DNA from: Opitutaceae bacterium
GTDB lineage: Bacteria; Verrucomicrobiota; Verrucomicrobiia; Opitutales; Opitutaceae
NCBI GenBank assembly: GCA_027485815.1
Contig: JAIXQE010000096.1
Span: 1 to 53,919 of the forward strand
Direction of reading: 5' to 3'
Length of the DNA stretch: 53,919 nt
Positions within the stretch are counted from its first letter, which is position 1. Every line of letters starts with the position of its first letter. The position numbers were made by a program, and so were the translations under genes. Shown in pieces: positions 1 through 53,919 of this stretch. The notes under the pieces were generated by a model. The model was not told where the DNA came from. It saw only the letters and a program-made list of their open reading frames with translations, and did no database searches.

Positions 1-1443
<1,443 letters not shown>

Positions 1444-1458
1444 GCCCCCTTCCCCCCG

Positions 1459-2661
1459 ATGACCACCGTACCCGTCAAGATCCCGCCCATGGGCGAGTCC
1501 ATCACCTCCGGCGTCCTCGCCAAGTGGCACGTCGCGGAGGGCGCCACCGTGCGCCGGGACCAGCCCCTGTTTGAACTGGAGACCGACAAGATCACCTCGG
1601 AAGGCACCGCGGAGGCCGCCGGGGTGATCCGCCTCGCGGTCAAGGCCGGCGAGGAGGTCCGGATCGGCCAGGTCGTCGCCACGATCGAGGTCGGCGCCAC
1701 CGCCGAAACCCCCGCGGCGGCTCCGGCCGCCCCCGCGCCCGCCGCCGCGGCGCCCGCGCCCGTTTCTCCCGCCGTCCGGCGCGTGGCCGCCGAGACCGGC
1801 CTCGACCCCGCGAAGGTCAGCGGCACCGGCAAGGGCGGGCGCGTCACCAAGGGCGACCTCCTCGCCGCCGCGGCCGCCACCCCCGCAACACCGGCCACGC
1901 CCGCACCCACGCCGGCTGTCGCTCCCGCCGTTCCGGCGCCCGCCGCCGCCGCCGCGCCCGCCGCCCGCCAGACGCGCCGCAAGCTCTCCCCCCTGCGCGC
2001 GCGCCTCGCGCAGCGGCTGGTCTCCGCCCAGCACCAGGCCGCGATGCTGACCACGTTCAACGAGGTCGACATGTCCGCGGTGATGGCCCTGCGCGCCCGG
2101 TACCAGGACGAGTTCGTCAAGCGCCACGGCTTCAAGCTGGGCTTCATGTCCTTCTTCACGAAGGCCGTCGTCCACGCCCTCCGCGAGGTGCCCGCGGTGA
2201 ACGCCCAGCTCGACGGGGACACGCTGGTCGAGAACCACTACTACGACGTCGGCGTCGCGGTCTCCACCGACCGCGGCCTGATGGTGCCGGTGGTCCGCGG
2301 CTGCGACCAGCTCGGTCTGGCGGAGGTCGAGAAGGCGATCGCCGACGCGGCCAAGCGCGCGCGCGAAGGCCGCATCACCCTCGCGGACCTCGAGGGCGGC
2401 GTGTTCACGATCACCAACGGCGGCGTCTTCGGCTCGATGCTCTCGACGCCCATCATCAACCCGCCGCAAAGCGCCATCCTCGGGCTCCACGCCATCAACG
2501 AGCGGCCCGTCGCGGTCAACGGGCAGGTCGTCATCCGGCCGATGATGTACCTCGCGCTCAGCTACGACCACCGCCTGATCGACGGCCGCGAGGCCGTGAC
2601 CTTCCTCGTCAAGGTGAAGCAGGCAATCGAGGACCCCGCCCGCGTCCTGATCGGACTTTGA
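1459..2661 (+). CDS. sucB: 2-oxoglutarate dehydrogenase E2, dihydrolipoamide succinyltransferase
   Basis: 400 aa core subunit that transfers succinyl groups to CoA by way of lipoyl-lysine. Domains in order: a lipoyl domain (about 1-78) with the lipoylation lysine in ELETDKIT; a long Ala/Pro linker; a peripheral subunit-binding domain (about 105-137, [19 protein letters not shown]...[11 protein letters not shown]); a second Ala/Pro linker; and the catalytic acyltransferase domain, with the active-site motif [13 protein letters not shown] near the C-terminus. The neighbours sucA and lpdA supply E1 and E3. Lipoyl domains of this size also occur in pyruvate dehydrogenase E2, but the OGDH E1 immediately upstream decides for SucB. 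Confidence 0.95.
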
Positions 2662-2675
2662 ACCGCCCCCCCGCG

Positions 2676-4073
2676 ATGACCCGCTTCGACCTGATCGTGA
2701 TCGGCGCCGGACCCGGCGGCTACGTCTGCGCCTTCCGCGCGGCCCAGCTCGGCCTCAAGGTCGCCCTGGTGGAGAAACGACCCGCCCTCGGCGGGACGTG
2801 CCTGAACGTGGGCTGCATCCCGTCCAAGGCCCTCCTCCATTCCAGCGAACACTTCGCGTGGGCCCGGCACGACGCCGCGGCGCACGGCATCCGCCTCGGC
2901 GAGGTGAGCCTCGACCTGCCCGCCCTCCTGCGGCGCAAGGACGACATCGTTTCCCGCCTCGTCGGTGGCGTCGCCCAGCTCGCCAAGGCCCGGGGCGTCA
3001 CGGTGATCACCGGGCAGGCCGCCTTCACCGGCCCGCGGACGCTCGCCGTCACCGGCGCGGACGGGGCCAAGCGGGACCTGGAGGCCCCGCACGTGGTGAT
3101 CGCGACGGGCTCCGCACCCGTGGAGCTGCCGTTCCTGCGCTTCGACGGCCGGACGGTCATCTCCAGCGACCATGCGATTGCCCTGCCCGAGGTGCCCGGC
3201 AAGCTGGTCGTCGTGGGTGGCGGCGCGATCGGCCTCGAGCTCGGCTCGGTCTGGGCCCGGCTCGGCAGCGAGGTCACGGTGGTCGAGTCGCTGCCGCGGA
3301 TCGCCGCCTCGTTCGATGAAGACGTCGTCCGCGCGTTCACCCGCACGCTGCAGAAGCAGGGCCTGCGGATCGAGGTCGGCGCCAAGGTCACCGGCCTGCG
3401 TCCCGGCGCCCCCGCCGTGCTCACCGCCGAACGTGGCGGCCAGACGCTGGAATTCCCGGCGGACCGCGTGCTGGTCGCCGTCGGTCGCCGCCCCTACACC
3501 GACGGCCTCGGCCTTGAGCAAGCGGGCGTGGCGCTCGACGAGCGGCGGCGCATCCGGGTCGACGGCCACCTGCGCACGAGCGCGGAGGGCGTCTGGGCGA
3601 TCGGCGATGTCGTGGCCGGTCCGATGCTGGCGCACAAGGCCGAGGAGGACGGCGTGGCCGTGGCGGAATGGATCGCCGGGCGCGCCGGCCACGTGAACTG
3701 GGACCTCGTACCCGCCATCATCTACACGCATCCGGAGGTCGCCTCCGTGGGCCTCGGTGAGGAGGCCGCCCAGGCCGCCGGCCGCGCGGTGCGCATCGGC
3801 CGCTTCAACTTCGCCGCGAACGGCCGCGCCCTCGCCGCCGGCTCCGCCGAGGGCTTCGTCAAGCTGGTCGCCGACGCCGCCACCGACCGCCTGCTGGGCG
3901 CCCAGATCCTCGGCCCCAACGCCGGCGAACTGATCAGTGAAGTCGTGACCCACCTGGAGTACGGCGGCAGCGCCGAGGACCTGGCCCGCACCATCCACGC
4001 GCATCCAACCCTGAGCGAGGCGGTCAAGGAGGCCGCCCTCGCGGTGGACAAACGCGCCCTCCACGCCGTCTGA
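2676..4073 (+). CDS. lpdA: Dihydrolipoyl dehydrogenase (E3)
   Basis: 465 aa FAD flavoprotein that reoxidises dihydrolipoamide with NAD+. It has an N-terminal FAD-binding GxGxxG ([12 protein letters not shown]), the redox-active disulfide in [13 protein letters not shown], an NAD-binding [11 protein letters not shown], and the FAD-binding AIGDVV motif. The C-terminal dimerisation domain carries the catalytic HAHPTLSE His-Glu pair. I chose the ATG at 2676. A TTG at 2658 is in frame and overlaps the sucB stop, but adds only six residues that other E3 proteins lack. This is the last gene of the sucA-sucB-lpdA operon and faces dnaX, whose tau stop lies 47 bp away. Confidence 0.95.
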
Positions 4074-4120
4074 CGTAGAAGGCCTCGGTTCAAGCCCCGC
4101 CGGGCGCTCCGCCGAGACCC

Positions 4121-5706
4121 TCAGCCCTTGGCGGCCGTGAGGGTCTTCCGGGGCAACCGGGTGACGCGCACGAACCGCGCGCGGAACAGCTCGTCCAGCG
4201 TCTCCCGCACCGCCGGGGGCAGGCGGGCCACCAACGCGTCCAGTTCGGGCGCGGGCCCGGCCGGATCGGGTTCCGGCACCTCGGGTTCCGCCGTCGGGGT
4301 CGGCGCCGAAGTCACCGGCTCGCCCCGCTCGCGCGCCTCCGCGAGGAACTGCGCCTCCGCCGATTCGTCCGGCCAGGCCGCCTCGGGCTCAACGGACGAA
4401 CCGGCCTCCGCGGGCGCAGGAACCTCCACTGGCGGTGGCTCGGCAGCGCGCGGCGGCGCAGACACGGCCGCGGCAGTCGCCGGGACGGGAATCTCCGGCG
4501 GGGAGACGGGAGGCGGCGGCGCGGCGGAAGCGGAGGCCAGGCGGGCCTCGAGCCGGTCAATCAGGCCTTTTTTTTTTCGTCCGCGCCCGGGGCCTCCTCG
4601 GCCAGGGCCGTCAGCTCCTTGAGCAGGCTGTCGATCGCGCGCGCGCGGCTCGCCTCCACCGCGCGGAGGAGCGTCACCTCGAAATTGATCTTCTCGGCCA
4701 GGCCGAGCTTCACCCCGCCCTCGCCCTCGCGGAGGGCGTCCAGCAGCCGTGTCAGCTGCTCGGTCGTCAACGCGACGCCGCCGAGCTGGTCGCTGCGTCC
4801 GCCGCGCGCGATCGCGTCGAGCAGGGCGGTCCGGAACACGGCCTGCAGGTCGGTGAGGAGGCGCACCAGATCCCGGCCCGCGGCGTCGCAGGCGTCGACC
4901 AGCGCGACGATTCGGCGCTGGTCGCCGAGCGCCACCGCGGCGGCGAGCTCCGCCACCTGCGCGGCGGAGACGAGGCCGTAGACCTCGAGCACGTCCGGCT
5001 CGGTGACGGTGGTCCCGCAGAACGAGATCATCTGGTCGAGGATCGACTGCGCGTCGCGCATCCCGCCGTCGGCAAGCCGGGCGATGCACGCCAGTGCGGC
5101 GGGATCGGCCTGGATGCCCTCGGCGGTGGCGATGAGCTGGAGCCGGGTGACGATGAGTTCGTCCGGGATCGGCTTGAGGTCGAAGCGCTGGCAGCGCGAG
5201 ACGATGGTCGGCAGCACCTTCTGCGGGTCGGTGGTCGCGAAGATGAACTTCACGTGGGCCGGCGGCTCCTCGAGGGTCTTCAGCAGCGCGTTGAACGCCG
5301 CCGCGGAGAGCATATGGACCTCGTCGATGATGTAGACCTTGAAGCGGCCCTGGGCGGGGGCGTAGCGGACGGTCTCGCGGAGGTCACGGACCTGGTCGAC
5401 GCCGTTGTTGGAGGCGCCGTCGATCTCGATCACGTCGAGGTGGGAGCCCTCGGCGATGGCGATGCAGGCGGGATCAGCCGGGTCGAAGTCGGCATTCGGG
5501 CCGCCGGTGCAGTTGAGGGCCTTGGCGAAGATGCGGGCAGTCGAGGTCTTGCCGGTGCCGCGGGGCCCCACGAACAGGTAGGCATGGGCGATGCGCTGGC
5601 GGGAGATCGCGTTGCGGAGCGTGCGCACCACGTGGTCCTGCCCGACGACGTCGGCGAACGTGCGGGGGCGCCACTTGCGGGCGATGACCTGGTAGGCGGA
5701 GGACAA
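4121..5706 (-). CDS. dnaX: DNA polymerase III tau subunit (dnaX full-length, needs a -1 frameshift)
   Basis: Tau is the clamp-loader ATPase that also links the polymerase cores and, in well-studied bacteria, the DnaB helicase. Zero frame runs from the TTG at 5706 ([16 protein letters not shown], standard DnaX N-terminus) through Walker [18 protein letters not shown] and IVSRCQRFD to a poly-A run at 4568-4577. Shifting by -1 there gives DEKKK then [14 protein letters not shown] and 148 more codons to a TGA at 4121. Predicted tau is 528 aa, shorter than E. coli's 643. The tau-only part is a Pro/Ala/Glu-rich linker plus a short basic, helical tail. Only two cysteines remain of the usual four-cysteine zinc module (LNCTGG...[10 protein letters not shown]). 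The TTG start is the only plausible one next to the conserved N-terminus; no clear Shine-Dalgarno is visible. Confidence 0.88.
4561..5706 (-). CDS. dnaX: DNA polymerase III gamma subunit (dnaX zero-frame product)
   Basis: Without frameshifting, translation from 5706 ends at the TGA at 4563-4561, giving 381 aa ending EKKKA. This product keeps the complete AAA+ ATPase (Walker A, DEVH, SRC arginine motif) and the collar region that forms the clamp-loader pentamer. It lacks the polymerase-binding tail. The stop lies only two codons after the slippery heptamer, the same arrangement as in E. coli dnaX. Gamma is therefore a likely real second product rather than a broken gene. Mass spectrometry or Western blot with an N-terminal antibody would show both forms. 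Confidence 0.8.
4567..4577 (-). promoter_or_regulatory. dnaX programmed frameshift / transcriptional slippage site
   Basis: On the minus strand there are ten A followed by G. In the dnaX zero frame the 3' seven bases read A AAA AAG (4573-4567), identical to the E. coli dnaX slippery heptamer. A run of nine or more A is also the transcriptional-slippage signal known for Thermus dnaX, so either mechanism could act. A purine-rich GAGGAGG (4599-4593) lies upstream and could act as an internal Shine-Dalgarno stimulator, though its 19-base spacing is longer than usual. Downstream, GAGGCC/GGCCTC arms (4533-4538 and 4544-4549) can form a 6-bp hairpin, 17 bases after the heptamer. Confidence 0.8.
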
Positions 5707-5794
5707 GCGCGGGGAGGTTGAGCGGGGCGGGCGGCGCGGCGCGAGTCGAAAGCGTCACGCCCGGTCCCGCGGCCCGGCGGCGGACAAAAAAAGT

Positions 5795-5890
5795 GGCCAG
5801 GCACTCCACGGCACTGGGAGAACGTCGTCACCGTTGCTACCTTCCGGTCCTGGCGGAGTTCACGCGCCTGCCCATGCATGGCACCTGGCC
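5795..5890 (-). ncRNA. ffs: Signal recognition particle RNA (4.5S, small bacterial type)
   Basis: On the minus strand the conserved SRP helix-8 apex is present: CCAGGACCGGAAGG followed by TAGCAACGG, with the GGAA tetraloop and asymmetric internal loop that Ffh binds. The ends of the proposed RNA, GGCCAGG (5884-5890) and CCTGGCC (5795-5801), pair perfectly, giving one long hairpin of about 96 nt. After the 3' end come two bases and seven T (5792-5786), so the RNA helix itself probably serves as the terminator. It sits 88 bp upstream of dnaX on the same strand, a synteny also known in Bacillus (scr-dnaX). Exact ends are inferred from the pairing. Confidence 0.92.
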
Positions 5891-5944
5891 GAGGCGGACG
5901 ATGCGCAGGGGGCGGGGTGGCGCAACCCCCAATTTGGCGCGGCG

Positions 5945-7852
5945 TCAGAGCACCTGCAGCTTGCGGCGGTAAAAGGCCACCACCTCGTCGGGATCGTCGG
6001 TGAACAGGATGTAGTCGGTCATCCACGCCGGCGCGCGGCCCTGCTTGATCATCACGCGCAGCTGGCGGCGCAGGTCCTCCCAGAACTCGGCGTTGAAGAA
6101 GACGTAGGGCACGCGCGGGCGGATGCCGAGCTTGAGGTTGCAAAGCTCGATGCCCACCTCCTCGAGGGTGCCGACGCCGCCGACGTTGAAGACGCAGAAA
6201 TCCGCCGCCTCGAACCACTTTTGCCGGAAGTGGCGAGAGTCCTCCTGGAACGTGTTGAAGAAATCGACGCCGAGCTCCGGGGGCTGCGCCTCGAGCTGCA
6301 GGAAGCACGCGCCGGTCAGGGCGCCCTTGGCCCGCGCCTGCTCGGTGGCGAGGCGCATCACGCCCCCGCCGCCGCCCGTGAGCACGCCGAGGTTGTGGCC
6401 GATGAAGCCGGTCACCTTGTCCACCAGGGCGGAGATGCGGCCGGCGTCGACGGGGTCGAGGTTCACCGCGGAGCCGTAGAACGCGAGGATGGTGGACTCG
6501 TTGAAGCGGCGGGCGATCTCCTCGCGCACGAAGAAGCCGCGCTCCCGCTTGTAGGTATGGACGTACAGGTCGCGCGTGGTCTCGTCGTACCAGTAGGTGT
6601 CGATGCCCAGCGACCGGAGGGTGTCGAGCCGCCCGTGGGCGTGGCTGGAGAAGAAGTAGCCGTGGGTGCGCGAAGCCTGGCGGAAGACGATGCGCCGCAG
6701 GCCCAGCTCGGGGAGGCGGGCAAAGAGCTCCACCTGCTCCATCAGGCCCGGGAAATATTCCGTGACCAGCGTGTCGGCGCCGGGCTCCGCCGCGTCGAGG
6801 GCCTGGATCATCGTGCGGTGGCCGAGAGAGCTCCGTTTCGACTCCAGCAGCCGGCGGACATCCGCACCGGCGCGCACCAGCAGCGCGCGGTTGTCGACCG
6901 CCCCGGACTGGCCGCGCACGGACAGCCGGGTGCGGGGGCGCGCCTCCTCGGCCACGCAGGCGGGGCAGTCATCCATCGCCTTGAACAGACCGGCCGCGGT
7001 CGCGAGCAGCCGGGTGCGCTTGCGGGCGAGGGTTCGCACCTCCGGATCCTCCACCTGGGGCGCGCGGAACACCTCCACGGAGACGAGCGGGTTCACCACG
7101 GGCTGCGCGCCCGGGTTGTAGATCTCGAGCATCACGTTGGTCCCGAAGGTCTTCACCGGGTCGAGCAGGACGGCGCTGGTGTGGATGCCGAAGTTCCCCG
7201 CGCCCTGGTTGAGCACGACGTAGTGCTCCTTCAGGTACATCGAGCAGCTGGTGAGAACGCCCGCGCGGGGGGCGATGGTCAGCGGGGCGGCCTCGCGGCG
7301 CACCTGCACGCGGTCGAGGAAGCCCCGGCCCAGCACACCGGACACGACGCGCTCGAGGTCGTCCCGCTGCAGCTTGGGGCTGAGGGTGTAGACGACGTGG
7401 TGCGGGGTGAGGTAGACCCGGCCCTCGGAGTCGATGCTGATGGTGTTGGGCAGCTTGAGCTGGTTCGCCTTCAGCGCGTCCCAGATCTCCGCGGTGGTGA
7501 GCTTGGCCTCGGCCGGCGCGTGGTAGAGCCGGCCGGCGGGCGCGCCGACGCGCAGGAGCTTCTTCCAGTACGCCGCGTGGGGGAAGCTGGGGTCGTAAAG
7601 AAAAGCCTCGGCGTCGAGCTCGAGGCGCCCCCCCTCGATGCGGAGGGGGCCGGTGAGGGTCACCTCCAGCCCGATGCGGGCGAGCGAGCTGCGGAGGGAG
7701 AAGCGCAGGCGCGGCAGGAGCGGGCGCAGGGCCTCCAGTTCGGCGGGATGGCGCGGCCAGAAGGCCAGCGTGAGGCGGACCGCCCGCTCGTCCTTGTTCC
7801 TGACCGTGAGGATTTGGCCGTCGGGACTCGTCCAGAATTGCGCAGGATGCAT
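5945..7852 (-). CDS. Two-domain protein with C-terminal LOG (lysine-decarboxylase-like Rossmann) domain
   Basis: 635 aa from the ATG at 7852 (GGAG seven bases upstream); the frame stays open further upstream but would run into the FKBP gene. The C-terminal part (about 450-635) is a LOG-family nucleotide-binding fold, with LAFYGSAV, GVLTGGGGGVM and the GGVGTLEE motif in place of the usual PGGxGTxxE. LOG proteins release cytokinin-type bases from nucleoside monophosphates, but many bacterial members have unknown substrates. The first roughly 440 residues match no family I recognise. They contain a CPAC pair near residue 295 and no signal peptide. The gene is followed on the same strand by ffs and dnaX. 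Function beyond nucleotide binding is unknown. Confidence 0.85.
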   Translation of the reverse strand: MHPAQFWTSPDGQILTVRNKDERAVRLTLAFWPRHPAELEALRPLLPRLRFSLRSSLARIGLEVTLTGPLRIEGGRLELDAEAFLYDPSFPHAAYWKKLLRVGAPAGRLYHAPAEAKLTTAEIWDALKANQLKLPNTISIDSEGRVYLTPHHVVYTLSPKLQRDDLERVVSGVLGRGFLDRVQVRREAAPLTIAPRAGVLTSCSMYLKEHYVVLNQGAGNFGIHTSAVLLDPVKTFGTNVMLEIYNPGAQPVVNPLVSVEVFRAPQVEDPEVRTLARKRTRLLATAAGLFKAMDDCPACVAEEARPRTRLSVRGQSGAVDNRALLVRAGADVRRLLESKRSSLGHRTMIQALDAAEPGADTLVTEYFPGLMEQVELFARLPELGLRRIVFRQASRTHGYFFSSHAHGRLDTLRSLGIDTYWYDETTRDLYVHTYKRERGFFVREEIARRFNESTILAFYGSAVNLDPVDAGRISALVDKVTGFIGHNLGVLTGGGGGVMRLATEQARAKGALTGACFLQLEAQPPELGVDFFNTFQEDSRHFRQKWFEAADFCVFNVGGVGTLEEVGIELCNLKLGIRPRVPYVFFNAEFWEDLRRQLRVMIKQGRAPAWMTDYILFTDDPDEVVAFYRRKLQVL

Positions 7853-7997
7853 CGGGGAACTCCGGCGAGGGTAGGCACGACCGCGCGCCGGGACAAGCGG
7901 GGAGAACGGGATTGCGTTCACCGGGGGCGGCTGGCACGCCTTCCCGACTTCGCGGCCCTTTCTGCGGGCCCGCGCCTCCTCCCACCCACCTCGAACC

Positions 7998-8771
7998 ATG
8001 AAGTTCCCGTCCCTCCCCCTTCTCAGCCTGGCCCTGCTCGGGGCCGGCTCCCTCGCCGCGCAGGAGGCCAAGGTCACCCTGCCCGGGGCCGCCGCCCCGG
8101 CCGCCGCCGCCAAGCCCGCCTTCACCGACGCCCAGATCCTTGAGGAATTCGGCTGGTTCATCGGCAAGCGCGTCGGCCTCGGCGAGCTTGAGTTCTCGAG
8201 CGAGGAGCTGGAGACGCTGATCAAGGGTTTCCGCTCGGCCGCCGCCGGCAAGGACTCCCCCTACGAACTGGAGAAGATCGGGCCCCTGATGGACGACTTC
8301 ATGCAGAAGAAGCAGAACGCCTATACCGCGAAGCTGAAGACGAAGAATTCGGCCGTGAACGAGGCGTACTTCACCAAGCTGCGCGAGAACAAGGCCGTCG
8401 TGGAGCTGCCCAGCGGCCTCCGCTACGAGATCACCCAGGCCGGCCCCGGCCCCGCCCCGAAGGCCACCGACACCGTGCGCGTCCACTACGTGGGGAAGCT
8501 GATCGACGGCACCGAATTCGACAGCTCGATCAAGCGCGGCGAACCGGCCGAGTTCCCCCTCGACCAGGTCATCCCCGGCTGGACCGAGGGCATCCAGAAG
8601 ATGAACAAGGGCGGCAAGATCCGCCTCCACGTGCCCCCGCAGCTCGGCTACGGGGACGACGGCCGCCCCGGCATCCCGCCGAGCTCGACCCTCGTCTTCG
8701 ACGTCGAACTGCTCGACATCAAGTCGCCGCCCGCCGCCGCCCCCGCCGCGCCGGCCCCGGCCAAGAAGTAA
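7998..8771 (+). CDS. Secreted FKBP-type peptidyl-prolyl cis-trans isomerase
   Basis: 257 aa. A signal peptide (about 1-20, MKFPSLPLLSLALLGAGSLA) predicts export to the periplasm. Residues about 45-130 form the helical FKBP_N dimerisation domain seen in FkpA/Mip proteins. Residues about 145-243 are the FKBP catalytic domain, with VRVHYVGKLIDGTEFDSS, VIPGWTEGI and LGYGDDGRPGIPPSSTLVF. The likely role is folding of exported proteins. The tail is Ala/Pro-rich. It is transcribed divergently from the LOG gene (145 bp between starts) and is followed by a strong intrinsic terminator, so it is probably monocistronic. Confidence 0.93.
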   Translation: MKFPSLPLLSLALLGAGSLAAQEAKVTLPGAAAPAAAAKPAFTDAQILEEFGWFIGKRVGLGELEFSSEELETLIKGFRSAAAGKDSPYELEKIGPLMDDFMQKKQNAYTAKLKTKNSAVNEAYFTKLRENKAVVELPSGLRYEITQAGPGPAPKATDTVRVHYVGKLIDGTEFDSSIKRGEPAEFPLDQVIPGWTEGIQKMNKGGKIRLHVPPQLGYGDDGRPGIPPSSTLVFDVELLDIKSPPAAAPAAPAPAKK

Positions 8772-8778
8772 GGTCTCC

Positions 8779-8808
8779 GCCCCCCGCCCGCGCGGGGGGC
8801 TTTTTTTT
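8779..8808 (+). terminator. Rho-independent terminator after the FKBP gene
   Basis: A 9-bp perfect GC stem (8779-8787 with 8792-8800) with a four-base loop is followed directly by eight T (8801-8808). It begins 7 bases after the FKBP stop codon. This is the clearest intrinsic terminator in the window. Confidence 0.93.
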
Positions 8809-8857
8809 CGCCCCCGCTTGCCCGCCCATCCGGCGGCACCCTAACCTCCGCTCCCCG

Positions 8858-10141
8858 ATGCGCCCGCTCCCGCTCCTGCTCCTCGCCCTCGTGCTCCCCC
8901 TCGCCGCACCCGCGGCGGATCCGGAGATCAGCGCCCTCGTCCGTCGGGCCCAGGGCGACGGACGCGCCGCCTTCACCTTCGACGCCGGCGCATGGCGCGA
9001 TCCGGCCGCGGTGCGGCACCTGCCGATCGGCGTCTTCGACTCCGGGATTGGCGGCCTGACCGTGCTCGAGGCCATCCTGACCCTCGACGCCTGCCACAAC
9101 CAGACCCTCGCCCCCGGACCGGACGGCGTGCCGGACTTCGCGGCGGAGCGCTTCATCTACTTCGGCGACCAGGCGAACATGCCGTACGGCAACTACGGGG
9201 CCGCGGGCCGCACGGATTACCTGCGCGAGCTCATCCTCAAGGACACGATCTTCCTCCTCGGCCGCCGCGCCTGGCCCGCGGCGGGCGATGCGCCCCACTT
9301 CACGAAGCCGCCGGTCAAGGCGATCGTCATCGCCTGCAACACCGCCACCGCCTACGGCCTGGAGGACATCCGCGCGGCGGTCGCGGCGTGGGGCATCCCC
9401 GTGATCGTGGTCGGCGTAGTGGAGGCGGGAGCCCGTGGCGTGCTGGAGACCAATCCGGCCGGCGGCATCGGCGTGATGGCGACGGTCGGAACCTGCGCGA
9501 GCGGCGTCTATCCGCGCACCATCGGTGCCACGCTCGGCCGCGCCGGTTTCGGGCCGCCGCCCATCGCGCAGCAGGGCAGCGCCACGCTCGCGGGGGCGAT
9601 CGAGGGCGACGCGGCCTTCACCGAACCGGTGGCCGTCTACGCGCGGCGCGAGGTGCGCGCGCTGGCGGAGGCCTACCGTGAACTGCGCCCCGGCCGGCCG
9701 CTCGAGACGGTCGTGCTCGGCTGCACCCACTATCCCCTCGCGAAGACGGAGATCGAGCGGGCCTTCACGGAACTCGCGGCGGATCCGGCGTGGCGCGACG
9801 TCGTCTCGCCCCGGCCCAACTTCGTCGATCCCGCCACCCTCACCGCGCGGGAGCTGTTCCGCGAACTCGCCCGCGCCCGGCTGCGGCTCGGGGCCGGCGA
9901 GCGCCCGGTGATCGCGCGCGATCAGTTCTACCTCTCCGTGCCCCGGAAGGAATTCCCCGGCCTCCGGCTCGCGCCCGACGGCGGCCTCGAACGCGATTAC
10001 AAGTACGGCCGGCTGCCCGGCCAGCTGGACCGCGAGGACACCAAGAACGTCCCGCTCACCCCCGCCGTGCTGCCGCCGGCGAGCGCCCGCCTGCTGCGCG
10101 AACGCCTGACCGCCGTCTGGTCGCGCCTCGGGGACGGTTGA
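8858..10141 (+). CDS. Exported glutamate racemase-like (Asp/Glu racemase family) protein
   Basis: 427 aa, much longer than ordinary MurI (about 260-285). A hydrophobic N-terminus (MRPLPLLLLALVLPLAAPAA) looks like a signal peptide. After a short spacer the MurI motifs appear in order: VFDSGIGGLTV (Asp61, Ser62), YFGDQANMPYG, ACNTATAYG (Cys160), ATVGTCASGVYPRTI and GCTHYP (Cys289, His291). Both catalytic cysteines are therefore intact and racemase chemistry is plausible. Extra length comes from the leader, insertions around 80-145 and a C-terminal region of about 100 residues. A periplasmic location would be odd for a peptidoglycan-precursor enzyme. Its role could be D-glutamate recycling or another substrate. 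I leave the symbol blank because the cellular murI may lie elsewhere. Confidence 0.86.
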   Translation: MRPLPLLLLALVLPLAAPAADPEISALVRRAQGDGRAAFTFDAGAWRDPAAVRHLPIGVFDSGIGGLTVLEAILTLDACHNQTLAPGPDGVPDFAAERFIYFGDQANMPYGNYGAAGRTDYLRELILKDTIFLLGRRAWPAAGDAPHFTKPPVKAIVIACNTATAYGLEDIRAAVAAWGIPVIVVGVVEAGARGVLETNPAGGIGVMATVGTCASGVYPRTIGATLGRAGFGPPPIAQQGSATLAGAIEGDAAFTEPVAVYARREVRALAEAYRELRPGRPLETVVLGCTHYPLAKTEIERAFTELAADPAWRDVVSPRPNFVDPATLTARELFRELARARLRLGAGERPVIARDQFYLSVPRKEFPGLRLAPDGGLERDYKYGRLPGQLDREDTKNVPLTPAVLPPASARLLRERLTAVWSRLGDG

Positions 10142-10153
10142 GCGCGCGGCGGC

Positions 10154-10741
10154 TCACGGCGGCGCCCCCGGGACGAGGGTGCGCTCCGCGGTGACCTCGC
10201 CGCCGGTGCCGGCGTGCAGCGTGAAGCCCAGCCGATGGCAGAGCCGCTGCATCGGGAGGTTCTCCGCCAGCACCGTACCGGTGAGACTCGTGCACCCCAG
10301 GGCGCGGGCGACGGCCTCGAGCCGGGCGAGCAACCGTTCCCCGACCCCGCGGCGCTGCCACGCGTCGGCGACCACCAGCGCGAACTCGGCCTCGGGCCGG
10401 CCCGGGTCACGATGCAAGCGGCCCACGGCCAGGATTTCCTCGTCCGCGCTCCCGGCGCCGCGCACGACGACGAGCGGGATCTCCGTGTGGAAATCGGCGA
10501 AGCAGAGGCGGCTGAGCCGAGCGTGGCGCACCCGTTGCGCCAGGGGGATCGGCCGGAAGTAACGCTGGTAGACGGTACGGTCGGAGAGCCCGGCGTGGAA
10601 CCGCGCGAGCCGGGGCTCGTCCTCGGGGCGGATCGGGCGCACGAGCAGCGCGGTGCTGTCGGGCAACGTCACCGTGCCGGAGAGCTCCCGTGGCGGCCCC
10701 GGAGCGTCCGGCGTCCCCGGCTCGACCCGCGGCGTTTCCAT
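10154..10741 (-). CDS. GNAT-family N-acetyltransferase
   Basis: 195 aa. The single GNAT domain has the acetyl-CoA pyrophosphate-binding motif AWQRRGVGERLLARL in the middle (consensus Q/RxxGxG/A) and a later LPMQRLCHRLGF segment, as in ribosomal-protein-type and Pat-type acetyltransferases. The start ATG at 10741 is preceded by an AG-rich stretch, and the frame upstream of it is only the shadow of parA. It is divergent from parA, with 99 bp between start codons. The substrate cannot be read from the sequence. The N-terminal region (ALLVRPIRPEDEPRLARF...YQRYF) resembles the GNAT module found at the end of Pat acyl-CoA synthetase-like proteins. Confidence 0.85.
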   Translation of the reverse strand: METPRVEPGTPDAPGPPRELSGTVTLPDSTALLVRPIRPEDEPRLARFHAGLSDRTVYQRYFRPIPLAQRVRHARLSRLCFADFHTEIPLVVVRGAGSADEEILAVGRLHRDPGRPEAEFALVVADAWQRRGVGERLLARLEAVARALGCTSLTGTVLAENLPMQRLCHRLGFTLHAGTGGEVTAERTLVPGAPP

Positions 10742-10840
10742 CCCCTGAGGAAAGCGCGGCGGCGGGACGGGGGCGAGCGGGAAGCGGCGAGGCCGCGCTT
10801 GCGGCCGCGCGCGGCAACGCCTATCAGGGCCGTTACAGCC

Positions 10841-11623
10841 ATGCCCACCGTCGTATTTTCCATCGCCAACCAGAAGGGGGGCGTCGGCAAGACCACCACC
10901 GCGGTCAACCTCGCCGCGGCGCTGGCCGAGCGGAAGATCCACACCCTCCTCGTGGACCTGGACCCGCAGGCGAACGCGACCAGCGCGGTCGGCGTGGAGA
11001 AGCAGGCGGGGCGCAGCCTCTACGGACCGCTGCACGGCGAGGGTTCCGCCTTCGACATGATCACGCCGACGGCGCACGAATGTCTCGCCCTGATCCCCAG
11101 CGAGGAGGACCTGGCCGCGGCGGAAATCGAACTGGCGCAGGGCCAGGACTACCTCGCGCGGCTGCGGCGCGTGCTCGACCCGGTGCGCGACTCGAACGGC
11201 TACCGCGTGATCCTCATCGACTGCCCGCCCGCGCTGGGCCTCCTGTCGATGAACAGCCTCGCCGCGGCCGATTACCTGCTGATCACGCTCCAGTGCGAGT
11301 ACCTGGCCCTCGAGGGCCTCGGCCAGATCCTCCGCAACGTCGAGCGGCTCAAAGCGGCGCACGTCAACGACCGCCTTGAGCTGGGCGGGGTGGTGATGAC
11401 GATGTTCGACGGCCGCACCAAGCTGGCGCGGCAGGTGGTGGACGAGGTGCGCCAGCACCTGCCGGGCAAGGTGTTCGACACGCTGATCCCGCGGAGCATC
11501 CGCCTCAGCGAGGCGCCGAGCTTCGGCAAGCCGATCCTCGCGTACGACCCGCAGGGCCAGGGCTCGACCGCCTACCGGGGCCTCGCCGACGAGGTCGTCA
11601 AGCGTTTCGGCCTCCAGCCCTGA
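10841..11623 (+). CDS. parA: ParA/Soj-family chromosome-partitioning ATPase
   Basis: 260 aa, beginning MPTVVFSIANQKGGVGKTTT, the deviant Walker A (KGGVGKTT) of ParA. It also has VDLDPQANATSAVG (Walker A' region), IDCPPALGLL (Walker B) and LIPRSIRLSEAPSFGKPI, all diagnostic for the Soj type. It would bind ATP and DNA and move parS-ParB complexes. No parB follows: the next genes are two ABC-2 permeases starting 9 bp later. ParA is usually paired with ParB, so either parB lies elsewhere or this ParA serves another cargo. The ATG at 10841 gives exactly the family N-terminus; longer in-frame starts overlap the opposite-strand GNAT gene. Confidence 0.92.
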   Translation: MPTVVFSIANQKGGVGKTTTAVNLAAALAERKIHTLLVDLDPQANATSAVGVEKQAGRSLYGPLHGEGSAFDMITPTAHECLALIPSEEDLAAAEIELAQGQDYLARLRRVLDPVRDSNGYRVILIDCPPALGLLSMNSLAAADYLLITLQCEYLALEGLGQILRNVERLKAAHVNDRLELGGVVMTMFDGRTKLARQVVDEVRQHLPGKVFDTLIPRSIRLSEAPSFGKPILAYDPQGQGSTAYRGLADEVVKRFGLQP

Positions 11624-11631
11624 GGCCCGCG

Positions 11632-12441
11632 ATGCTGCGCGCCGCCGGCAAGTACCGCCAGGCCTTCCTGCTCGGGCTGCAGGGCAGCCTCGTGTACCGG
11701 TGGAACTTCGCCGTGCGCGGATTCTTTTCCCTGTTCCACCTCGCCGCCGTCTTCATCCTCTGGGGCGCGGCCTTCGCGGGACGCGACCAGGTGGGCGGCT
11801 TCGACCTGCGGCAGACGCTCACCTACTTCACCACGATCCTGTTCCTGCAGTTCCTCATCAGCGCCTTCAACGAGGACTACCAGATCAGCGAGGAGATCCG
11901 CATGGGCCTGATCAACCAGTTCCTGCTCAAGCCGATCAACTACTTCCTCTACCGCCTGAGCATCTTCGCCGCCGCCCGGCTGGTCTCCGGCGCGCTCATT
12001 TTGCTCCCGCTCGCCGCGGCCTACCCCTTCATCCACGACACGCTCGTGTTTCCCGGCGAGCCCTGGCGCCTCGCCGCGGCGGTGCCGGCGCTGGTGCTCT
12101 CCGCGCTGGTCCAGTTCACCATCGCCTACTGCTTCGGGCTGATGACGTTCTGGTTCCTGGAGATCCAGGGCCTCGTCGTGCTCTCGATGGCGGTGGAGGC
12201 CATCCTCGGCGGGCAGATCTTCCCGCTGGACCTGCTCCCGCCCGCGCTGCACGAGGCCGCCCGCTTCCTGCCCTTCTATTACCAGATGTATTTCCCGGCC
12301 GCGATCCTCACCGGCCGCATCGGTCCGGCCGAGACGGCCGAGGGCCTGGCCCTCCAGGCCGGGTGGGTCGTGCTGCTGCTGCTGCTGGCGCACGCGCTGT
12401 GGGTCCGGGGGCTGCGGCGCCACACCGCCGTCGGGGGATGA
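11632..12441 (+). CDS. ABC-2 family transporter permease, first subunit
   Basis: 269 aa polytopic membrane protein with about six hydrophobic segments, starting MLRAAGKYRQAFLLGLQGSL. It resembles the ABC-2 family permeases that occur as adjacent pairs (for example the segments ISEEIRMGLINQFLLKPINYF and EILGGQIFPLDLLP-like regions). The second permease overlaps it by four bases (ATGA at 12438). Such pairs normally have an ATP-binding subunit gene next to them, but none is seen here. The substrate is unknown; related systems export lipids, drugs or glycoconjugates. Confidence 0.86.
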   Translation: MLRAAGKYRQAFLLGLQGSLVYRWNFAVRGFFSLFHLAAVFILWGAAFAGRDQVGGFDLRQTLTYFTTILFLQFLISAFNEDYQISEEIRMGLINQFLLKPINYFLYRLSIFAAARLVSGALILLPLAAAYPFIHDTLVFPGEPWRLAAAVPALVLSALVQFTIAYCFGLMTFWFLEIQGLVVLSMAVEAILGGQIFPLDLLPPALHEAARFLPFYYQMYFPAAILTGRIGPAETAEGLALQAGWVVLLLLLAHALWVRGLRRHTAVGG

Positions 12442-13235
12442 ACGCGCTCGCGCAACACCTGCGGGTCTGGGCGGCCAGCGCGCGCTACTCCCTCACCCGG
12501 GCGCTGATGTTCCGCGGCGACGTCCTCATCTGGTCCCTGGTCGAGCTCTTCTGGATGGGGGTCAACCTGCTGCTGGTGGAGGTCATCTACCGGCACACCG
12601 ACTCGATCGCCGGCTGGAACCGCGCCGAGATGCTGCTGCTCCTCGGCACCTCGCTGCTGATCCAGCGCCTGCTGATGGGGTTCTTCTGGAGCGGGCTCTA
12701 CGACCTCGGGCGCAACGTCCGCAACGGGCACCTCGACTTCTTCCTGGCCCAGCCCGGCAGCGTGATGTTCATGGTCTCGACGCGGAAGCTGGACCCGGAC
12801 GGGCTGGCGAACTCGGTCATCGCGCTCGGGCTGGTGATCTATGCCGCCGGGGAACTCGGGCTCCGGCCCGGCCCGGGGCAGCTCGCCCTCTACGCCCTGC
12901 TGGTCGGCTGCGGCCTCGTGATCCACTACAGCGTGCTGCTGCTCTCCACCGCCAGCGTCTTCTGGCTGACCAGCGCCCAGGGGGTGGAGGGCGGTTACTT
13001 CAGCCTGATCGAATTCTCGCGGATGCCGCGCGAGGCGTTCCGCGGCGCGGCCGAGGTCATCTTCGTGTGGCTCCTGCCGGTCGTCGTCGTCAGCAACGCC
13101 CCGGCGCGGGTGCTCCTGCACGGCTTCGAGCCCATCTGGGCGCTCGGGCTGGCCGGGTTCGCCGCGCTCTGGCTCGGCCTGGCCATCGTGGTCTTCCACC
13201 GCGGGCTCCGCCGCTACGCGAGCGCCAGCTCATGA
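12438..13235 (+). CDS. ABC-2 family transporter permease, second subunit
   Basis: 265 aa with about six membrane segments. The start ATG at 12438 overlaps the preceding stop (ATGA), implying translational coupling with the first permease. Characteristic stretches include GHLDFFLAQPGSVMFMVSTR and FSRMPREAF; the pattern 'NG.LD..L..P....' is common in this permease group. It pairs with the upstream permease as a probable heterodimeric channel. The next gene, rnc, overlaps it in turn by four bases, so the transporter is embedded in a housekeeping operon. Confidence 0.86.
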   Translation: MNALAQHLRVWAASARYSLTRALMFRGDVLIWSLVELFWMGVNLLLVEVIYRHTDSIAGWNRAEMLLLLGTSLLIQRLLMGFFWSGLYDLGRNVRNGHLDFFLAQPGSVMFMVSTRKLDPDGLANSVIALGLVIYAAGELGLRPGPGQLALYALLVGCGLVIHYSVLLLSTASVFWLTSAQGVEGGYFSLIEFSRMPREAFRGAAEVIFVWLLPVVVVSNAPARVLLHGFEPIWALGLAGFAALWLGLAIVVFHRGLRRYASASS

Positions 13236-13912
13236 GCGTCGCCGCCACCCCGCCCGAGGTCCGCCTCGGCCACGTCTTCCGCGACCGCGCGCTCCTCGCG
13301 CAGGCGCTCACCCACCCTTCGCTCCGCCAGGAACCGGTCCCGCCCGAGACCAACCAGCGCCTCGAGTTCCTCGGGGACGCCGTGCTGCAGCTGGTCCTGA
13401 CCGAGGCCCTGTTCCAGGCCTTCCCCGCGGAGCGCGAGGGCGAACTCAGCCGCCGGCGCGCGACCCTCGCGAACGGCGCCTGCCTCGCCGGGCTCGCCCG
13501 CGAGGCCGGGGTCGACGCCGCGCTGCGGCTCAGCGCCTCCGAGGAGGCAGCCGGCGGCCGCACGCGCCCGGCCGCCCTCGCCGACGCCCTCGAGGCCCTG
13601 CTCGGCGCCGTGTTCCTCGAGGCCGGCCTCGACGGCGCCCGCCGCGCCGTCCACGGCCTCTACGGCCCGCTCGGCCCGCGCCTCGCCGCCGACGAGGCCG
13701 AAAACGCCAAGGGCCGCCTGCAGGAACGCATCCAGCCGGTGCACGGCAACGACGCCCTCCGCTACGCGGTGGTGGCGACCGAGGGGCCCGACCACGCGCG
13801 CACGTTCACCGTGACCGTCTACCTCCGGGACCAGCCGCTCGGCACCGGCCGCGGCTCCTCCAAACAGGCCGCCGAAAAGGCCGCCGCCCGCGCCGCCCTC
13901 GCGGCCACCTGA
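13232..13912 (+). CDS. rnc: Ribonuclease III
   Basis: 226 aa dsRNA endonuclease for rRNA and mRNA processing. The catalytic domain (about 1-150) has the signature NQRLEFLGDAVLQL, with the metal-binding Glu and Asp, and the second acidic pair in DALEALLGAVFLEAG. The dsRNA-binding domain (about 155-225) includes NAKGRLQERIQ and a KQAAEKAAARAAL helix. The ATG at 13232 overlaps the permease stop by four bases. Length matches the family. It is followed by mfd after 19 bp. Confidence 0.95.
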   Translation: MSVAATPPEVRLGHVFRDRALLAQALTHPSLRQEPVPPETNQRLEFLGDAVLQLVLTEALFQAFPAEREGELSRRRATLANGACLAGLAREAGVDAALRLSASEEAAGGRTRPAALADALEALLGAVFLEAGLDGARRAVHGLYGPLGPRLAADEAENAKGRLQERIQPVHGNDALRYAVVATEGPDHARTFTVTVYLRDQPLGTGRGSSKQAAEKAAARAALAAT

Positions 13913-13931
13913 GGGCTCCCGCCGCCACCCG

Positions 13932-16900
13932 ATGGCCGAACCACCGCCCGTCCGCCGCGTCACCGGCGTCTGCCCCCCCGCCCGCGGCGCCGTGCTCGCC
14001 GCGCTCACGCAACGCGAACGCGCGCCCGTCTGGCTGGTCGTCACCCCCACCCTGCGCGAGGCCGAGCTGCTCGCGGAGGACACCGCCTTCTTCCACCGCG
14101 CCCTCGGCGCCGCCGCGCCACTCGCCGCCCTGGTGTTCCCCGAAACGGTGCCGGAGACCGCGGAGATGCGCGAGGCCTTCGCCGCGTCCAGCGACCGCCT
14201 CGCCGTGCTCTCGCGCCTCCGCGCGATCCGGGGGCTCACCGCCACGCCCGACACCCTCGTGGTCACGACGACCCCCGCGGCCCTGCTGCAGCCCGTGCCG
14301 GCGCTCGAGGCCTTCGCCCGACAGGAACTCACGCTGACCCGCGGCGCCACCCTGCCCTTCCAGGCGCTGCTCGAGGAACTGCGCCGGCTCGACTACGACT
14401 GCGAGGCCGTCTGCGAGGCCCCCGGGCACTACGCGGTCCGCGGCGGCCTGGTCGACATCTACCCCGTCACCGCCTCCGCGCCCCTGCGCGTGGACTTCTT
14501 CGGGGACGAGATCGAGTCGATCCGCCGCTTTGATCCGGTGACCCAGCGCTCGGGGGATGCCGTCGAGAGCGTGACGGTGCCGGCCTCGCCGCGGGTGCGC
14601 CTCGCGACGTCGGTGACCGGGTTGGCCGGCTACCTGCCCGCGACCGCGCGCCTCATGCTGGTGGAGCCCGCGACGCTGGAGGCCGAGCTGGCCGCGCTGC
14701 TGCCGGCCGGGGCCACCGACCCGCTCGCGGCGCTGGCCGCCCAGTGCGCCGGGGTGAACGGCCTCGGGGACCTCGACGAGGCGAGCCGCCTGCTGGGCGG
14801 GGCGGCGGAGGAGGTGACGTGGGACACGGAGGCCCTTTCGCACCACCGGCGCACGCCCGGCGAGGGCCTGATCGCGCAGGAGCGGCTGAGCGCGGAGGAG
14901 GAGGCGCGTGGGGAATTCCTGGCGCTGGTCGCGACCTGGGGCCGCGCGGGGGCCGAGGTCGCCGTGGTCATGTCCAAGGAGGGCGAGGAGCAGCGCGCGC
15001 GGGAACTGCTGGCCGCGGCGCCGGGCTGGAAGGAGCTGCGGCCCCGCTGGTGGCGGGGCGCCTTGAACGAGGGGTTCCGGATCACCGCCCGGCCGGACGC
15101 CGGGCTGGCCCTGCCGGCGGAAGCCACCGGACGCCGACGGCGGGGCGGGGCGGAGGAGGCGGCGGCCCGGGACCTCGTAGTGGTCACCGAGACGGAACTC
15201 TTCGGCCGGCGGCGGCCGCGCCGCGCCGCGGGGCCGGGGCGGGCCGTGGCGCACCGGGCGCAGGTGGACCAGCTGCTCGACTTCGCGGAGCTCGTGGAGG
15301 GCGACTTCGTCGTGCACCTGCAGCACGGCATCGCCCACTTCCGGGGCATCACCCGGCTCGACACCGCGCAGGGCCAGCGCGAGGTGATCTCCCTCGAGTT
15401 CGACGACCAGGTGACGCTGCACGTGCCCCTCACCGAGTCGCACCTGATCAGCCGCTACGTGGGCCTGAGCAAGACGCGGCCGCAGCTGGGCCGGATCGGT
15501 TCGGGCCGCTGGGAGAAGGCGCGGCAGGCGGCGGAGCGGTCGACGGTCGACCTGGCCGCCGAGCTGCTGCGCCTGCAGGCCGCGCGCGAGGCGCAGCCGG
15601 GCGAAGCCTGCCCGCCGGACAACGACTGGCAGCGCGAATTCGAGGCCTCGTTCCCCCACGCGGAGACCCCCGACCAGCTGCGGGCGATCCGCGAGACCAA
15701 GGCGGACCTCGAGCGCGCGCGGCCGATGGACCGGCTCATCTGCGGCGACGTCGGCTTCGGCAAGACGGAGGTCGCGATCCGCGCCGCGTTCAAGGCGGTG
15801 CAGGCCGGCCGGCAGGTTGCACTGCTGGTGCCGACCACGGTCCTCGCCCAGCAGCACCTCAACACCTTCCGCGAGCGGATGGCCGGCTACCCGGTGGCGG
15901 TCGAGATGCTCAGCCGCTTCCGCTCGCGGGCGGAGACGCGGCAGGTCCTCGCGGCCACCGCCGCCGGCCAGGTGGACATCCTGATCGGCACCCACCGTCT
16001 GCTTCAGGGGGACGTCGTGTTCCGCGCGCTGGGTCTGGTCGTGGTCGACGAGGAGCAGCGCTTCGGCGTGAAGCACAAGGAGGCTCTCAAGGGCCTGCGC
16101 GCCACGGTCGACGTCCTCTCGATGAGCGCGACCCCGATCCCGCGCACCCTCTACATGGCGCTGACGGGCGCGCGGGACCTCAGCGTGATCGAGACGCCGC
16201 CGGTCAACCGGCATCCGATCCAGACCATCGTGAAGACCTACGATGAACAGGTCGTGGTCGACGCGATCCAGTTCGAGCTGCGGCGCGGGGGCCAGGTTTT
16301 CTATCTGCACAACCGCGTGCAGACGATCGAACTGGTCGCGGCGCGGCTGCGGCAGCTGCTGCCGGGCGTGGCGATCGGCGTGGGCCACGGGCAGATGGAG
16401 GCGGCGGAGCTGGAGCGGGTGATGACGGAGTTCGTCGCCGGCCGGCACCAGGTGCTGCTGGCGACGACCATCATCGAGAGCGGGCTGGATATCCCGAACA
16501 GCAACACGATCATCATCGAGGGCGCGGACCGCTTCGGGCTTTCGCAACTCTACCAGCTGCGCGGGCGGGTCGGCCGGTTCCGGCACCAGGCCTACGCGTA
16601 CCTCCTGCTGCACCGGCACACGCGGCTGCTGGAGATCGCCCGGCAGCGCCTCACGGCGATGCGCCAGCACAACCAGCTCGGCGCCGGTTTCCGCATCGCG
16701 ATGCGCGACCTCGAACTGCGCGGGGCCGGCAACCTCCTCGGCGCACAGCAGAGCGGGCACATCGTCGGCGTGGGCTTCGAGCTGTACTGCCAGCTGCTCC
16801 GCCAGTCGGTCGCGCGGCTCAAGGGCGACCGGACCGCGGCCGCCGTGCGCGCGAACGTGAAGCTCGACTTTGTGTTCGTCGGCGAGGGCTCGCCCGAGGC

Positions 16901-17348
16901 CCGCGGCGCCCGCCGCCACCAGGACGGCTACACCGCGCTGCGGGACGCCGAGGACACCGGCGCGGCGGAGGTCGCCCTCATCCAGGCCCGGCTGCCCGTC
17001 GCGTACGTCGCGGAGACCCGCCTGCGGATCGACTTCTACCGCAAGCTGGCCCTCGCCGACTCCCTCCCCGCACTCAAGCAGATCGAGGCCGACCTGCGCG
17101 ACCGCTTCGGACGCTTCGGCGACGAGGTGAAGGCCCTGCTGCTGGTCACGGAGATCCGGGTGCGCGCGGAGCAGCGGGGGGTCCTGTCGGTCGAGACCGA
17201 CGGGGGCCGCCTGAAGTGCCTGCGCCGCGCGGGGGGCCGCGACGACTGGGTGCAGGTGGGCGCCCGGTTTCCAAGGTTGACCGCCCCGAAGCCCCTTCTA
17301 CGTTTGCGCGAAATCTCCGCGTTCCTCGAACAACTGCCGCCGTCATGA
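13932..17348 (+). CDS. mfd: Transcription-repair coupling factor
   Basis: 1138 aa translocase that removes stalled RNA polymerase and recruits UvrA. Visible domains: N-terminal UvrB-like modules (about 1-330); the RNA-polymerase interaction domain (about 440-510, GDFVVHLQHGIAHFRGI...); superfamily-2 helicase core with Walker A CGDVGFGKTEVA, DEEQRFGVKHKE and SMSATPIPRTLYM; ESGLDIPNSNTIII and QLYQLRGRVGR motifs; and the C-terminal TRCF domain. Length agrees with the family (about 1150). Its stop overlaps the start of the SurA-like gene (ATGA at 17345). Confidence 0.96.
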   Translation: MAEPPPVRRVTGVCPPARGAVLAALTQRERAPVWLVVTPTLREAELLAEDTAFFHRALGAAAPLAALVFPETVPETAEMREAFAASSDRLAVLSRLRAIRGLTATPDTLVVTTTPAALLQPVPALEAFARQELTLTRGATLPFQALLEELRRLDYDCEAVCEAPGHYAVRGGLVDIYPVTASAPLRVDFFGDEIESIRRFDPVTQRSGDAVESVTVPASPRVRLATSVTGLAGYLPATARLMLVEPATLEAELAALLPAGATDPLAALAAQCAGVNGLGDLDEASRLLGGAAEEVTWDTEALSHHRRTPGEGLIAQERLSAEEEARGEFLALVATWGRAGAEVAVVMSKEGEEQRARELLAAAPGWKELRPRWWRGALNEGFRITARPDAGLALPAEATGRRRRGGAEEAAARDLVVVTETELFGRRRPRRAAGPGRAVAHRAQVDQLLDFAELVEGDFVVHLQHGIAHFRGITRLDTAQGQREVISLEFDDQVTLHVPLTESHLISRYVGLSKTRPQLGRIGSGRWEKARQAAERSTVDLAAELLRLQAAREAQPGEACPPDNDWQREFEASFPHAETPDQLRAIRETKADLERARPMDRLICGDVGFGKTEVAIRAAFKAVQAGRQVALLVPTTVLAQQHLNTFRERMAGYPVAVEMLSRFRSRAETRQVLAATAAGQVDILIGTHRLLQGDVVFRALGLVVVDEEQRFGVKHKEALKGLRATVDVLSMSATPIPRTLYMALTGARDLSVIETPPVNRHPIQTIVKTYDEQVVVDAIQFELRRGGQVFYLHNRVQTIELVAARLRQLLPGVAIGVGHGQMEAAELERVMTEFVAGRHQVLLATTIIESGLDIPNSNTIIIEGADRFGLSQLYQLRGRVGRFRHQAYAYLLLHRHTRLLEIARQRLTAMRQHNQLGAGFRIAMRDLELRGAGNLLGAQQSGHIVGVGFELYCQLLRQSVARLKGDRTAAAVRANVKLDFVFVGEGSPEARGARRHQDGYTALRDAEDTGAAEVALIQARLPVAYVAETRLRIDFYRKLALADSLPALKQIEADLRDRFGRFGDEVKALLLVTEIRVRAEQRGVLSVETDGGRLKCLRRAGGRDDWVQVGARFPRLTAPKPLLRLREISAFLEQLPPS

Positions 17349-18361
17349 CGCTCCGTCGCCGCCTCGCCTGCCTGCTTCTCGCCGCCGCGCCGGTCGCTTC
17401 CCTCCCCGCCCAGGGGACCGCCCCCGCCGCGGGCCCGGACCCGGTCGCCCAGAACCTTAACCTGCGCTTTGCCAACGGGATCGTGGCGGTGGCCGAGGAA
17501 AAGATCATCACCGTCGCCGACGTGATGCAGTACATCGGGCCCCTCCTCCCCCAGCTCCGCAACGAGGCCCGCAACGAGAAGGAGTTCCAGGAGCGGCTCG
17601 AGCAGCTGCAGGACAGCGCGATCCAGGACCTCATCGACCGCGTGCTGATCGTGAAGGAGTTCCGCAAGGACGAGAAGCGCCAGATCCCGGTCCAGTACAT
17701 CGACAACGCGATGGCCGACGAGATCGCGGAGCGCTTCGAGGGCGACCGTTCCAAGTTCCTCGCCTACCTCCGGGCCAAGGGCCAGACGATCCGCGACTAC
17801 CGCAAGGAGATCGAGGAGAACATCATCTTCAGCTACATGCAGGGCCAGCAGCGCAAGTCGCAGAGCGTGGTGAGCCCGGTGCGGATCGAGACCTACTACA
17901 ACGAGAACAAGGACCGCTTCTACCGCGAGGATGAGGTCCACCTGCGCCTGATCCAGATCACGCGCACGGAGTCCGAGACCGACGTCACGCTACTGGAGCA
18001 GGGGCGCGGCATCGTCGCCCGGGCCAAGGGCGGCGAGAAGTTCGAGGACCTCGCCCGCCAGTTCTCCAAGGACCTCAAGCGCAGCAAGGGCGGAGACTGG
18101 GGCTGGCTAAAGCGCTCCGACTTCCGCAAGGAGTTCAGCGACGTCGCCTTCGCCCTCAAGAAGGGCGAGGCCTCCGATCCCATCCTGCTGCCCGAGGGCG
18201 CGTTCATCCTCTACGCCGAGGACCGCCGCTTCGCCGGCATCCAGCCGATCGACGAGGTGCGCGACCAGATCGAGCGCGTGCTGATCCAGCAAATGAGCCG
18301 CAGCAGCCAGGAACGCTGGCTCGAGCGCCTCCGCCGGAACGGGTTCGTCAAGTACTACTGA
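17345..18361 (+). CDS. SurA-like periplasmic peptidyl-prolyl isomerase/chaperone
   Basis: 338 aa. A signal peptide (MTLRRRLACLLLAAAPVASLPAQ) is followed by a SurA N-terminal helical chaperone region (about 40-190, with NGIVAVAEEKIITVADV and a long helix). One parvulin domain follows (about 195-300: EVHLRLIQI, GEKFEDLARQFSKD, GGDWGWLKRSDF, GAFILYAEDRR). E. coli SurA has two parvulin domains; only one is visible here. It likely escorts outer-membrane proteins. The ATGA overlap with mfd indicates co-translation. No terminator with a T-run follows it; radC starts about 60 bp later. Confidence 0.9.
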   Translation: MTLRRRLACLLLAAAPVASLPAQGTAPAAGPDPVAQNLNLRFANGIVAVAEEKIITVADVMQYIGPLLPQLRNEARNEKEFQERLEQLQDSAIQDLIDRVLIVKEFRKDEKRQIPVQYIDNAMADEIAERFEGDRSKFLAYLRAKGQTIRDYRKEIEENIIFSYMQGQQRKSQSVVSPVRIETYYNENKDRFYREDEVHLRLIQITRTESETDVTLLEQGRGIVARAKGGEKFEDLARQFSKDLKRSKGGDWGWLKRSDFRKEFSDVAFALKKGEASDPILLPEGAFILYAEDRRFAGIQPIDEVRDQIERVLIQQMSRSSQERWLERLRRNGFVKYY

Positions 18362-18424
18362 GTCCCCGGTTTCGGGTCCGCCCCCGGCTGGCCGTTGGCA
18401 TCCACGCCCCGGAGCTTGGGGCTG

Positions 18425-19120
18425 ATGCCCCCGTCCCCTCCGCTCCGCGCCGAACTGCCCCGCGAACGCCTCGCCCGCGACGGCCCCGCCGCGCTGGGCG
18501 ACGCCGAACTGCTGGCCGTGCTGCTGCGCCACGGCTCGCGCGGCGAGGACGTCCTGACCCTCTCCCGCCGCGTGCTGTCCGAGGCGGGCGCGCTCCCCGG
18601 CCTCGCCCGCTGGCGGCTGGGCGACTTCCGGCGGCTCCGCGGCCTCGGGCCGGTGAAGGCCCTGCAACTGGTCGCCGCGGTCGAGCTCTCCCGGCGGCTG
18701 CTGCTTTCACCCCACGGCGAGGCGCCGCTGCTCGACCAGCCCGCGCAGGTCCGCGACTACCTGCTGCCCCTCGCGACCGGCCTCGAGGTGGAGAAATTCT
18801 GGGTGCTCTGCCTGAACCGCCGCCACCGCCTGCTGCGGCGCGTGGAACTCACCTCGGGCACCGCCCACGCCACCCTCGCCCACCCGCGGGAAGTGTTCGG
18901 CCTCGCGGTCCGCGAGGGCGCCTCCGCGATCGTCTGCGCGCACAACCACCCGAGCGGCGACCCGGCGCCGAGCGCGCCCGACGTGCAGGTCACGCGCCTC
19001 CTCCGCGACTCGGGCCGGACGCTCGACATCGAGCTGCTCGACCACGTGATCCTCGGCCGCGCGGGGGCCGATCCGTTGGGCAAGGGTTACTACAGCTTCC
19101 GGGAAGCGGGCGTGGTCTGA
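18425..19120 (+). CDS. radC: RadC/JAMM-domain protein
   Basis: 231 aa from ATG 18425 (PPSPPLRAELPRERLARDGP). A TTG at 18395 would add ten residues. The N-terminal UPF0758 region (RERLARDGPAALGDAELLAVLL) contains a helix-hairpin-helix-like stretch (RRLRGLGPVKALQL). The C-terminal RadC domain carries the JAMM metal motif in AHNHPSGDPAPSAPD with an upstream glutamate. Despite its name, the RadC family has no proven DNA-repair role. The last 31 bases overlap the 3' end of the convergent SMP-30 gene. Confidence 0.94.
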   Translation: MPPSPPLRAELPRERLARDGPAALGDAELLAVLLRHGSRGEDVLTLSRRVLSEAGALPGLARWRLGDFRRLRGLGPVKALQLVAAVELSRRLLLSPHGEAPLLDQPAQVRDYLLPLATGLEVEKFWVLCLNRRHRLLRRVELTSGTAHATLAHPREVFGLAVREGASAIVCAHNHPSGDPAPSAPDVQVTRLLRDSGRTLDIELLDHVILGRAGADPLGKGYYSFREAGVV

Positions 19121-20151
19121 TCCCACTCCGGGCCCGCCCCGCGCACGCGCGTGCGCACGCGCAGCAGGAACATGTCGGCGGTGATGTACAGGGTGCCGCC
19201 GTCGTCGCCCCAGGCGCAGTTGCCGGTCGCCTGGCCGGTCAGGATGCGGCCCAGCAACTTGCCCTCCGGCGACAGCACCAGCACGCCGCCCGGCCCCGTG
19301 GCCCAGACGTTGCCGCGGTGGTCGACCTTCAGTCCGTCGCAGGAGCCGCGCACCCCCGGCTGCCGGAGCGGCAACGCGTCGAAAAAGAGCCGCTCGCCCG
19401 CCAGTGTGCCGTCGGCCGCCACGTCGTAGGCCACGATCCGGGGCGCCCGGCCGTCGCTCACCGCGACGTAGAGGCGGCGCTCGTCGGGCGAGAAGCCGAT
19501 GCCGTTGGGAAACGTGAGGCTGGCGGTAAGCAGGGTGACCCGGCCGGAAGGCTCCACCCGGTAGACGCCGTGGTGCGGCTGCTCCTTGAGCGGGGACTCG
19601 TTGAGCTTCTCGAGGCCGTAGGGCGGATCGGTGAAGTAGACGTCGCCGTTGCGGCGCAGCGCGAGGTCGTTGGGGCTGTTGAAGCGGCGGCCGGCGTGGC
19701 GGTCGGCTAGCGTCACCCACCGGCCGCCCTCGTACCGCGCGACGCGCCGCTCGCCGTGCTGGCAGACGAGCAGGCGGCCCTGCGCGTCGCGGGCGAGGCC
19801 GTTGCTGCCGGGCTCGCGGAAGCCGGGCGTCGGCGTCAGGAGTCCGCTGGGCCGCAGGAACACCTCGGCCTGCCGCTGCCCCGGCGCCCAGCGCAGGATC
19901 ACGTTTTCCGGGACGTCCGAGAACAGCAGCGCGCCCTCGAACCACACCGGGCCCTCGGACCAGTTGAAGCCCTCCGCGAGGACCTCGATCACGGCCCCGG
20001 GCGCGACGAGCGCGTCGAAGGCGGAATCGAGCCGTTCGATCCGACCTTGGAAGACCGGGTTGGCGGGCGCGGACGGCGCGGCGGCGCGCAGGCCGGGAAT
20101 CCCGGCGAGGGCGGAAAACAGCAGGACGGCGAGCAGGCGGGACGGGGGCAT
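19090..20151 (-). CDS. Secreted SMP-30/gluconolactonase-family lactonase
   Basis: 353 aa six-bladed beta-propeller hydrolase. A signal peptide is at about 1-24 (MPPSRLLAVLLFSALAGIPG...). Metal ligands of the family are visible: Glu in FNWSEGPVWFEGALLFSD, Asn in RFNSPNDLALRRNGDVYFTD, and Asp in GSCDGLKVDHRGN. PYGLEK and FPNGIGFSPDE are also typical. It probably opens a sugar lactone (gluconolactone-like) in the periplasm. The C-terminus overlaps convergent radC by 31 bp. It is in the same direction as, and 81 bp downstream of, the Nudix gene. Confidence 0.91.
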   Translation of the reverse strand: MPPSRLLAVLLFSALAGIPGLRAAAPSAPANPVFQGRIERLDSAFDALVAPGAVIEVLAEGFNWSEGPVWFEGALLFSDVPENVILRWAPGQRQAEVFLRPSGLLTPTPGFREPGSNGLARDAQGRLLVCQHGERRVARYEGGRWVTLADRHAGRRFNSPNDLALRRNGDVYFTDPPYGLEKLNESPLKEQPHHGVYRVEPSGRVTLLTASLTFPNGIGFSPDERRLYVAVSDGRAPRIVAYDVAADGTLAGERLFFDALPLRQPGVRGSCDGLKVDHRGNVWATGPGGVLVLSPEGKLLGRILTGQATGNCAWGDDGGTLYITADMFLLRVRTRVRGAGPEWDQTTPASRKL

Positions 20152-20232
20152 CGGGGTAACGGCGCGGAAAACCGGCCGCCCCCCGGGATGACTCGCCCCG
20201 CGCCGCGAGGCAAGGATCCGCGGCGGGACCGC

Positions 20233-20802
20233 TCAGCCGGCCGCGGCGGGCGTCTTCCGCACCAGCCGCGCCAGGGACTCCTCGGGATTGAGGGCGGCGA
20301 CGGCGCCAAGCTCCACCCACGCCAGCGCCTTCGATTCGTGGGTCAGGCGCAGGGGTTCCGCCGGGTCGGCCTCCAGCAGGAAGCGCAGGTCGTGGTGGAA
20401 GTGACCCGGCTGGCCCGGTCGCTCCGGAATCCAATGGCGGTCGACGTCGAAAACCGCGGGCGACACCACCCGCAGCCCGGTCAGGCCGCTCTCCTCCTCC
20501 GCCTCCCGGCGGGCCACGGCCAGCAGGTCGCCGTCCCCATCCGCGTGGCCGCCCAGCTGCAGCCAGCGGTCGAGCTTGTGGTGGTGGGTGAGCAGGACGC
20601 GGCGCCGGCAGGGGCTGACGATCCAGGCGGAGCCGGTCAGATGCCCCGGCGCGCAGCGGCGCTCGAGGCAGTCGGGGTGCGCGCGGACAAAGGCAAGAAT
20701 CTCGGCCAGCGCGGCCGCCTCGGCGCCGGGTTCGGCGCGGGTCACGTGCGCCGCGAGCAGGGCGAGGACGGGGCCGCGGTGCATCCGTTCAGCGGGTCTC
20801 AT
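20233..20802 (-). CDS. Nudix hydrolase
   Basis: 189 aa. The Nudix box lies in the middle: GHADGDGDLLAVARREAEEE then SGL. It fits GX5EX7REUXEEXGU except that the first conserved Glu is Gly; the REAEEE metal-binding core is intact. The beta-strand context (SAWIVSPCRRRVLLTHHHKLDRWLQLGG) resembles Nudix proteins of the GGHxDG type. The substrate is unknown. The chosen ATG (20802) overlaps the upstream LOG gene's stop by 14 bases; an internal ATG at 20784 (MHRG) would remove the overlap. Either way the two genes are probably co-transcribed. Confidence 0.87.
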   Translation of the reverse strand: MRPAERMHRGPVLALLAAHVTRAEPGAEAAALAEILAFVRAHPDCLERRCAPGHLTGSAWIVSPCRRRVLLTHHHKLDRWLQLGGHADGDGDLLAVARREAEEESGLTGLRVVSPAVFDVDRHWIPERPGQPGHFHHDLRFLLEADPAEPLRLTHESKALAWVELGAVAALNPEESLARLVRKTPAAAG

Positions 20803-21367
20803 ACCACTTCGAATCCGCCGGGGCGGCGCCGGCGGCGATCGCGGGGAAGATCTCGGGCACCGACCGCACCACGCGGTAGAGGGAACGGTTGGACTCCTTG
20901 TAGAAGCGCTGTTCCTGCATCCGGTCGAAAAGCTGCAGCAGGGGATCGTAGAACCCGTCGAAATTGACCAGCACGCAGGGTTTCCGGACGACGTTGAGCT
21001 GGCGGAGCGTGAGGATCTCCACGATTTCCTCGAGCGTGCCCCAGCCGCCCGGCAGCGCGACGAAGGCGTCCGCCCGCGTCTCCAGCAGCAGCTTGCGCTC
21101 GCGCATCGTGATGACCGTGACCAGCTCGTCGGCCTCGTCGTAGGCGAGTTCGCGGACCTTCATGAATTCGGGGATCACGCCGACCACGCGGCCGCCGGCC
21201 TGTTTCACGGCCCGCGCCACCGTTCCCATCATTCCCGTGCGCCCGCCCCCGAACACGAGGTCCCAGCCCTCCGCGACCAGGCGGGTGCCGAGTTCGCTCG
21301 CGAGGTGGAGGTACTTGGCGTCGAGGCGGTCGGAGGAGGCGCAGTAGACGCAGAGGCGCTTTGACAT
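20789..21367 (-). CDS. LOG-family protein (TIGR00730 type)
   Basis: 192 aa. Starts MSKRLCVYCASSDRLDAKY, the usual LOG N-terminus. It contains VFGGGRTGMMGTVA, the signature ALPGGWGTLEEIVE and VLVNFDGFYDPLL. Family members act as cytokinin riboside 5'-monophosphate phosphoribohydrolases (nucleotide to base plus ribose phosphate) or related nucleotidases. Length is normal. The start codon at 21367 is only six bases from the divergent start proposed for gluQ, so its promoter must lie inside that gene. This is a second, single-domain LOG gene, distinct from the 635-aa fusion at 5945-7852. Confidence 0.92.
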   Translation of the reverse strand: MSKRLCVYCASSDRLDAKYLHLASELGTRLVAEGWDLVFGGGRTGMMGTVARAVKQAGGRVVGVIPEFMKVRELAYDEADELVTVITMRERKLLLETRADAFVALPGGWGTLEEIVEILTLRQLNVVRKPCVLVNFDGFYDPLLQLFDRMQEQRFYKESNRSLYRVVRSVPEIFPAIAAGAAPADSKWYETR

Positions 21368-21373
21368 CGGAGG

Positions 21374-22300
21374 ATGAGATTGAGGGGTGAGGCGTCGGCT
21401 GCTTGGTTTCAAACCAATCCCGGCGCGCCCGTGTCTCCCGCTCCCCCGCCCTCCCTCCCGCCCTACGTGGGCCGCCTCGCGCCTTCGCCGACCGGCTGGC
21501 TGCACCTCGGCCACGCAAGGACCTTCTGGGCGGCCCACCAGCGCGCACGTGCGGCCGGGGGGAGGCTCCTGCTCCGGCACGATGACCTCGACCAGGACCG
21601 CTGCCGGCCGGAGTTCATCGCCGCCGCCGAGGAGGATCTCCGCTGGCTCGGCTTGGACTGGGACGGACCGCCGATCGTGCAGACCACGCGGCGCGCGCGC
21701 CACCGCGCCGCCCTCGAACGGCTCCACGCGGCCGGGCTGCTCTTTCCCTGCGTCCGCACCCGCCGCGACGTGCTCGAGGCCTCCTCAGCGCCGCACGAGG
21801 GCGGGCCGGACGACGAGCCGGTGTACCCGCCGGCGTTCCGCCCGCCGGAGGGCACCGCCCCACCGCCCCTCGGGGAGCGGATCACCGTGAACTGGCGCTT
21901 CCGCGTCCCGGACGGGCGCGAGCTCCGGTTCCTCGACGGCGCCGCCGGGCCCCAGGGGGCGGTGGCGGGGCGGGACTTCGGCGACTTCCTGGTGTGGCGC
22001 AAGGACGACACCCCGAGCTACCAGCTCGCTTGCGCCGTCGACGACGCGGAACTCGGCGTGACCGAGGTCGTGCGCGGGGAGGACCTGCTGCGGAGCACGC
22101 TGCGCCAACTCCTGCTCCTGGAGGCGCTCGGGGCCCCGGTGCCGCGCTACCGGCATTTGCCGCTGGTGCGGGATGCAAGCGGCACGCGCCTCGCCAAGCG
22201 CCACGACGCGCTGGCCCTGCGGACCTTGCGCGCCCAAGGCGTGGATCCCGCCGCCTTGCGGGCCGGGTTCACTGCCGAGCTCGGAGCGCGACCCGCCTGA
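21374..22300 (+). CDS. gluQ: Glutamyl-Q tRNA(Asp) synthetase
   Basis: 308 aa. Class I glutamyl-tRNA synthetase catalytic core without an anticodon-binding domain, as in GluQ-RS, which glutamylates queuosine at the tRNA(Asp) wobble base. Motifs: GRLAPSPTGWLHLGHARTFW (HIGH-like HLGH), RHDDLDQDR, SYQLACAVDDAELGVTEVVR, RHLPLVRDASG and a KMSKS-like RLAKRH. The zinc cysteines found in many GluQ-RS are absent; a single Cys (FPCVRTRRD) remains. Start uncertain: ATG 21374 has GGAGG directly before it with no spacing, and GTG 21431 would give a more usual N-terminus. queA lies about 1.4 kb downstream on the same strand. Confidence 0.88.
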   Translation: MRLRGEASAAWFQTNPGAPVSPAPPPSLPPYVGRLAPSPTGWLHLGHARTFWAAHQRARAAGGRLLLRHDDLDQDRCRPEFIAAAEEDLRWLGLDWDGPPIVQTTRRARHRAALERLHAAGLLFPCVRTRRDVLEASSAPHEGGPDDEPVYPPAFRPPEGTAPPPLGERITVNWRFRVPDGRELRFLDGAAGPQGAVAGRDFGDFLVWRKDDTPSYQLACAVDDAELGVTEVVRGEDLLRSTLRQLLLLEALGAPVPRYRHLPLVRDASGTRLAKRHDALALRTLRAQGVDPAALRAGFTAELGARPA

Positions 22301-22396
22301 CGGCTCGCACCCCGCGGCGTCGACTCCGTTTACACTTTTCCAACGCGTGGGCCAGGTGCAGCGGCCTTTCGATAAGTTTTATCTCCCTGCTTCCAA

Positions 22397-22504
22397 AGTA
22401 GCTTAGGAAAGTCGTCTTCCCATCTGGGATGACGTGGTACGCCACCGGCTAAAGGGATGGGCGGTGCCGCCGCGGATCCACCCGGTCGGCCCCACTTTCG
22501 ACCG
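22397..22504 (+). promoter_or_regulatory. Structured leader upstream of the HAF-repeat gene, class unknown
   Basis: The 210-bp gap before the HAF gene is the least GC-rich spot around and contains tandem potential hairpins. CGTCTTCCC/GGGATGACG (22413-22421 with 22426-22434) has one mismatch and a 4-base loop. GTGG-TACG-CCAC spans 22434-22445. CGGC/GCCG is at 22446-22449 and 22466-22469. CGGTCG/CGACCG (22483-22488 with 22499-22504) ends six bases before the ATG. A small inverted repeat GATAA-gtt-TTATC (22371-22383) lies further upstream. It matches no riboswitch consensus I know. No Shine-Dalgarno is evident between the last hairpin and the start. Confidence 0.4.
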
Positions 22505-22510
22505 ACCTTT

Positions 22511-23632
22511 ATGCATCCGTTCGTCTCCTCCCTGCGCCCCGCGGTCATCCGCCGGTCCGTTCCCGCCCTCGTTGTGCTGGCCCTCGCGGGCGCGGCCGCC
22601 GTCGCGCCGCTCGCCGCGCAGTCGGCCTACACCGTGACCGAGATCGGCGTGCTGCCGGGGCACACCAATGGCTTCGCCATCTCGATCAACGACGCCGGTC
22701 AGGTCGCCGGCTACAGCGAGCCGACGATTCCCAACATGACGCAGCGCGGCTGGGTCTACAAAGGGGGCGCCCTGACCGCGCTCGGCACCCTGCCGAAGCG
22801 GGGGCAGTACTCGAGCGCCACCTTCATTCATCCGACCACCGGCGTCATCGTCGGCGACGGGGACACCGGCGATTTCCGGCCCCAGGGGATGGTCCGCATC
22901 GGCGCCAGCGTGTACAACGTGTTCCCCAACAACGGCGGCAACACCCACGTGCTGCGCGTCGACACCGCGGGGCGCATCTACGGCTACTTCATCGGGGGCA
23001 GGAGCACCGACTGGATGGGCGGGATGTGGACGCCCAATCCCAAGAAGGCCGGCACCTACACGCAGACCATCTTGGGCGGGCCGGGGATGCCCCTGAGCTT
23101 CAACGGCAACGGCCAGGGCGTCGGCTACCAGAGCGGCGGCACCCTGCGGCAGTTGGCCGCCTTCTGGGACAACACCGGGGCGCGGGCGATGCAGGTGCTC
23201 CCTGCCCGGCCTGAGTTCACCAGCAGCTCCGCGAACGCCCTCAGCGACAACGGTGCCACCATCGTGGGCACCGGCCATCCGGCGTTCAGTTCCATTCCCT
23301 TGCTCTGGTCGCGCACCGGCACCACGTGGACCCTCCGGGACCTGCCGGTGCTCACGGGCGACAACCAGGGCTCAGCCAACGGCGTCAACAACGCGGGCGT
23401 CGTGATCGGGACCAGCACCTACGGCATCCCTGGCACCTGGCAGATCGAGGCCAGCACCAGCGTGGTGTGGCTGCAGGGCGTTCCCCGCGAGATCCAGCCG
23501 CTGCTCGACCCGGTTTCGGGCGCGGGCTGGCTGATCACGAGCCTGGTGGGCATCAACAACTCCGGGCAGATCGTGGCCAACGCGCTCAAGGGCGGCTTCA
23601 GCCGGGCGATCATCCTCACCCCGGTGCCCTGA
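22511..23632 (+). CDS. Secreted HAF-repeat protein
   Basis: 373 aa. A signal peptide of about 40 residues ends LAAQSA. The mature part has repeated HAF-type blades such as YTVTEIGVLPGHTNGFAISI plus NDAGQVAGYS, then NGNGQGVGYQ, SDNGATIVGTG, GVNNAGVVIGTS and GINNSGQIVANA. These N-D/N-x-G-x-V-x-G motifs define the 'probable extracellular repeat, HAF family', predicted to fold as a propeller. No PEP-CTERM or autotransporter tail is visible; the chain ends AIILTPVP. Function is unknown. The start ATG at 22511 lies just after a hairpin in the leader. Confidence 0.88.
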   Translation: MHPFVSSLRPAVIRRSVPALVVLALAGAAAVAPLAAQSAYTVTEIGVLPGHTNGFAISINDAGQVAGYSEPTIPNMTQRGWVYKGGALTALGTLPKRGQYSSATFIHPTTGVIVGDGDTGDFRPQGMVRIGASVYNVFPNNGGNTHVLRVDTAGRIYGYFIGGRSTDWMGGMWTPNPKKAGTYTQTILGGPGMPLSFNGNGQGVGYQSGGTLRQLAAFWDNTGARAMQVLPARPEFTSSSANALSDNGATIVGTGHPAFSSIPLLWSRTGTTWTLRDLPVLTGDNQGSANGVNNAGVVIGTSTYGIPGTWQIEASTSVVWLQGVPREIQPLLDPVSGAGWLITSLVGINNSGQIVANALKGGFSRAIILTPVP

Positions 23633-23674
23633 GCCGCAGGGCGTTCGGGGCTGGACACCGCGTTCCGGGGCAAC

Positions 23675-24787
23675 TTGCTCCCGGGACCCGTGCCGCCGCT
23701 CCCAACCTCCCGCTTTGATTTCCCCGTCCCGGAGCGCCTGATCGCCCGGACGCCGGCGGCGCGGCGCGACGCCTCCCGCCTGCTCGTGGTGGACCGGGCC
23801 TCGCGGCAACTCACGCACCGGACGTTCGCGGACCTGGGGGAGTACCTCCGCGCCGGAGACCTCCTCGTGCGCAACAATGCGGCGGTCCTCCCCGCCCGGT
23901 TGCGGGCCCTGCGGCCGACCGGCGGCCAGGTCGAGTGCCTGCTGCTCCAGCCATTGGGTGCCGGTGAGCGGTGGCGCTGCCTGGTCCGCCCGGGGCGGAA
24001 GCTCGCGCCCGGGGCCACCTTCGCCGCGCCCGGCGGGGAATTCACCGGGCGGATCGAGGCCCGGCTGCCGGACGGCACGGCGGAGGTCTCGTTCGCAACG
24101 GCGTCCGGCGAGCCGCTCACGGCGGTGGCCAACCGCATCGGCGCCGTGCCCCTGCCGCCCTACATCGAACGGGCGCGGGAGGCCGCCGGCGAGACGGGCG
24201 AGGGCTCGTTCCCGGACCGCGAGCGCTACCAGACCGTCTACGCGGAGCCCGCGCGCCAGGTCGCCGCCGCCGCCCCCACGGCGGGCCTGCACTTCACCCC
24301 CGAACTGCTCGCCCGCCTCGCCGCGGCGGGCGTCGGCACGGCCGACCTCACGCTCCACGTGGGCCTGGGCACCTTCCAGCCCATCGCCACCGAAAATGTC
24401 GAGGACCACGCCATCCACCGCGAGGTCTACGAGATCCCGGTCGCGACCCAGACGCGCCTGTTCCCCCCGCTCGCCGGCCGGCGGATCGCCGTCGGCACCA
24501 CGTCGGTCCGGACCATCGAGGATTTCCTCGCCCGGCACCCCGCCCCCCTGCCGCAACCCTGCGTGGCGGAGGCCGGGATCTACATCGTTCCGCCCCGGGA
24601 ATTCCGCGGGGTCGACGCGCTCATCACCAACTTCCACCAACCCCGTTCCACCCTCCTGTGCCTGGTGGCGGCCTTCCTCACCCCCGGCTCCACCGCGGGG
24701 GTCGACTGGCTGCGCGAGATCTACCAGACCGCGATCGACCGCGAGTACCGCTTCTTCAGCTACGGGGACGCGATGCTGATCCTCTGA
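23675..24787 (+). CDS. queA: S-adenosylmethionine:tRNA ribosyltransferase-isomerase
   Basis: 370 aa enzyme that transfers and isomerises the ribosyl part of SAM onto 7-aminomethyl-7-deazaguanine in tRNA, forming epoxyqueuosine. Motifs: FDFPVPERLIARTPAARRDASRL split over the N-terminus, LLVRNNAAVLPARL, ERYQTVYAEP, AAAPTAGLHFT, LHVGLGTFQP, GTTSVRT and ITNFHQPRSTLL, all highly conserved in QueA. TTG 23675 has GGGG five bases upstream; an in-frame GTG at 23690 gives a start closer to other QueA proteins. It shares the queuosine route with gluQ upstream. Confidence 0.95.
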   Translation: MLPGPVPPLPTSRFDFPVPERLIARTPAARRDASRLLVVDRASRQLTHRTFADLGEYLRAGDLLVRNNAAVLPARLRALRPTGGQVECLLLQPLGAGERWRCLVRPGRKLAPGATFAAPGGEFTGRIEARLPDGTAEVSFATASGEPLTAVANRIGAVPLPPYIERAREAAGETGEGSFPDRERYQTVYAEPARQVAAAAPTAGLHFTPELLARLAAAGVGTADLTLHVGLGTFQPIATENVEDHAIHREVYEIPVATQTRLFPPLAGRRIAVGTTSVRTIEDFLARHPAPLPQPCVAEAGIYIVPPREFRGVDALITNFHQPRSTLLCLVAAFLTPGSTAGVDWLREIYQTAIDREYRFFSYGDAMLIL

Positions 24788-24851
24788 AGGCCGGCCGCAG
24801 GGACTCCGGCCCAGCCTTGGCTTTCGCCGGCCCAGCGTCACCTTGACCTGA

Positions 24852-25211
24852 ATGAACGACGACGAACTGCAGGCGCTGATCGAGGAGGCAACGGCGGATT
24901 TTGCCGCGGGCGACAACGACCCCGCCCTGGCGAAGCTCGCCCGCGCCACCGCCGCCGCCCCGGCCTCCTTCGCCGCCTGGCACGCCCTCGCGGAGGTGAC
25001 CTTCTCGCTCCGGCGCCTCGACGAGGCCCTCGCGGCGGCGGAACGGGCCCACGCCCTCGACCCGGCCGACCTGTTCATCAACACCACCCTGTCCCGGATC
25101 TGGATGGAACGCGGCGACAAGCCGCGGGCGGAACACTTCGGGGCCCAGGCGCGGATGCAGGGCTGGAAGGAGCAACTGAAGGCGCCGCCGCCCCCACCGC
25201 CCCTCCGTTGA
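24852..25211 (+). CDS. Small tetratricopeptide-repeat protein
   Basis: 119 aa, soluble, with about two and a half TPR units (ASFAAWHALAEVTFSLRRLD, EALAAAERAHALDPADL) and a C-terminal Pro-rich tail (KAPPPPPPLR). No signal peptide or membrane segment. TPRs mediate protein-protein contacts, and no partner can be named. Its stop overlaps an in-frame TTG of accA; the accA ATG lies 32 bp further on, so the two are likely in one transcript. Confidence 0.85.
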   Translation: MNDDELQALIEEATADFAAGDNDPALAKLARATAAAPASFAAWHALAEVTFSLRRLDEALAAAERAHALDPADLFINTTLSRIWMERGDKPRAEHFGAQARMQGWKEQLKAPPPPPPLR

Positions 25212-25243
25212 CAGCCGTGAAACCCGAACCCTACCCTTCCCCG

Positions 25244-26224
<981 letters not shown>

Positions 26225-26226
26225 CG

Positions 26227-26258
26227 CCGCCCTGCCGGGGCCTTCCCTGCCAGGGCGG
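26227..26258. terminator. Perfect 8-bp inverted repeat between accA and a convergent small ORF
   Basis: CCGCCCTG (26227-26234) and CAGGGCGG (26251-26258) pair perfectly around a 16-base loop, starting two bases after the accA stop. There is no T-run on either side, so it would be a Rho-type or structural terminator at best. The position between convergent genes fits a bidirectional termination or mRNA-end role. Confidence 0.4.
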
Positions 26259-26275
26259 ACCGGACACTGCCGGAC

Positions 26276-26473
26276 TCAGGAAGGGAAGCCGAACGGCTGG
26301 GCGCCGATCTCCGGGCGCAGGCCGGCGTCCTGCCCCAGCCGCGCCACCATCGGCGCCTCTCCGTGGAAGCCCGCGACGTCCTCGAAGCCGTCCCGGGCCT
26401 GGCCGACCGCGCGGATGGTGACGATCACGGCGGCGACGGACAGGGCGAGGAGGCTGAGGAGGAAAAGGGTCAT
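26276..26473 (-). CDS. Small single-pass membrane protein, hypothetical
   Basis: 65 aa from the ATG at 26473: MTLFLLSLLALSVAAVIVTI forms one clear membrane helix, followed by a soluble tail ending AQPFGFPS. It fills the otherwise empty accA-aroC gap, on the opposite strand to both. Longer in-frame starts upstream give a Pro/Gly-rich stretch without coding character. The hydrophobic pattern is the only evidence; no family recognised. It could be a chance reading frame in GC-rich DNA. Confidence 0.45.
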   Translation of the reverse strand: MTLFLLSLLALSVAAVIVTIRAVGQARDGFEDVAGFHGEAPMVARLGQDAGLRPEIGAQPFGFPS

Positions 26474-26578
26474 GGCGGGCGGGATTGGGCCCAATCTTCC
26501 ACCGCGCGCGGGGCTGACCAGCGGCATCGCGCGGGCGGAGCCTTTTTGACATCTCGTAAACAATCCGGGGCGCGCCGC

Positions 26579-26630
26579 GGCCCCGCCGGGATTTGCCGCT
26601 TGCGGGGCCAAGGGAGGGGGCCAACCCTCC
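26579..26630 (+). promoter_or_regulatory. aroC leader: two hairpins, the second covering the ribosome binding site
   Basis: GGCCCCGC (26579-26586) and GCGGGGCC (26602-26609) form an 8-bp stem. Immediately after, GGAGGG (26613-26618) pairs with CCCTCC (26625-26630), loop GGCCAA. The second hairpin ends 7 bases before the aroC ATG and hides the strong Shine-Dalgarno AGGGAGGGGG (26611-26620). This could set or regulate aroC translation. High GC makes chance pairing common, so this is suggestive only. Confidence 0.35.
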
Positions 26631-26637
26631 GCGGCCG

Positions 26638-27735
26638 ATGGCGAACACGTTCGGCACCCTCTTCACCGTCACCACCTGGGGCGAGAGTCACGGTCCCGCC
26701 GTGGGCGCGGTGGTGGACGGCTGTCCGCCCCGCCTGCCGCTGACGCCGGAGGACATCCAGGTCGAGCTCGACCGTCGCCGGCCGGGGCAGAGCGACATCG
26801 TGACGCCGCGCAAGGAGGAGGACCGGGTGGAGTTCCTCTCGGGGGTCTTCGAGGGCCGCACCACGGGCACGCCGATCTCCCTGGTCGTGCGCAACGCGGA
26901 CCAGCGCCCCGCGGCCTACGACGAGATGCGGGACAAGTTCCGGCCCTCGCACGCCGATTTCACCTACCAGGCCAAGTACGGCCTGCGCGACCACCGCGGC
27001 GGCGGCCGCAGCTCCGCGCGCGAGACGGTCGGCCGCGTGGCCGCCGGCGCCATCGCCCGCAAGGTCCTGGCCCTCGCCGGGGGCGTCGAGATCCGGGCCT
27101 TCCTCACCCAGGTGCACGACATCGCGATGCCGGCCGACGCGCTCGCCGCGTTCCCCTCCCTCGCCGAGGTCGAGGCGACGGCGGTCCGCTGCCCGCACCC
27201 CGAGACGGCGGCGCGGATGATCGAGCGCATCAAGGCGGTGCGCTCCGAGGGCGACTCCGTGGGCGGCGTGATCGAGTGCCGCGTGCGCGGCCTGCCGGCG
27301 GGGCTCGGCGAACCGGTCTTCGACCGCCTGGAGGCCGACCTCGCCAAGGCGATGCTCTCCCTGCCCGCGACCAAGGGGTTCGAACTCGGCAGCGGGTTCG
27401 CCGGCGCGACGCTCCGCGGCAGCGAGCACAACGACGCCTTCGAGGTTCGGGACGGACGCGTGCGCACCCGCACCAACCGCAGCGGTGGCACCCAGGGTGG
27501 CATCAGCAACGGCGAGGAACTCGTCTTCCGCACCGCCTTCAAGCCTACCGCGACCATCCTCCAGCGTCAGGCGACGGTCGACACCGCGGGCGCGGCGACC
27601 GAGCTGATCGGCCGCGGCCGCCACGATCCCTGCGTCGTCCCGCGCGCCGTCCCGATCGTCGAGGCAATGACCGCCCTCGTGCTCCTTGATCACTGGCTCC
27701 GTCACGCCGCCCAGAACCGGACCTTCACGTTCTGA
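26638..27735 (+). CDS. aroC: Chorismate synthase
   Basis: 365 aa. Converts 5-enolpyruvylshikimate-3-phosphate to chorismate using reduced FMN, the last common step to aromatic amino acids. Family signatures are [18 protein letters not shown] at the N-terminus, GRRSSARET-type [18 protein letters not shown] in the middle, and [14 protein letters not shown] toward the C-terminus. ATG 26638 follows AGGGAGGGGG. A GTG-started P-loop-like gene begins one base after the stop. Confidence 0.96.
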
Positions 27736-27736
27736 A

Positions 27737-28519
27737 GTGAAGCCGCTCGTCTACCTCTTCCTCGGCGTCCCCGGCTCGGGCCGCCGCGAGATCCTCGCCG
27801 ACCTGCTCGCCGATGGCCTCGCCGCGGACGAGACGCCGGCCGTCCTGCTGCCCGCCGAGGAGCCGGAAAGCGCCGCCGACGCGGGCCTGCCCCGGACGGC
27901 GCGCTGGCGCTGGGACGAGGGCACGATCGCCGCGGACTGCCCGGCGGGGGTCTCGCACCTGTTCATCCTCACCGCCGGCCGCCGCAACCCCGTCGACCAG
28001 TTGGAGGCCTTCAAGGCCTGGTTCGCCCTCCACCGCCTCGAGCTCACGCGCGTGATCTGCGTCCTCCACGGCCAGCTGGCCGCCCGCCAGCCGGCCCTCC
28101 TGCCCTGGTACGACGCGTGCGTGCACTTCGCGGACGTCGTGCTGGTGCACCGACGGGAGGGGTTGGAAAACAAGTGGCTGAGCGGGTTCGTGCGTCACTT
28201 TGAGGAGCAGCGCCTGCCCTGCATCCTCGAGCTGGTGAAGGCCGGTCGCGTGCGCAACCCGGCCCTGATCCTCGAGCCGCAGGCGCGCCGCGTGTCGCAG
28301 GCCTTCGATCCGGAGCCCGAATGGGTCTTCACCAACGCCGAGGGCGAGGAGGTCGATCCCGAGGAGGAGCCGGTGGATGACGACGAGGAGCTGACGGCCA
28401 CGCCGGCGGAGGATCCCTACTTCGAACGCCGGAGCGGCGGGCGGCGCGTCCGGGAAATCCCCGATGTGGCCGCGATCCTCGACGCGGACGCCGCGGCCGC
28501 CAAGGCGGGCGGTTCCTGA
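27737..28519 (+). CDS. Hypothetical protein with degenerate P-loop (CobW-like N-terminus)
   Basis: 260 aa from GTG 27737, which starts one base after the aroC stop. The N-terminus MKPLVYLFLGVPGSGRREIL looks like a Walker A strand-loop, but the invariant Lys is Arg (GxxGSGRR rather than GxxxxGK). A following segment, VSHLFILTAGRRNPVDQLEA, recalls CobW/GTPase folds where a cofactor or GTP sits. The C-terminal 60 residues are very acidic (GEEVDPEEEPVDDDEELT). No signal peptide. Nucleotide binding is possible but not shown; I do not recognise a named family. Tight spacing suggests expression together with aroC. Confidence 0.72.
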   Translation: MKPLVYLFLGVPGSGRREILADLLADGLAADETPAVLLPAEEPESAADAGLPRTARWRWDEGTIAADCPAGVSHLFILTAGRRNPVDQLEAFKAWFALHRLELTRVICVLHGQLAARQPALLPWYDACVHFADVVLVHRREGLENKWLSGFVRHFEEQRLPCILELVKAGRVRNPALILEPQARRVSQAFDPEPEWVFTNAEGEEVDPEEEPVDDDEELTATPAEDPYFERRSGGRRVREIPDVAAILDADAAAAKAGGS

Positions 28520-28538
28520 CGGGAGGAAAGGGATCGAT

Positions 28539-28859
28539 TCAGCGCGCGAAGTGCGCGGCGAAGGCGGGCTCGCGCGTCGCGGCGCGGACCTGCGCGGCCA
28601 GCGGCGGCCGGACGACGTACAGCAGGCTCGCGACCGTGCTGAGCGCCCGCCCCGGCGGCCAGCCGCGCCAGACCAGCCCGGCGGTCGCCCCGTAAAACGC
28701 CCCGAGCAGGCCTGCCGCGAGGGGCGCGCCCGGGCCGAAGCCGACGCCGGGCAGGTTGGCCGTGAGCCCGGTCAACAGGGCGAGGGCGGCGAGCATCGCG
28801 GCGCCGACGAGCGCATGGACGCGCGCGACGAAACGGACGCACTCCGGCGCGGGGCGCAC
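28539..28859 (-). CDS. Small membrane protein, hypothetical
   Basis: 106 aa from a GTG at 28859, 13 bp after the KDPG aldolase stop on the same strand. Two hydrophobic helices are visible (ALVGAAMLAALALLTGL and PLAAGLLGAFYGATAGLVW), then a basic amphipathic tail. The frame is open upstream into the aldolase gene, but only this part has membrane-protein character. Membership in the eda transcript is likely from spacing. Function unknown. Confidence 0.6.
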   Translation of the reverse strand: MRPAPECVRFVARVHALVGAAMLAALALLTGLTANLPGVGFGPGAPLAAGLLGAFYGATAGLVWRGWPPGRALSTVASLLYVVRPPLAAQVRAATREPAFAAHFAR

Positions 28860-28872
28860 GACGGGAGCCGCG

Positions 28873-29511
28873 TCAGGCGGCCGCCGCGGCGGCGACGAAC
28901 GCCTTGGCCTTGGCGGTGATCGCGGGCCAGTTGCGCTCGCGCAGGGCCTTGGCGTCCACCAGCGAGCTGCCGGCAGCGGTGGCAAAGGCGCCGGCACGGA
29001 GGAATTCCGCCACGTTGCCCTCGTTCACGCCCCCGGTGGGCACGAGCTCGATCTGCGGCAGCGGCGCCTTGACCGCCTTGATGTAGCCCGGACCGAAGAA
29101 CTCAGCCGGAAAGACCTTCGCGGCGTCGGCCCCCGCTTCCCAGGCGGTGAGGATCTCGGTCGGGGTGAAGGCGCCGCAGAGGACAGGCACCCCGTAGCGG
29201 CGGCAAAGCGTGATCACGTCGGGTCGCAGCGCCGGGGTCACAATGAAGCGGGCACCGGCGAGGATCCCCGCGCGGGCGGTCTCGGCGTCGAGCACCGTGC
29301 CGAGGCCGAAGAGGAAGTCCGGCAACTCGGTCGCCGCCCGCTCCAGCATCCGGATCGCCCCCGGCGTGGTCATCGTGAGTTCGATGCTGGTGAGCCCGCC
29401 GGCGGCGAGGGCCCGGGCGCAGTCGAGGAGGCCGTCGGAGGAGTCGGCGCGGATCAGCGCGATGACCTTCTCGGCCCGGAACTTGGCGAGGATGGCGTCT
29501 TTCTTCATCAC
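28873..29511 (-). CDS. eda: 2-keto-3-deoxy-6-phosphogluconate (KDPG) aldolase
   Basis: 212 aa class I aldolase cleaving KDPG to pyruvate and glyceraldehyde 3-phosphate (Entner-Doudoroff and uronate catabolism). Catalytic glutamate in SIELTMTTPGA, Schiff-base lysine in ADAAKVFPAEFFGPGYIK, phosphate-binding region LVPTGGVNEGNVAEFLRAGA. Length matches the family. The tail ends in a run of alanines. The upstream gene on the same strand is an alginate-export-type porin (73 bp gap), suggesting a small uronate uptake and catabolism unit. Some members prefer other keto-deoxy acids. Confidence 0.92.
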   Translation of the reverse strand: MMKKDAILAKFRAEKVIALIRADSSDGLLDCARALAAGGLTSIELTMTTPGAIRMLERAATELPDFLFGLGTVLDAETARAGILAGARFIVTPALRPDVITLCRRYGVPVLCGAFTPTEILTAWEAGADAAKVFPAEFFGPGYIKAVKAPLPQIELVPTGGVNEGNVAEFLRAGAFATAAGSSLVDAKALRERNWPAITAKAKAFVAAAAAA

Positions 29512-29583
29512 CCGGGGACGCTGGCGGGCGGCGAGGGACGGGGAAACACCTTTTTGGCGCTCGGCCCCGGGTCGGCGCGGTCT

Positions 29584-30771
29584 TCAGCGGGCGTACTCGA
29601 CCTGCAGCCAGGATTTGCGCACGTCGGGTAATCCGCGCCCGGCGGAGCGGAAGTCCGCGAGTTTCGCGAGCGCGGTCCACGCCGGGCCCAACCGCCGGCT
29701 CAGCATCACGTCCCACTCGTCGCCCAGGCGGTCGCCGCCCCGGTCGGAGTGGAACCAGTGCCGGCGGACGGACAAGGCGAGCGCGCCCGGGAGATCCGCC
29801 TGCAGGCGCAGGTAGCGGTCCCGGAGGCCGCCCGCGGGAGTGGAGCTGAAGAGGTCCGCCCAGCCGTTGAAGGGATGGAGCGTCGCGAGCGGCGTGCGGA
29901 ACGGGACGCCCGCGTCGTGCCCGAGCACTTCCACCCCCGCCACGAGGCCGCCGCGGGCGAGGTGGACGCCGGACTCGGCGGCCAGGTAGCGCGCGGCGTA
30001 GTCGAGCGGGCTGGCGCCGTGGTCGGTCTGGCGCGCCGCCTCCACCCGGTACGTCCAGCGCATCCCCGGGCCCAGCGGCGCGCCGCCCGTGAGGCTGGCT
30101 CCGAGGGTGGCGCACGCGTTCGTCCGCACCTCCGGGAAATCCAGGAAGTACGCGTACGCGCTCAGCGTGCCCGCGGGCAGGCCCTCGCGGACCGCGTGGA
30201 ACAGGTGGGAATCGGTCCGCCAGCGCCCCTGCGGGTGGGTGCGCCCGAGCCCGCGGTTCACCTGCCGCAGGTGGGCGTAGGTGAGCGTCGTGCCCGACCA
30301 GGTCCGGTCCTCCACCAGCGCCGCGTCAAACGTCTGCTGGTTCTGCCGCCAGGAGCCGTCGCCGACGAAGCGCCCTTGGTCTAGGAACAGCCGCTGCCGC
30401 CCCAGCCGGACGAGGGTCTTTCCGAAGGAGCGGCCAAAGTGCAGCTGGTTGACCTCCGTTGAGTCAGGATCGGAGATCCCGGCGCGCCCGGCGGCGGCGG
30501 GATTCAGACCGGCCTGGCTGTACCGATCCCCATCGGCCGCCGCCACCCCCTCCACCTCGGCCAGCGCCGACCAGCCGGCCCACGGCGCGGGGGCGAATCC
30601 CAGCCGCGTGCGCCCCGTCAGCGCCTCCGCGTCGCGCAGGCCCGTCTGGGTCACGGCCTCGTGCCGCACCCTCACGTTCAGGGTGAGCACGCCGGCGGCG
30701 AACGCCCCGGCCGGAGCGAAGGCGGCGGCGAGCAGCGGCAGGAAAAGGCGGGCGGGGCGGAACAGGGGCAT
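29584..30771 (-). CDS. Outer-membrane beta-barrel porin, alginate-export family
   Basis: 395 aa from ATG 30771 (MPLFRPARLFLPLLAAAFAP signal peptide, cleavage near AFA). The mature protein shows alternating amphipathic strands and the typical stretch LVRLGRQRLFLDQGRFVGDG then SWRQNQQTFDAALVEDRTWS. It ends with a beta-signal-like WLQVEYAR. This fits the alginate_exp barrel family, which moves uronate polymers or other anions across the outer membrane. An ATG at 30819 adds 16 residues before the signal peptide and is less likely. It precedes eda on the same strand. Confidence 0.82.
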   Translation of the reverse strand: MPLFRPARLFLPLLAAAFAPAGAFAAGVLTLNVRVRHEAVTQTGLRDAEALTGRTRLGFAPAPWAGWSALAEVEGVAAADGDRYSQAGLNPAAAGRAGISDPDSTEVNQLHFGRSFGKTLVRLGRQRLFLDQGRFVGDGSWRQNQQTFDAALVEDRTWSGTTLTYAHLRQVNRGLGRTHPQGRWRTDSHLFHAVREGLPAGTLSAYAYFLDFPEVRTNACATLGASLTGGAPLGPGMRWTYRVEAARQTDHGASPLDYAARYLAAESGVHLARGGLVAGVEVLGHDAGVPFRTPLATLHPFNGWADLFSSTPAGGLRDRYLRLQADLPGALALSVRRHWFHSDRGGDRLGDEWDVMLSRRLGPAWTALAKLADFRSAGRGLPDVRKSWLQVEYAR

Positions 30772-30962
30772 CGAGGGAAAAGGCTCCGCGGAACTCGCCG
30801 CGCGACGGACCGAGCGCATGGGAGTGCCGCGGCCGACGCAACCCCCGATCCGCGGCGCCGACCCGCCGCCGGCCTCCGGAACTAGCGCGGTGGTCCCTCG
30901 GCAGCCAACGCCAAGGGCGAGTCGAGCGCACGGGAAACGGCGGCGGGGACGTTCACGGGGCG

Positions 30963-32270
30963 TCAGGCCGCGCCGGCCAGCGGCGGGAAATGCCGGGCCG
31001 CCACCAGCCCCCGGCGCAGCTCCGCCCGGAAATCCGGGTGCGCGATCGAGGCCAGCGCCTCACCCCGCTCCCGCAGCGTGCGGCCGTGCAGGTTCACCGC
31101 CCCGTACTCCGTGACCACCCAATGAACGTGCCCTCGCGTCGTGACCACCCCCGCGCCCGGACTCAGCTCCACCACCAGCCGCGAAATCCGCCCCCCCGCC
31201 GCCGTTGCCGGCAGCGCGATCACCGGCTTGCCCCCCGGGGAAAGCGCGGCGCCACGGATGAAATCCATCTGCCCGCCGATGCCCGAGTAGATCCGGTGCC
31301 CGAGCGAGTCCGCGCACACCTGCCCGCTCAGGTCCACCTGCAGGGCCGAGTTCACCGCCACCACCCGCGGATTCTGCCGGATCACCGCCGTGTCGTTGGT
31401 CCAATCACACGGGTAGAAGGCCACCAGCGGGTTGTCGTGGACGAAGTCGAACAGCCGCCGGGTCCCGTTGACGAAGCTGGTGACGATCCGCCCCGCCCCC
31501 ACCTGCTTGAGGCGATTCGTGACCGCGCCGGACTCCACCAGGTCCACGACGCGATCGGAGAACATCTCCGTGTGGATGCCCAGGTCCCGCTTGTCGTGGA
31601 GGCGCGACAGCACCGCGTCCGGAATGCCGCCGATGCCGAGCTGCAGCGTGCTGCCGTCCCCGACCAGGTCCGCGACGAGCTCGCCGATGCGGGCCTCGAC
31701 GGCGGTCTCGGGTTCGGGGTGATGCTCGCAGAGCGGGCGGTCCGTGGCCACGAACGCATGGATGCGCTCGAGCGGCACCACGTTGTTGCCGTGGGTCCGG
31801 GGCATCTGCTCGTTGATCTCCGCCAGCACCAGCCGGGCGGTCTCGACCGCGGCCTTGGCGGCGTCGCAGGACGTGCCGAGCGAGCAGAGGCCGTGGCGGT
31901 CGGGCGGCGAGACCTGCACCAGCGCGGCGTCGAGCGGGACCTGGCCGGAAAGGAAGAGGTCCGGGATGTCCGAGAGGAAGATGGGGATGAAGTCGGCGCG
32001 GTCCTCGGCGATCGCCTCCCGCAGCGGGGCGCCGGTGAAGAGCGAGACGGAGCGGAACTCCCGCTCGCGGCCCGGGGCGGCGAAGGGCGCGGGACCCGCC
32101 GTGTGCAGGTGGTAGAGGCGGACCCCCGCGAGGTCGCGGCGGGCACAGAGCGCGTCGACGAGGGGCGCGGGCGTCGCGCACGCGCCGTGGACGAAGACGG
32201 AGGTGCCGCTGCGTACCGCCGCGACGACGTCGGCGGCCGGGACGGAACGGGCTGGCCAGGACACGGACAT
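30963..32270 (-). CDS. Acetyl-CoA hydrolase/4-hydroxybutyrate CoA-transferase family protein
   Basis: 435 aa CoA-transferase. N-terminal domain (about 1-190) with SGTSVFVHGACATPAPLVDAL and VSPPDRHGLCSLGTSCD. C-terminal domain with LQLGIGGIPDAVL, the catalytic glutamate region LGIHTEMFSDRVVDLVESG, the RIYSGIGGQMDFIRGAALS acyl-binding motif, and VVTEYGAVNLHGRTLRERGEAL. Family members move CoA between acetyl-CoA and butyrate or 4-hydroxybutyrate, or hydrolyse acetyl-CoA. The exact substrate cannot be decided from sequence. Divergent from hemG, with 153 bp between them. Confidence 0.92.
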   Translation of the reverse strand: MSVSWPARSVPAADVVAAVRSGTSVFVHGACATPAPLVDALCARRDLAGVRLYHLHTAGPAPFAAPGREREFRSVSLFTGAPLREAIAEDRADFIPIFLSDIPDLFLSGQVPLDAALVQVSPPDRHGLCSLGTSCDAAKAAVETARLVLAEINEQMPRTHGNNVVPLERIHAFVATDRPLCEHHPEPETAVEARIGELVADLVGDGSTLQLGIGGIPDAVLSRLHDKRDLGIHTEMFSDRVVDLVESGAVTNRLKQVGAGRIVTSFVNGTRRLFDFVHDNPLVAFYPCDWTNDTAVIRQNPRVVAVNSALQVDLSGQVCADSLGHRIYSGIGGQMDFIRGAALSPGGKPVIALPATAAGGRISRLVVELSPGAGVVTTRGHVHWVVTEYGAVNLHGRTLRERGEALASIAHPDFRAELRRGLVAARHFPPLAGAA

Positions 32271-32377
32271 GGGGTGGTGGGGAAAGCAATGACCGGGGGC
32301 TCGCCGCGGGGGAAGTCCCGACGGTGCGCGGCGGGTGCCAACCGCTGGGCGTTTCTTGCGCCCCGGCGGGCGACGGT

Positions 32378-32397
32378 GGCAATTGGCTTTTATTGCC
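32378..32397. promoter_or_regulatory. Inverted repeat in the CoA-transferase/hemG divergent region
   Basis: GGCAAT (32378-32383) and ATTGCC (32392-32397) are perfect arms around an AT-rich 8-base centre. The site lies 26 bp before the hemG ATG in a divergent intergenic region, the position expected for a repressor operator or core promoter. No protein partner can be assigned. Confidence 0.35.
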
Positions 32398-32423
32398 GGG
32401 CGCGGGCCGCCTAGGCTCGGGGA

Positions 32424-33803
32424 ATGTCATCCCCGAGGAAACCGTTGCGCGTCGCCGTCGTCGGCGGCGGGGTCACCGGGCTCACCGCCGCCTGGCAGAT
32501 CCAGCGGCTGGGCCACCGCGTCACGGTGCTCGAGGCCGGCGCGCGGGCGGGGGGCGTCATCGGCGGGCAGCGGCTGGGCGCGTGGCTGCAGGAGCTGGGC
32601 CCGAACTCGCTGCTGGAGGGCTCGCCGGAGATCGCGGCCTTCGTCGACGACGTCGGCCTGGCGCCGCGGCGCCTCTACGCGGCCCCCGCGGCGAAGCAGC
32701 GCTACCTCGTCCGGGATGGCCGCCCCGTGGCCCTGCCGACCTCCCCCGGCGCCTTCCTCCGCACCCCGCTCTTCTCCGTCGGCGCCAAGCTGCGCCTGCT
32801 CCTGGAACCGTTCTGGCGGCGCGCCCCGGCCGACGCCGACGAGACCCTGGCGGACTTCGTCCGGCGGCGGCTCGGCCGCGAATTCCTCGACTACGCCATC
32901 AACCCGTTCGTGGCCGGGGTCTACGCGGGCGATCCGGAACGGCTCTCGGTACGGCACGCCTTCCCCCGACTGCACGCGCTCGAGCAGGACTCCGGCTCGC
33001 TGCTGCTCGGGGCCCTGCGGCGCCGCAACCCGAGCGGCGGACCCAAGGGCCGCATCTGCTCGTTCCCCGAGGGGCTCGGCGAGATCCCCCGCGCGCTGCA
33101 GGCGCGCCTGCTCGACCCGGTGCTCCTCCGCACCCGTGTCACGGCGCTCCACCGCGCGGGCGCCGGCTGGCGGCTGGCCCTGGAGCAACGGGGAACGCCG
33201 GGGGAGGCGGAATTCGACCTCGTCGTCTGCGCCCTGCCCGCGGACGCGCTCGCCACCCTCGCCTTCCCCGACCTCGGCCCGGACGCCGGCCTGGGGGTGC
33301 TCGCGGAGATCCCCCACCCGGCCGTCGTGTCCGTCTTCACCGGCCACCGGCGCGAGGACGTGACCCACCCGCTGGACGGCTTCGGGCTGCTCGTGCCGGC
33401 GGTCGAGGGCGGGCGGATTCTCGGCACCCTGTTCTCCAGCACGCTCTTCCCCGGCCGCGCCCCGGAGGGCCACGTGGCCCTGACCACCTTCGTCGGCGGA
33501 ACCCGCCAGCCGGAACTGGCCGCGCTGGACGACGCGGCGCTGACCACCGTCGTGCGCGAGGAACTCGGGCGTTTGCTCGGCGTCCGCGGCACGCCGGCGA
33601 TCGTCCGCGTGCAGCGCTGGCCGCGCGCGATCCCGCAGTACGCGCCCGGCCATCAGCGGTTCCTCACGGCCATCGAGCGGCTGGAGGCGGCCGCCCCGGG
33701 CGTCTTCGTCGGGGGCAATTGCCGGGACGGGATCTCCCTCCCGAACTGCATCGCGGCCGGCTACCGGCTCGCCGCCGCCGTGCGCCGCCACGCCGAGGCC
33801 TGA
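32424..33803 (+). CDS. hemG: Protoporphyrinogen oxidase, FAD (HemY) type
   Basis: 459 aa oxygen-using flavoenzyme making protoporphyrin IX (some members oxidise coproporphyrinogen III). N-terminal FAD Rossmann motif VAVVGGGVTGLTAAWQIQR then TVLEAGARAGGVIGG; QELGPNSLLEGSPE; NPFVAGVYAGDPERLSVRHA; C-terminal FAD-binding VFVGGNCRDGISLPNCIAAG. This is the FAD amine-oxidase-like family, sometimes called HemY, not the flavodoxin-like HemG of E. coli. It faces hemN across a 19-bp gap. Confidence 0.93.
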   Translation: MSSPRKPLRVAVVGGGVTGLTAAWQIQRLGHRVTVLEAGARAGGVIGGQRLGAWLQELGPNSLLEGSPEIAAFVDDVGLAPRRLYAAPAAKQRYLVRDGRPVALPTSPGAFLRTPLFSVGAKLRLLLEPFWRRAPADADETLADFVRRRLGREFLDYAINPFVAGVYAGDPERLSVRHAFPRLHALEQDSGSLLLGALRRRNPSGGPKGRICSFPEGLGEIPRALQARLLDPVLLRTRVTALHRAGAGWRLALEQRGTPGEAEFDLVVCALPADALATLAFPDLGPDAGLGVLAEIPHPAVVSVFTGHRREDVTHPLDGFGLLVPAVEGGRILGTLFSSTLFPGRAPEGHVALTTFVGGTRQPELAALDDAALTTVVREELGRLLGVRGTPAIVRVQRWPRAIPQYAPGHQRFLTAIERLEAAAPGVFVGGNCRDGISLPNCIAAGYRLAAAVRRHAEA

Positions 33804-33822
33804 GCGGCCCTCCCCACCGCGT

Positions 33823-35235
33823 TCAGATCGCCGGCGCGTGGCGGCCCGGGGTCGCGGTGAACAACGGATCGAAGCGCATCGCGATCACCCGGAGCAGTGG
33901 TTGGCCGGCCGGCGTGACCGCGAGGCCGCCCGCCTCCCGGCGCACGAGGCCGTCGGCCCGGAGGTCCTCCAGCTCCGCCAGTTCGGCCGCGTACGCGGTG
34001 CTGAACTCCACGCCGAGTTGCCGGGAGAGGTCCGCGTAGTCGAGGCGGCGGTCACACATCAGCCGCAGGATGATCGTACGGCGGCGACGGTCCTCCGCGC
34101 CCAAGCGCAGGCCGCGCTCGATCGGCAGGGCGCCGGCGTCGAGCGCCGCCCGCCACGCGGCGAGTTCCCGGTGGTTCTGACGGTAGGTGTCCGCGGTGGC
34201 GGAGATCGCGGAGAGGCCGAACCCGTACAGCGAGGCCTCGGCGCACGTCGTGTAGCCCTGGAAGTTGCGGTGCAGTGTGCCGGCGCGCTGCGCCACCGCG
34301 AGGGCGTCGTCCGGCCGGGCGAAGTGATCGAGGCCGATGTCGAGGAACCCGGCCGCGGTGAGACGCTCGTGGGCGACCGCGAACATCGCGAGCTTCTCCT
34401 CCGCGGAGGGCAGCGGGCACTGCTGTTCCAGGATCCGCTGGGCGGGCTTCAGCCACGGCACGTGGGCGTAGCTGAAGACGGAGAGTCGGTCGGGCCCGAG
34501 CGTGAGCACCTCATCGAGCGTCCGCGCGAACCCCGCGGCGTGCTGGTGGGGCAGGCCGAAGATGAGATCCACGTTGATCGAAGCGAATCCGGCCGCACGC
34601 AGCCAGGCGCAGGCCTGGCGGTTGAGCTCCGACGGCTGCAGGCGATGGATCGCGAGCTGTACGCGGGGATCCGTGTCCTGCACCCCCAGCGAGGCCCGGT
34701 TGGCGCCGATCTCCCGCAGCGCGGCGACGTGCGCCGCGGTGAGCCGCCGCGGGTCGATCTCGACGCTGAACTCGACCTCCGGGGCGAGGCGGAACGTGCG
34801 GTGGATGAGCTCGCCGAGCCGCCCCAGCTCGTCCGGGGGCAGGAAGGTCGGCGTGCCGCCGCCGAGGTGCACCTGCACGACGGGGCGCGTGGCCTCCATC
34901 CGCTCCGCGGTGAGCCGCACCTCGCGCGCGAGGTCGTCGACATACTCCGCGGCCGCGTCGCGCCGGCGGGTAATGACGGTGTTGCAGCCGCAGAACCAGC
35001 AGCGGGTCTCGCAGAATGGGAGATGGAAATAGAGCGAGAGCGGGCCGGCCCCCGGGGCGTTGTCCGCGCGCAGCGCCGCCGCCGGATCGAGCGCCGCCAA
35101 GTCTTCCGAGAACTGCGTCGCCGGAGGGTAAGACGTGTAGCGGGGTCCCGGGATGGAGTACTTGCGGATGAGGTCCAGCGCGAGCGGCGCGGGCCGCGGG
35201 AGCGGGACGGAGGCGGTCTCGTGGGGCAGGATCAT
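33823..35235 (-). CDS. hemN: Oxygen-independent coproporphyrinogen III dehydrogenase
   Basis: 470 aa radical SAM enzyme from ATG 35235. HemN-specific N-terminus KYSIPGPRYTSYPPATQF; 4Fe-4S motif CETRCWFCGC in LYFHLPFCETRCWFCGCNTV; SAM-binding HLGGGTPTFL; INVDLIFGLPHQ; and the C-terminal HemN domain (NFQGYTTCAEASLYGFGLSA). YTSYPPATQF and the cysteine spacing with an extra C separate it from HemW. With the oxygen-dependent hemG next to it, the organism can make heme with partial independence from O2. Upstream on the same strand are the DksA-like and ccsBA genes. Confidence 0.95.
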   Translation of the reverse strand: MILPHETASVPLPRPAPLALDLIRKYSIPGPRYTSYPPATQFSEDLAALDPAAALRADNAPGAGPLSLYFHLPFCETRCWFCGCNTVITRRRDAAAEYVDDLAREVRLTAERMEATRPVVQVHLGGGTPTFLPPDELGRLGELIHRTFRLAPEVEFSVEIDPRRLTAAHVAALREIGANRASLGVQDTDPRVQLAIHRLQPSELNRQACAWLRAAGFASINVDLIFGLPHQHAAGFARTLDEVLTLGPDRLSVFSYAHVPWLKPAQRILEQQCPLPSAEEKLAMFAVAHERLTAAGFLDIGLDHFARPDDALAVAQRAGTLHRNFQGYTTCAEASLYGFGLSAISATADTYRQNHRELAAWRAALDAGALPIERGLRLGAEDRRRRTIILRLMCDRRLDYADLSRQLGVEFSTAYAAELAELEDLRADGLVRREAGGLAVTPAGQPLLRVIAMRFDPLFTATPGRHAPAI

Positions 35236-35323
35236 GGCGTGGGCGTCCGTGCCGAGGATGGCACGGGCGGCGGCCGGCGGCTGCGCGCGGCTTGGCGGCG
35301 TGCGCGCGGCGCTTGCGCTGCGC

Positions 35324-35695
35324 TCAGCGCGACGCCTTCTCCCGCCGCTCGGCCGCGGCCCGGGTAAAGCGGGTCCAGGGGAGCGCCCGGAGCCGGGCCG
35401 CGGGGATCCGCGCTCCCGTGTCCTCGCAGATCCCGTAGCGGCCCTCGCGGAGACGCCGGAGGGCGGCCTCGACCTCGGTGAGCGCGGAGTCCTCGTGCGC
35501 CAGCTCGGCGCGCAGGTCGCGAAGCTCGAGTTCACCCTCGGTGAAGTCGAGCGCGTCGGCGCCACCCCGCTCGTGCGGGAGGCGGGTCGCGGCCGCGTGT
35601 TCCCGCCGCGCCGCCAGCAGGCCGGCGTGGAGACGGGTGAGAGTGCGATGGTGCCAGGCCCACTTGGGCGCGGGGAGCGGGGCGGAGGGGTTCAT
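35324..35695 (-). CDS. DksA/TraR-like protein lacking most zinc cysteines
   Basis: 123 aa from ATG 35695. Helical N-terminus (LTRLHAGLLAARREHAAATR, a coiled-coil-like hairpin), an acidic middle, and a C-terminal module RLREGRYGICEDTGARIPAA then RLRALPWTRF, clearly aligning with the DksA/TraR zinc-finger motif YG.CE.CG..I...RL.A.P....C. Only the first cysteine is present; the other three are replaced. Family proteins bind the RNA polymerase secondary channel. Loss of zinc ligands is known in some DksA paralogues. It lies between ccsBA and hemN. Confidence 0.8.
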   Translation of the reverse strand: MNPSAPLPAPKWAWHHRTLTRLHAGLLAARREHAAATRLPHERGGADALDFTEGELELRDLRAELAHEDSALTEVEAALRRLREGRYGICEDTGARIPAARLRALPWTRFTRAAAERREKASR

Positions 35696-35708
35696 GGCAA
35701 CGCGCACC

Positions 35709-35861
35709 CTACGCCGCGGGCGCGGGGACGCTGCGCACCGCTTGCCCGTTCGCGCGCGCGGCTTGCGCGCCGGGCCGCGGCCGCCGGAACGCGGTGAGCA
35801 GCAGGGCCCCGTGCAGGAGCGTGAAGCCCGCCAGCGGCCAAGCGGCCGCCCCTTGCCCGCC
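35709..35861 (-). other. In-frame coding-like extension past the ccsBA stop codon
   Basis: Directly after the ccsBA TAA (35864-35862) the same frame continues for 50 codons to a TAG (35711-35709). It encodes a hydrophobic helix (AAAWPLAGFTLLHGALLLTA) and a basic tail. Restoring Tyr at the stop would give GLHQYGG, resembling the GLH-x-YG pattern that many CcsA proteins have before a final membrane helix. I infer a nonsense change, a base-call error (TAC or TAT to TAA) or readthrough. There is no independent start codon in the segment. Confidence 0.55.
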
Positions 35862-38639
35862 TTACTGGTGCAGCCCGATGCCCAGCAGGTTCACGCCGAA
35901 CCAGCTCCACGCGGTGACCACGTTGCCCCCGACCGCGAGGAGCGCGCACCCGCGCGGACCCGCGAGCCCGGCGGCGCGGGCGTGCAGCAGGAGCGCGTTC
36001 CACAGGACCAGCAGCAGCGCGCCGTTCTCCTTCGGATCCCAGCCCCAGAAGCGACCCCACGCCTGATCCGCCCATACCCCGCCGAGAAAGGTGCCGAGGA
36101 CGTTGGCCCCGAGCGCAAAGCCGGTCACCCCGACGAGGGTCCGGTCCAAACCACCCTCCGGCCAGCCCTCGCGCCGGAGAAGGTTTCGGACCAGCGCCGC
36201 GATGCCAAGGCCGCCGGCCACCAGCGTCGCCGCGTAGCCGGCGGACATCGCCACGACGTGCGTCGCCAGCCAGAGGTTGGCGTCCAGCACCGCGCGCATC
36301 ACCTCGAGGGTGTCGCCCGCAAGGGCAAGGCGGTGGGCGATCACGAGGCAGCCCGCTCCCAGCCCGCCGGCGAGCGCGGCGCCGAGGCCGTCCCGCCGGC
36401 GGCGCTCGAGGGCGAGGCAAACCGCGACGCTGATCCAGCCCACGAAGAGGGCGGAGGAGTGTAAGTTCGTGACGGGGGGACGCCGCTCCACCCACATCCG
36501 CGCGGCGAGGCCTCCGGTCAGGAGCAGGAAGGCGAGGATCCCGGCCGCGAAGGCCCCGGCCGCGGCCGCGCCGCCGGGATGCCGCCACGCCACCGCCGCG
36601 AGTAGCACGGCGAGCGCGCAGAGGGCTAGCGCGGAGTCGAACGGCGCGGCGGCGTTCAGGCGCGCCTCGAGGGCGGTCCGCCGCGCGCGTTCCGGGTCCG
36701 CGGCCCGGACGGCGGCCGCCGCCGCCCGCACCGCCGCGTTGAAGGCGCCGGCGTCCTGCTCCCGCCACGCCCGGCCGATCGCGACGTGCGCCGCGGCCAG
36801 ACCGTGGACGCGACCGGTCGCCAGGGTCTCGCGCCACGCGGCACCGAGGCTGAGCCAGCCCGCGCCGGCGGCATCCGGCGGCACGAGGCGCAGCACCGCG
36901 AGCTCATCCATCACGAGCAGCGCCCGCGCCGCCGGCGAGGCGGAAGCGTCCCTGGCGAGCGCCCCCGGGCGGGTGAGCTCGTCGAGCCAGCCCGGGGGCC
37001 CGGGAACCGAGGCGCTCGCCGTCAGGCCCCGGTGCCAGCGCACGCCGTCGCGCAGGCGCAGGACGGCGTCCTCGAAGGCGGTCCGCTCCGCGCGCGGCAC
37101 CTCGGCGGCCCGCCGCGCCGCGGCCTCCAGGTCAGGCAGGCGGTCGCGGAAAGCGGCCAAGGCCTGCCGCGTTTCGCCCTGCGGCGGCAAGCCAAGCAGG
37201 CCGCGGAGCTCCGGGTGGGTCACGGCGAACACGGGCGAATGTTCCGCCCGCTCCGGCTGGTAAAGCACGTCGAGCAACCGCTCGACAGGCTCGCGGCCCA
37301 GGCCGCCCCATGACGGTCGGCCCTGCAGCCGGAGCAGCGTGGAGCGGGCCACGGTATCGAGCGGCTTTTCCCGCCCCTGATCGAGGACGGGCAAGCTGCC
37401 CCACGCCGTGAGGTCGAAGCCGCCGGGGGCGGCAGTGGGTCGCAGGCTCCAGGCGCCGAATACGCCCACGCCCAGCAAGACGCAGAACACGATCGCACCC
37501 GCCCGGCGCGGCGGCGCCGCGGGCGCCGGGCGCGGCGGTGCAGCGCGGCGAAGACGGCCGACGGCCGTGAGGAGAAGTCCGACGGCCAGCAGCGCGCCGG
37601 CCGCATACGGGATCCAGCCGGCGGGATCCCGGACCACCCGCAGGATCACGCCGCGGCCCGCCGGGTCGGGACCGTCCAGATAGAAGGTGAAACCCGCGTG
37701 ACGGAGCGGGGCATTGGGGGTGACCACCACCTCGCGGTCCTCCCCGGCCCCGGCGGGACGCAGGCGCAGCCGGGCCTGGCTCGACCGCTCGATCCGGGTT
37801 CCCTCGTGCCACTCGCGGGCGAAGGATTCCAACGTGAGGGTCCACGGCTGGGGTTCGGCGCGGGGCCGGAAACCGATGCTCCACGCGCGGCCCCCGGCAT
37901 AGATGACCCGCGCCTCCGGCAGCGCCGTCGAGACCACCACTTCCCGGGGTCCCGCGGGGGAGCCCGCGAGCGCCAACCTGACCGCGGGATGGTGGCGCTC
38001 CTCCGGGCCACGCGGGGGTGGAACCGGCACCGCTTCGGGCTCGAGGCCGGGTCCCCGGGGCACCAGCCGCGCGTGCGGGGCGAACGCGAGCACCGTGGCG
38101 GTGAAGGGCACGTCCGGCGCGGACAACCTCAGCCCGGGCCGCAGTTCCCCTAGGCGGCGAGCGAGTGCCGCCGCCCCGGCGGGAGCGTCGGCGGCGATGA
38201 CGACGAGCTCCGGCTCGTGCGGCACCTCCAGTCCCCCCGAGGGTTCCCCGGGGTCCAGGCGCAGCCGGTACTCCGTGCGCAGCAGCCCGGAGAGCAGCGC
38301 AGCGCCGAGGAGCAGCCCCACCCCGCCGTGGAGGGCCAGCAGGCCCGGACCGCGGCCGCGCAGCCGGACGGTGGCGAAGCCGAGATTCACGAGCAGCAGG
38401 AACGCAAGCGTGCGCCCGCCCGGAAACACCGGCGCGGCGTAGCCGCCCGCCCGCGCGTACACCACCCAGGCGTGGAAGTACTCGGCCTGCACCGACCAGA
38501 GCCCCTGGCGCGCCTGCGCCAGCGTGCCCGCAACCACCAGCGCGGCCGCCGCGGCCAACAGCGCGACCGTGAGGCGCAGCGACCCGAGCGTGGCCCAGGG
38601 GCGCGGCGGCGGCGACGGGGACGCGGGGCGGGACTTCAT
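35862..38639 (-). CDS. Fused CcsBA (ResB-ResC) cytochrome c synthase, possibly truncated
   Basis: 925 aa from ATG 38639. System II cytochrome c biogenesis carries heme across the membrane and ligates it to CXXCH. N-terminal ResB/CcsB part: membrane segments near 19-40, 70-90, 97-115, a long periplasmic region, and a helix near 385-405. C-terminal CcsA part: periplasmic domain, then multiple helices with the WWD heme motif WGRFWGWDPKENGALLLVLW and histidines in PPVTNLHSSALFVGW, ATHVVAMSAGYA and VNLLGIGLHQ. It stops right after GLHQ at a TAA, with a coding-like continuation (see 35709-35861). It is divergent from the cytochrome genes it probably serves. Confidence 0.88.
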   Translation of the reverse strand: MKSRPASPSPPPRPWATLGSLRLTVALLAAAAALVVAGTLAQARQGLWSVQAEYFHAWVVYARAGGYAAPVFPGGRTLAFLLLVNLGFATVRLRGRGPGLLALHGGVGLLLGAALLSGLLRTEYRLRLDPGEPSGGLEVPHEPELVVIAADAPAGAAALARRLGELRPGLRLSAPDVPFTATVLAFAPHARLVPRGPGLEPEAVPVPPPRGPEERHHPAVRLALAGSPAGPREVVVSTALPEARVIYAGGRAWSIGFRPRAEPQPWTLTLESFAREWHEGTRIERSSQARLRLRPAGAGEDREVVVTPNAPLRHAGFTFYLDGPDPAGRGVILRVVRDPAGWIPYAAGALLAVGLLLTAVGRLRRAAPPRPAPAAPPRRAGAIVFCVLLGVGVFGAWSLRPTAAPGGFDLTAWGSLPVLDQGREKPLDTVARSTLLRLQGRPSWGGLGREPVERLLDVLYQPERAEHSPVFAVTHPELRGLLGLPPQGETRQALAAFRDRLPDLEAAARRAAEVPRAERTAFEDAVLRLRDGVRWHRGLTASASVPGPPGWLDELTRPGALARDASASPAARALLVMDELAVLRLVPPDAAGAGWLSLGAAWRETLATGRVHGLAAAHVAIGRAWREQDAGAFNAAVRAAAAAVRAADPERARRTALEARLNAAAPFDSALALCALAVLLAAVAWRHPGGAAAAGAFAAGILAFLLLTGGLAARMWVERRPPVTNLHSSALFVGWISVAVCLALERRRRDGLGAALAGGLGAGCLVIAHRLALAGDTLEVMRAVLDANLWLATHVVAMSAGYAATLVAGGLGIAALVRNLLRREGWPEGGLDRTLVGVTGFALGANVLGTFLGGVWADQAWGRFWGWDPKENGALLLVLWNALLLHARAAGLAGPRGCALLAVGGNVVTAWSWFGVNLLGIGLHQ

Positions 38640-38817
38640 CCGGGCCCAAGCCTCGCAGCCGACAGCCCGGGCGGCTCCGCGCGCCTTGCGCAGGGCTGCG
38701 CGGCGCTTGGGAACCGCGGCGATCGAAGCCGCGCGCAAGCCCTGCGGCCAAGAAGCCAACCCGCGCACAGCGGAGCGCCGTCGTTTCCACCAAGATGGGC
38801 GGGAGCCCCCATCCACG

Positions 38818-39156
38818 ATGAAGCACGACCTGAAGCTCCTCCTCCTCGGCGCCCTCGCCACCCTCGGCGCCGCCCTCGCCCTCGCCGCCCCCGCGGCGGA
38901 GAATTGGGAGAACCACTGCGCGAAATGCCACGGCGCCGACGGCAAGGGCCAGACCAAGGTCGGCCGGAAGCTGCAGGTGAAGGACTACACCTCCGCCGCC
39001 GTGCAGGCGAAGTTCACCGACGCGGAGGCGATCCGCGCCACCGCGGAGGGCGTCAAGGATCCGGCCGGCAAGGAGCGGATGAAGGGCTACCAGGACGAGC
39101 TCTCGCCCAAGGAGATCGAGGAACTCGTGGCGCACCTGCGGAAGTTCAAGTCGTGA
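38818..39156 (+). CDS. Monoheme cytochrome c (class I)
   Basis: 112 aa. Signal peptide (about 1-26, MKHDLKLLLLGALATLGAAL...) and one heme-attachment site CAKCH in ENWENHCAKCHGADGKGQ; a likely distal methionine is in KERMKGYQDELSPKE. The C-terminal helix EIEELVAHLRKFK is typical of small periplasmic class I cytochromes. It is an electron shuttle that could link a quinol-oxidising membrane cytochrome to terminal enzymes. It precedes the heptaheme gene by 41 bp on the same strand and is divergent from ccsBA. Confidence 0.93.
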   Translation: MKHDLKLLLLGALATLGAALALAAPAAENWENHCAKCHGADGKGQTKVGRKLQVKDYTSAAVQAKFTDAEAIRATAEGVKDPAGKERMKGYQDELSPKEIEELVAHLRKFKS

Positions 39157-39197
39157 GGCGGCGCTGACCGGCCCGCCCCGGAAACCCCCGCCCCGTC

Positions 39198-40706
39198 ATG
39201 CCGGACGCCGCGCCCCCCTCGCCCCCGCCGCCCGCGGCGCCCCGGGCGCGCTCGCATTTCAACAACTGGATCAGCGCGATCGGCGGCGTCATCGCCCTCG
39301 GCGCGCTGTTCTCGTTCGCGCTGCTGGCCTGGATGGACTTCACCCAGGGCGAGAAGAACCCCTACCTCGGAATCTTCACCTACCTGGTGGCGCCGGCGTT
39401 CCTCGCGCTCGGCCTCGGGCTGGCGCTCTTCGGCGCGTGGGCGCAGCGCCGCTGGGCCCTCCGCCACGCGCACGCACCGGACCGTTGGCGGCTGGACTTC
39501 ACCAGCCGGGCGCAGCGCCGCGGCCTCGCCGCGCTCGCCGCGGGCGCCCTGGGCTTCGTCATCCTCAGCGCCTTCGGCAGCTACCAGACGTTCCATTACG
39601 CGGAATCCAACGCCTTCTGCGGCCAGGTCTGCCACGAGGCGATGCACCCCGAGTGGGTGGCCTACCAGCGCGGGGCGCACGCGCGAGTCGCCTGCGTCGA
39701 GTGCCACGTCGGCGCGGGCGCCGAGTGGTTCATCAAGGCCAAGCTCAACGGGGCCCACCAGCTGCTCACCTACACCCTCGACACCTACGAGCGGCCGATC
39801 GCGACGCCGGTCCGCAACCTGCGCCCCGCCCAGGACACCTGCGAGCAGTGCCATTGGCCCGAGAAGTTCTCGGGCAACGTCGAGCGCGTGTTCAACCACT
39901 ACCTCTCCGACCGGCGCAACAGCGCCTACACGGCCCGCTTCCTGATGCACGTGAACACCAACGTCCCCGGCCATCCCCCCGGCGGGATCCACTGGCACGT
40001 CAGCCGGGACGAGCGCGTCGAGTACTACGCCACCGACGACCAGCGGCAGACCATTCCCTGGATGCGGGTGGTCAACCGCCGCGACGGCACCACCCGCGAG
40101 TTCCGCACGCCGGAGTTCAAGGGCGAGCCGCCCGCGGAGCGGATCCGGGTGATGGACTGCATCGACTGCCACAACCGGCCGGCCCACGCCTTCCCGACCG
40201 CCAACGACGCGGTCGAGGCCGCCCTCCACGCGGGGACGCTCCCGCGGGAGCTGCCTCACCTCAAGCGCGTCGCCGTCCAGGCGATGACCCAGCCGGCGAT
40301 CACCCGCGACGCCGAGGCCCCGCAGCGGATCGCCGACTTCCTGCGCGCCAAGTATGCCGACGACAGCCAGCGCGCCGCGCTGCCGGGCGCGATCGCGGCG
40401 GTGCAGGAGATCCACGCGCGGACGATGTTCGTGGAGCGCAAGGCGGACTGGCGGGTGTACCCGGACAACCTCGGCCACAAGGACTGGCCGGGCTGCTTCC
40501 GCTGCCACGACGACCAGCACCAGGACGCGCAGGGCCGCAAGGTGCGGGCGAGCGACTGCAACTCCTGCCACACGCTGCTGGCGCAGGGCAGCGGGGCGCA
40601 GCTCGAGGTGCTCAACGCCATGGGGCTGGAATTCAAGCACCCCGGCGGGGACCTCGACCCTGCGCTCTCGTGCGTGGACTGCCACAACGGCGGCGTCCAG
40701 AAATGA
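39198..40706 (+). CDS. NapC/NirT-type membrane-anchored heptaheme cytochrome c
   Basis: 502 aa. Three membrane helices near the N-terminus (about 23-46, 57-80, 108-128) are followed by a periplasmic multiheme region. Heme sites in order: CGQVCH (CX3CH, Cys141-His146), CVECH, CEQCH, CIDCH, CFRCH, CNSCH and CVDCH, so six standard CXXCH plus one CX3CH. The first two sites with HEAMHPEWVAY match the NapC/NirT quinol dehydrogenase module. Seven hemes on a three-helix anchor recall ImcH-like inner-membrane cytochromes of metal-reducing bacteria; this is a resemblance only. Likely role: moving electrons from menaquinol to periplasmic carriers such as the small cytochrome upstream. Confidence 0.9.
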   Translation: MPDAAPPSPPPPAAPRARSHFNNWISAIGGVIALGALFSFALLAWMDFTQGEKNPYLGIFTYLVAPAFLALGLGLALFGAWAQRRWALRHAHAPDRWRLDFTSRAQRRGLAALAAGALGFVILSAFGSYQTFHYAESNAFCGQVCHEAMHPEWVAYQRGAHARVACVECHVGAGAEWFIKAKLNGAHQLLTYTLDTYERPIATPVRNLRPAQDTCEQCHWPEKFSGNVERVFNHYLSDRRNSAYTARFLMHVNTNVPGHPPGGIHWHVSRDERVEYYATDDQRQTIPWMRVVNRRDGTTREFRTPEFKGEPPAERIRVMDCIDCHNRPAHAFPTANDAVEAALHAGTLPRELPHLKRVAVQAMTQPAITRDAEAPQRIADFLRAKYADDSQRAALPGAIAAVQEIHARTMFVERKADWRVYPDNLGHKDWPGCFRCHDDQHQDAQGRKVRASDCNSCHTLLAQGSGAQLEVLNAMGLEFKHPGGDLDPALSCVDCHNGGVQK

Positions 40707-40715
40707 ACGCCGGAC

Positions 40716-42161
40716 TTACTCCACGACGTAACGGAAGCCGATCTCGGGGGAGCGCGTGGATTTGGCGACCTGGAGCAAAGGCATTTCCGTGGCACCCTCG
40801 GGCGTGAGGTAACTGCCGCCGGCGGCGCGCGCCTGCGGCTCCTCGCCCGCGGCCAGCCATTCCGCCACGTTGCCGAGGAGGTCGCTGAAGTCCGGCGGGC
40901 CGCCGCGCACCTCGGGGACCGCCCGGGTGAGCGCCAGCCCCTTGCCCGCGAGGCGGGGCGAGCCGCGTTGTTCCCGGAGCGCGGCGCGATGCTCGGCCTC
41001 GTCGGGCAAGCGGACCGTGCGGCCCAGCACCAGCGAGGCCCGCAGGCAGAATTCCACTGCCTCGGTCCAGCTCACGCTCTCGACGGGAAAGAACGGCCCC
41101 TGGCGCTGGCTGGGGTTGTGGTTCATCACGCGCTCGTAGAGGCGCTGCGGTACCTCGGAGGCCAGCAGGCGGCGGTCCGGTGCGCCGGGCAGCGGGGCGA
41201 GTCGCTCCAGCAGGCTGTCCTGCAGGGCGGGGAGATCGGCGGGGGCGCGGTCGAGGAAGACCAGGCGGCGGCGGAGCTCGGGATCGAGGCGGCGGCTGAG
41301 GGGGAAGTCGGTGCGGGCGGCGTCGAGGCGGGCCAACGCGGAGCGCACGGCGGCGACGGCGGCGGGGAACCGGCGTTCGCGGAGGGCCGCGGCGGCGGCG
41401 CCCGCTTCCCGTCCGGCCTCGGCCACCACCGCGGCGGAGGCCGCGCCCTGCCGGCGGACCTCGAGTTCCCCCGGCAGGTCCTTCGCCGCGAGGCGGCTGC
41501 GGGGAAAGGCGGCGTTAAGCTCGGCCTGCGCGTCGCGGGCGGCCGCCCACGAGGGCGCGGCGGCCGCGAAGTCACCCCGGGCCTCCGCGGCCTCGGCCTG
41601 CTTCCGGTGGCCGGCCACGCGCTCGGCCAGCGGCTGCGCCTCGATCGTGGCGAGGGCGGCCGTGATCCGCTCGAGGGCGGTCCAGTCCGCGTAGCGGGAC
41701 GCGGGCTCGCGCTCGTGGATCGCCTGCTGCGCCTCCCGCCACGCGCCGTAGGCGCGGGTGGCGGCCGGCCAGTCGCGCGCCGCCTCGGCCGCCTCGGCGT
41801 CGCGCCGCGCCGCGAGGACCTGCTGGCGGAGCGCGAGCAGGACGGGATCCTCGGGCGGCGGGGCCGGGACGCCGCGCGGGCCGGCGGCAGGTTGCTCCGC
41901 GACGGGCGCGGGGGCGATCAGCGCGGGCTCGGGGAAGGCGGTGTCCGCGCTGGAGCGCGCGGGCGGCGGGCGGTTCGGCCGATCCCGCCGGACCCACACG
42001 ACCAGGCCGACGGTGAAGCCGAGGAGGACCAGCACGGCCAGGGGGCCGAGGAGGGGGGCGAAGCGCTCCCACCATTCCCCGCGGTCCCGCAGCGCGGCGT
42101 TGCGGACCGACTCCTTGGCGTCCGACAGCGACGTGCGTTTCTCGAAGCCGGGCGGGGTCAC
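40716..42161 (-). CDS. Membrane protein with C-terminal SUMF1 (formylglycine-generating-enzyme-like) domain
   Basis: 481 aa from GTG 42161, whose GTGA overlaps the upstream TPR gene's stop. One membrane helix at about 36-57 (LGPLAVLVLLGFTVGLVVWV), then a Pro-rich stretch and long helical Ala/Arg-rich coils (about 105-330). The C-terminal SUMF1-type domain has VSWTEAVEFCLRASLV, VRLPDEAEHRAALR, LLGNVAEWL, GGSYL and GFRYV. The cysteine pair needed for formylglycine formation is missing, so it is probably a binding or structural domain and not a sulfatase activator. The C-terminus is convergent with the heptaheme gene, 9 bp apart. Confidence 0.8.
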   Translation of the reverse strand: MTPPGFEKRTSLSDAKESVRNAALRDRGEWWERFAPLLGPLAVLVLLGFTVGLVVWVRRDRPNRPPPARSSADTAFPEPALIAPAPVAEQPAAGPRGVPAPPPEDPVLLALRQQVLAARRDAEAAEAARDWPAATRAYGAWREAQQAIHEREPASRYADWTALERITAALATIEAQPLAERVAGHRKQAEAAEARGDFAAAAPSWAAARDAQAELNAAFPRSRLAAKDLPGELEVRRQGAASAAVVAEAGREAGAAAAALRERRFPAAVAAVRSALARLDAARTDFPLSRRLDPELRRRLVFLDRAPADLPALQDSLLERLAPLPGAPDRRLLASEVPQRLYERVMNHNPSQRQGPFFPVESVSWTEAVEFCLRASLVLGRTVRLPDEAEHRAALREQRGSPRLAGKGLALTRAVPEVRGGPPDFSDLLGNVAEWLAAGEEPQARAAGGSYLTPEGATEMPLLQVAKSTRSPEIGFRYVVE

Positions 42162-43867
42162 GGGGCGGCGGCGGACGCCTGCAGCGCGGCGCGGAGGCGG
42201 GTGATGAGGGCGTCGTCGCCCGGCGGCTGCAGGCGCAGCAGCACCTCCTCGAGGAGGGCGCGGGGCGGGCGCGCCTGCGCGAGCACCTTCTCGAGGGCGG
42301 CGGCGAGGGCCGCGCGGTCGCCGGCCTCGAGCTCGAAGCGGACCAGCTCCGCGCGGGCGTCCTCGTTCAGGGAATCGATCTCGCAGATCCGGCGCAGGAG
42401 GGGGACGGCGGCCGCGGCGCCGCCGGCGCGGCGGACCTCACGGGCGACGAGCAAACCCTCCCAGCCGAGGGGCGGGAAGCGGTCGATGAGCTGCTTGAGC
42501 TCGGTGCCGCCCTCGAGCCGCTGGCCGGCGCCATAGAGCGCGGCGGCCCGCAGGCCGGACCACAGGGGCGGCCGCGGGACCACGGGCGCCGGCGTCTCGG
42601 CGGCGTCGGCCCCCGCGGCGGGGTTCGCGGCCTCGCCGTTGCCACCCTTGGCCGCCACCGGCGCGGGCGCAGGCCGGGCCGGGCGCTCGGGCGGGAGGAG
42701 GATCTCGAGGGCGCGGGGGTAGTTGCCCGCCAGCACCGCGGAGAGGCCCTGGAACATCCGGACCGCCTCGACGCGGTAGCCCTTCGCCTGGGCGAGGGCC
42801 ATCACCCGCTCGAGGAGCGGCTCGTCGCCGATCTGGGCGGCGAAGCGGGCGAGCATCAGGACGGCGACCTGGTCCCCGCCGAACATCGCGAGGTAGGAGG
42901 CGACCTCCCGCTCGCGGGCGGCCTGCTCGTTGGTGTCGATGTAACCCTGCAGCAGGTCGAGGCGGGGGCCGGCGGAGCGGGGGTCGTTGAACTGGCGCAG
43001 CAGCGCGAACCGGCGGGCGGGCTCGTAGCGGCCGGCGCGGCGGTTGAGGCGGACGAGTTCGGCGTAGAGCTCGTCGCGCTTGCCGAAGCGGCTGATCTCC
43101 CGCTCGAGGCGCTGGAGGGCGGCGTCCTCCTTGCCGCGCTCCCACTCGCAGCGGGCGAGCACGATCTGGCCCTCGAGGGAATTCTGCAGGCCCCAGGCGT
43201 TGATCACCTGCTCGGCCTCCCCGAAGCGGCCGTAGTCGAAGTGCACCATCGCCTCCTGCAGGGCGATGAACTGGTGCTTGAGCGTGGCGTCGGGCGTAGC
43301 CGGCAGCATCCGGCGCGCGAGCTCGAGGATGCGCGTCAGCTGGCGCGCCTCGCGCATCCAGCCGAAGGTGAGCACCAGGTAGTCGAGGTCGGGGTCGTAG
43401 GTCAGGCCGTCCGCGAGCACGTCGATGGCGCGCTGGGGCAGGCCGAAGATCTGGGCGAGCTGCGTGGCCACGGTGCGGCGCACGGTCAGGTCGGTGCGGG
43501 CGTGGCGCAGGCCCGCGAGCAGGAACTCGCGGCCGGCGAGGTAGTTCTTGCGCTCGATCTCGGCCACCCCGCGCGCCGCGTAGAAACGGCCGAGGGAAAG
43601 CCGGAACGAGTCCATCCGCACCGGCATGAAGGCGACCTGCCAGTAGGGCGCCTCGTCCCAGCCGCGCTGGTACCGGAGCAGCGACCAGATGGCGGCCGCC
43701 CCCAGGAGCCACGCCGCCACGGCGGACACGCCGAGGAAGACGGCCAGCCGCCGCCAGTAGAAGTGGAAGAAGGCGCCCTCGGACGTGCCGAGGCGCACCC
43801 ACAGCTTGAAGCGGTGGGCGCGGTCGTTGGGGTCGAAGATCTTCGCCTCCGCGCGTTCGATGGCCAT
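42158..43867 (-). CDS. Membrane-anchored TPR-like protein, hypothetical
   Basis: 569 aa, N-terminal cytoplasmic stretch then one strong helix (LAVFLGVSAVAAWLLGAAAI, about 42-64). The long rest is all-helical, TPR-like, with repeated pairs such as AIDVLADGLTYDPDLDYLVL, RFGEAEQVINAWGLQNSLEG and AAALEKVLAQARPP. A Pro/Ala-rich insert near 415-455 splits the repeats. Overlap by four bases with the SUMF1-domain gene indicates a paired function at the membrane. No enzyme motif is visible. The pair looks like a scaffold or sensor module; I do not recognise it. Confidence 0.78.
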   Translation of the reverse strand: MAIERAEAKIFDPNDRAHRFKLWVRLGTSEGAFFHFYWRRLAVFLGVSAVAAWLLGAAAIWSLLRYQRGWDEAPYWQVAFMPVRMDSFRLSLGRFYAARGVAEIERKNYLAGREFLLAGLRHARTDLTVRRTVATQLAQIFGLPQRAIDVLADGLTYDPDLDYLVLTFGWMREARQLTRILELARRMLPATPDATLKHQFIALQEAMVHFDYGRFGEAEQVINAWGLQNSLEGQIVLARCEWERGKEDAALQRLEREISRFGKRDELYAELVRLNRRAGRYEPARRFALLRQFNDPRSAGPRLDLLQGYIDTNEQAAREREVASYLAMFGGDQVAVLMLARFAAQIGDEPLLERVMALAQAKGYRVEAVRMFQGLSAVLAGNYPRALEILLPPERPARPAPAPVAAKGGNGEAANPAAGADAAETPAPVVPRPPLWSGLRAAALYGAGQRLEGGTELKQLIDRFPPLGWEGLLVAREVRRAGGAAAAVPLLRRICEIDSLNEDARAELVRFELEAGDRAALAAALEKVLAQARPPRALLEEVLLRLQPPGDDALITRLRAALQASAAAP

Positions 43868-43984
43868 GGGATGGGAGACCCGCCGCGCGCCGGCACCCGG
43901 TCCGGCCCGCCGCAGGTTGCGGGGAAATACGGTTAGGCCCGGGGCGAGTGCAAACTGAAACCGGCCGCCGCCCGGACGGCGCGC

Positions 43985-45214
43985 TCAGCGGAGCGCCTGG
44001 TACATCGCGATCTTCCAGCGCTGGTTGAGGTCGCTGCCGCCCGCCGGCATCAGCTGGGTGAGGAACAACCCGACCAGCCGCTCCCGGGGGTCGACGACGT
44101 ACTGGGGGAAGTAGGCGCTCCCCCAGCCGTAGGCGCCCTCGCTGCCGAGCTCCCCGTGGCGACCGGGCTGGGTGTTGACCCAGAACCCGAGGCCGAAACC
44201 CGCGGTGTCACCCCGGTACTTCTCGCCGAGGTGGTCGGTGCGCATCAGCTCGACGGACTTGCGGCTGAGCAGGCGTACGCCCTCGAGTTCGCCCCCGTTG
44301 AGCAGCATTTGCAGGAACCGCGCGTAGTCGCGGGCCGTGGACACCAGGCCGGCCCCGCCGGAGAAGCACTTCCGCGGTCCCTGCACGTAGTGCCCCTGGT
44401 CGCCGGGCCGGAGGACCCCGCCGTCGAGGGCGTACACCTTCGCGAGCCGGGCCTCCTTTTCCGGGGGCAGGAAGAAGTGCGTGTCGCTCATCCCCAGCGG
44501 GGCGAAGATCCGCTCGGCCAAGAAGCGGTCGAGCGGCAGGCCGGAGACGACCTCAACCAGCCGGCCGAGCACGTCGGTGGAGTACCCATACTGATAAGCC
44601 TCGCCCGGATGGGCGTGCAGCGGCAGCCGGCCCAGGCGGTCGATCACCGCCGCGAGGGTCTCGTCCTTGTCCGCGAAATACCACCCGCTGAGGCCGGCCG
44701 CCTTGTACTCGGCCGCCGCCAGCCCGCTGCCGTAGGTCAGCCCCGCGGTGTGGGTGAGCAGGTCGCGGATGCGGATCGGGCGGCGGACCGGCTCGGTGCC
44801 GTAACGGGTGCCGGCGGGGGCGCCGGCGGGCGGGGCCACGGCCACGACGCCGCCGCGGAAGGCGGGCAGGAAGCGCTCGAGCGGGTCCTGCAGCCGGAAG
44901 CGGCCCTCCTCGTAGAGCATCATCACGGCGACGCTCGTCACCGCCTTGCTCATCGAGGCGATGCGGAAGATCGCGTCCGGCGCCATCGGCCGGCCGGCCT
45001 CGAGGTCCTGGTGGCCGTAGGTCCGGAAATGGGCCGGCCGCCCGGCGTGACCGAGGTACACGATGGCGCCGGGGAGTTGCCGCCGGTCGACGTGGTCCTG
45101 GATCAGGGCATCGAGACGGTCGAGGCGGCCGGGGGCGAAGCCGGCGCCCTCCTGGGCGGGCAGGACGGCGGCGGCGAGCGCGAGGAGGAGCGGGAGCAGC
45201 AGGGGCAGGCGCAT
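43985..45214 (-). CDS. Serine hydrolase of the beta-lactamase/penicillin-binding (class C, EstB-like) family
   Basis: 409 aa from ATG 45214 with a signal peptide (MRLPLLLPLLLALAAAVLPA). The active-site SxxK is Ser87-Met-Ser-Lys90 in FRIASMSKAVTSV. The YxN-like element is YQYGYSTDVLGRLVEVVSG, and the third motif region is GAYGWGSAYFPQ. Family members act as esterases, D-aminopeptidases or beta-lactamases; motifs alone do not separate these. YGYS in place of YxN favours the esterase-like group. The larger upstream frame is a shadow of the pepF gene. Confidence 0.88.
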   Translation of the reverse strand: MRLPLLLPLLLALAAAVLPAQEGAGFAPGRLDRLDALIQDHVDRRQLPGAIVYLGHAGRPAHFRTYGHQDLEAGRPMAPDAIFRIASMSKAVTSVAVMMLYEEGRFRLQDPLERFLPAFRGGVVAVAPPAGAPAGTRYGTEPVRRPIRIRDLLTHTAGLTYGSGLAAAEYKAAGLSGWYFADKDETLAAVIDRLGRLPLHAHPGEAYQYGYSTDVLGRLVEVVSGLPLDRFLAERIFAPLGMSDTHFFLPPEKEARLAKVYALDGGVLRPGDQGHYVQGPRKCFSGGAGLVSTARDYARFLQMLLNGGELEGVRLLSRKSVELMRTDHLGEKYRGDTAGFGLGFWVNTQPGRHGELGSEGAYGWGSAYFPQYVVDPRERLVGLFLTQLMPAGGSDLNQRWKIAMYQALR

Positions 45215-45303
45215 CCCCGGAAGCAAGGCCCCAGGACGGCAGGCGTCACGCGCGAAAAGCGCCGCCCGCCCGGCCGGCGCTCCGCCGGACTCATGCCGTT
45301 GGC

Positions 45304-47187
45304 TCAGGAACCGGCCGGGAGCAGCTGCTCGATCCGGTCCATGATCGCGTTCATCCGCGCGACGAGGGCGCGGTAGGGCGCGGGCGTGGCAAGGTCGACG
45401 CCCGCGCGCCGCACCAGTTCGTACGGATGGTCGGAGCCGCCGGCCTTCAACAGGCCGAGGTAGGTGTCGACCGCGCCCGGCTCCCCGGCGAGGATGCGGC
45501 TGGCGAAGAGCTGCGCGGCCGCGATGGAGGTCGCGTACTGGTAGACGTAGAACCGGCTGTAGAAGTGCGGGCTGTAGGCCCACTCCACGGTGACGAGGTC
45601 GTCGATCGTGAGCACGCCCTCGGCGTGGCCGTGGTGCCGGCGGAGCAGGTCGCCGTAGAGCTGGCTGAGCCGCTGGCCGGAGAGGGCGCCGCCGCGCTGG
45701 ACGACCTCGTGCATCGCGAGCTCGAACTCGGCGAACATCGCCTGCCGGAAGAAGGTGCCACGGAGGCCCTCCAGCGCGGAGCCGAGGAACGCGAGGCGCT
45801 CCCGGTCGCTGGTGGCGACGCGCAGCATGTGCTCGAGCAGCAGGGCCTCGTTCACGGTCGAGGCGATCTCGGCCGTGAAGATCGGGTAGTCCGCCGTGGT
45901 GGCGGGCTGGGCGCGGTTGGCGAGGACGGAGTGGATCCCGTGGCCCCATTCGTGGGCGAGCGTGGTCAGCGACTCGTAGTCGCCGTTGTAGTTCATCAGC
46001 ACGTAGGGGTGCGCGTCGTGCACGCGGCCGCTCATGTAGGCGCCCGAGGTCTTGCCCGGACGCGGGTAGGCGTGCAGGTAGCGGCCGGCCAGGGCGTGGG
46101 CGAGGTCGCGGCCATAGTCGGCGCCGAGCGGCGCAGCGGAGGCGAGGGTCAGGCGGCGCGCCTCGTCGAGGGGAAACGCCCGTTCCCCGGGCAGCATCGG
46201 CGGGTAGATGTCCCAGTAGCGCAGGTCCTTGATCCCGAGCAGGCGGCCCCGGAGGCGGAAGTAGCGGTGCAGGGTGGGCAACCCGGCGTTGGTCTCCGCG
46301 ATGAGCGTGCGGTAAACGGCCTCCGGAATGGCGTCCGCGTGCAACGCGGCGGCGAGCGAGCTCGGGTGCCGCCGCACGCTGGCGTTGAACCAGTCAGCCT
46401 TCACCTGGGCGAACAGCGCCGCCCCAAAGGTCCGCTCGTACTCCCGCATCCGGCCCCAGAACGCCCGGAACACGGCCTCCCGGTCCGCCCGCGCCGGCGC
46501 CGCGCGCCACCGGGTGTAACCCGCCTGGTCCAGCCGCGCCTCCGTGCCATCCGCCAGGCGGATCGTCGGCCAGGGCAGGTCCGCGTTGGCCAGAACGCCG
46601 TAGATGGAGCCGGCGGAGCCGGTGACGAGGGACGTGGCGGAAAGGACGGCCTCGGCCTCGGCGCCGAGGGTGTGCGGGGCGCCGCGGAGGATCTCCTGGA
46701 GCGGGAAACGGTGGGGCGCGAGCCGGGGCTCCGCCGCGAGGTAGGCCTCGATCCGCGCCGCGCCCAGGGCGAGCAACTCCGGCCGCAGGTAGCTCACGGT
46801 GCGGCTGAACTGGCTGGCAAGCAGCCCCATCTCCTGCCGGCGCTCCAGCGGCGGCGCGAGCCGGGTGTCCTCGTCGGCCTGCAGGGACGCGTAGGTGTAC
46901 AGACGGTAAAGTTCCCGGCTGCGCTGCTCGATCGCCCCGAGGGCCTCCAGCAGCACGCCCGCCCCCTCGCCCAGGCGGCCCGCGAAGGTCGCGAGCTGCG
47001 GCAACTCCGCCGCCAGCCGCTCCTTCGCCGCCCGCCACGCGGCCTCGTCCCGGAACAGCGGGGTCAGGTCCCAGACGGCGAGCGGGTCGGCGTCCCCCGG
47101 CGCAGCGGGGGCGGCCGCAGGGGCGGGAGTGGCGTGGAGGGCGGCGGCCAGCACGGCCACCGCCGCGCGGGGCGGCAGGAAGGACAT
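45304..47187 (-). CDS. pepF: Exported oligoendopeptidase F (M3 metallopeptidase)
   Basis: 627 aa zinc peptidase. Unlike usual cytosolic PepF, the first about 25 residues (MSFLPPRAAVAVLAAALHAT...) look like a signal peptide. The zinc motif HEWGH is at about 412-416 in LTTLAHEWGHGIHS, with a third ligand Glu near 440 (FTAEIASTVNEALL). Also family-typical: GKTSGAYMSGRVHDAHPYVL and YSPHFYSRFYVYQYATS. It would cut oligopeptides in the periplasm. It is upstream of the beta-lactamase gene on the same strand. Confidence 0.92.
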   Translation of the reverse strand: MSFLPPRAAVAVLAAALHATPAPAAAPAAPGDADPLAVWDLTPLFRDEAAWRAAKERLAAELPQLATFAGRLGEGAGVLLEALGAIEQRSRELYRLYTYASLQADEDTRLAPPLERRQEMGLLASQFSRTVSYLRPELLALGAARIEAYLAAEPRLAPHRFPLQEILRGAPHTLGAEAEAVLSATSLVTGSAGSIYGVLANADLPWPTIRLADGTEARLDQAGYTRWRAAPARADREAVFRAFWGRMREYERTFGAALFAQVKADWFNASVRRHPSSLAAALHADAIPEAVYRTLIAETNAGLPTLHRYFRLRGRLLGIKDLRYWDIYPPMLPGERAFPLDEARRLTLASAAPLGADYGRDLAHALAGRYLHAYPRPGKTSGAYMSGRVHDAHPYVLMNYNGDYESLTTLAHEWGHGIHSVLANRAQPATTADYPIFTAEIASTVNEALLLEHMLRVATSDRERLAFLGSALEGLRGTFFRQAMFAEFELAMHEVVQRGGALSGQRLSQLYGDLLRRHHGHAEGVLTIDDLVTVEWAYSPHFYSRFYVYQYATSIAAAQLFASRILAGEPGAVDTYLGLLKAGGSDHPYELVRRAGVDLATPAPYRALVARMNAIMDRIEQLLPAGS

Positions 47188-47279
47188 TCGCCCGAAGGAG
47201 CCGCGGAGCGGCCCGGCGTCAACGCGGGCGGGGGATTTTCTTGAGCCCGGCGCCCGCTACCGCCTTGCTCCACGGCCTT

Positions 47280-48407
47280 ATGCGCGCCCTCCGCCTGCTC
47301 CTGCCGCTGCTCCTCGCACTGGCCGCGGCGCGGGGCGCGGCGGCGCCCGACCTCGCCCACTTCGTCGAGGGCGCCCTCCGGCGCGCCACCGCCGCGGGGC
47401 CCGAACTGGAGGCCGCCGTCGTCGCCGCCCGACCGATCCTCCCCCGCATCGCCGCCGCCTCCTCGCCCGCCATCCCGGAGGCTGCCGGCAACCCGTGGCT
47501 CAGCCCGCACTCCTTCGGCGCCGGCATCGCCGATTACGCCCGCAACTCGGGCGGCGACGCGCTCCACTTCGAGACCTTCATCGAGGCCGCCCGCCGGATC
47601 GTCGCGAAGGGCCAGACGTGCAAGCGCACGCCCGACGGCACCAGCCGCTGGCTCGACGGCCAGGCCGCCCGCATCGAGGCCGCCCTCGCCGCCCTCGGTC
47701 CCACCCCCGCCCGCCCCGCCCTCGCCGCGGCGGCGGCCGACCTGCGCGTCATCGCCCTCTTCGCCCGCTTCCACGCCCGCCGGCAGATCACCGCGGTCCA
47801 CTACAACCTCTTCCGCCGGCAGCTGAAGCTGACCGAGCTGATCGCCGCCACCTTCCAGGAACGGGACACCCTCAAGGTCTGGACCGACCTCGTCGAGGCC
47901 GCCGCCGCCGGCCCGGAACCCGTCCGGGACGACACCCCCTCGCGGCGCGACCTGCTGCCCCACTGGCGCGAGGAGCTCCGGCGGCTCGCCTCGAACGTGA
48001 AGGACCTCGAGGACCAATGCTGCCCGCCGGACGAGTCGCTGAAGCTCGACGACATCTGGCAGCAAGCCCTCGACGGCGACCGCACGCCGCCCACCGTCGA
48101 ACACACCGCCCCGGCCACCGCCCCCGCCGGCCAGCCCCTGCGCATCGCCGCCCGGGTCGCCGATCCCGCGGGGGTCCAGTACGTGCGCCTGCGCTTCCGG
48201 CGCGGCGCCGCGACCACCCAGTTCGCGATGCTCGACATGTCCACCGGCCCCGACGGCCTCCACCAGGCCGCCGTCCCCGCCGGCTTCGTCCTCGCCGGCC
48301 AGGAAATCGTCTACTTCCTCGAAGTGATGGACAAGCGGGGCAACGGCACGCATTGGCCGGACCTCGACCAGGGCACCCCGCACCACACCGTGCGGATCCA
48401 GCCCTGA
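47280..48407 (+). CDS. Secreted protein of unknown function with C-terminal Ig-like domain
   Basis: 375 aa from ATG 47280 (a TTG at 47241 would add 13 residues before the signal peptide). Signal peptide MRALRLLLPLLLALAAARGA. The middle is helical, with conserved-looking motifs GNPWLSPHSFGAGIADYARN and ITAVHYNLFRRQLKLTELIA. The C-terminal 100 residues (TPPTVEHTAPATAPAGQPLR to VYFLEVMDKRGNGTHWP) resemble a fibronectin/Ig-like beta domain. Seen in no family I recognise. Divergent from pepF by 92 bp. Confidence 0.82.
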   Translation: MRALRLLLPLLLALAAARGAAAPDLAHFVEGALRRATAAGPELEAAVVAARPILPRIAAASSPAIPEAAGNPWLSPHSFGAGIADYARNSGGDALHFETFIEAARRIVAKGQTCKRTPDGTSRWLDGQAARIEAALAALGPTPARPALAAAAADLRVIALFARFHARRQITAVHYNLFRRQLKLTELIAATFQERDTLKVWTDLVEAAAAGPEPVRDDTPSRRDLLPHWREELRRLASNVKDLEDQCCPPDESLKLDDIWQQALDGDRTPPTVEHTAPATAPAGQPLRIAARVADPAGVQYVRLRFRRGAATTQFAMLDMSTGPDGLHQAAVPAGFVLAGQEIVYFLEVMDKRGNGTHWPDLDQGTPHHTVRIQP

Positions 48408-48510
48408 GTCCCCCCGTGCGGCGCCGCCCCTCCCCCGACCGCGCGCGTCCGGGGCCCGGCGCTGACGCTGACCGCGTGACCTTTCCGCGCGCCGCCCGTC
48501 CGCCGTTTCG

Positions 48511-49734
48511 ATGAACCCCACCCCTGCCCCGCCCTCCGCCGCGCCCCGCCCCGGGTGGTGGATCCTCGATCCCCGCGTGAGCCTGCGCGCCCGGGCCGCC
48601 CTGTTCGCCGCAACCGCCGGGGCGGCCCTGACCGCGCTGGGCACGACGCTGGCGTCGCGTGCGCTCGAGCGGGAACTCACCGCGCGGACGGGCGCACTGC
48701 TCGAGGCCACCGCCCAGCAGTTGGGGGACCGGCTCGACCAGACCGTGGCGGAGCACTTCCGCGTGCTGCGGACGGGCGCGGCCCTGCGGGTGGTGCGGGC
48801 GCCGGCCTCTCCGGCGGAACAGCGCCAGGCCCTGCTCGATCTGCTGGACCCCCAACCGGAGCTCGCCTGGCTCGCCCTCGCGGACGCCCAGGGTCGGATC
48901 CGGGCGGCGACCGCGCTCTTTCCGGAAGGGGCGGACGTCGCGCTCCAGCCGTGGTTCCGCGGCGCGCGCGAGCAGGCGTTCGCCAGCGATCCCCGCGAGA
49001 CCCCGAACCTGCCCCCGCGCGCCAACCGCGAGGAGGCCCTCGACGGGCCGCCCCGCGCGCTCGACCTCGCGGTTCCCGTGGCGGACGCGGACGGCAACCC
49101 GGCCGGCGTCCTCGCGGCGGGCCTGCGCTGGGACTGGACGCGCGACGCCCTGCGCGCGGCGCTGCCGGAACCGTTGCGGCGGGAACGGATCGGCGTGACC
49201 GTGTATGCGGAGGCGGGCGCGGTGCTGCTCGACGCGGAGGTTTCCGGCTGGAGTCAGCCGCCGGAGTTGCCCGCGCTGCCGGACGGGCGGCGCTGGCGGG
49301 GACAATTCAAGGAGGAAGCCGCCCACGGCGCGGGTTACCTCAGCGCCTTCGTCCGCAGCCGCGGGTTCCGGGACCACCGGGGCCTCGGCTGGGTGATCGT
49401 CGCGCGGCAACCGGCGGCGGAGGCCCTCGCCCCCGCCCGCGCGCTGGAACGGCAGGTCGTCGCGGCGGGGATCGCCCTGACCTTGCTGGCCGCCGGCGCC
49501 GCCTGGCTGGCGGCCGGCCGCATCTCGCGCCGGCTGCGTTCCGTGGGCGCGGCCGCGGACCGGATCCGCGGCGGCGATGTCCTCGCCACCTTGCCCGGCA
49601 CCGGCGGGGACGAGGAGGTCGACCGGATGTGCCAGGCCGTGGGCCGCCTCGTCGAGCAGTTGCGGCCCCCGCCCGACCTCAGCCCGCCGGCCGCACCGCC
49701 GCCGCGCCCGCCGCGGACCGGATTCCACGTCTGA
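48511..49734 (+). CDS. Sensor-like membrane protein: extracytoplasmic Cache-like domain plus HAMP, no output domain
   Basis: 407 aa. First membrane helix at about 26-48 (ARAALFAATAGAALTALGTT), then a periplasmic region of about 270 residues with Cache-like features (ELAWLALADAQGRIRAATAL; LAVPVADADGNPAGVLAAGL). A second helix at about 318-340 (VAAGIALTLLAAGAAWLAAG) is followed by a HAMP-like stretch (RRLRSVGAAADRIRGGDVLA...GGDEEVDRMCQAVGRLVEQL). After HAMP comes only a Pro-rich tail ending PPRTGFHV. There is no kinase, cyclase or chemotaxis domain. The ATG at 48511 fits. Confidence 0.8.
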   Translation: MNPTPAPPSAAPRPGWWILDPRVSLRARAALFAATAGAALTALGTTLASRALERELTARTGALLEATAQQLGDRLDQTVAEHFRVLRTGAALRVVRAPASPAEQRQALLDLLDPQPELAWLALADAQGRIRAATALFPEGADVALQPWFRGAREQAFASDPRETPNLPPRANREEALDGPPRALDLAVPVADADGNPAGVLAAGLRWDWTRDALRAALPEPLRRERIGVTVYAEAGAVLLDAEVSGWSQPPELPALPDGRRWRGQFKEEAAHGAGYLSAFVRSRGFRDHRGLGWVIVARQPAAEALAPARALERQVVAAGIALTLLAAGAAWLAAGRISRRLRSVGAAADRIRGGDVLATLPGTGGDEEVDRMCQAVGRLVEQLRPPPDLSPPAAPPPRPPRTGFHV

Positions 49735-49800
49735 GCCCGCAGCGCGAGCCCCGGCTCGACAGCAACGCGGCGCGGGGCTTGCCTCGCCCCACCCTTCCCC

Positions 49801-50868
49801 ATGCAACGCCGCTCCTTCCTCGCCGGCCTCGCCGGCGCCACCGCCGCTCCCCTGCTGCCCCGCCTCGCCGCCGCCGCCCCCGCGCCCATCGCGCTGGGCC
49901 TCGACAACTTCGCCGTCCGCGCGATGGGCTGGAAGGCCCCCGAGCTCATCGCCTACGCCGCCGCCCAGAAGTGCGACGTGCTCCTGATCTCCGACCTCGA
50001 CGCGGTGGGCCCCCTCGGGGACGCCGAGCTGCGGGAGGTGCGGCGCCAGGCCGACGCGGCGGGCCTCGGCCTCTACGTCGGCAGCTGGAGCATCTGCCCG
50101 ACCTCAAAGGCGTTCCGGCCCACCTGGGGCACGGCGGAGGAGCACGTCCGCCTCGGCCTGCGGGTCGCCCGCGCCCTCGGTTCCCCGGTGTTCCGCGTCG
50201 TCCTCGGCAACATGGAGGACCGCAAGACTCCGGGGGGCATCCGGGCGCGGGTGGCGGACACCCTCGCGGTGATCCGGGCGTGCCGGAAGGACATCCTCGC
50301 CTCCGGCGTGCGCCTCGCCCTCGAGAACCACGCCGGCGACCTCCATTCCTGGGAACTACGCGCGCTCATCGACGAGGCCGGCCACGACCTCGTGGGCGCG
50401 AACCTCGACACCGGCAACGCCTTCTGGACCCTCGAGGACCCAATGGATGTGATCGAGACGCTCGGCCCGGTGGCGCTCTGCTCGAGCCTGCGCGACGCGA
50501 TGGTCTGGGAGGCGCCCGACGGGGCCACGATGCAATGGACGGCGGCGGGCGAGGGCCTGTTGGACTGGCGGGCGGTCGCGGAGCGTTGGCGGGCGCTGTG
50601 CCCGAAGACGCCGATCATCATCGAGACCATCTCCGGCAACCCGCGGACCTTCGCGTACCGCCAGCCCGGCTTCTGGGACCATTACGATCGGCGGCCAGAG
50701 AAGCTGGCGCGCTTCGAGGCGCTGGCGAAACGCGGCCAGCCGATCCCGGCCTTCAAGGCGCCGGCCGGCGCCGAGGGCCGACCTGCCACCCAGGCGTTCC
50801 AGCGGGGTGAACTCGAGCGCTCGCTCACCTACCTGCGCACCCAGATCGGCCTCGGCCTCCGCCGCTGA
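49801..50868 (+). CDS. Tat-exported sugar phosphate isomerase/epimerase-like TIM-barrel protein
   Basis: 355 aa. N-terminal Tat-type signal MQRRSFLAGLAGATAAPLLP. The mature protein is a xylose-isomerase-like TIM barrel: LGLDNFAVRAMGW, LYVGSWSICPTSK, LALENHAGDLHSWELRAL, GANLDTGNAFWTLEDPMDVI and IIIETISGNP, with E/D/H metal-site residues in the expected order. Substrate unknown. It is 17 bp upstream of the Gfo/Idh gene, likely one operon with it and the sulfatase. Confidence 0.85.
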   Translation: MQRRSFLAGLAGATAAPLLPRLAAAAPAPIALGLDNFAVRAMGWKAPELIAYAAAQKCDVLLISDLDAVGPLGDAELREVRRQADAAGLGLYVGSWSICPTSKAFRPTWGTAEEHVRLGLRVARALGSPVFRVVLGNMEDRKTPGGIRARVADTLAVIRACRKDILASGVRLALENHAGDLHSWELRALIDEAGHDLVGANLDTGNAFWTLEDPMDVIETLGPVALCSSLRDAMVWEAPDGATMQWTAAGEGLLDWRAVAERWRALCPKTPIIIETISGNPRTFAYRQPGFWDHYDRRPEKLARFEALAKRGQPIPAFKAPAGAEGRPATQAFQRGELERSLTYLRTQIGLGLRR

Positions 50869-50885
50869 ACCCACCGCCACCTGCC

Positions 50886-52247
50886 ATGCACCGCCGCCAC
50901 TTCCTGCGTCAGACCGCCGCCACCGCCGCGGCCGCCACCCTCGCCCCCGCGATCCGCGCCTCCGACAAGGCGGGCGCGCGCCGCTTCCGCACCGTGCTGA
51001 TCGGCTGCGGTTGGTGGGGGAACAACATCCTCCGCGAGGCGATGGCCAGCGGGGCCTGCGAGATCGTCGGCCTCTGCGACGTCGATTCCCGGCAGTTTGC
51101 CGCCACCCGGCAGGCCGTGGCCGCCGGCACGGGCGACCAGCCGAAGGAATTCAAGGATTACCGCGAGCTCCTCGCCGCCACCAAGCCGGAGATCGCGATC
51201 ATCGGCACCCCCGACCACTGGCATGCGCTGCCGACCATTGCCGCGGTGCGCGCCGGCGCCCACGTCTACGTCGAGAAGCCGATCGGCCACACCGTGATGG
51301 AGGGTCGCGCGATGGTGAACGCCGCCCGCGCCGCCGGCCGCGTCGTGCAGGTCGGCACCCACCGCCGCATCGCCCCGCACAACCTCAGCGCGCGCGACTT
51401 CATCCGCTCCGGCCAGGCCGGCGACATCGGGATGGTGCGCTGCTTCGTCCACTCCGCGGGCGGCCGCGACACGCCCCGGCCCACGGTGGAGGTGCCGCGC
51501 GAGCTCGACTGGGATTTCTGGTGCGGCCCGGCGCCCCTGCGGCCCTTCAACGGCGGCGACCCGCGCGAGAACACGCCCGCCAACCGGGGCGGCATCCACC
51601 CCCGCGGCTTCCGCAACTACCTCGACTACGCCAATGGCACCCTCGGGGACTGGGGCATCCACTGGCTCGACCAGGTGCTTTGGATCCTCGAGGAGAAATA
51701 TCCGCGCCGGATCTTCTCCAGCGGCGGCCGGCCCATCGCCGGACCGGTCGTGAACACGCCGGCGGCGCAGACGACCGACGCCCCGGACCACCAGGTGGCC
51801 ACCTACGCCTTCGACCGCCTCACCGTGCAGTGGGAGCACCGCCGCTTCGCCGGCAACGCCAACGAGAAGGGCGAGAACGTCGGCTGCTACTTCTACGGCA
51901 CCAAGGGCGTGGTGCACCTCGGCTGGCAGCAGGGCTGGACCTTCCACCCCGCCAACGGCCGCGACCCGGCCGTGTCCACGCCGGCCCGCCTGAACGCCCC
52001 CGACCACCAGAACATCCGCGAGCTCTGGGCTGACTTCCTCCACGCCATCCGCACCGGCGCCAAGCCCGCCGCGGACATCGGGGATGTCCACCTCGCCACC
52101 AACATGGCGCTGCTCGGAATGGTTTCTCTCCGGGTCGGCCGCAGCCTCGAGTGGGACGGCGCCCGCGAGCAGATCCTCGGCGATGAGGCCGCCCAGCGCC
52201 TCCTCCGCCGGGACTACCGGAAGGGCTGGGAATTCCCCACCGCCTGA
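50886..52247 (+). CDS. Tat-exported Gfo/Idh/MocA family oxidoreductase
   Basis: 453 aa. Tat motif RRHFLRQTAATAAAATLAPA. NAD(P)-binding Rossmann fold VLIGCGWWGNNILREAM, then IIGTPDHWHALPT and the catalytic-site EKPIGHTVMEG of the family, followed by the C-terminal alpha/beta domain (YLDYANGTLGDWGIHWLDQV). Such Tat-targeted members are frequent in Verrucomicrobiota and Planctomycetota and act on sugars or glycan fragments in the periplasm, probably with bound cofactor. Length is normal. Confidence 0.93.
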   Translation: MHRRHFLRQTAATAAAATLAPAIRASDKAGARRFRTVLIGCGWWGNNILREAMASGACEIVGLCDVDSRQFAATRQAVAAGTGDQPKEFKDYRELLAATKPEIAIIGTPDHWHALPTIAAVRAGAHVYVEKPIGHTVMEGRAMVNAARAAGRVVQVGTHRRIAPHNLSARDFIRSGQAGDIGMVRCFVHSAGGRDTPRPTVEVPRELDWDFWCGPAPLRPFNGGDPRENTPANRGGIHPRGFRNYLDYANGTLGDWGIHWLDQVLWILEEKYPRRIFSSGGRPIAGPVVNTPAAQTTDAPDHQVATYAFDRLTVQWEHRRFAGNANEKGENVGCYFYGTKGVVHLGWQQGWTFHPANGRDPAVSTPARLNAPDHQNIRELWADFLHAIRTGAKPAADIGDVHLATNMALLGMVSLRVGRSLEWDGAREQILGDEAAQRLLRRDYRKGWEFPTA

Positions 52248-52273
52248 GCCCCCGCTTTCGTCACCCCTCCCCG

Positions 52274-53919
52274 ATGCACCCGCCCCGCTCCCACCTGCTC
52301 CTCGCGCTCCTCCTGCTCGCCACCGCCGCCGGCCTCCGGGCCGCCGACGCCGCCCCGCGCTGGAACATCCTGTTCGTGTTCGCGGACGACTGGGGCCGCT
52401 ACGCCTCCGCCTACGCGAAGGTGGACGGCCGGCCCACGGTCAACGACGTCATCACCACGCCGCACGTCGACCGCCTCGCGCGCGAGGGCGTCACCTTCCG
52501 CCACGCGTTCGTCAACGCGCCCTCCTGCACCCCGTGCCGCAGCTCCCTGCTCTCGGGCCGCTACTTCTTCAACACCGGCCGCGGCGCGATTTTGCAGGGC
52601 GCCGTCTGGGATCCGGCGATCCCGACGTTCCCGCTGCGCCTGCGCGACGCCGGCTACCACATCGGCAAGAGCTACAAGGTGTGGAGCCCCGGCACGCCCG
52701 CGGACGCCCCCTTCGGCGAGCAGCGGCACGCCTACGAAAAGGCCGGGCGTGCCCCCAACAATTACTCGGAGGAGGTCACCGCCCGCGTCGCCCGCGGCCA
52801 GACGGTGGCCGCCGCCCGCGCCGAGCTTCTGGCGCAGGTGCAGGGCAACTTCGACGCCTTCCTCGCCGACCGGAAGCCCGGCCAGCCCTGGCACTACTTC
52901 TTCGGCACCACCACCACGCACCGCAAGTGGGTCCGCGGCTCCGGGCTCGCCCTCTGGGGCATCGACCCGGAGCGCCTCCGCGGCCGCCTGCCCGCCTTCC
53001 TCCCCGACGTCCCGGAAGTGCGCGAGGACGTCGCCGACTACCTCGGGGAATGCCAGGCGGTCGACGCCTACCTCGGGGTGCTCCGCGAACGTCTCGAGGC
53101 CACCGGCGAACTGGAGCGCACGCTGATCATCGTCAGCGGCGACCACGGCATGCCCGGCGTCCCCTCCGGCAAGTGCAACCTCTACGACCACGGCACCGCG
53201 GTCTCGCTCGTCGCGCGCGTGCCCGGCGCCCGCCCCGGCCGGGTGGTGGATGACTTCGTCTGCCTGCCCGACCTTGCCCCCACGTTCATGGAGATCGGCG
53301 GCGTGACGCCCCCGTCGGGCCTCTACGGCCGCTCCCTCCTCCCCGTCCTGCGTTCCGACCGCGAGGGCCAGGTCGATCCGACCCGCACCTGGGTGATCAC
53401 CGGGCGGGAACGGCACGTGGAAAACGCCCGCGAGGGTTACCTCCCCTACCCGATGCGCGCCCTGCGCACCAAGGACTACGTCTACATCCGCAACTTCGCC
53501 GCGGACCGGATGCCGATGGGCGACGCCAAGGACGCGCTGAAGGCGGAGGTGCTGGCGGGCGACCAACTCGCCGAGGAGACCCGCGTGGGCTACGCGGACA
53601 TGGACGGCAGCCCGACCAAGGCGTGGCTGATCCGGCACCGCGACGACCCGAAATGGAAGTGGCACTTCGACCACGCCTTCGGCCCGCGGCCGGCGGAGGA
53701 ACTCTACGACCTGCGCCGCGATCCCGACCAGACGCGCAACGTCGCCGCCGATCCGGCCCACGCGGCCGCCAAGGCCGAGCTCGCCGCGCGGCTGATGCGG
53801 GAGCTCACCGCCGCGGGCGATCCGCGCGTGACCGGCGACGGCCTCACCTTCGAGCGCCCGCCCTTCTCCGGGCCGCTGCCGGGCGACGCCGGCAAGGGCA
53901 AGAAGAAGGCCAAGGCCGG
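52274..53919 (+). CDS. Sulfatase (3' end outside window)
   Basis: 548 codons from ATG 52274 with no stop before the window end. Signal peptide MHPPRSHLLLALLLLATAAG. Sulfatase N-terminal metal-binding NILFVFADDWGRY, then the formylglycine motif Cys85-Thr-Pro-Cys-Arg89 (CxPxR) in NAPSCTPCRSSLLSG; later IIVSGDHGMPGVPSGK (metal-binding DH) and a C-terminal ELYDLRRDPDQTRNVA. The Lys-rich GKGKKKAKA at the end suggests the stop is near. It needs formylglycine activation; no active FGE gene is seen here. It fits sulfated polysaccharide breakdown with the two Tat genes upstream. Confidence 0.94.
   Translation, partial: MHPPRSHLLLALLLLATAAGLRAADAAPRWNILFVFADDWGRYASAYAKVDGRPTVNDVITTPHVDRLAREGVTFRHAFVNAPSCTPCRSSLLSGRYFFNTGRGAILQGAVWDPAIPTFPLRLRDAGYHIGKSYKVWSPGTPADAPFGEQRHAYEKAGRAPNNYSEEVTARVARGQTVAAARAELLAQVQGNFDAFLADRKPGQPWHYFFGTTTTHRKWVRGSGLALWGIDPERLRGRLPAFLPDVPEVREDVADYLGECQAVDAYLGVLRERLEATGELERTLIIVSGDHGMPGVPSGKCNLYDHGTAVSLVARVPGARPGRVVDDFVCLPDLAPTFMEIGGVTPPSGLYGRSLLPVLRSDREGQVDPTRTWVITGRERHVENAREGYLPYPMRALRTKDYVYIRNFAADRMPMGDAKDALKAEVLAGDQLAEETRVGYADMDGSPTKAWLIRHRDDPKWKWHFDHAFGPRPAEELYDLRRDPDQTRNVAADPAHAAAKAELAARLMRELTAAGDPRVTGDGLTFERPPFSGPLPGDAGKGKKKAKA

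Follow-up and report, generated by a model that had tools for sequence, protein, structure and literature searches.

dnaX is the clamp-loader gene that codes for both gamma and tau. In the window analysed here (the whole stretch of 53,919 nt, contig JAIXQE010000096.1 of the Opitutaceae bacterium assembly GCA_027485815.1), the reading frame of this gene stops directly behind a run of ten A, and the sequence that would complete tau continues in the -1 frame. Is this interruption genuine, and if so, how could such a gene give rise to tau? The initial annotation had read the locus as a dnaX recoding site with an E. coli-type heptamer, at which either the ribosome or RNA polymerase might slip, and left the choice between them open. 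The elements of the locus are the following:

4561 to 5706, minus strand: zero frame of dnaX, with a TTG start at 5706 and a TGA stop, coding for a 381-aa gamma-like product with AAA+ domain, lid and domain III
4593 to 4599, minus strand: Shine-Dalgarno (SD)-like GAGGAGG, separated from the run by 15 nt and from the heptamer by 19 nt, with a doubtful role in recoding
4568 to 4577, minus strand (T10 on the plus strand): run of ten A, the putative slippage site and the window's longest A/T homopolymer
4567 to 4573, minus strand: zero-frame heptamer A AAA AAG, made of the last six A and the following G
4561 to 4563, minus strand: zero-frame TGA stop, separated from the AAG codon by a single sense codon
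4557 to 4559, minus strand: +1-frame TGA stop, so that TGATTGA holds stops in both non-tau frames
4121 to 4567, minus strand: -1-frame tail of tau, consisting of 148 codons and a stop, with an Ala/Pro-rich linker and a conserved C-terminal end
4124 to 4258, minus strand: last 45 codons of the tau tail, conserved

The identity of the gene is clear. In a protein search dnaX (5706-4561, minus strand) was the only match in its own genome at E 1e-70 or better, the further matches listed being distant, partial relatives. The zero frame scores 419.6 bits against the NCBIfam model TIGR02397 (dnaX_nterm; cut-off 250), as required of a DnaX protein, and exceeds the cut-offs of Pfam PF13177 (delta2), PF22608 (lid) and PF12169, the last of which identifies the DnaX domain III (32 bits, cut-off 24.4). 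Its end reads GAC GAA AAA AAA AAG GCC TGA, with the stop 4 nt past the ten A. Read in the -1 frame as AAA AAA GGC CTG ATT GAC, the sequence stays open for 148 codons up to the stop at 4121-4123, and a joined product is predicted to have 380 + 148 = 528 aa. The initial annotation's description of the site as a dnaX A10 recoding site with a coherent 148-codon tail and predicted products of 381 and 528 aa therefore holds. Automatic annotation would likely label such a dnaX as truncated. A 768-aa ORF lies upstream of dnaX on the same strand (5945-8251, minus strand).

The run and the split exceed what is expected by chance, since runs of at least ten A or T are found at only two places in the 4.08 Mb available from the genome of the window (97% complete), the dnaX A10 and one run of 11 A, and since the dnaX arrangement is kept across the family. 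The 11-A run, the sole other A/T run of this length (L314:2003-2013; G000:C232:6702-6712, minus strand), is located close to the beginning of an ORF resembling, by eye, a VOC/glyoxalase-type protein, and may be a second slippage site or be situated in the leader.

To place the locus among its relatives, the dnaX protein was sought in 456 distinct genomes (G000-G455), from part of which dnaX loci were taken; an additional scan of named genomes contributed 80 loci, all of which were used. Loci from the first family search (L001, L002), one without a match (L137) and the tRNA, pattern and related loci (L271-L314) were left out before counting. Removal of duplicates reduced 295 matched loci to 255 distinct ones, which are phylogenetically related, so that counts among them are not independent. 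The tau frame was defined as the sole frame open for at least 60 codons past the run.

Within the family of the window (f1; 93 distinct loci), tau lies in the -1 frame in 91 loci, with A10 in 77 of them and A9 in 14. The 14 A9 runs begin one base later (phase 2), leaving the frames unchanged. The two exceptions are a locus with A12 and tau in the zero frame, and a contig that ends before the run (L136). This comparison of run lengths, which the initial annotation had suggested as a check, also settles the alternative that it had raised against itself, namely a one-base assembly error. Homopolymers of ten bases are indeed error-prone and the genome of the window is fragmented (232 contigs), but the identical split is found in 91 of 93 distinct loci of the family, among them a contig of the Opitutaceae isolate Cephaloticoccus primus (L073), with A10 and tau in -1, and loci of single-contig genomes. 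We therefore reject an assembly error, which we consider to be practically without likelihood; judged from the sequences of the relatives, the putative recoding site is real and conserved in the family.

The tau tail is under purifying selection. Its omega is 0.23-0.30 in comparison with five near relatives and 0.31-0.42 with three more distant ones (0.04-0.06 and 0.12-0.16, respectively, for the domain), and drops to 0.04-0.08 for the last 45 codons in comparison with three near relatives. No Pfam match over the cut-off and no NCBIfam match were found for the tail, as could be expected if the gene were decaying and had lost tau, or if the tail were a separately started protein. Against both stands the purifying selection on the tail, and against the second also the position of the first possible start: counting ATG and GTG but not TTG or CTG, it lies at a median of 30 codons past the run, falls within 10 codons in only 15 of 153 loci and is absent in one. 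Decay or a separate tail protein is thus hardly credible as an account of this locus.

A different possibility is that the run varies at the DNA level, with replication slippage altering its length so that cells alternate between a gamma-only and a tau-producing state. Homopolymer runs can mutate, and both A12 and A10 occur within one genus (g68, with A10 and a -1 tau in nine of ten loci and A12 and a zero-frame tau in the remaining one). However, nearly all assemblies of the family share the non-tau frame, whereas random switching would often show tau in frame. Moreover, polymerase and helicase are connected through tau within the replisome, and cells should pay a cost for switching it off. 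Phase variation of this kind appears extremely improbable.

In its layout the gene reverses both of the well-known systems, E. coli and Thermus: it is tau, not gamma, that needs the slip. The initial annotation missed this reversal, and its label 'E. coli-type' suits no more than the heptamer, A AAA AAG being read in the zero frame as in E. coli. In E. coli, according to the excerpted text of PMC5009743, tau is in the zero frame and gamma is made by a shift; a stimulatory SD and a stem-loop are present, and there is a single lysine tRNA. The window gene, unlike that of E. coli, has tau in -1, two lysine tRNAs, no downstream structure beyond that of controls, and an SD-like motif 19 nt away. 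Thermus thermophilus dnaX, with its transcriptional slippage on A9, is similar in having an A-run at the end of gamma, near stops in both non-tau frames and two lysine tRNAs (PMC5009743 and PMC1088944, in the parts available). The window likewise has a run of at least nine A (ten), stops in both non-tau frames and separate lysine tRNAs (TTT and CTT), but it is gamma that occupies the zero frame here, whereas in Thermus it is tau.

A reversed layout with ten A was published in 2013 together with a proposal of slippage (Antonov et al. 2013, PMC3711429). In the part of that paper available, a GeneTack two-ORF cluster has the short product in the zero frame, the tail in -1 and poly-A at the junction; exactly ten A are found in nine of its 17 genes, and transcriptional slippage is proposed. 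As the zero frame of the window gene ends at the run, its tail lies in -1 and the junction is poly-A, we regard it as an Opitutaceae representative of this already described two-ORF kind; the 17 genes, whose species list is in the supplement of PMC3711429, may themselves include an Opitutaceae genome. Another likeness is with Blochmannia dnaX, whose frame is possibly restored by transcriptional slippage at a poly-A/T tract (excerpts of PMC3017870). However, the frameshift of this AT-rich endosymbiont lies further downstream than the gamma/tau site, and as described there has the appearance of erosion and not of a conserved switch.

Whereas all 17 genes of the GeneTack cluster are described as -1 in the accessible text, the Opitutales also have zero and +1 layouts. 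Among the 255 distinct loci, tau lies in the -1 frame in 153, in the zero frame in 39 and in the +1 frame in 30, with 26 loci lacking a run, four ambiguous and three cut; 216 of the 222 classified loci have A9 or A10. The +1 layout is found in five families (f8, f16, f19, f20 and f22), including the single-contig genomes G246 and G303. In one genus alone (g82; eight genomes, L335-L342) tau is in the +1 frame in five genomes, in the zero frame in two and in -1 in one, with A10 in seven and A11 in one. On a quick tree of 206 loci, built without the loci added later, the tau frame changes at least 13 times.

Homology between the tails can be recognised in part across the three frames. A profile built from 90 tails of the window's family (E<1e-3) matches 45 of 63 other -1 tails, 17 of 39 zero-frame tails and 9 of 30 +1 tails, and none of up to 264 control translations; for some loci the homology of the tail is thus unproven. 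Nor is the A-run universal in the group: 26 of the 255 distinct loci have no A-run of at least eight, four of them at contig ends (L094, L108, L125, L136) and the rest with short runs or none, and seven of the latter belong to the Opitutia (L036, L037, L050, L051, L097, L118, L207). Two loci of Akkermansiaceae (L111, L116) resemble Thermus in layout, combining A9 and a zero-frame tau with stops within two codons in each of the remaining frames. Outside the Opitutales, the long frame behind an A10 run is the -1 frame in a MAG labelled Victivallis vadensis (L130).

Stops behind the run are a further shared trait. Each of the two non-tau frames has a stop within 10 codons in 148 of 153 loci of the -1 class, 32 of 39 of the zero class and 29 of 30 of the +1 class. 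In the -1 class the zero frame stops within this distance in 145 of 146 loci, compared with 25% elsewhere in the same tails, and the +1 frame does so in 144 of 146, compared with 28%; TGATTGA stands directly behind the run in 66 of the 146. In the 86 loci with Leu-Ile behind the run, the Ile codon that creates the +1-frame stop is ATT in 73 cases, compared with 1060 of 4402 Ile codons elsewhere in genes of the class, and ATT is in the majority in 29 of 34 genera.

These observations bear directly on the mechanism. One explanation is an E. coli-like programmed -1 frameshift of the ribosome at A AAA AAG with the outcome reversed, so that non-shifting ribosomes would make gamma and shifting ones tau. 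The window has this heptamer in frame, as do 109 of 146 loci of the -1 class, and a few bacteria do seem to use a reversed layout through ribosomal shifting (PMC5009743, in excerpt). However, 26 of the 146 loci carry A AAA AAC and 11 have other codons. The +1-frame stop is unexplained by this mechanism, because a -1 shift from the zero frame never reads the +1 frame; and in the 30 loci with tau in +1 no tau could be obtained from a -1 shift at all, so that this layout cannot be attributed to ribosomal -1 slippage. The presence of two lysine tRNAs also argues against ribosomal shifting: among the 40 tRNAs of the genome, tRNA-Lys TTT (L272) and CTT (L275) are both found. According to the excerpted text of PMC5009743, E. 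coli has a single lysine tRNA, whose weak pairing with the second codon makes the site prone to shift, while the two lysine tRNAs of Thermus may be relevant to its use of polymerase slippage.

Stimulatory elements could in principle still point to the ribosome, and the initial annotation had already noted that those of the window are weak and oddly spaced. In E. coli dnaX the SD lies about 10 nt before the heptamer. The E. coli-like SD stretch of the window ranks at 0.39 within its own gene (median 0.32 for the 146 loci with tau in -1), GAGGAGG being 19 nt from the heptamer. Over the class as a whole, SD-like pairing is modestly raised upstream, with a mean energy of -2.0 to -2.6 kcal/mol over 4-19 nt before the heptamer compared with -1.0 in the gene; the lowest value is at 10 nt, as ribosomal shifting would have it, but only weakly so, the excess being broad (4 to about 20 nt) and without a sharp peak. 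The pairing is in the top quarter of the own gene in 65 of the 146 loci, and similarly in 19 of 35 zero-frame and 13 of 28 +1 loci. The excess is thus similar in the +1 class, where a -1 shift yields no tau, yet it leaves room for ribosomal shifting.

The comparisons lend no support to a downstream hairpin. The 60 nt downstream of the run in the window fold no better than their shuffles (z +0.83). In raw folding energy the downstream region is in the top quarter of its own gene in 65 of 146 loci, which dinucleotide shuffles attribute to composition: measured against such shuffles, the mean z is -0.39 for 153 loci and -0.33 for 459 control windows, with no excess beyond the controls.

Upstream of the run the picture differs between families. 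No hairpin is found directly before the run in the window (L003), and the -1 class shows a weak excess of such hairpins (28 of 146 loci in the top tenth). In three families (f19, f20 and f23) the A-run is preceded, at a distance of 2 nt, by a GC-rich hairpin such as CCGGCCTTCCCCAGGAAGCCGG (loci L039, L218-L221, L237, L242, L244-L246, L327, L328, L331). At least seven of its eight pairs are formed in 14 of 24 loci of these families compared with 39 of 6912 control windows, and in 0 of 91 loci of the window's family, 0 of 13 of f11 and 0 of 10 of f21. Changes on both sides are seen at two pairs only and the encoded peptide is conserved, and we therefore consider this candidate hairpin a lead. 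A nascent-RNA stem-loop beside the hybrid stimulates polymerase slippage, according to the excerpted text of PMC5009743.

Even with the heptamer and the modest SD-like pairing in its favour, programmed ribosomal frameshifting is an unlikely main source of tau in this gene, although it may contribute. A second ribosomal possibility is sliding along poly(A), forwards or backwards, that needs no programmed heptamer. Ribosomes do slide on homopolymeric A and lose their frame (PMC4363877, in the part available), and such sliding would likewise require stops in both frames and permit either direction. However, sliding by E. coli ribosomes is described there as robust at A11, with little product at A9 or A10, the very lengths found in 216 of 222 loci here, which makes sliding a very improbable cause.

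We propose instead that RNA-polymerase slippage is the most likely mechanism for tau in this gene, and hold this to be quite probable on the basis of the sequence comparisons. The initial annotation rightly found both mechanisms conceivable, and the choice that it left open is narrowed by the relatives: slippage is favoured because of the stops in both non-tau frames, the changing direction of the shift and the two lysine tRNAs. In the available text of PMC3711429, the occurrence of both directions in one gene is a criterion for transcriptional realignment. RNA polymerase would slip on the ten-A run and produce mRNAs with varying numbers of A. Those with the templated ten A, or any number giving the zero or +1 frame, would meet an immediate stop at TGATTGA and yield the 381-aa gamma-like protein, while those with 11 A (or 8, or 14) would join the frames and yield tau of 528 aa. 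We thus infer both slippage in RNA synthesis and production of the two proteins. The -1 layout needs the insertion of one A; bacterial slippage is relatively low, yet cases with A9-A11 are listed and insertions exceed deletions on A runs (PMC6260861, in excerpt).

Besides the raised SD-like pairing, two observations stand against slippage and in favour of ribosomal shifting. The first is the frequency of A AAA AAG among loci with tau in -1, as given above. The second is a single locus of family f21 (L207), which retains the reversed -1 layout with six A only (A AAA AAC); six A are too short for known polymerase slippage, and this locus is not easily explained by it. In addition, slippage cannot fully scramble the frames, as the -1 polarity is almost fixed in the window's family.

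This near fixation may itself be informative. Indels in homopolymers are frequent mutations, and the family keeps -1 in all informative loci but one despite them; the frame that is coded therefore probably influences the gamma:tau ratio and is under selection. More broadly, and with somewhat less confidence than for the mechanism itself, we lean towards the view that polymerase slippage in the Opitutales has uncoupled the frame of the dnaX head from that of its tail. All three frames would then be open to the tail, even among members of one genus, while the run (A9-A10) and the pair of out-of-frame stops flanking it are retained, and the coded frame would set the gamma:tau ratio, itself selected, as the near fixation of -1 in the Opitutaceae suggests. 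The order-wide changes of the tau frame are the part of this analysis that goes beyond what was found in print: searches of open-licence papers, which covered PMC3711429 apart from its supplement, returned no report of a +1-tau layout or of a tau frame that differs between members of one genus.

A central replication subunit whose production depends entirely on a copying slip would be a strong case of information held outside the DNA reading frame. The Opitutales offer a natural experiment in this respect, with one gene having tau in -1, 0 and +1, and all three within one genus. Their layouts allow slippage and ribosomal shifting to be told apart, and the effects of the gamma:tau ratio to be compared among close relatives.
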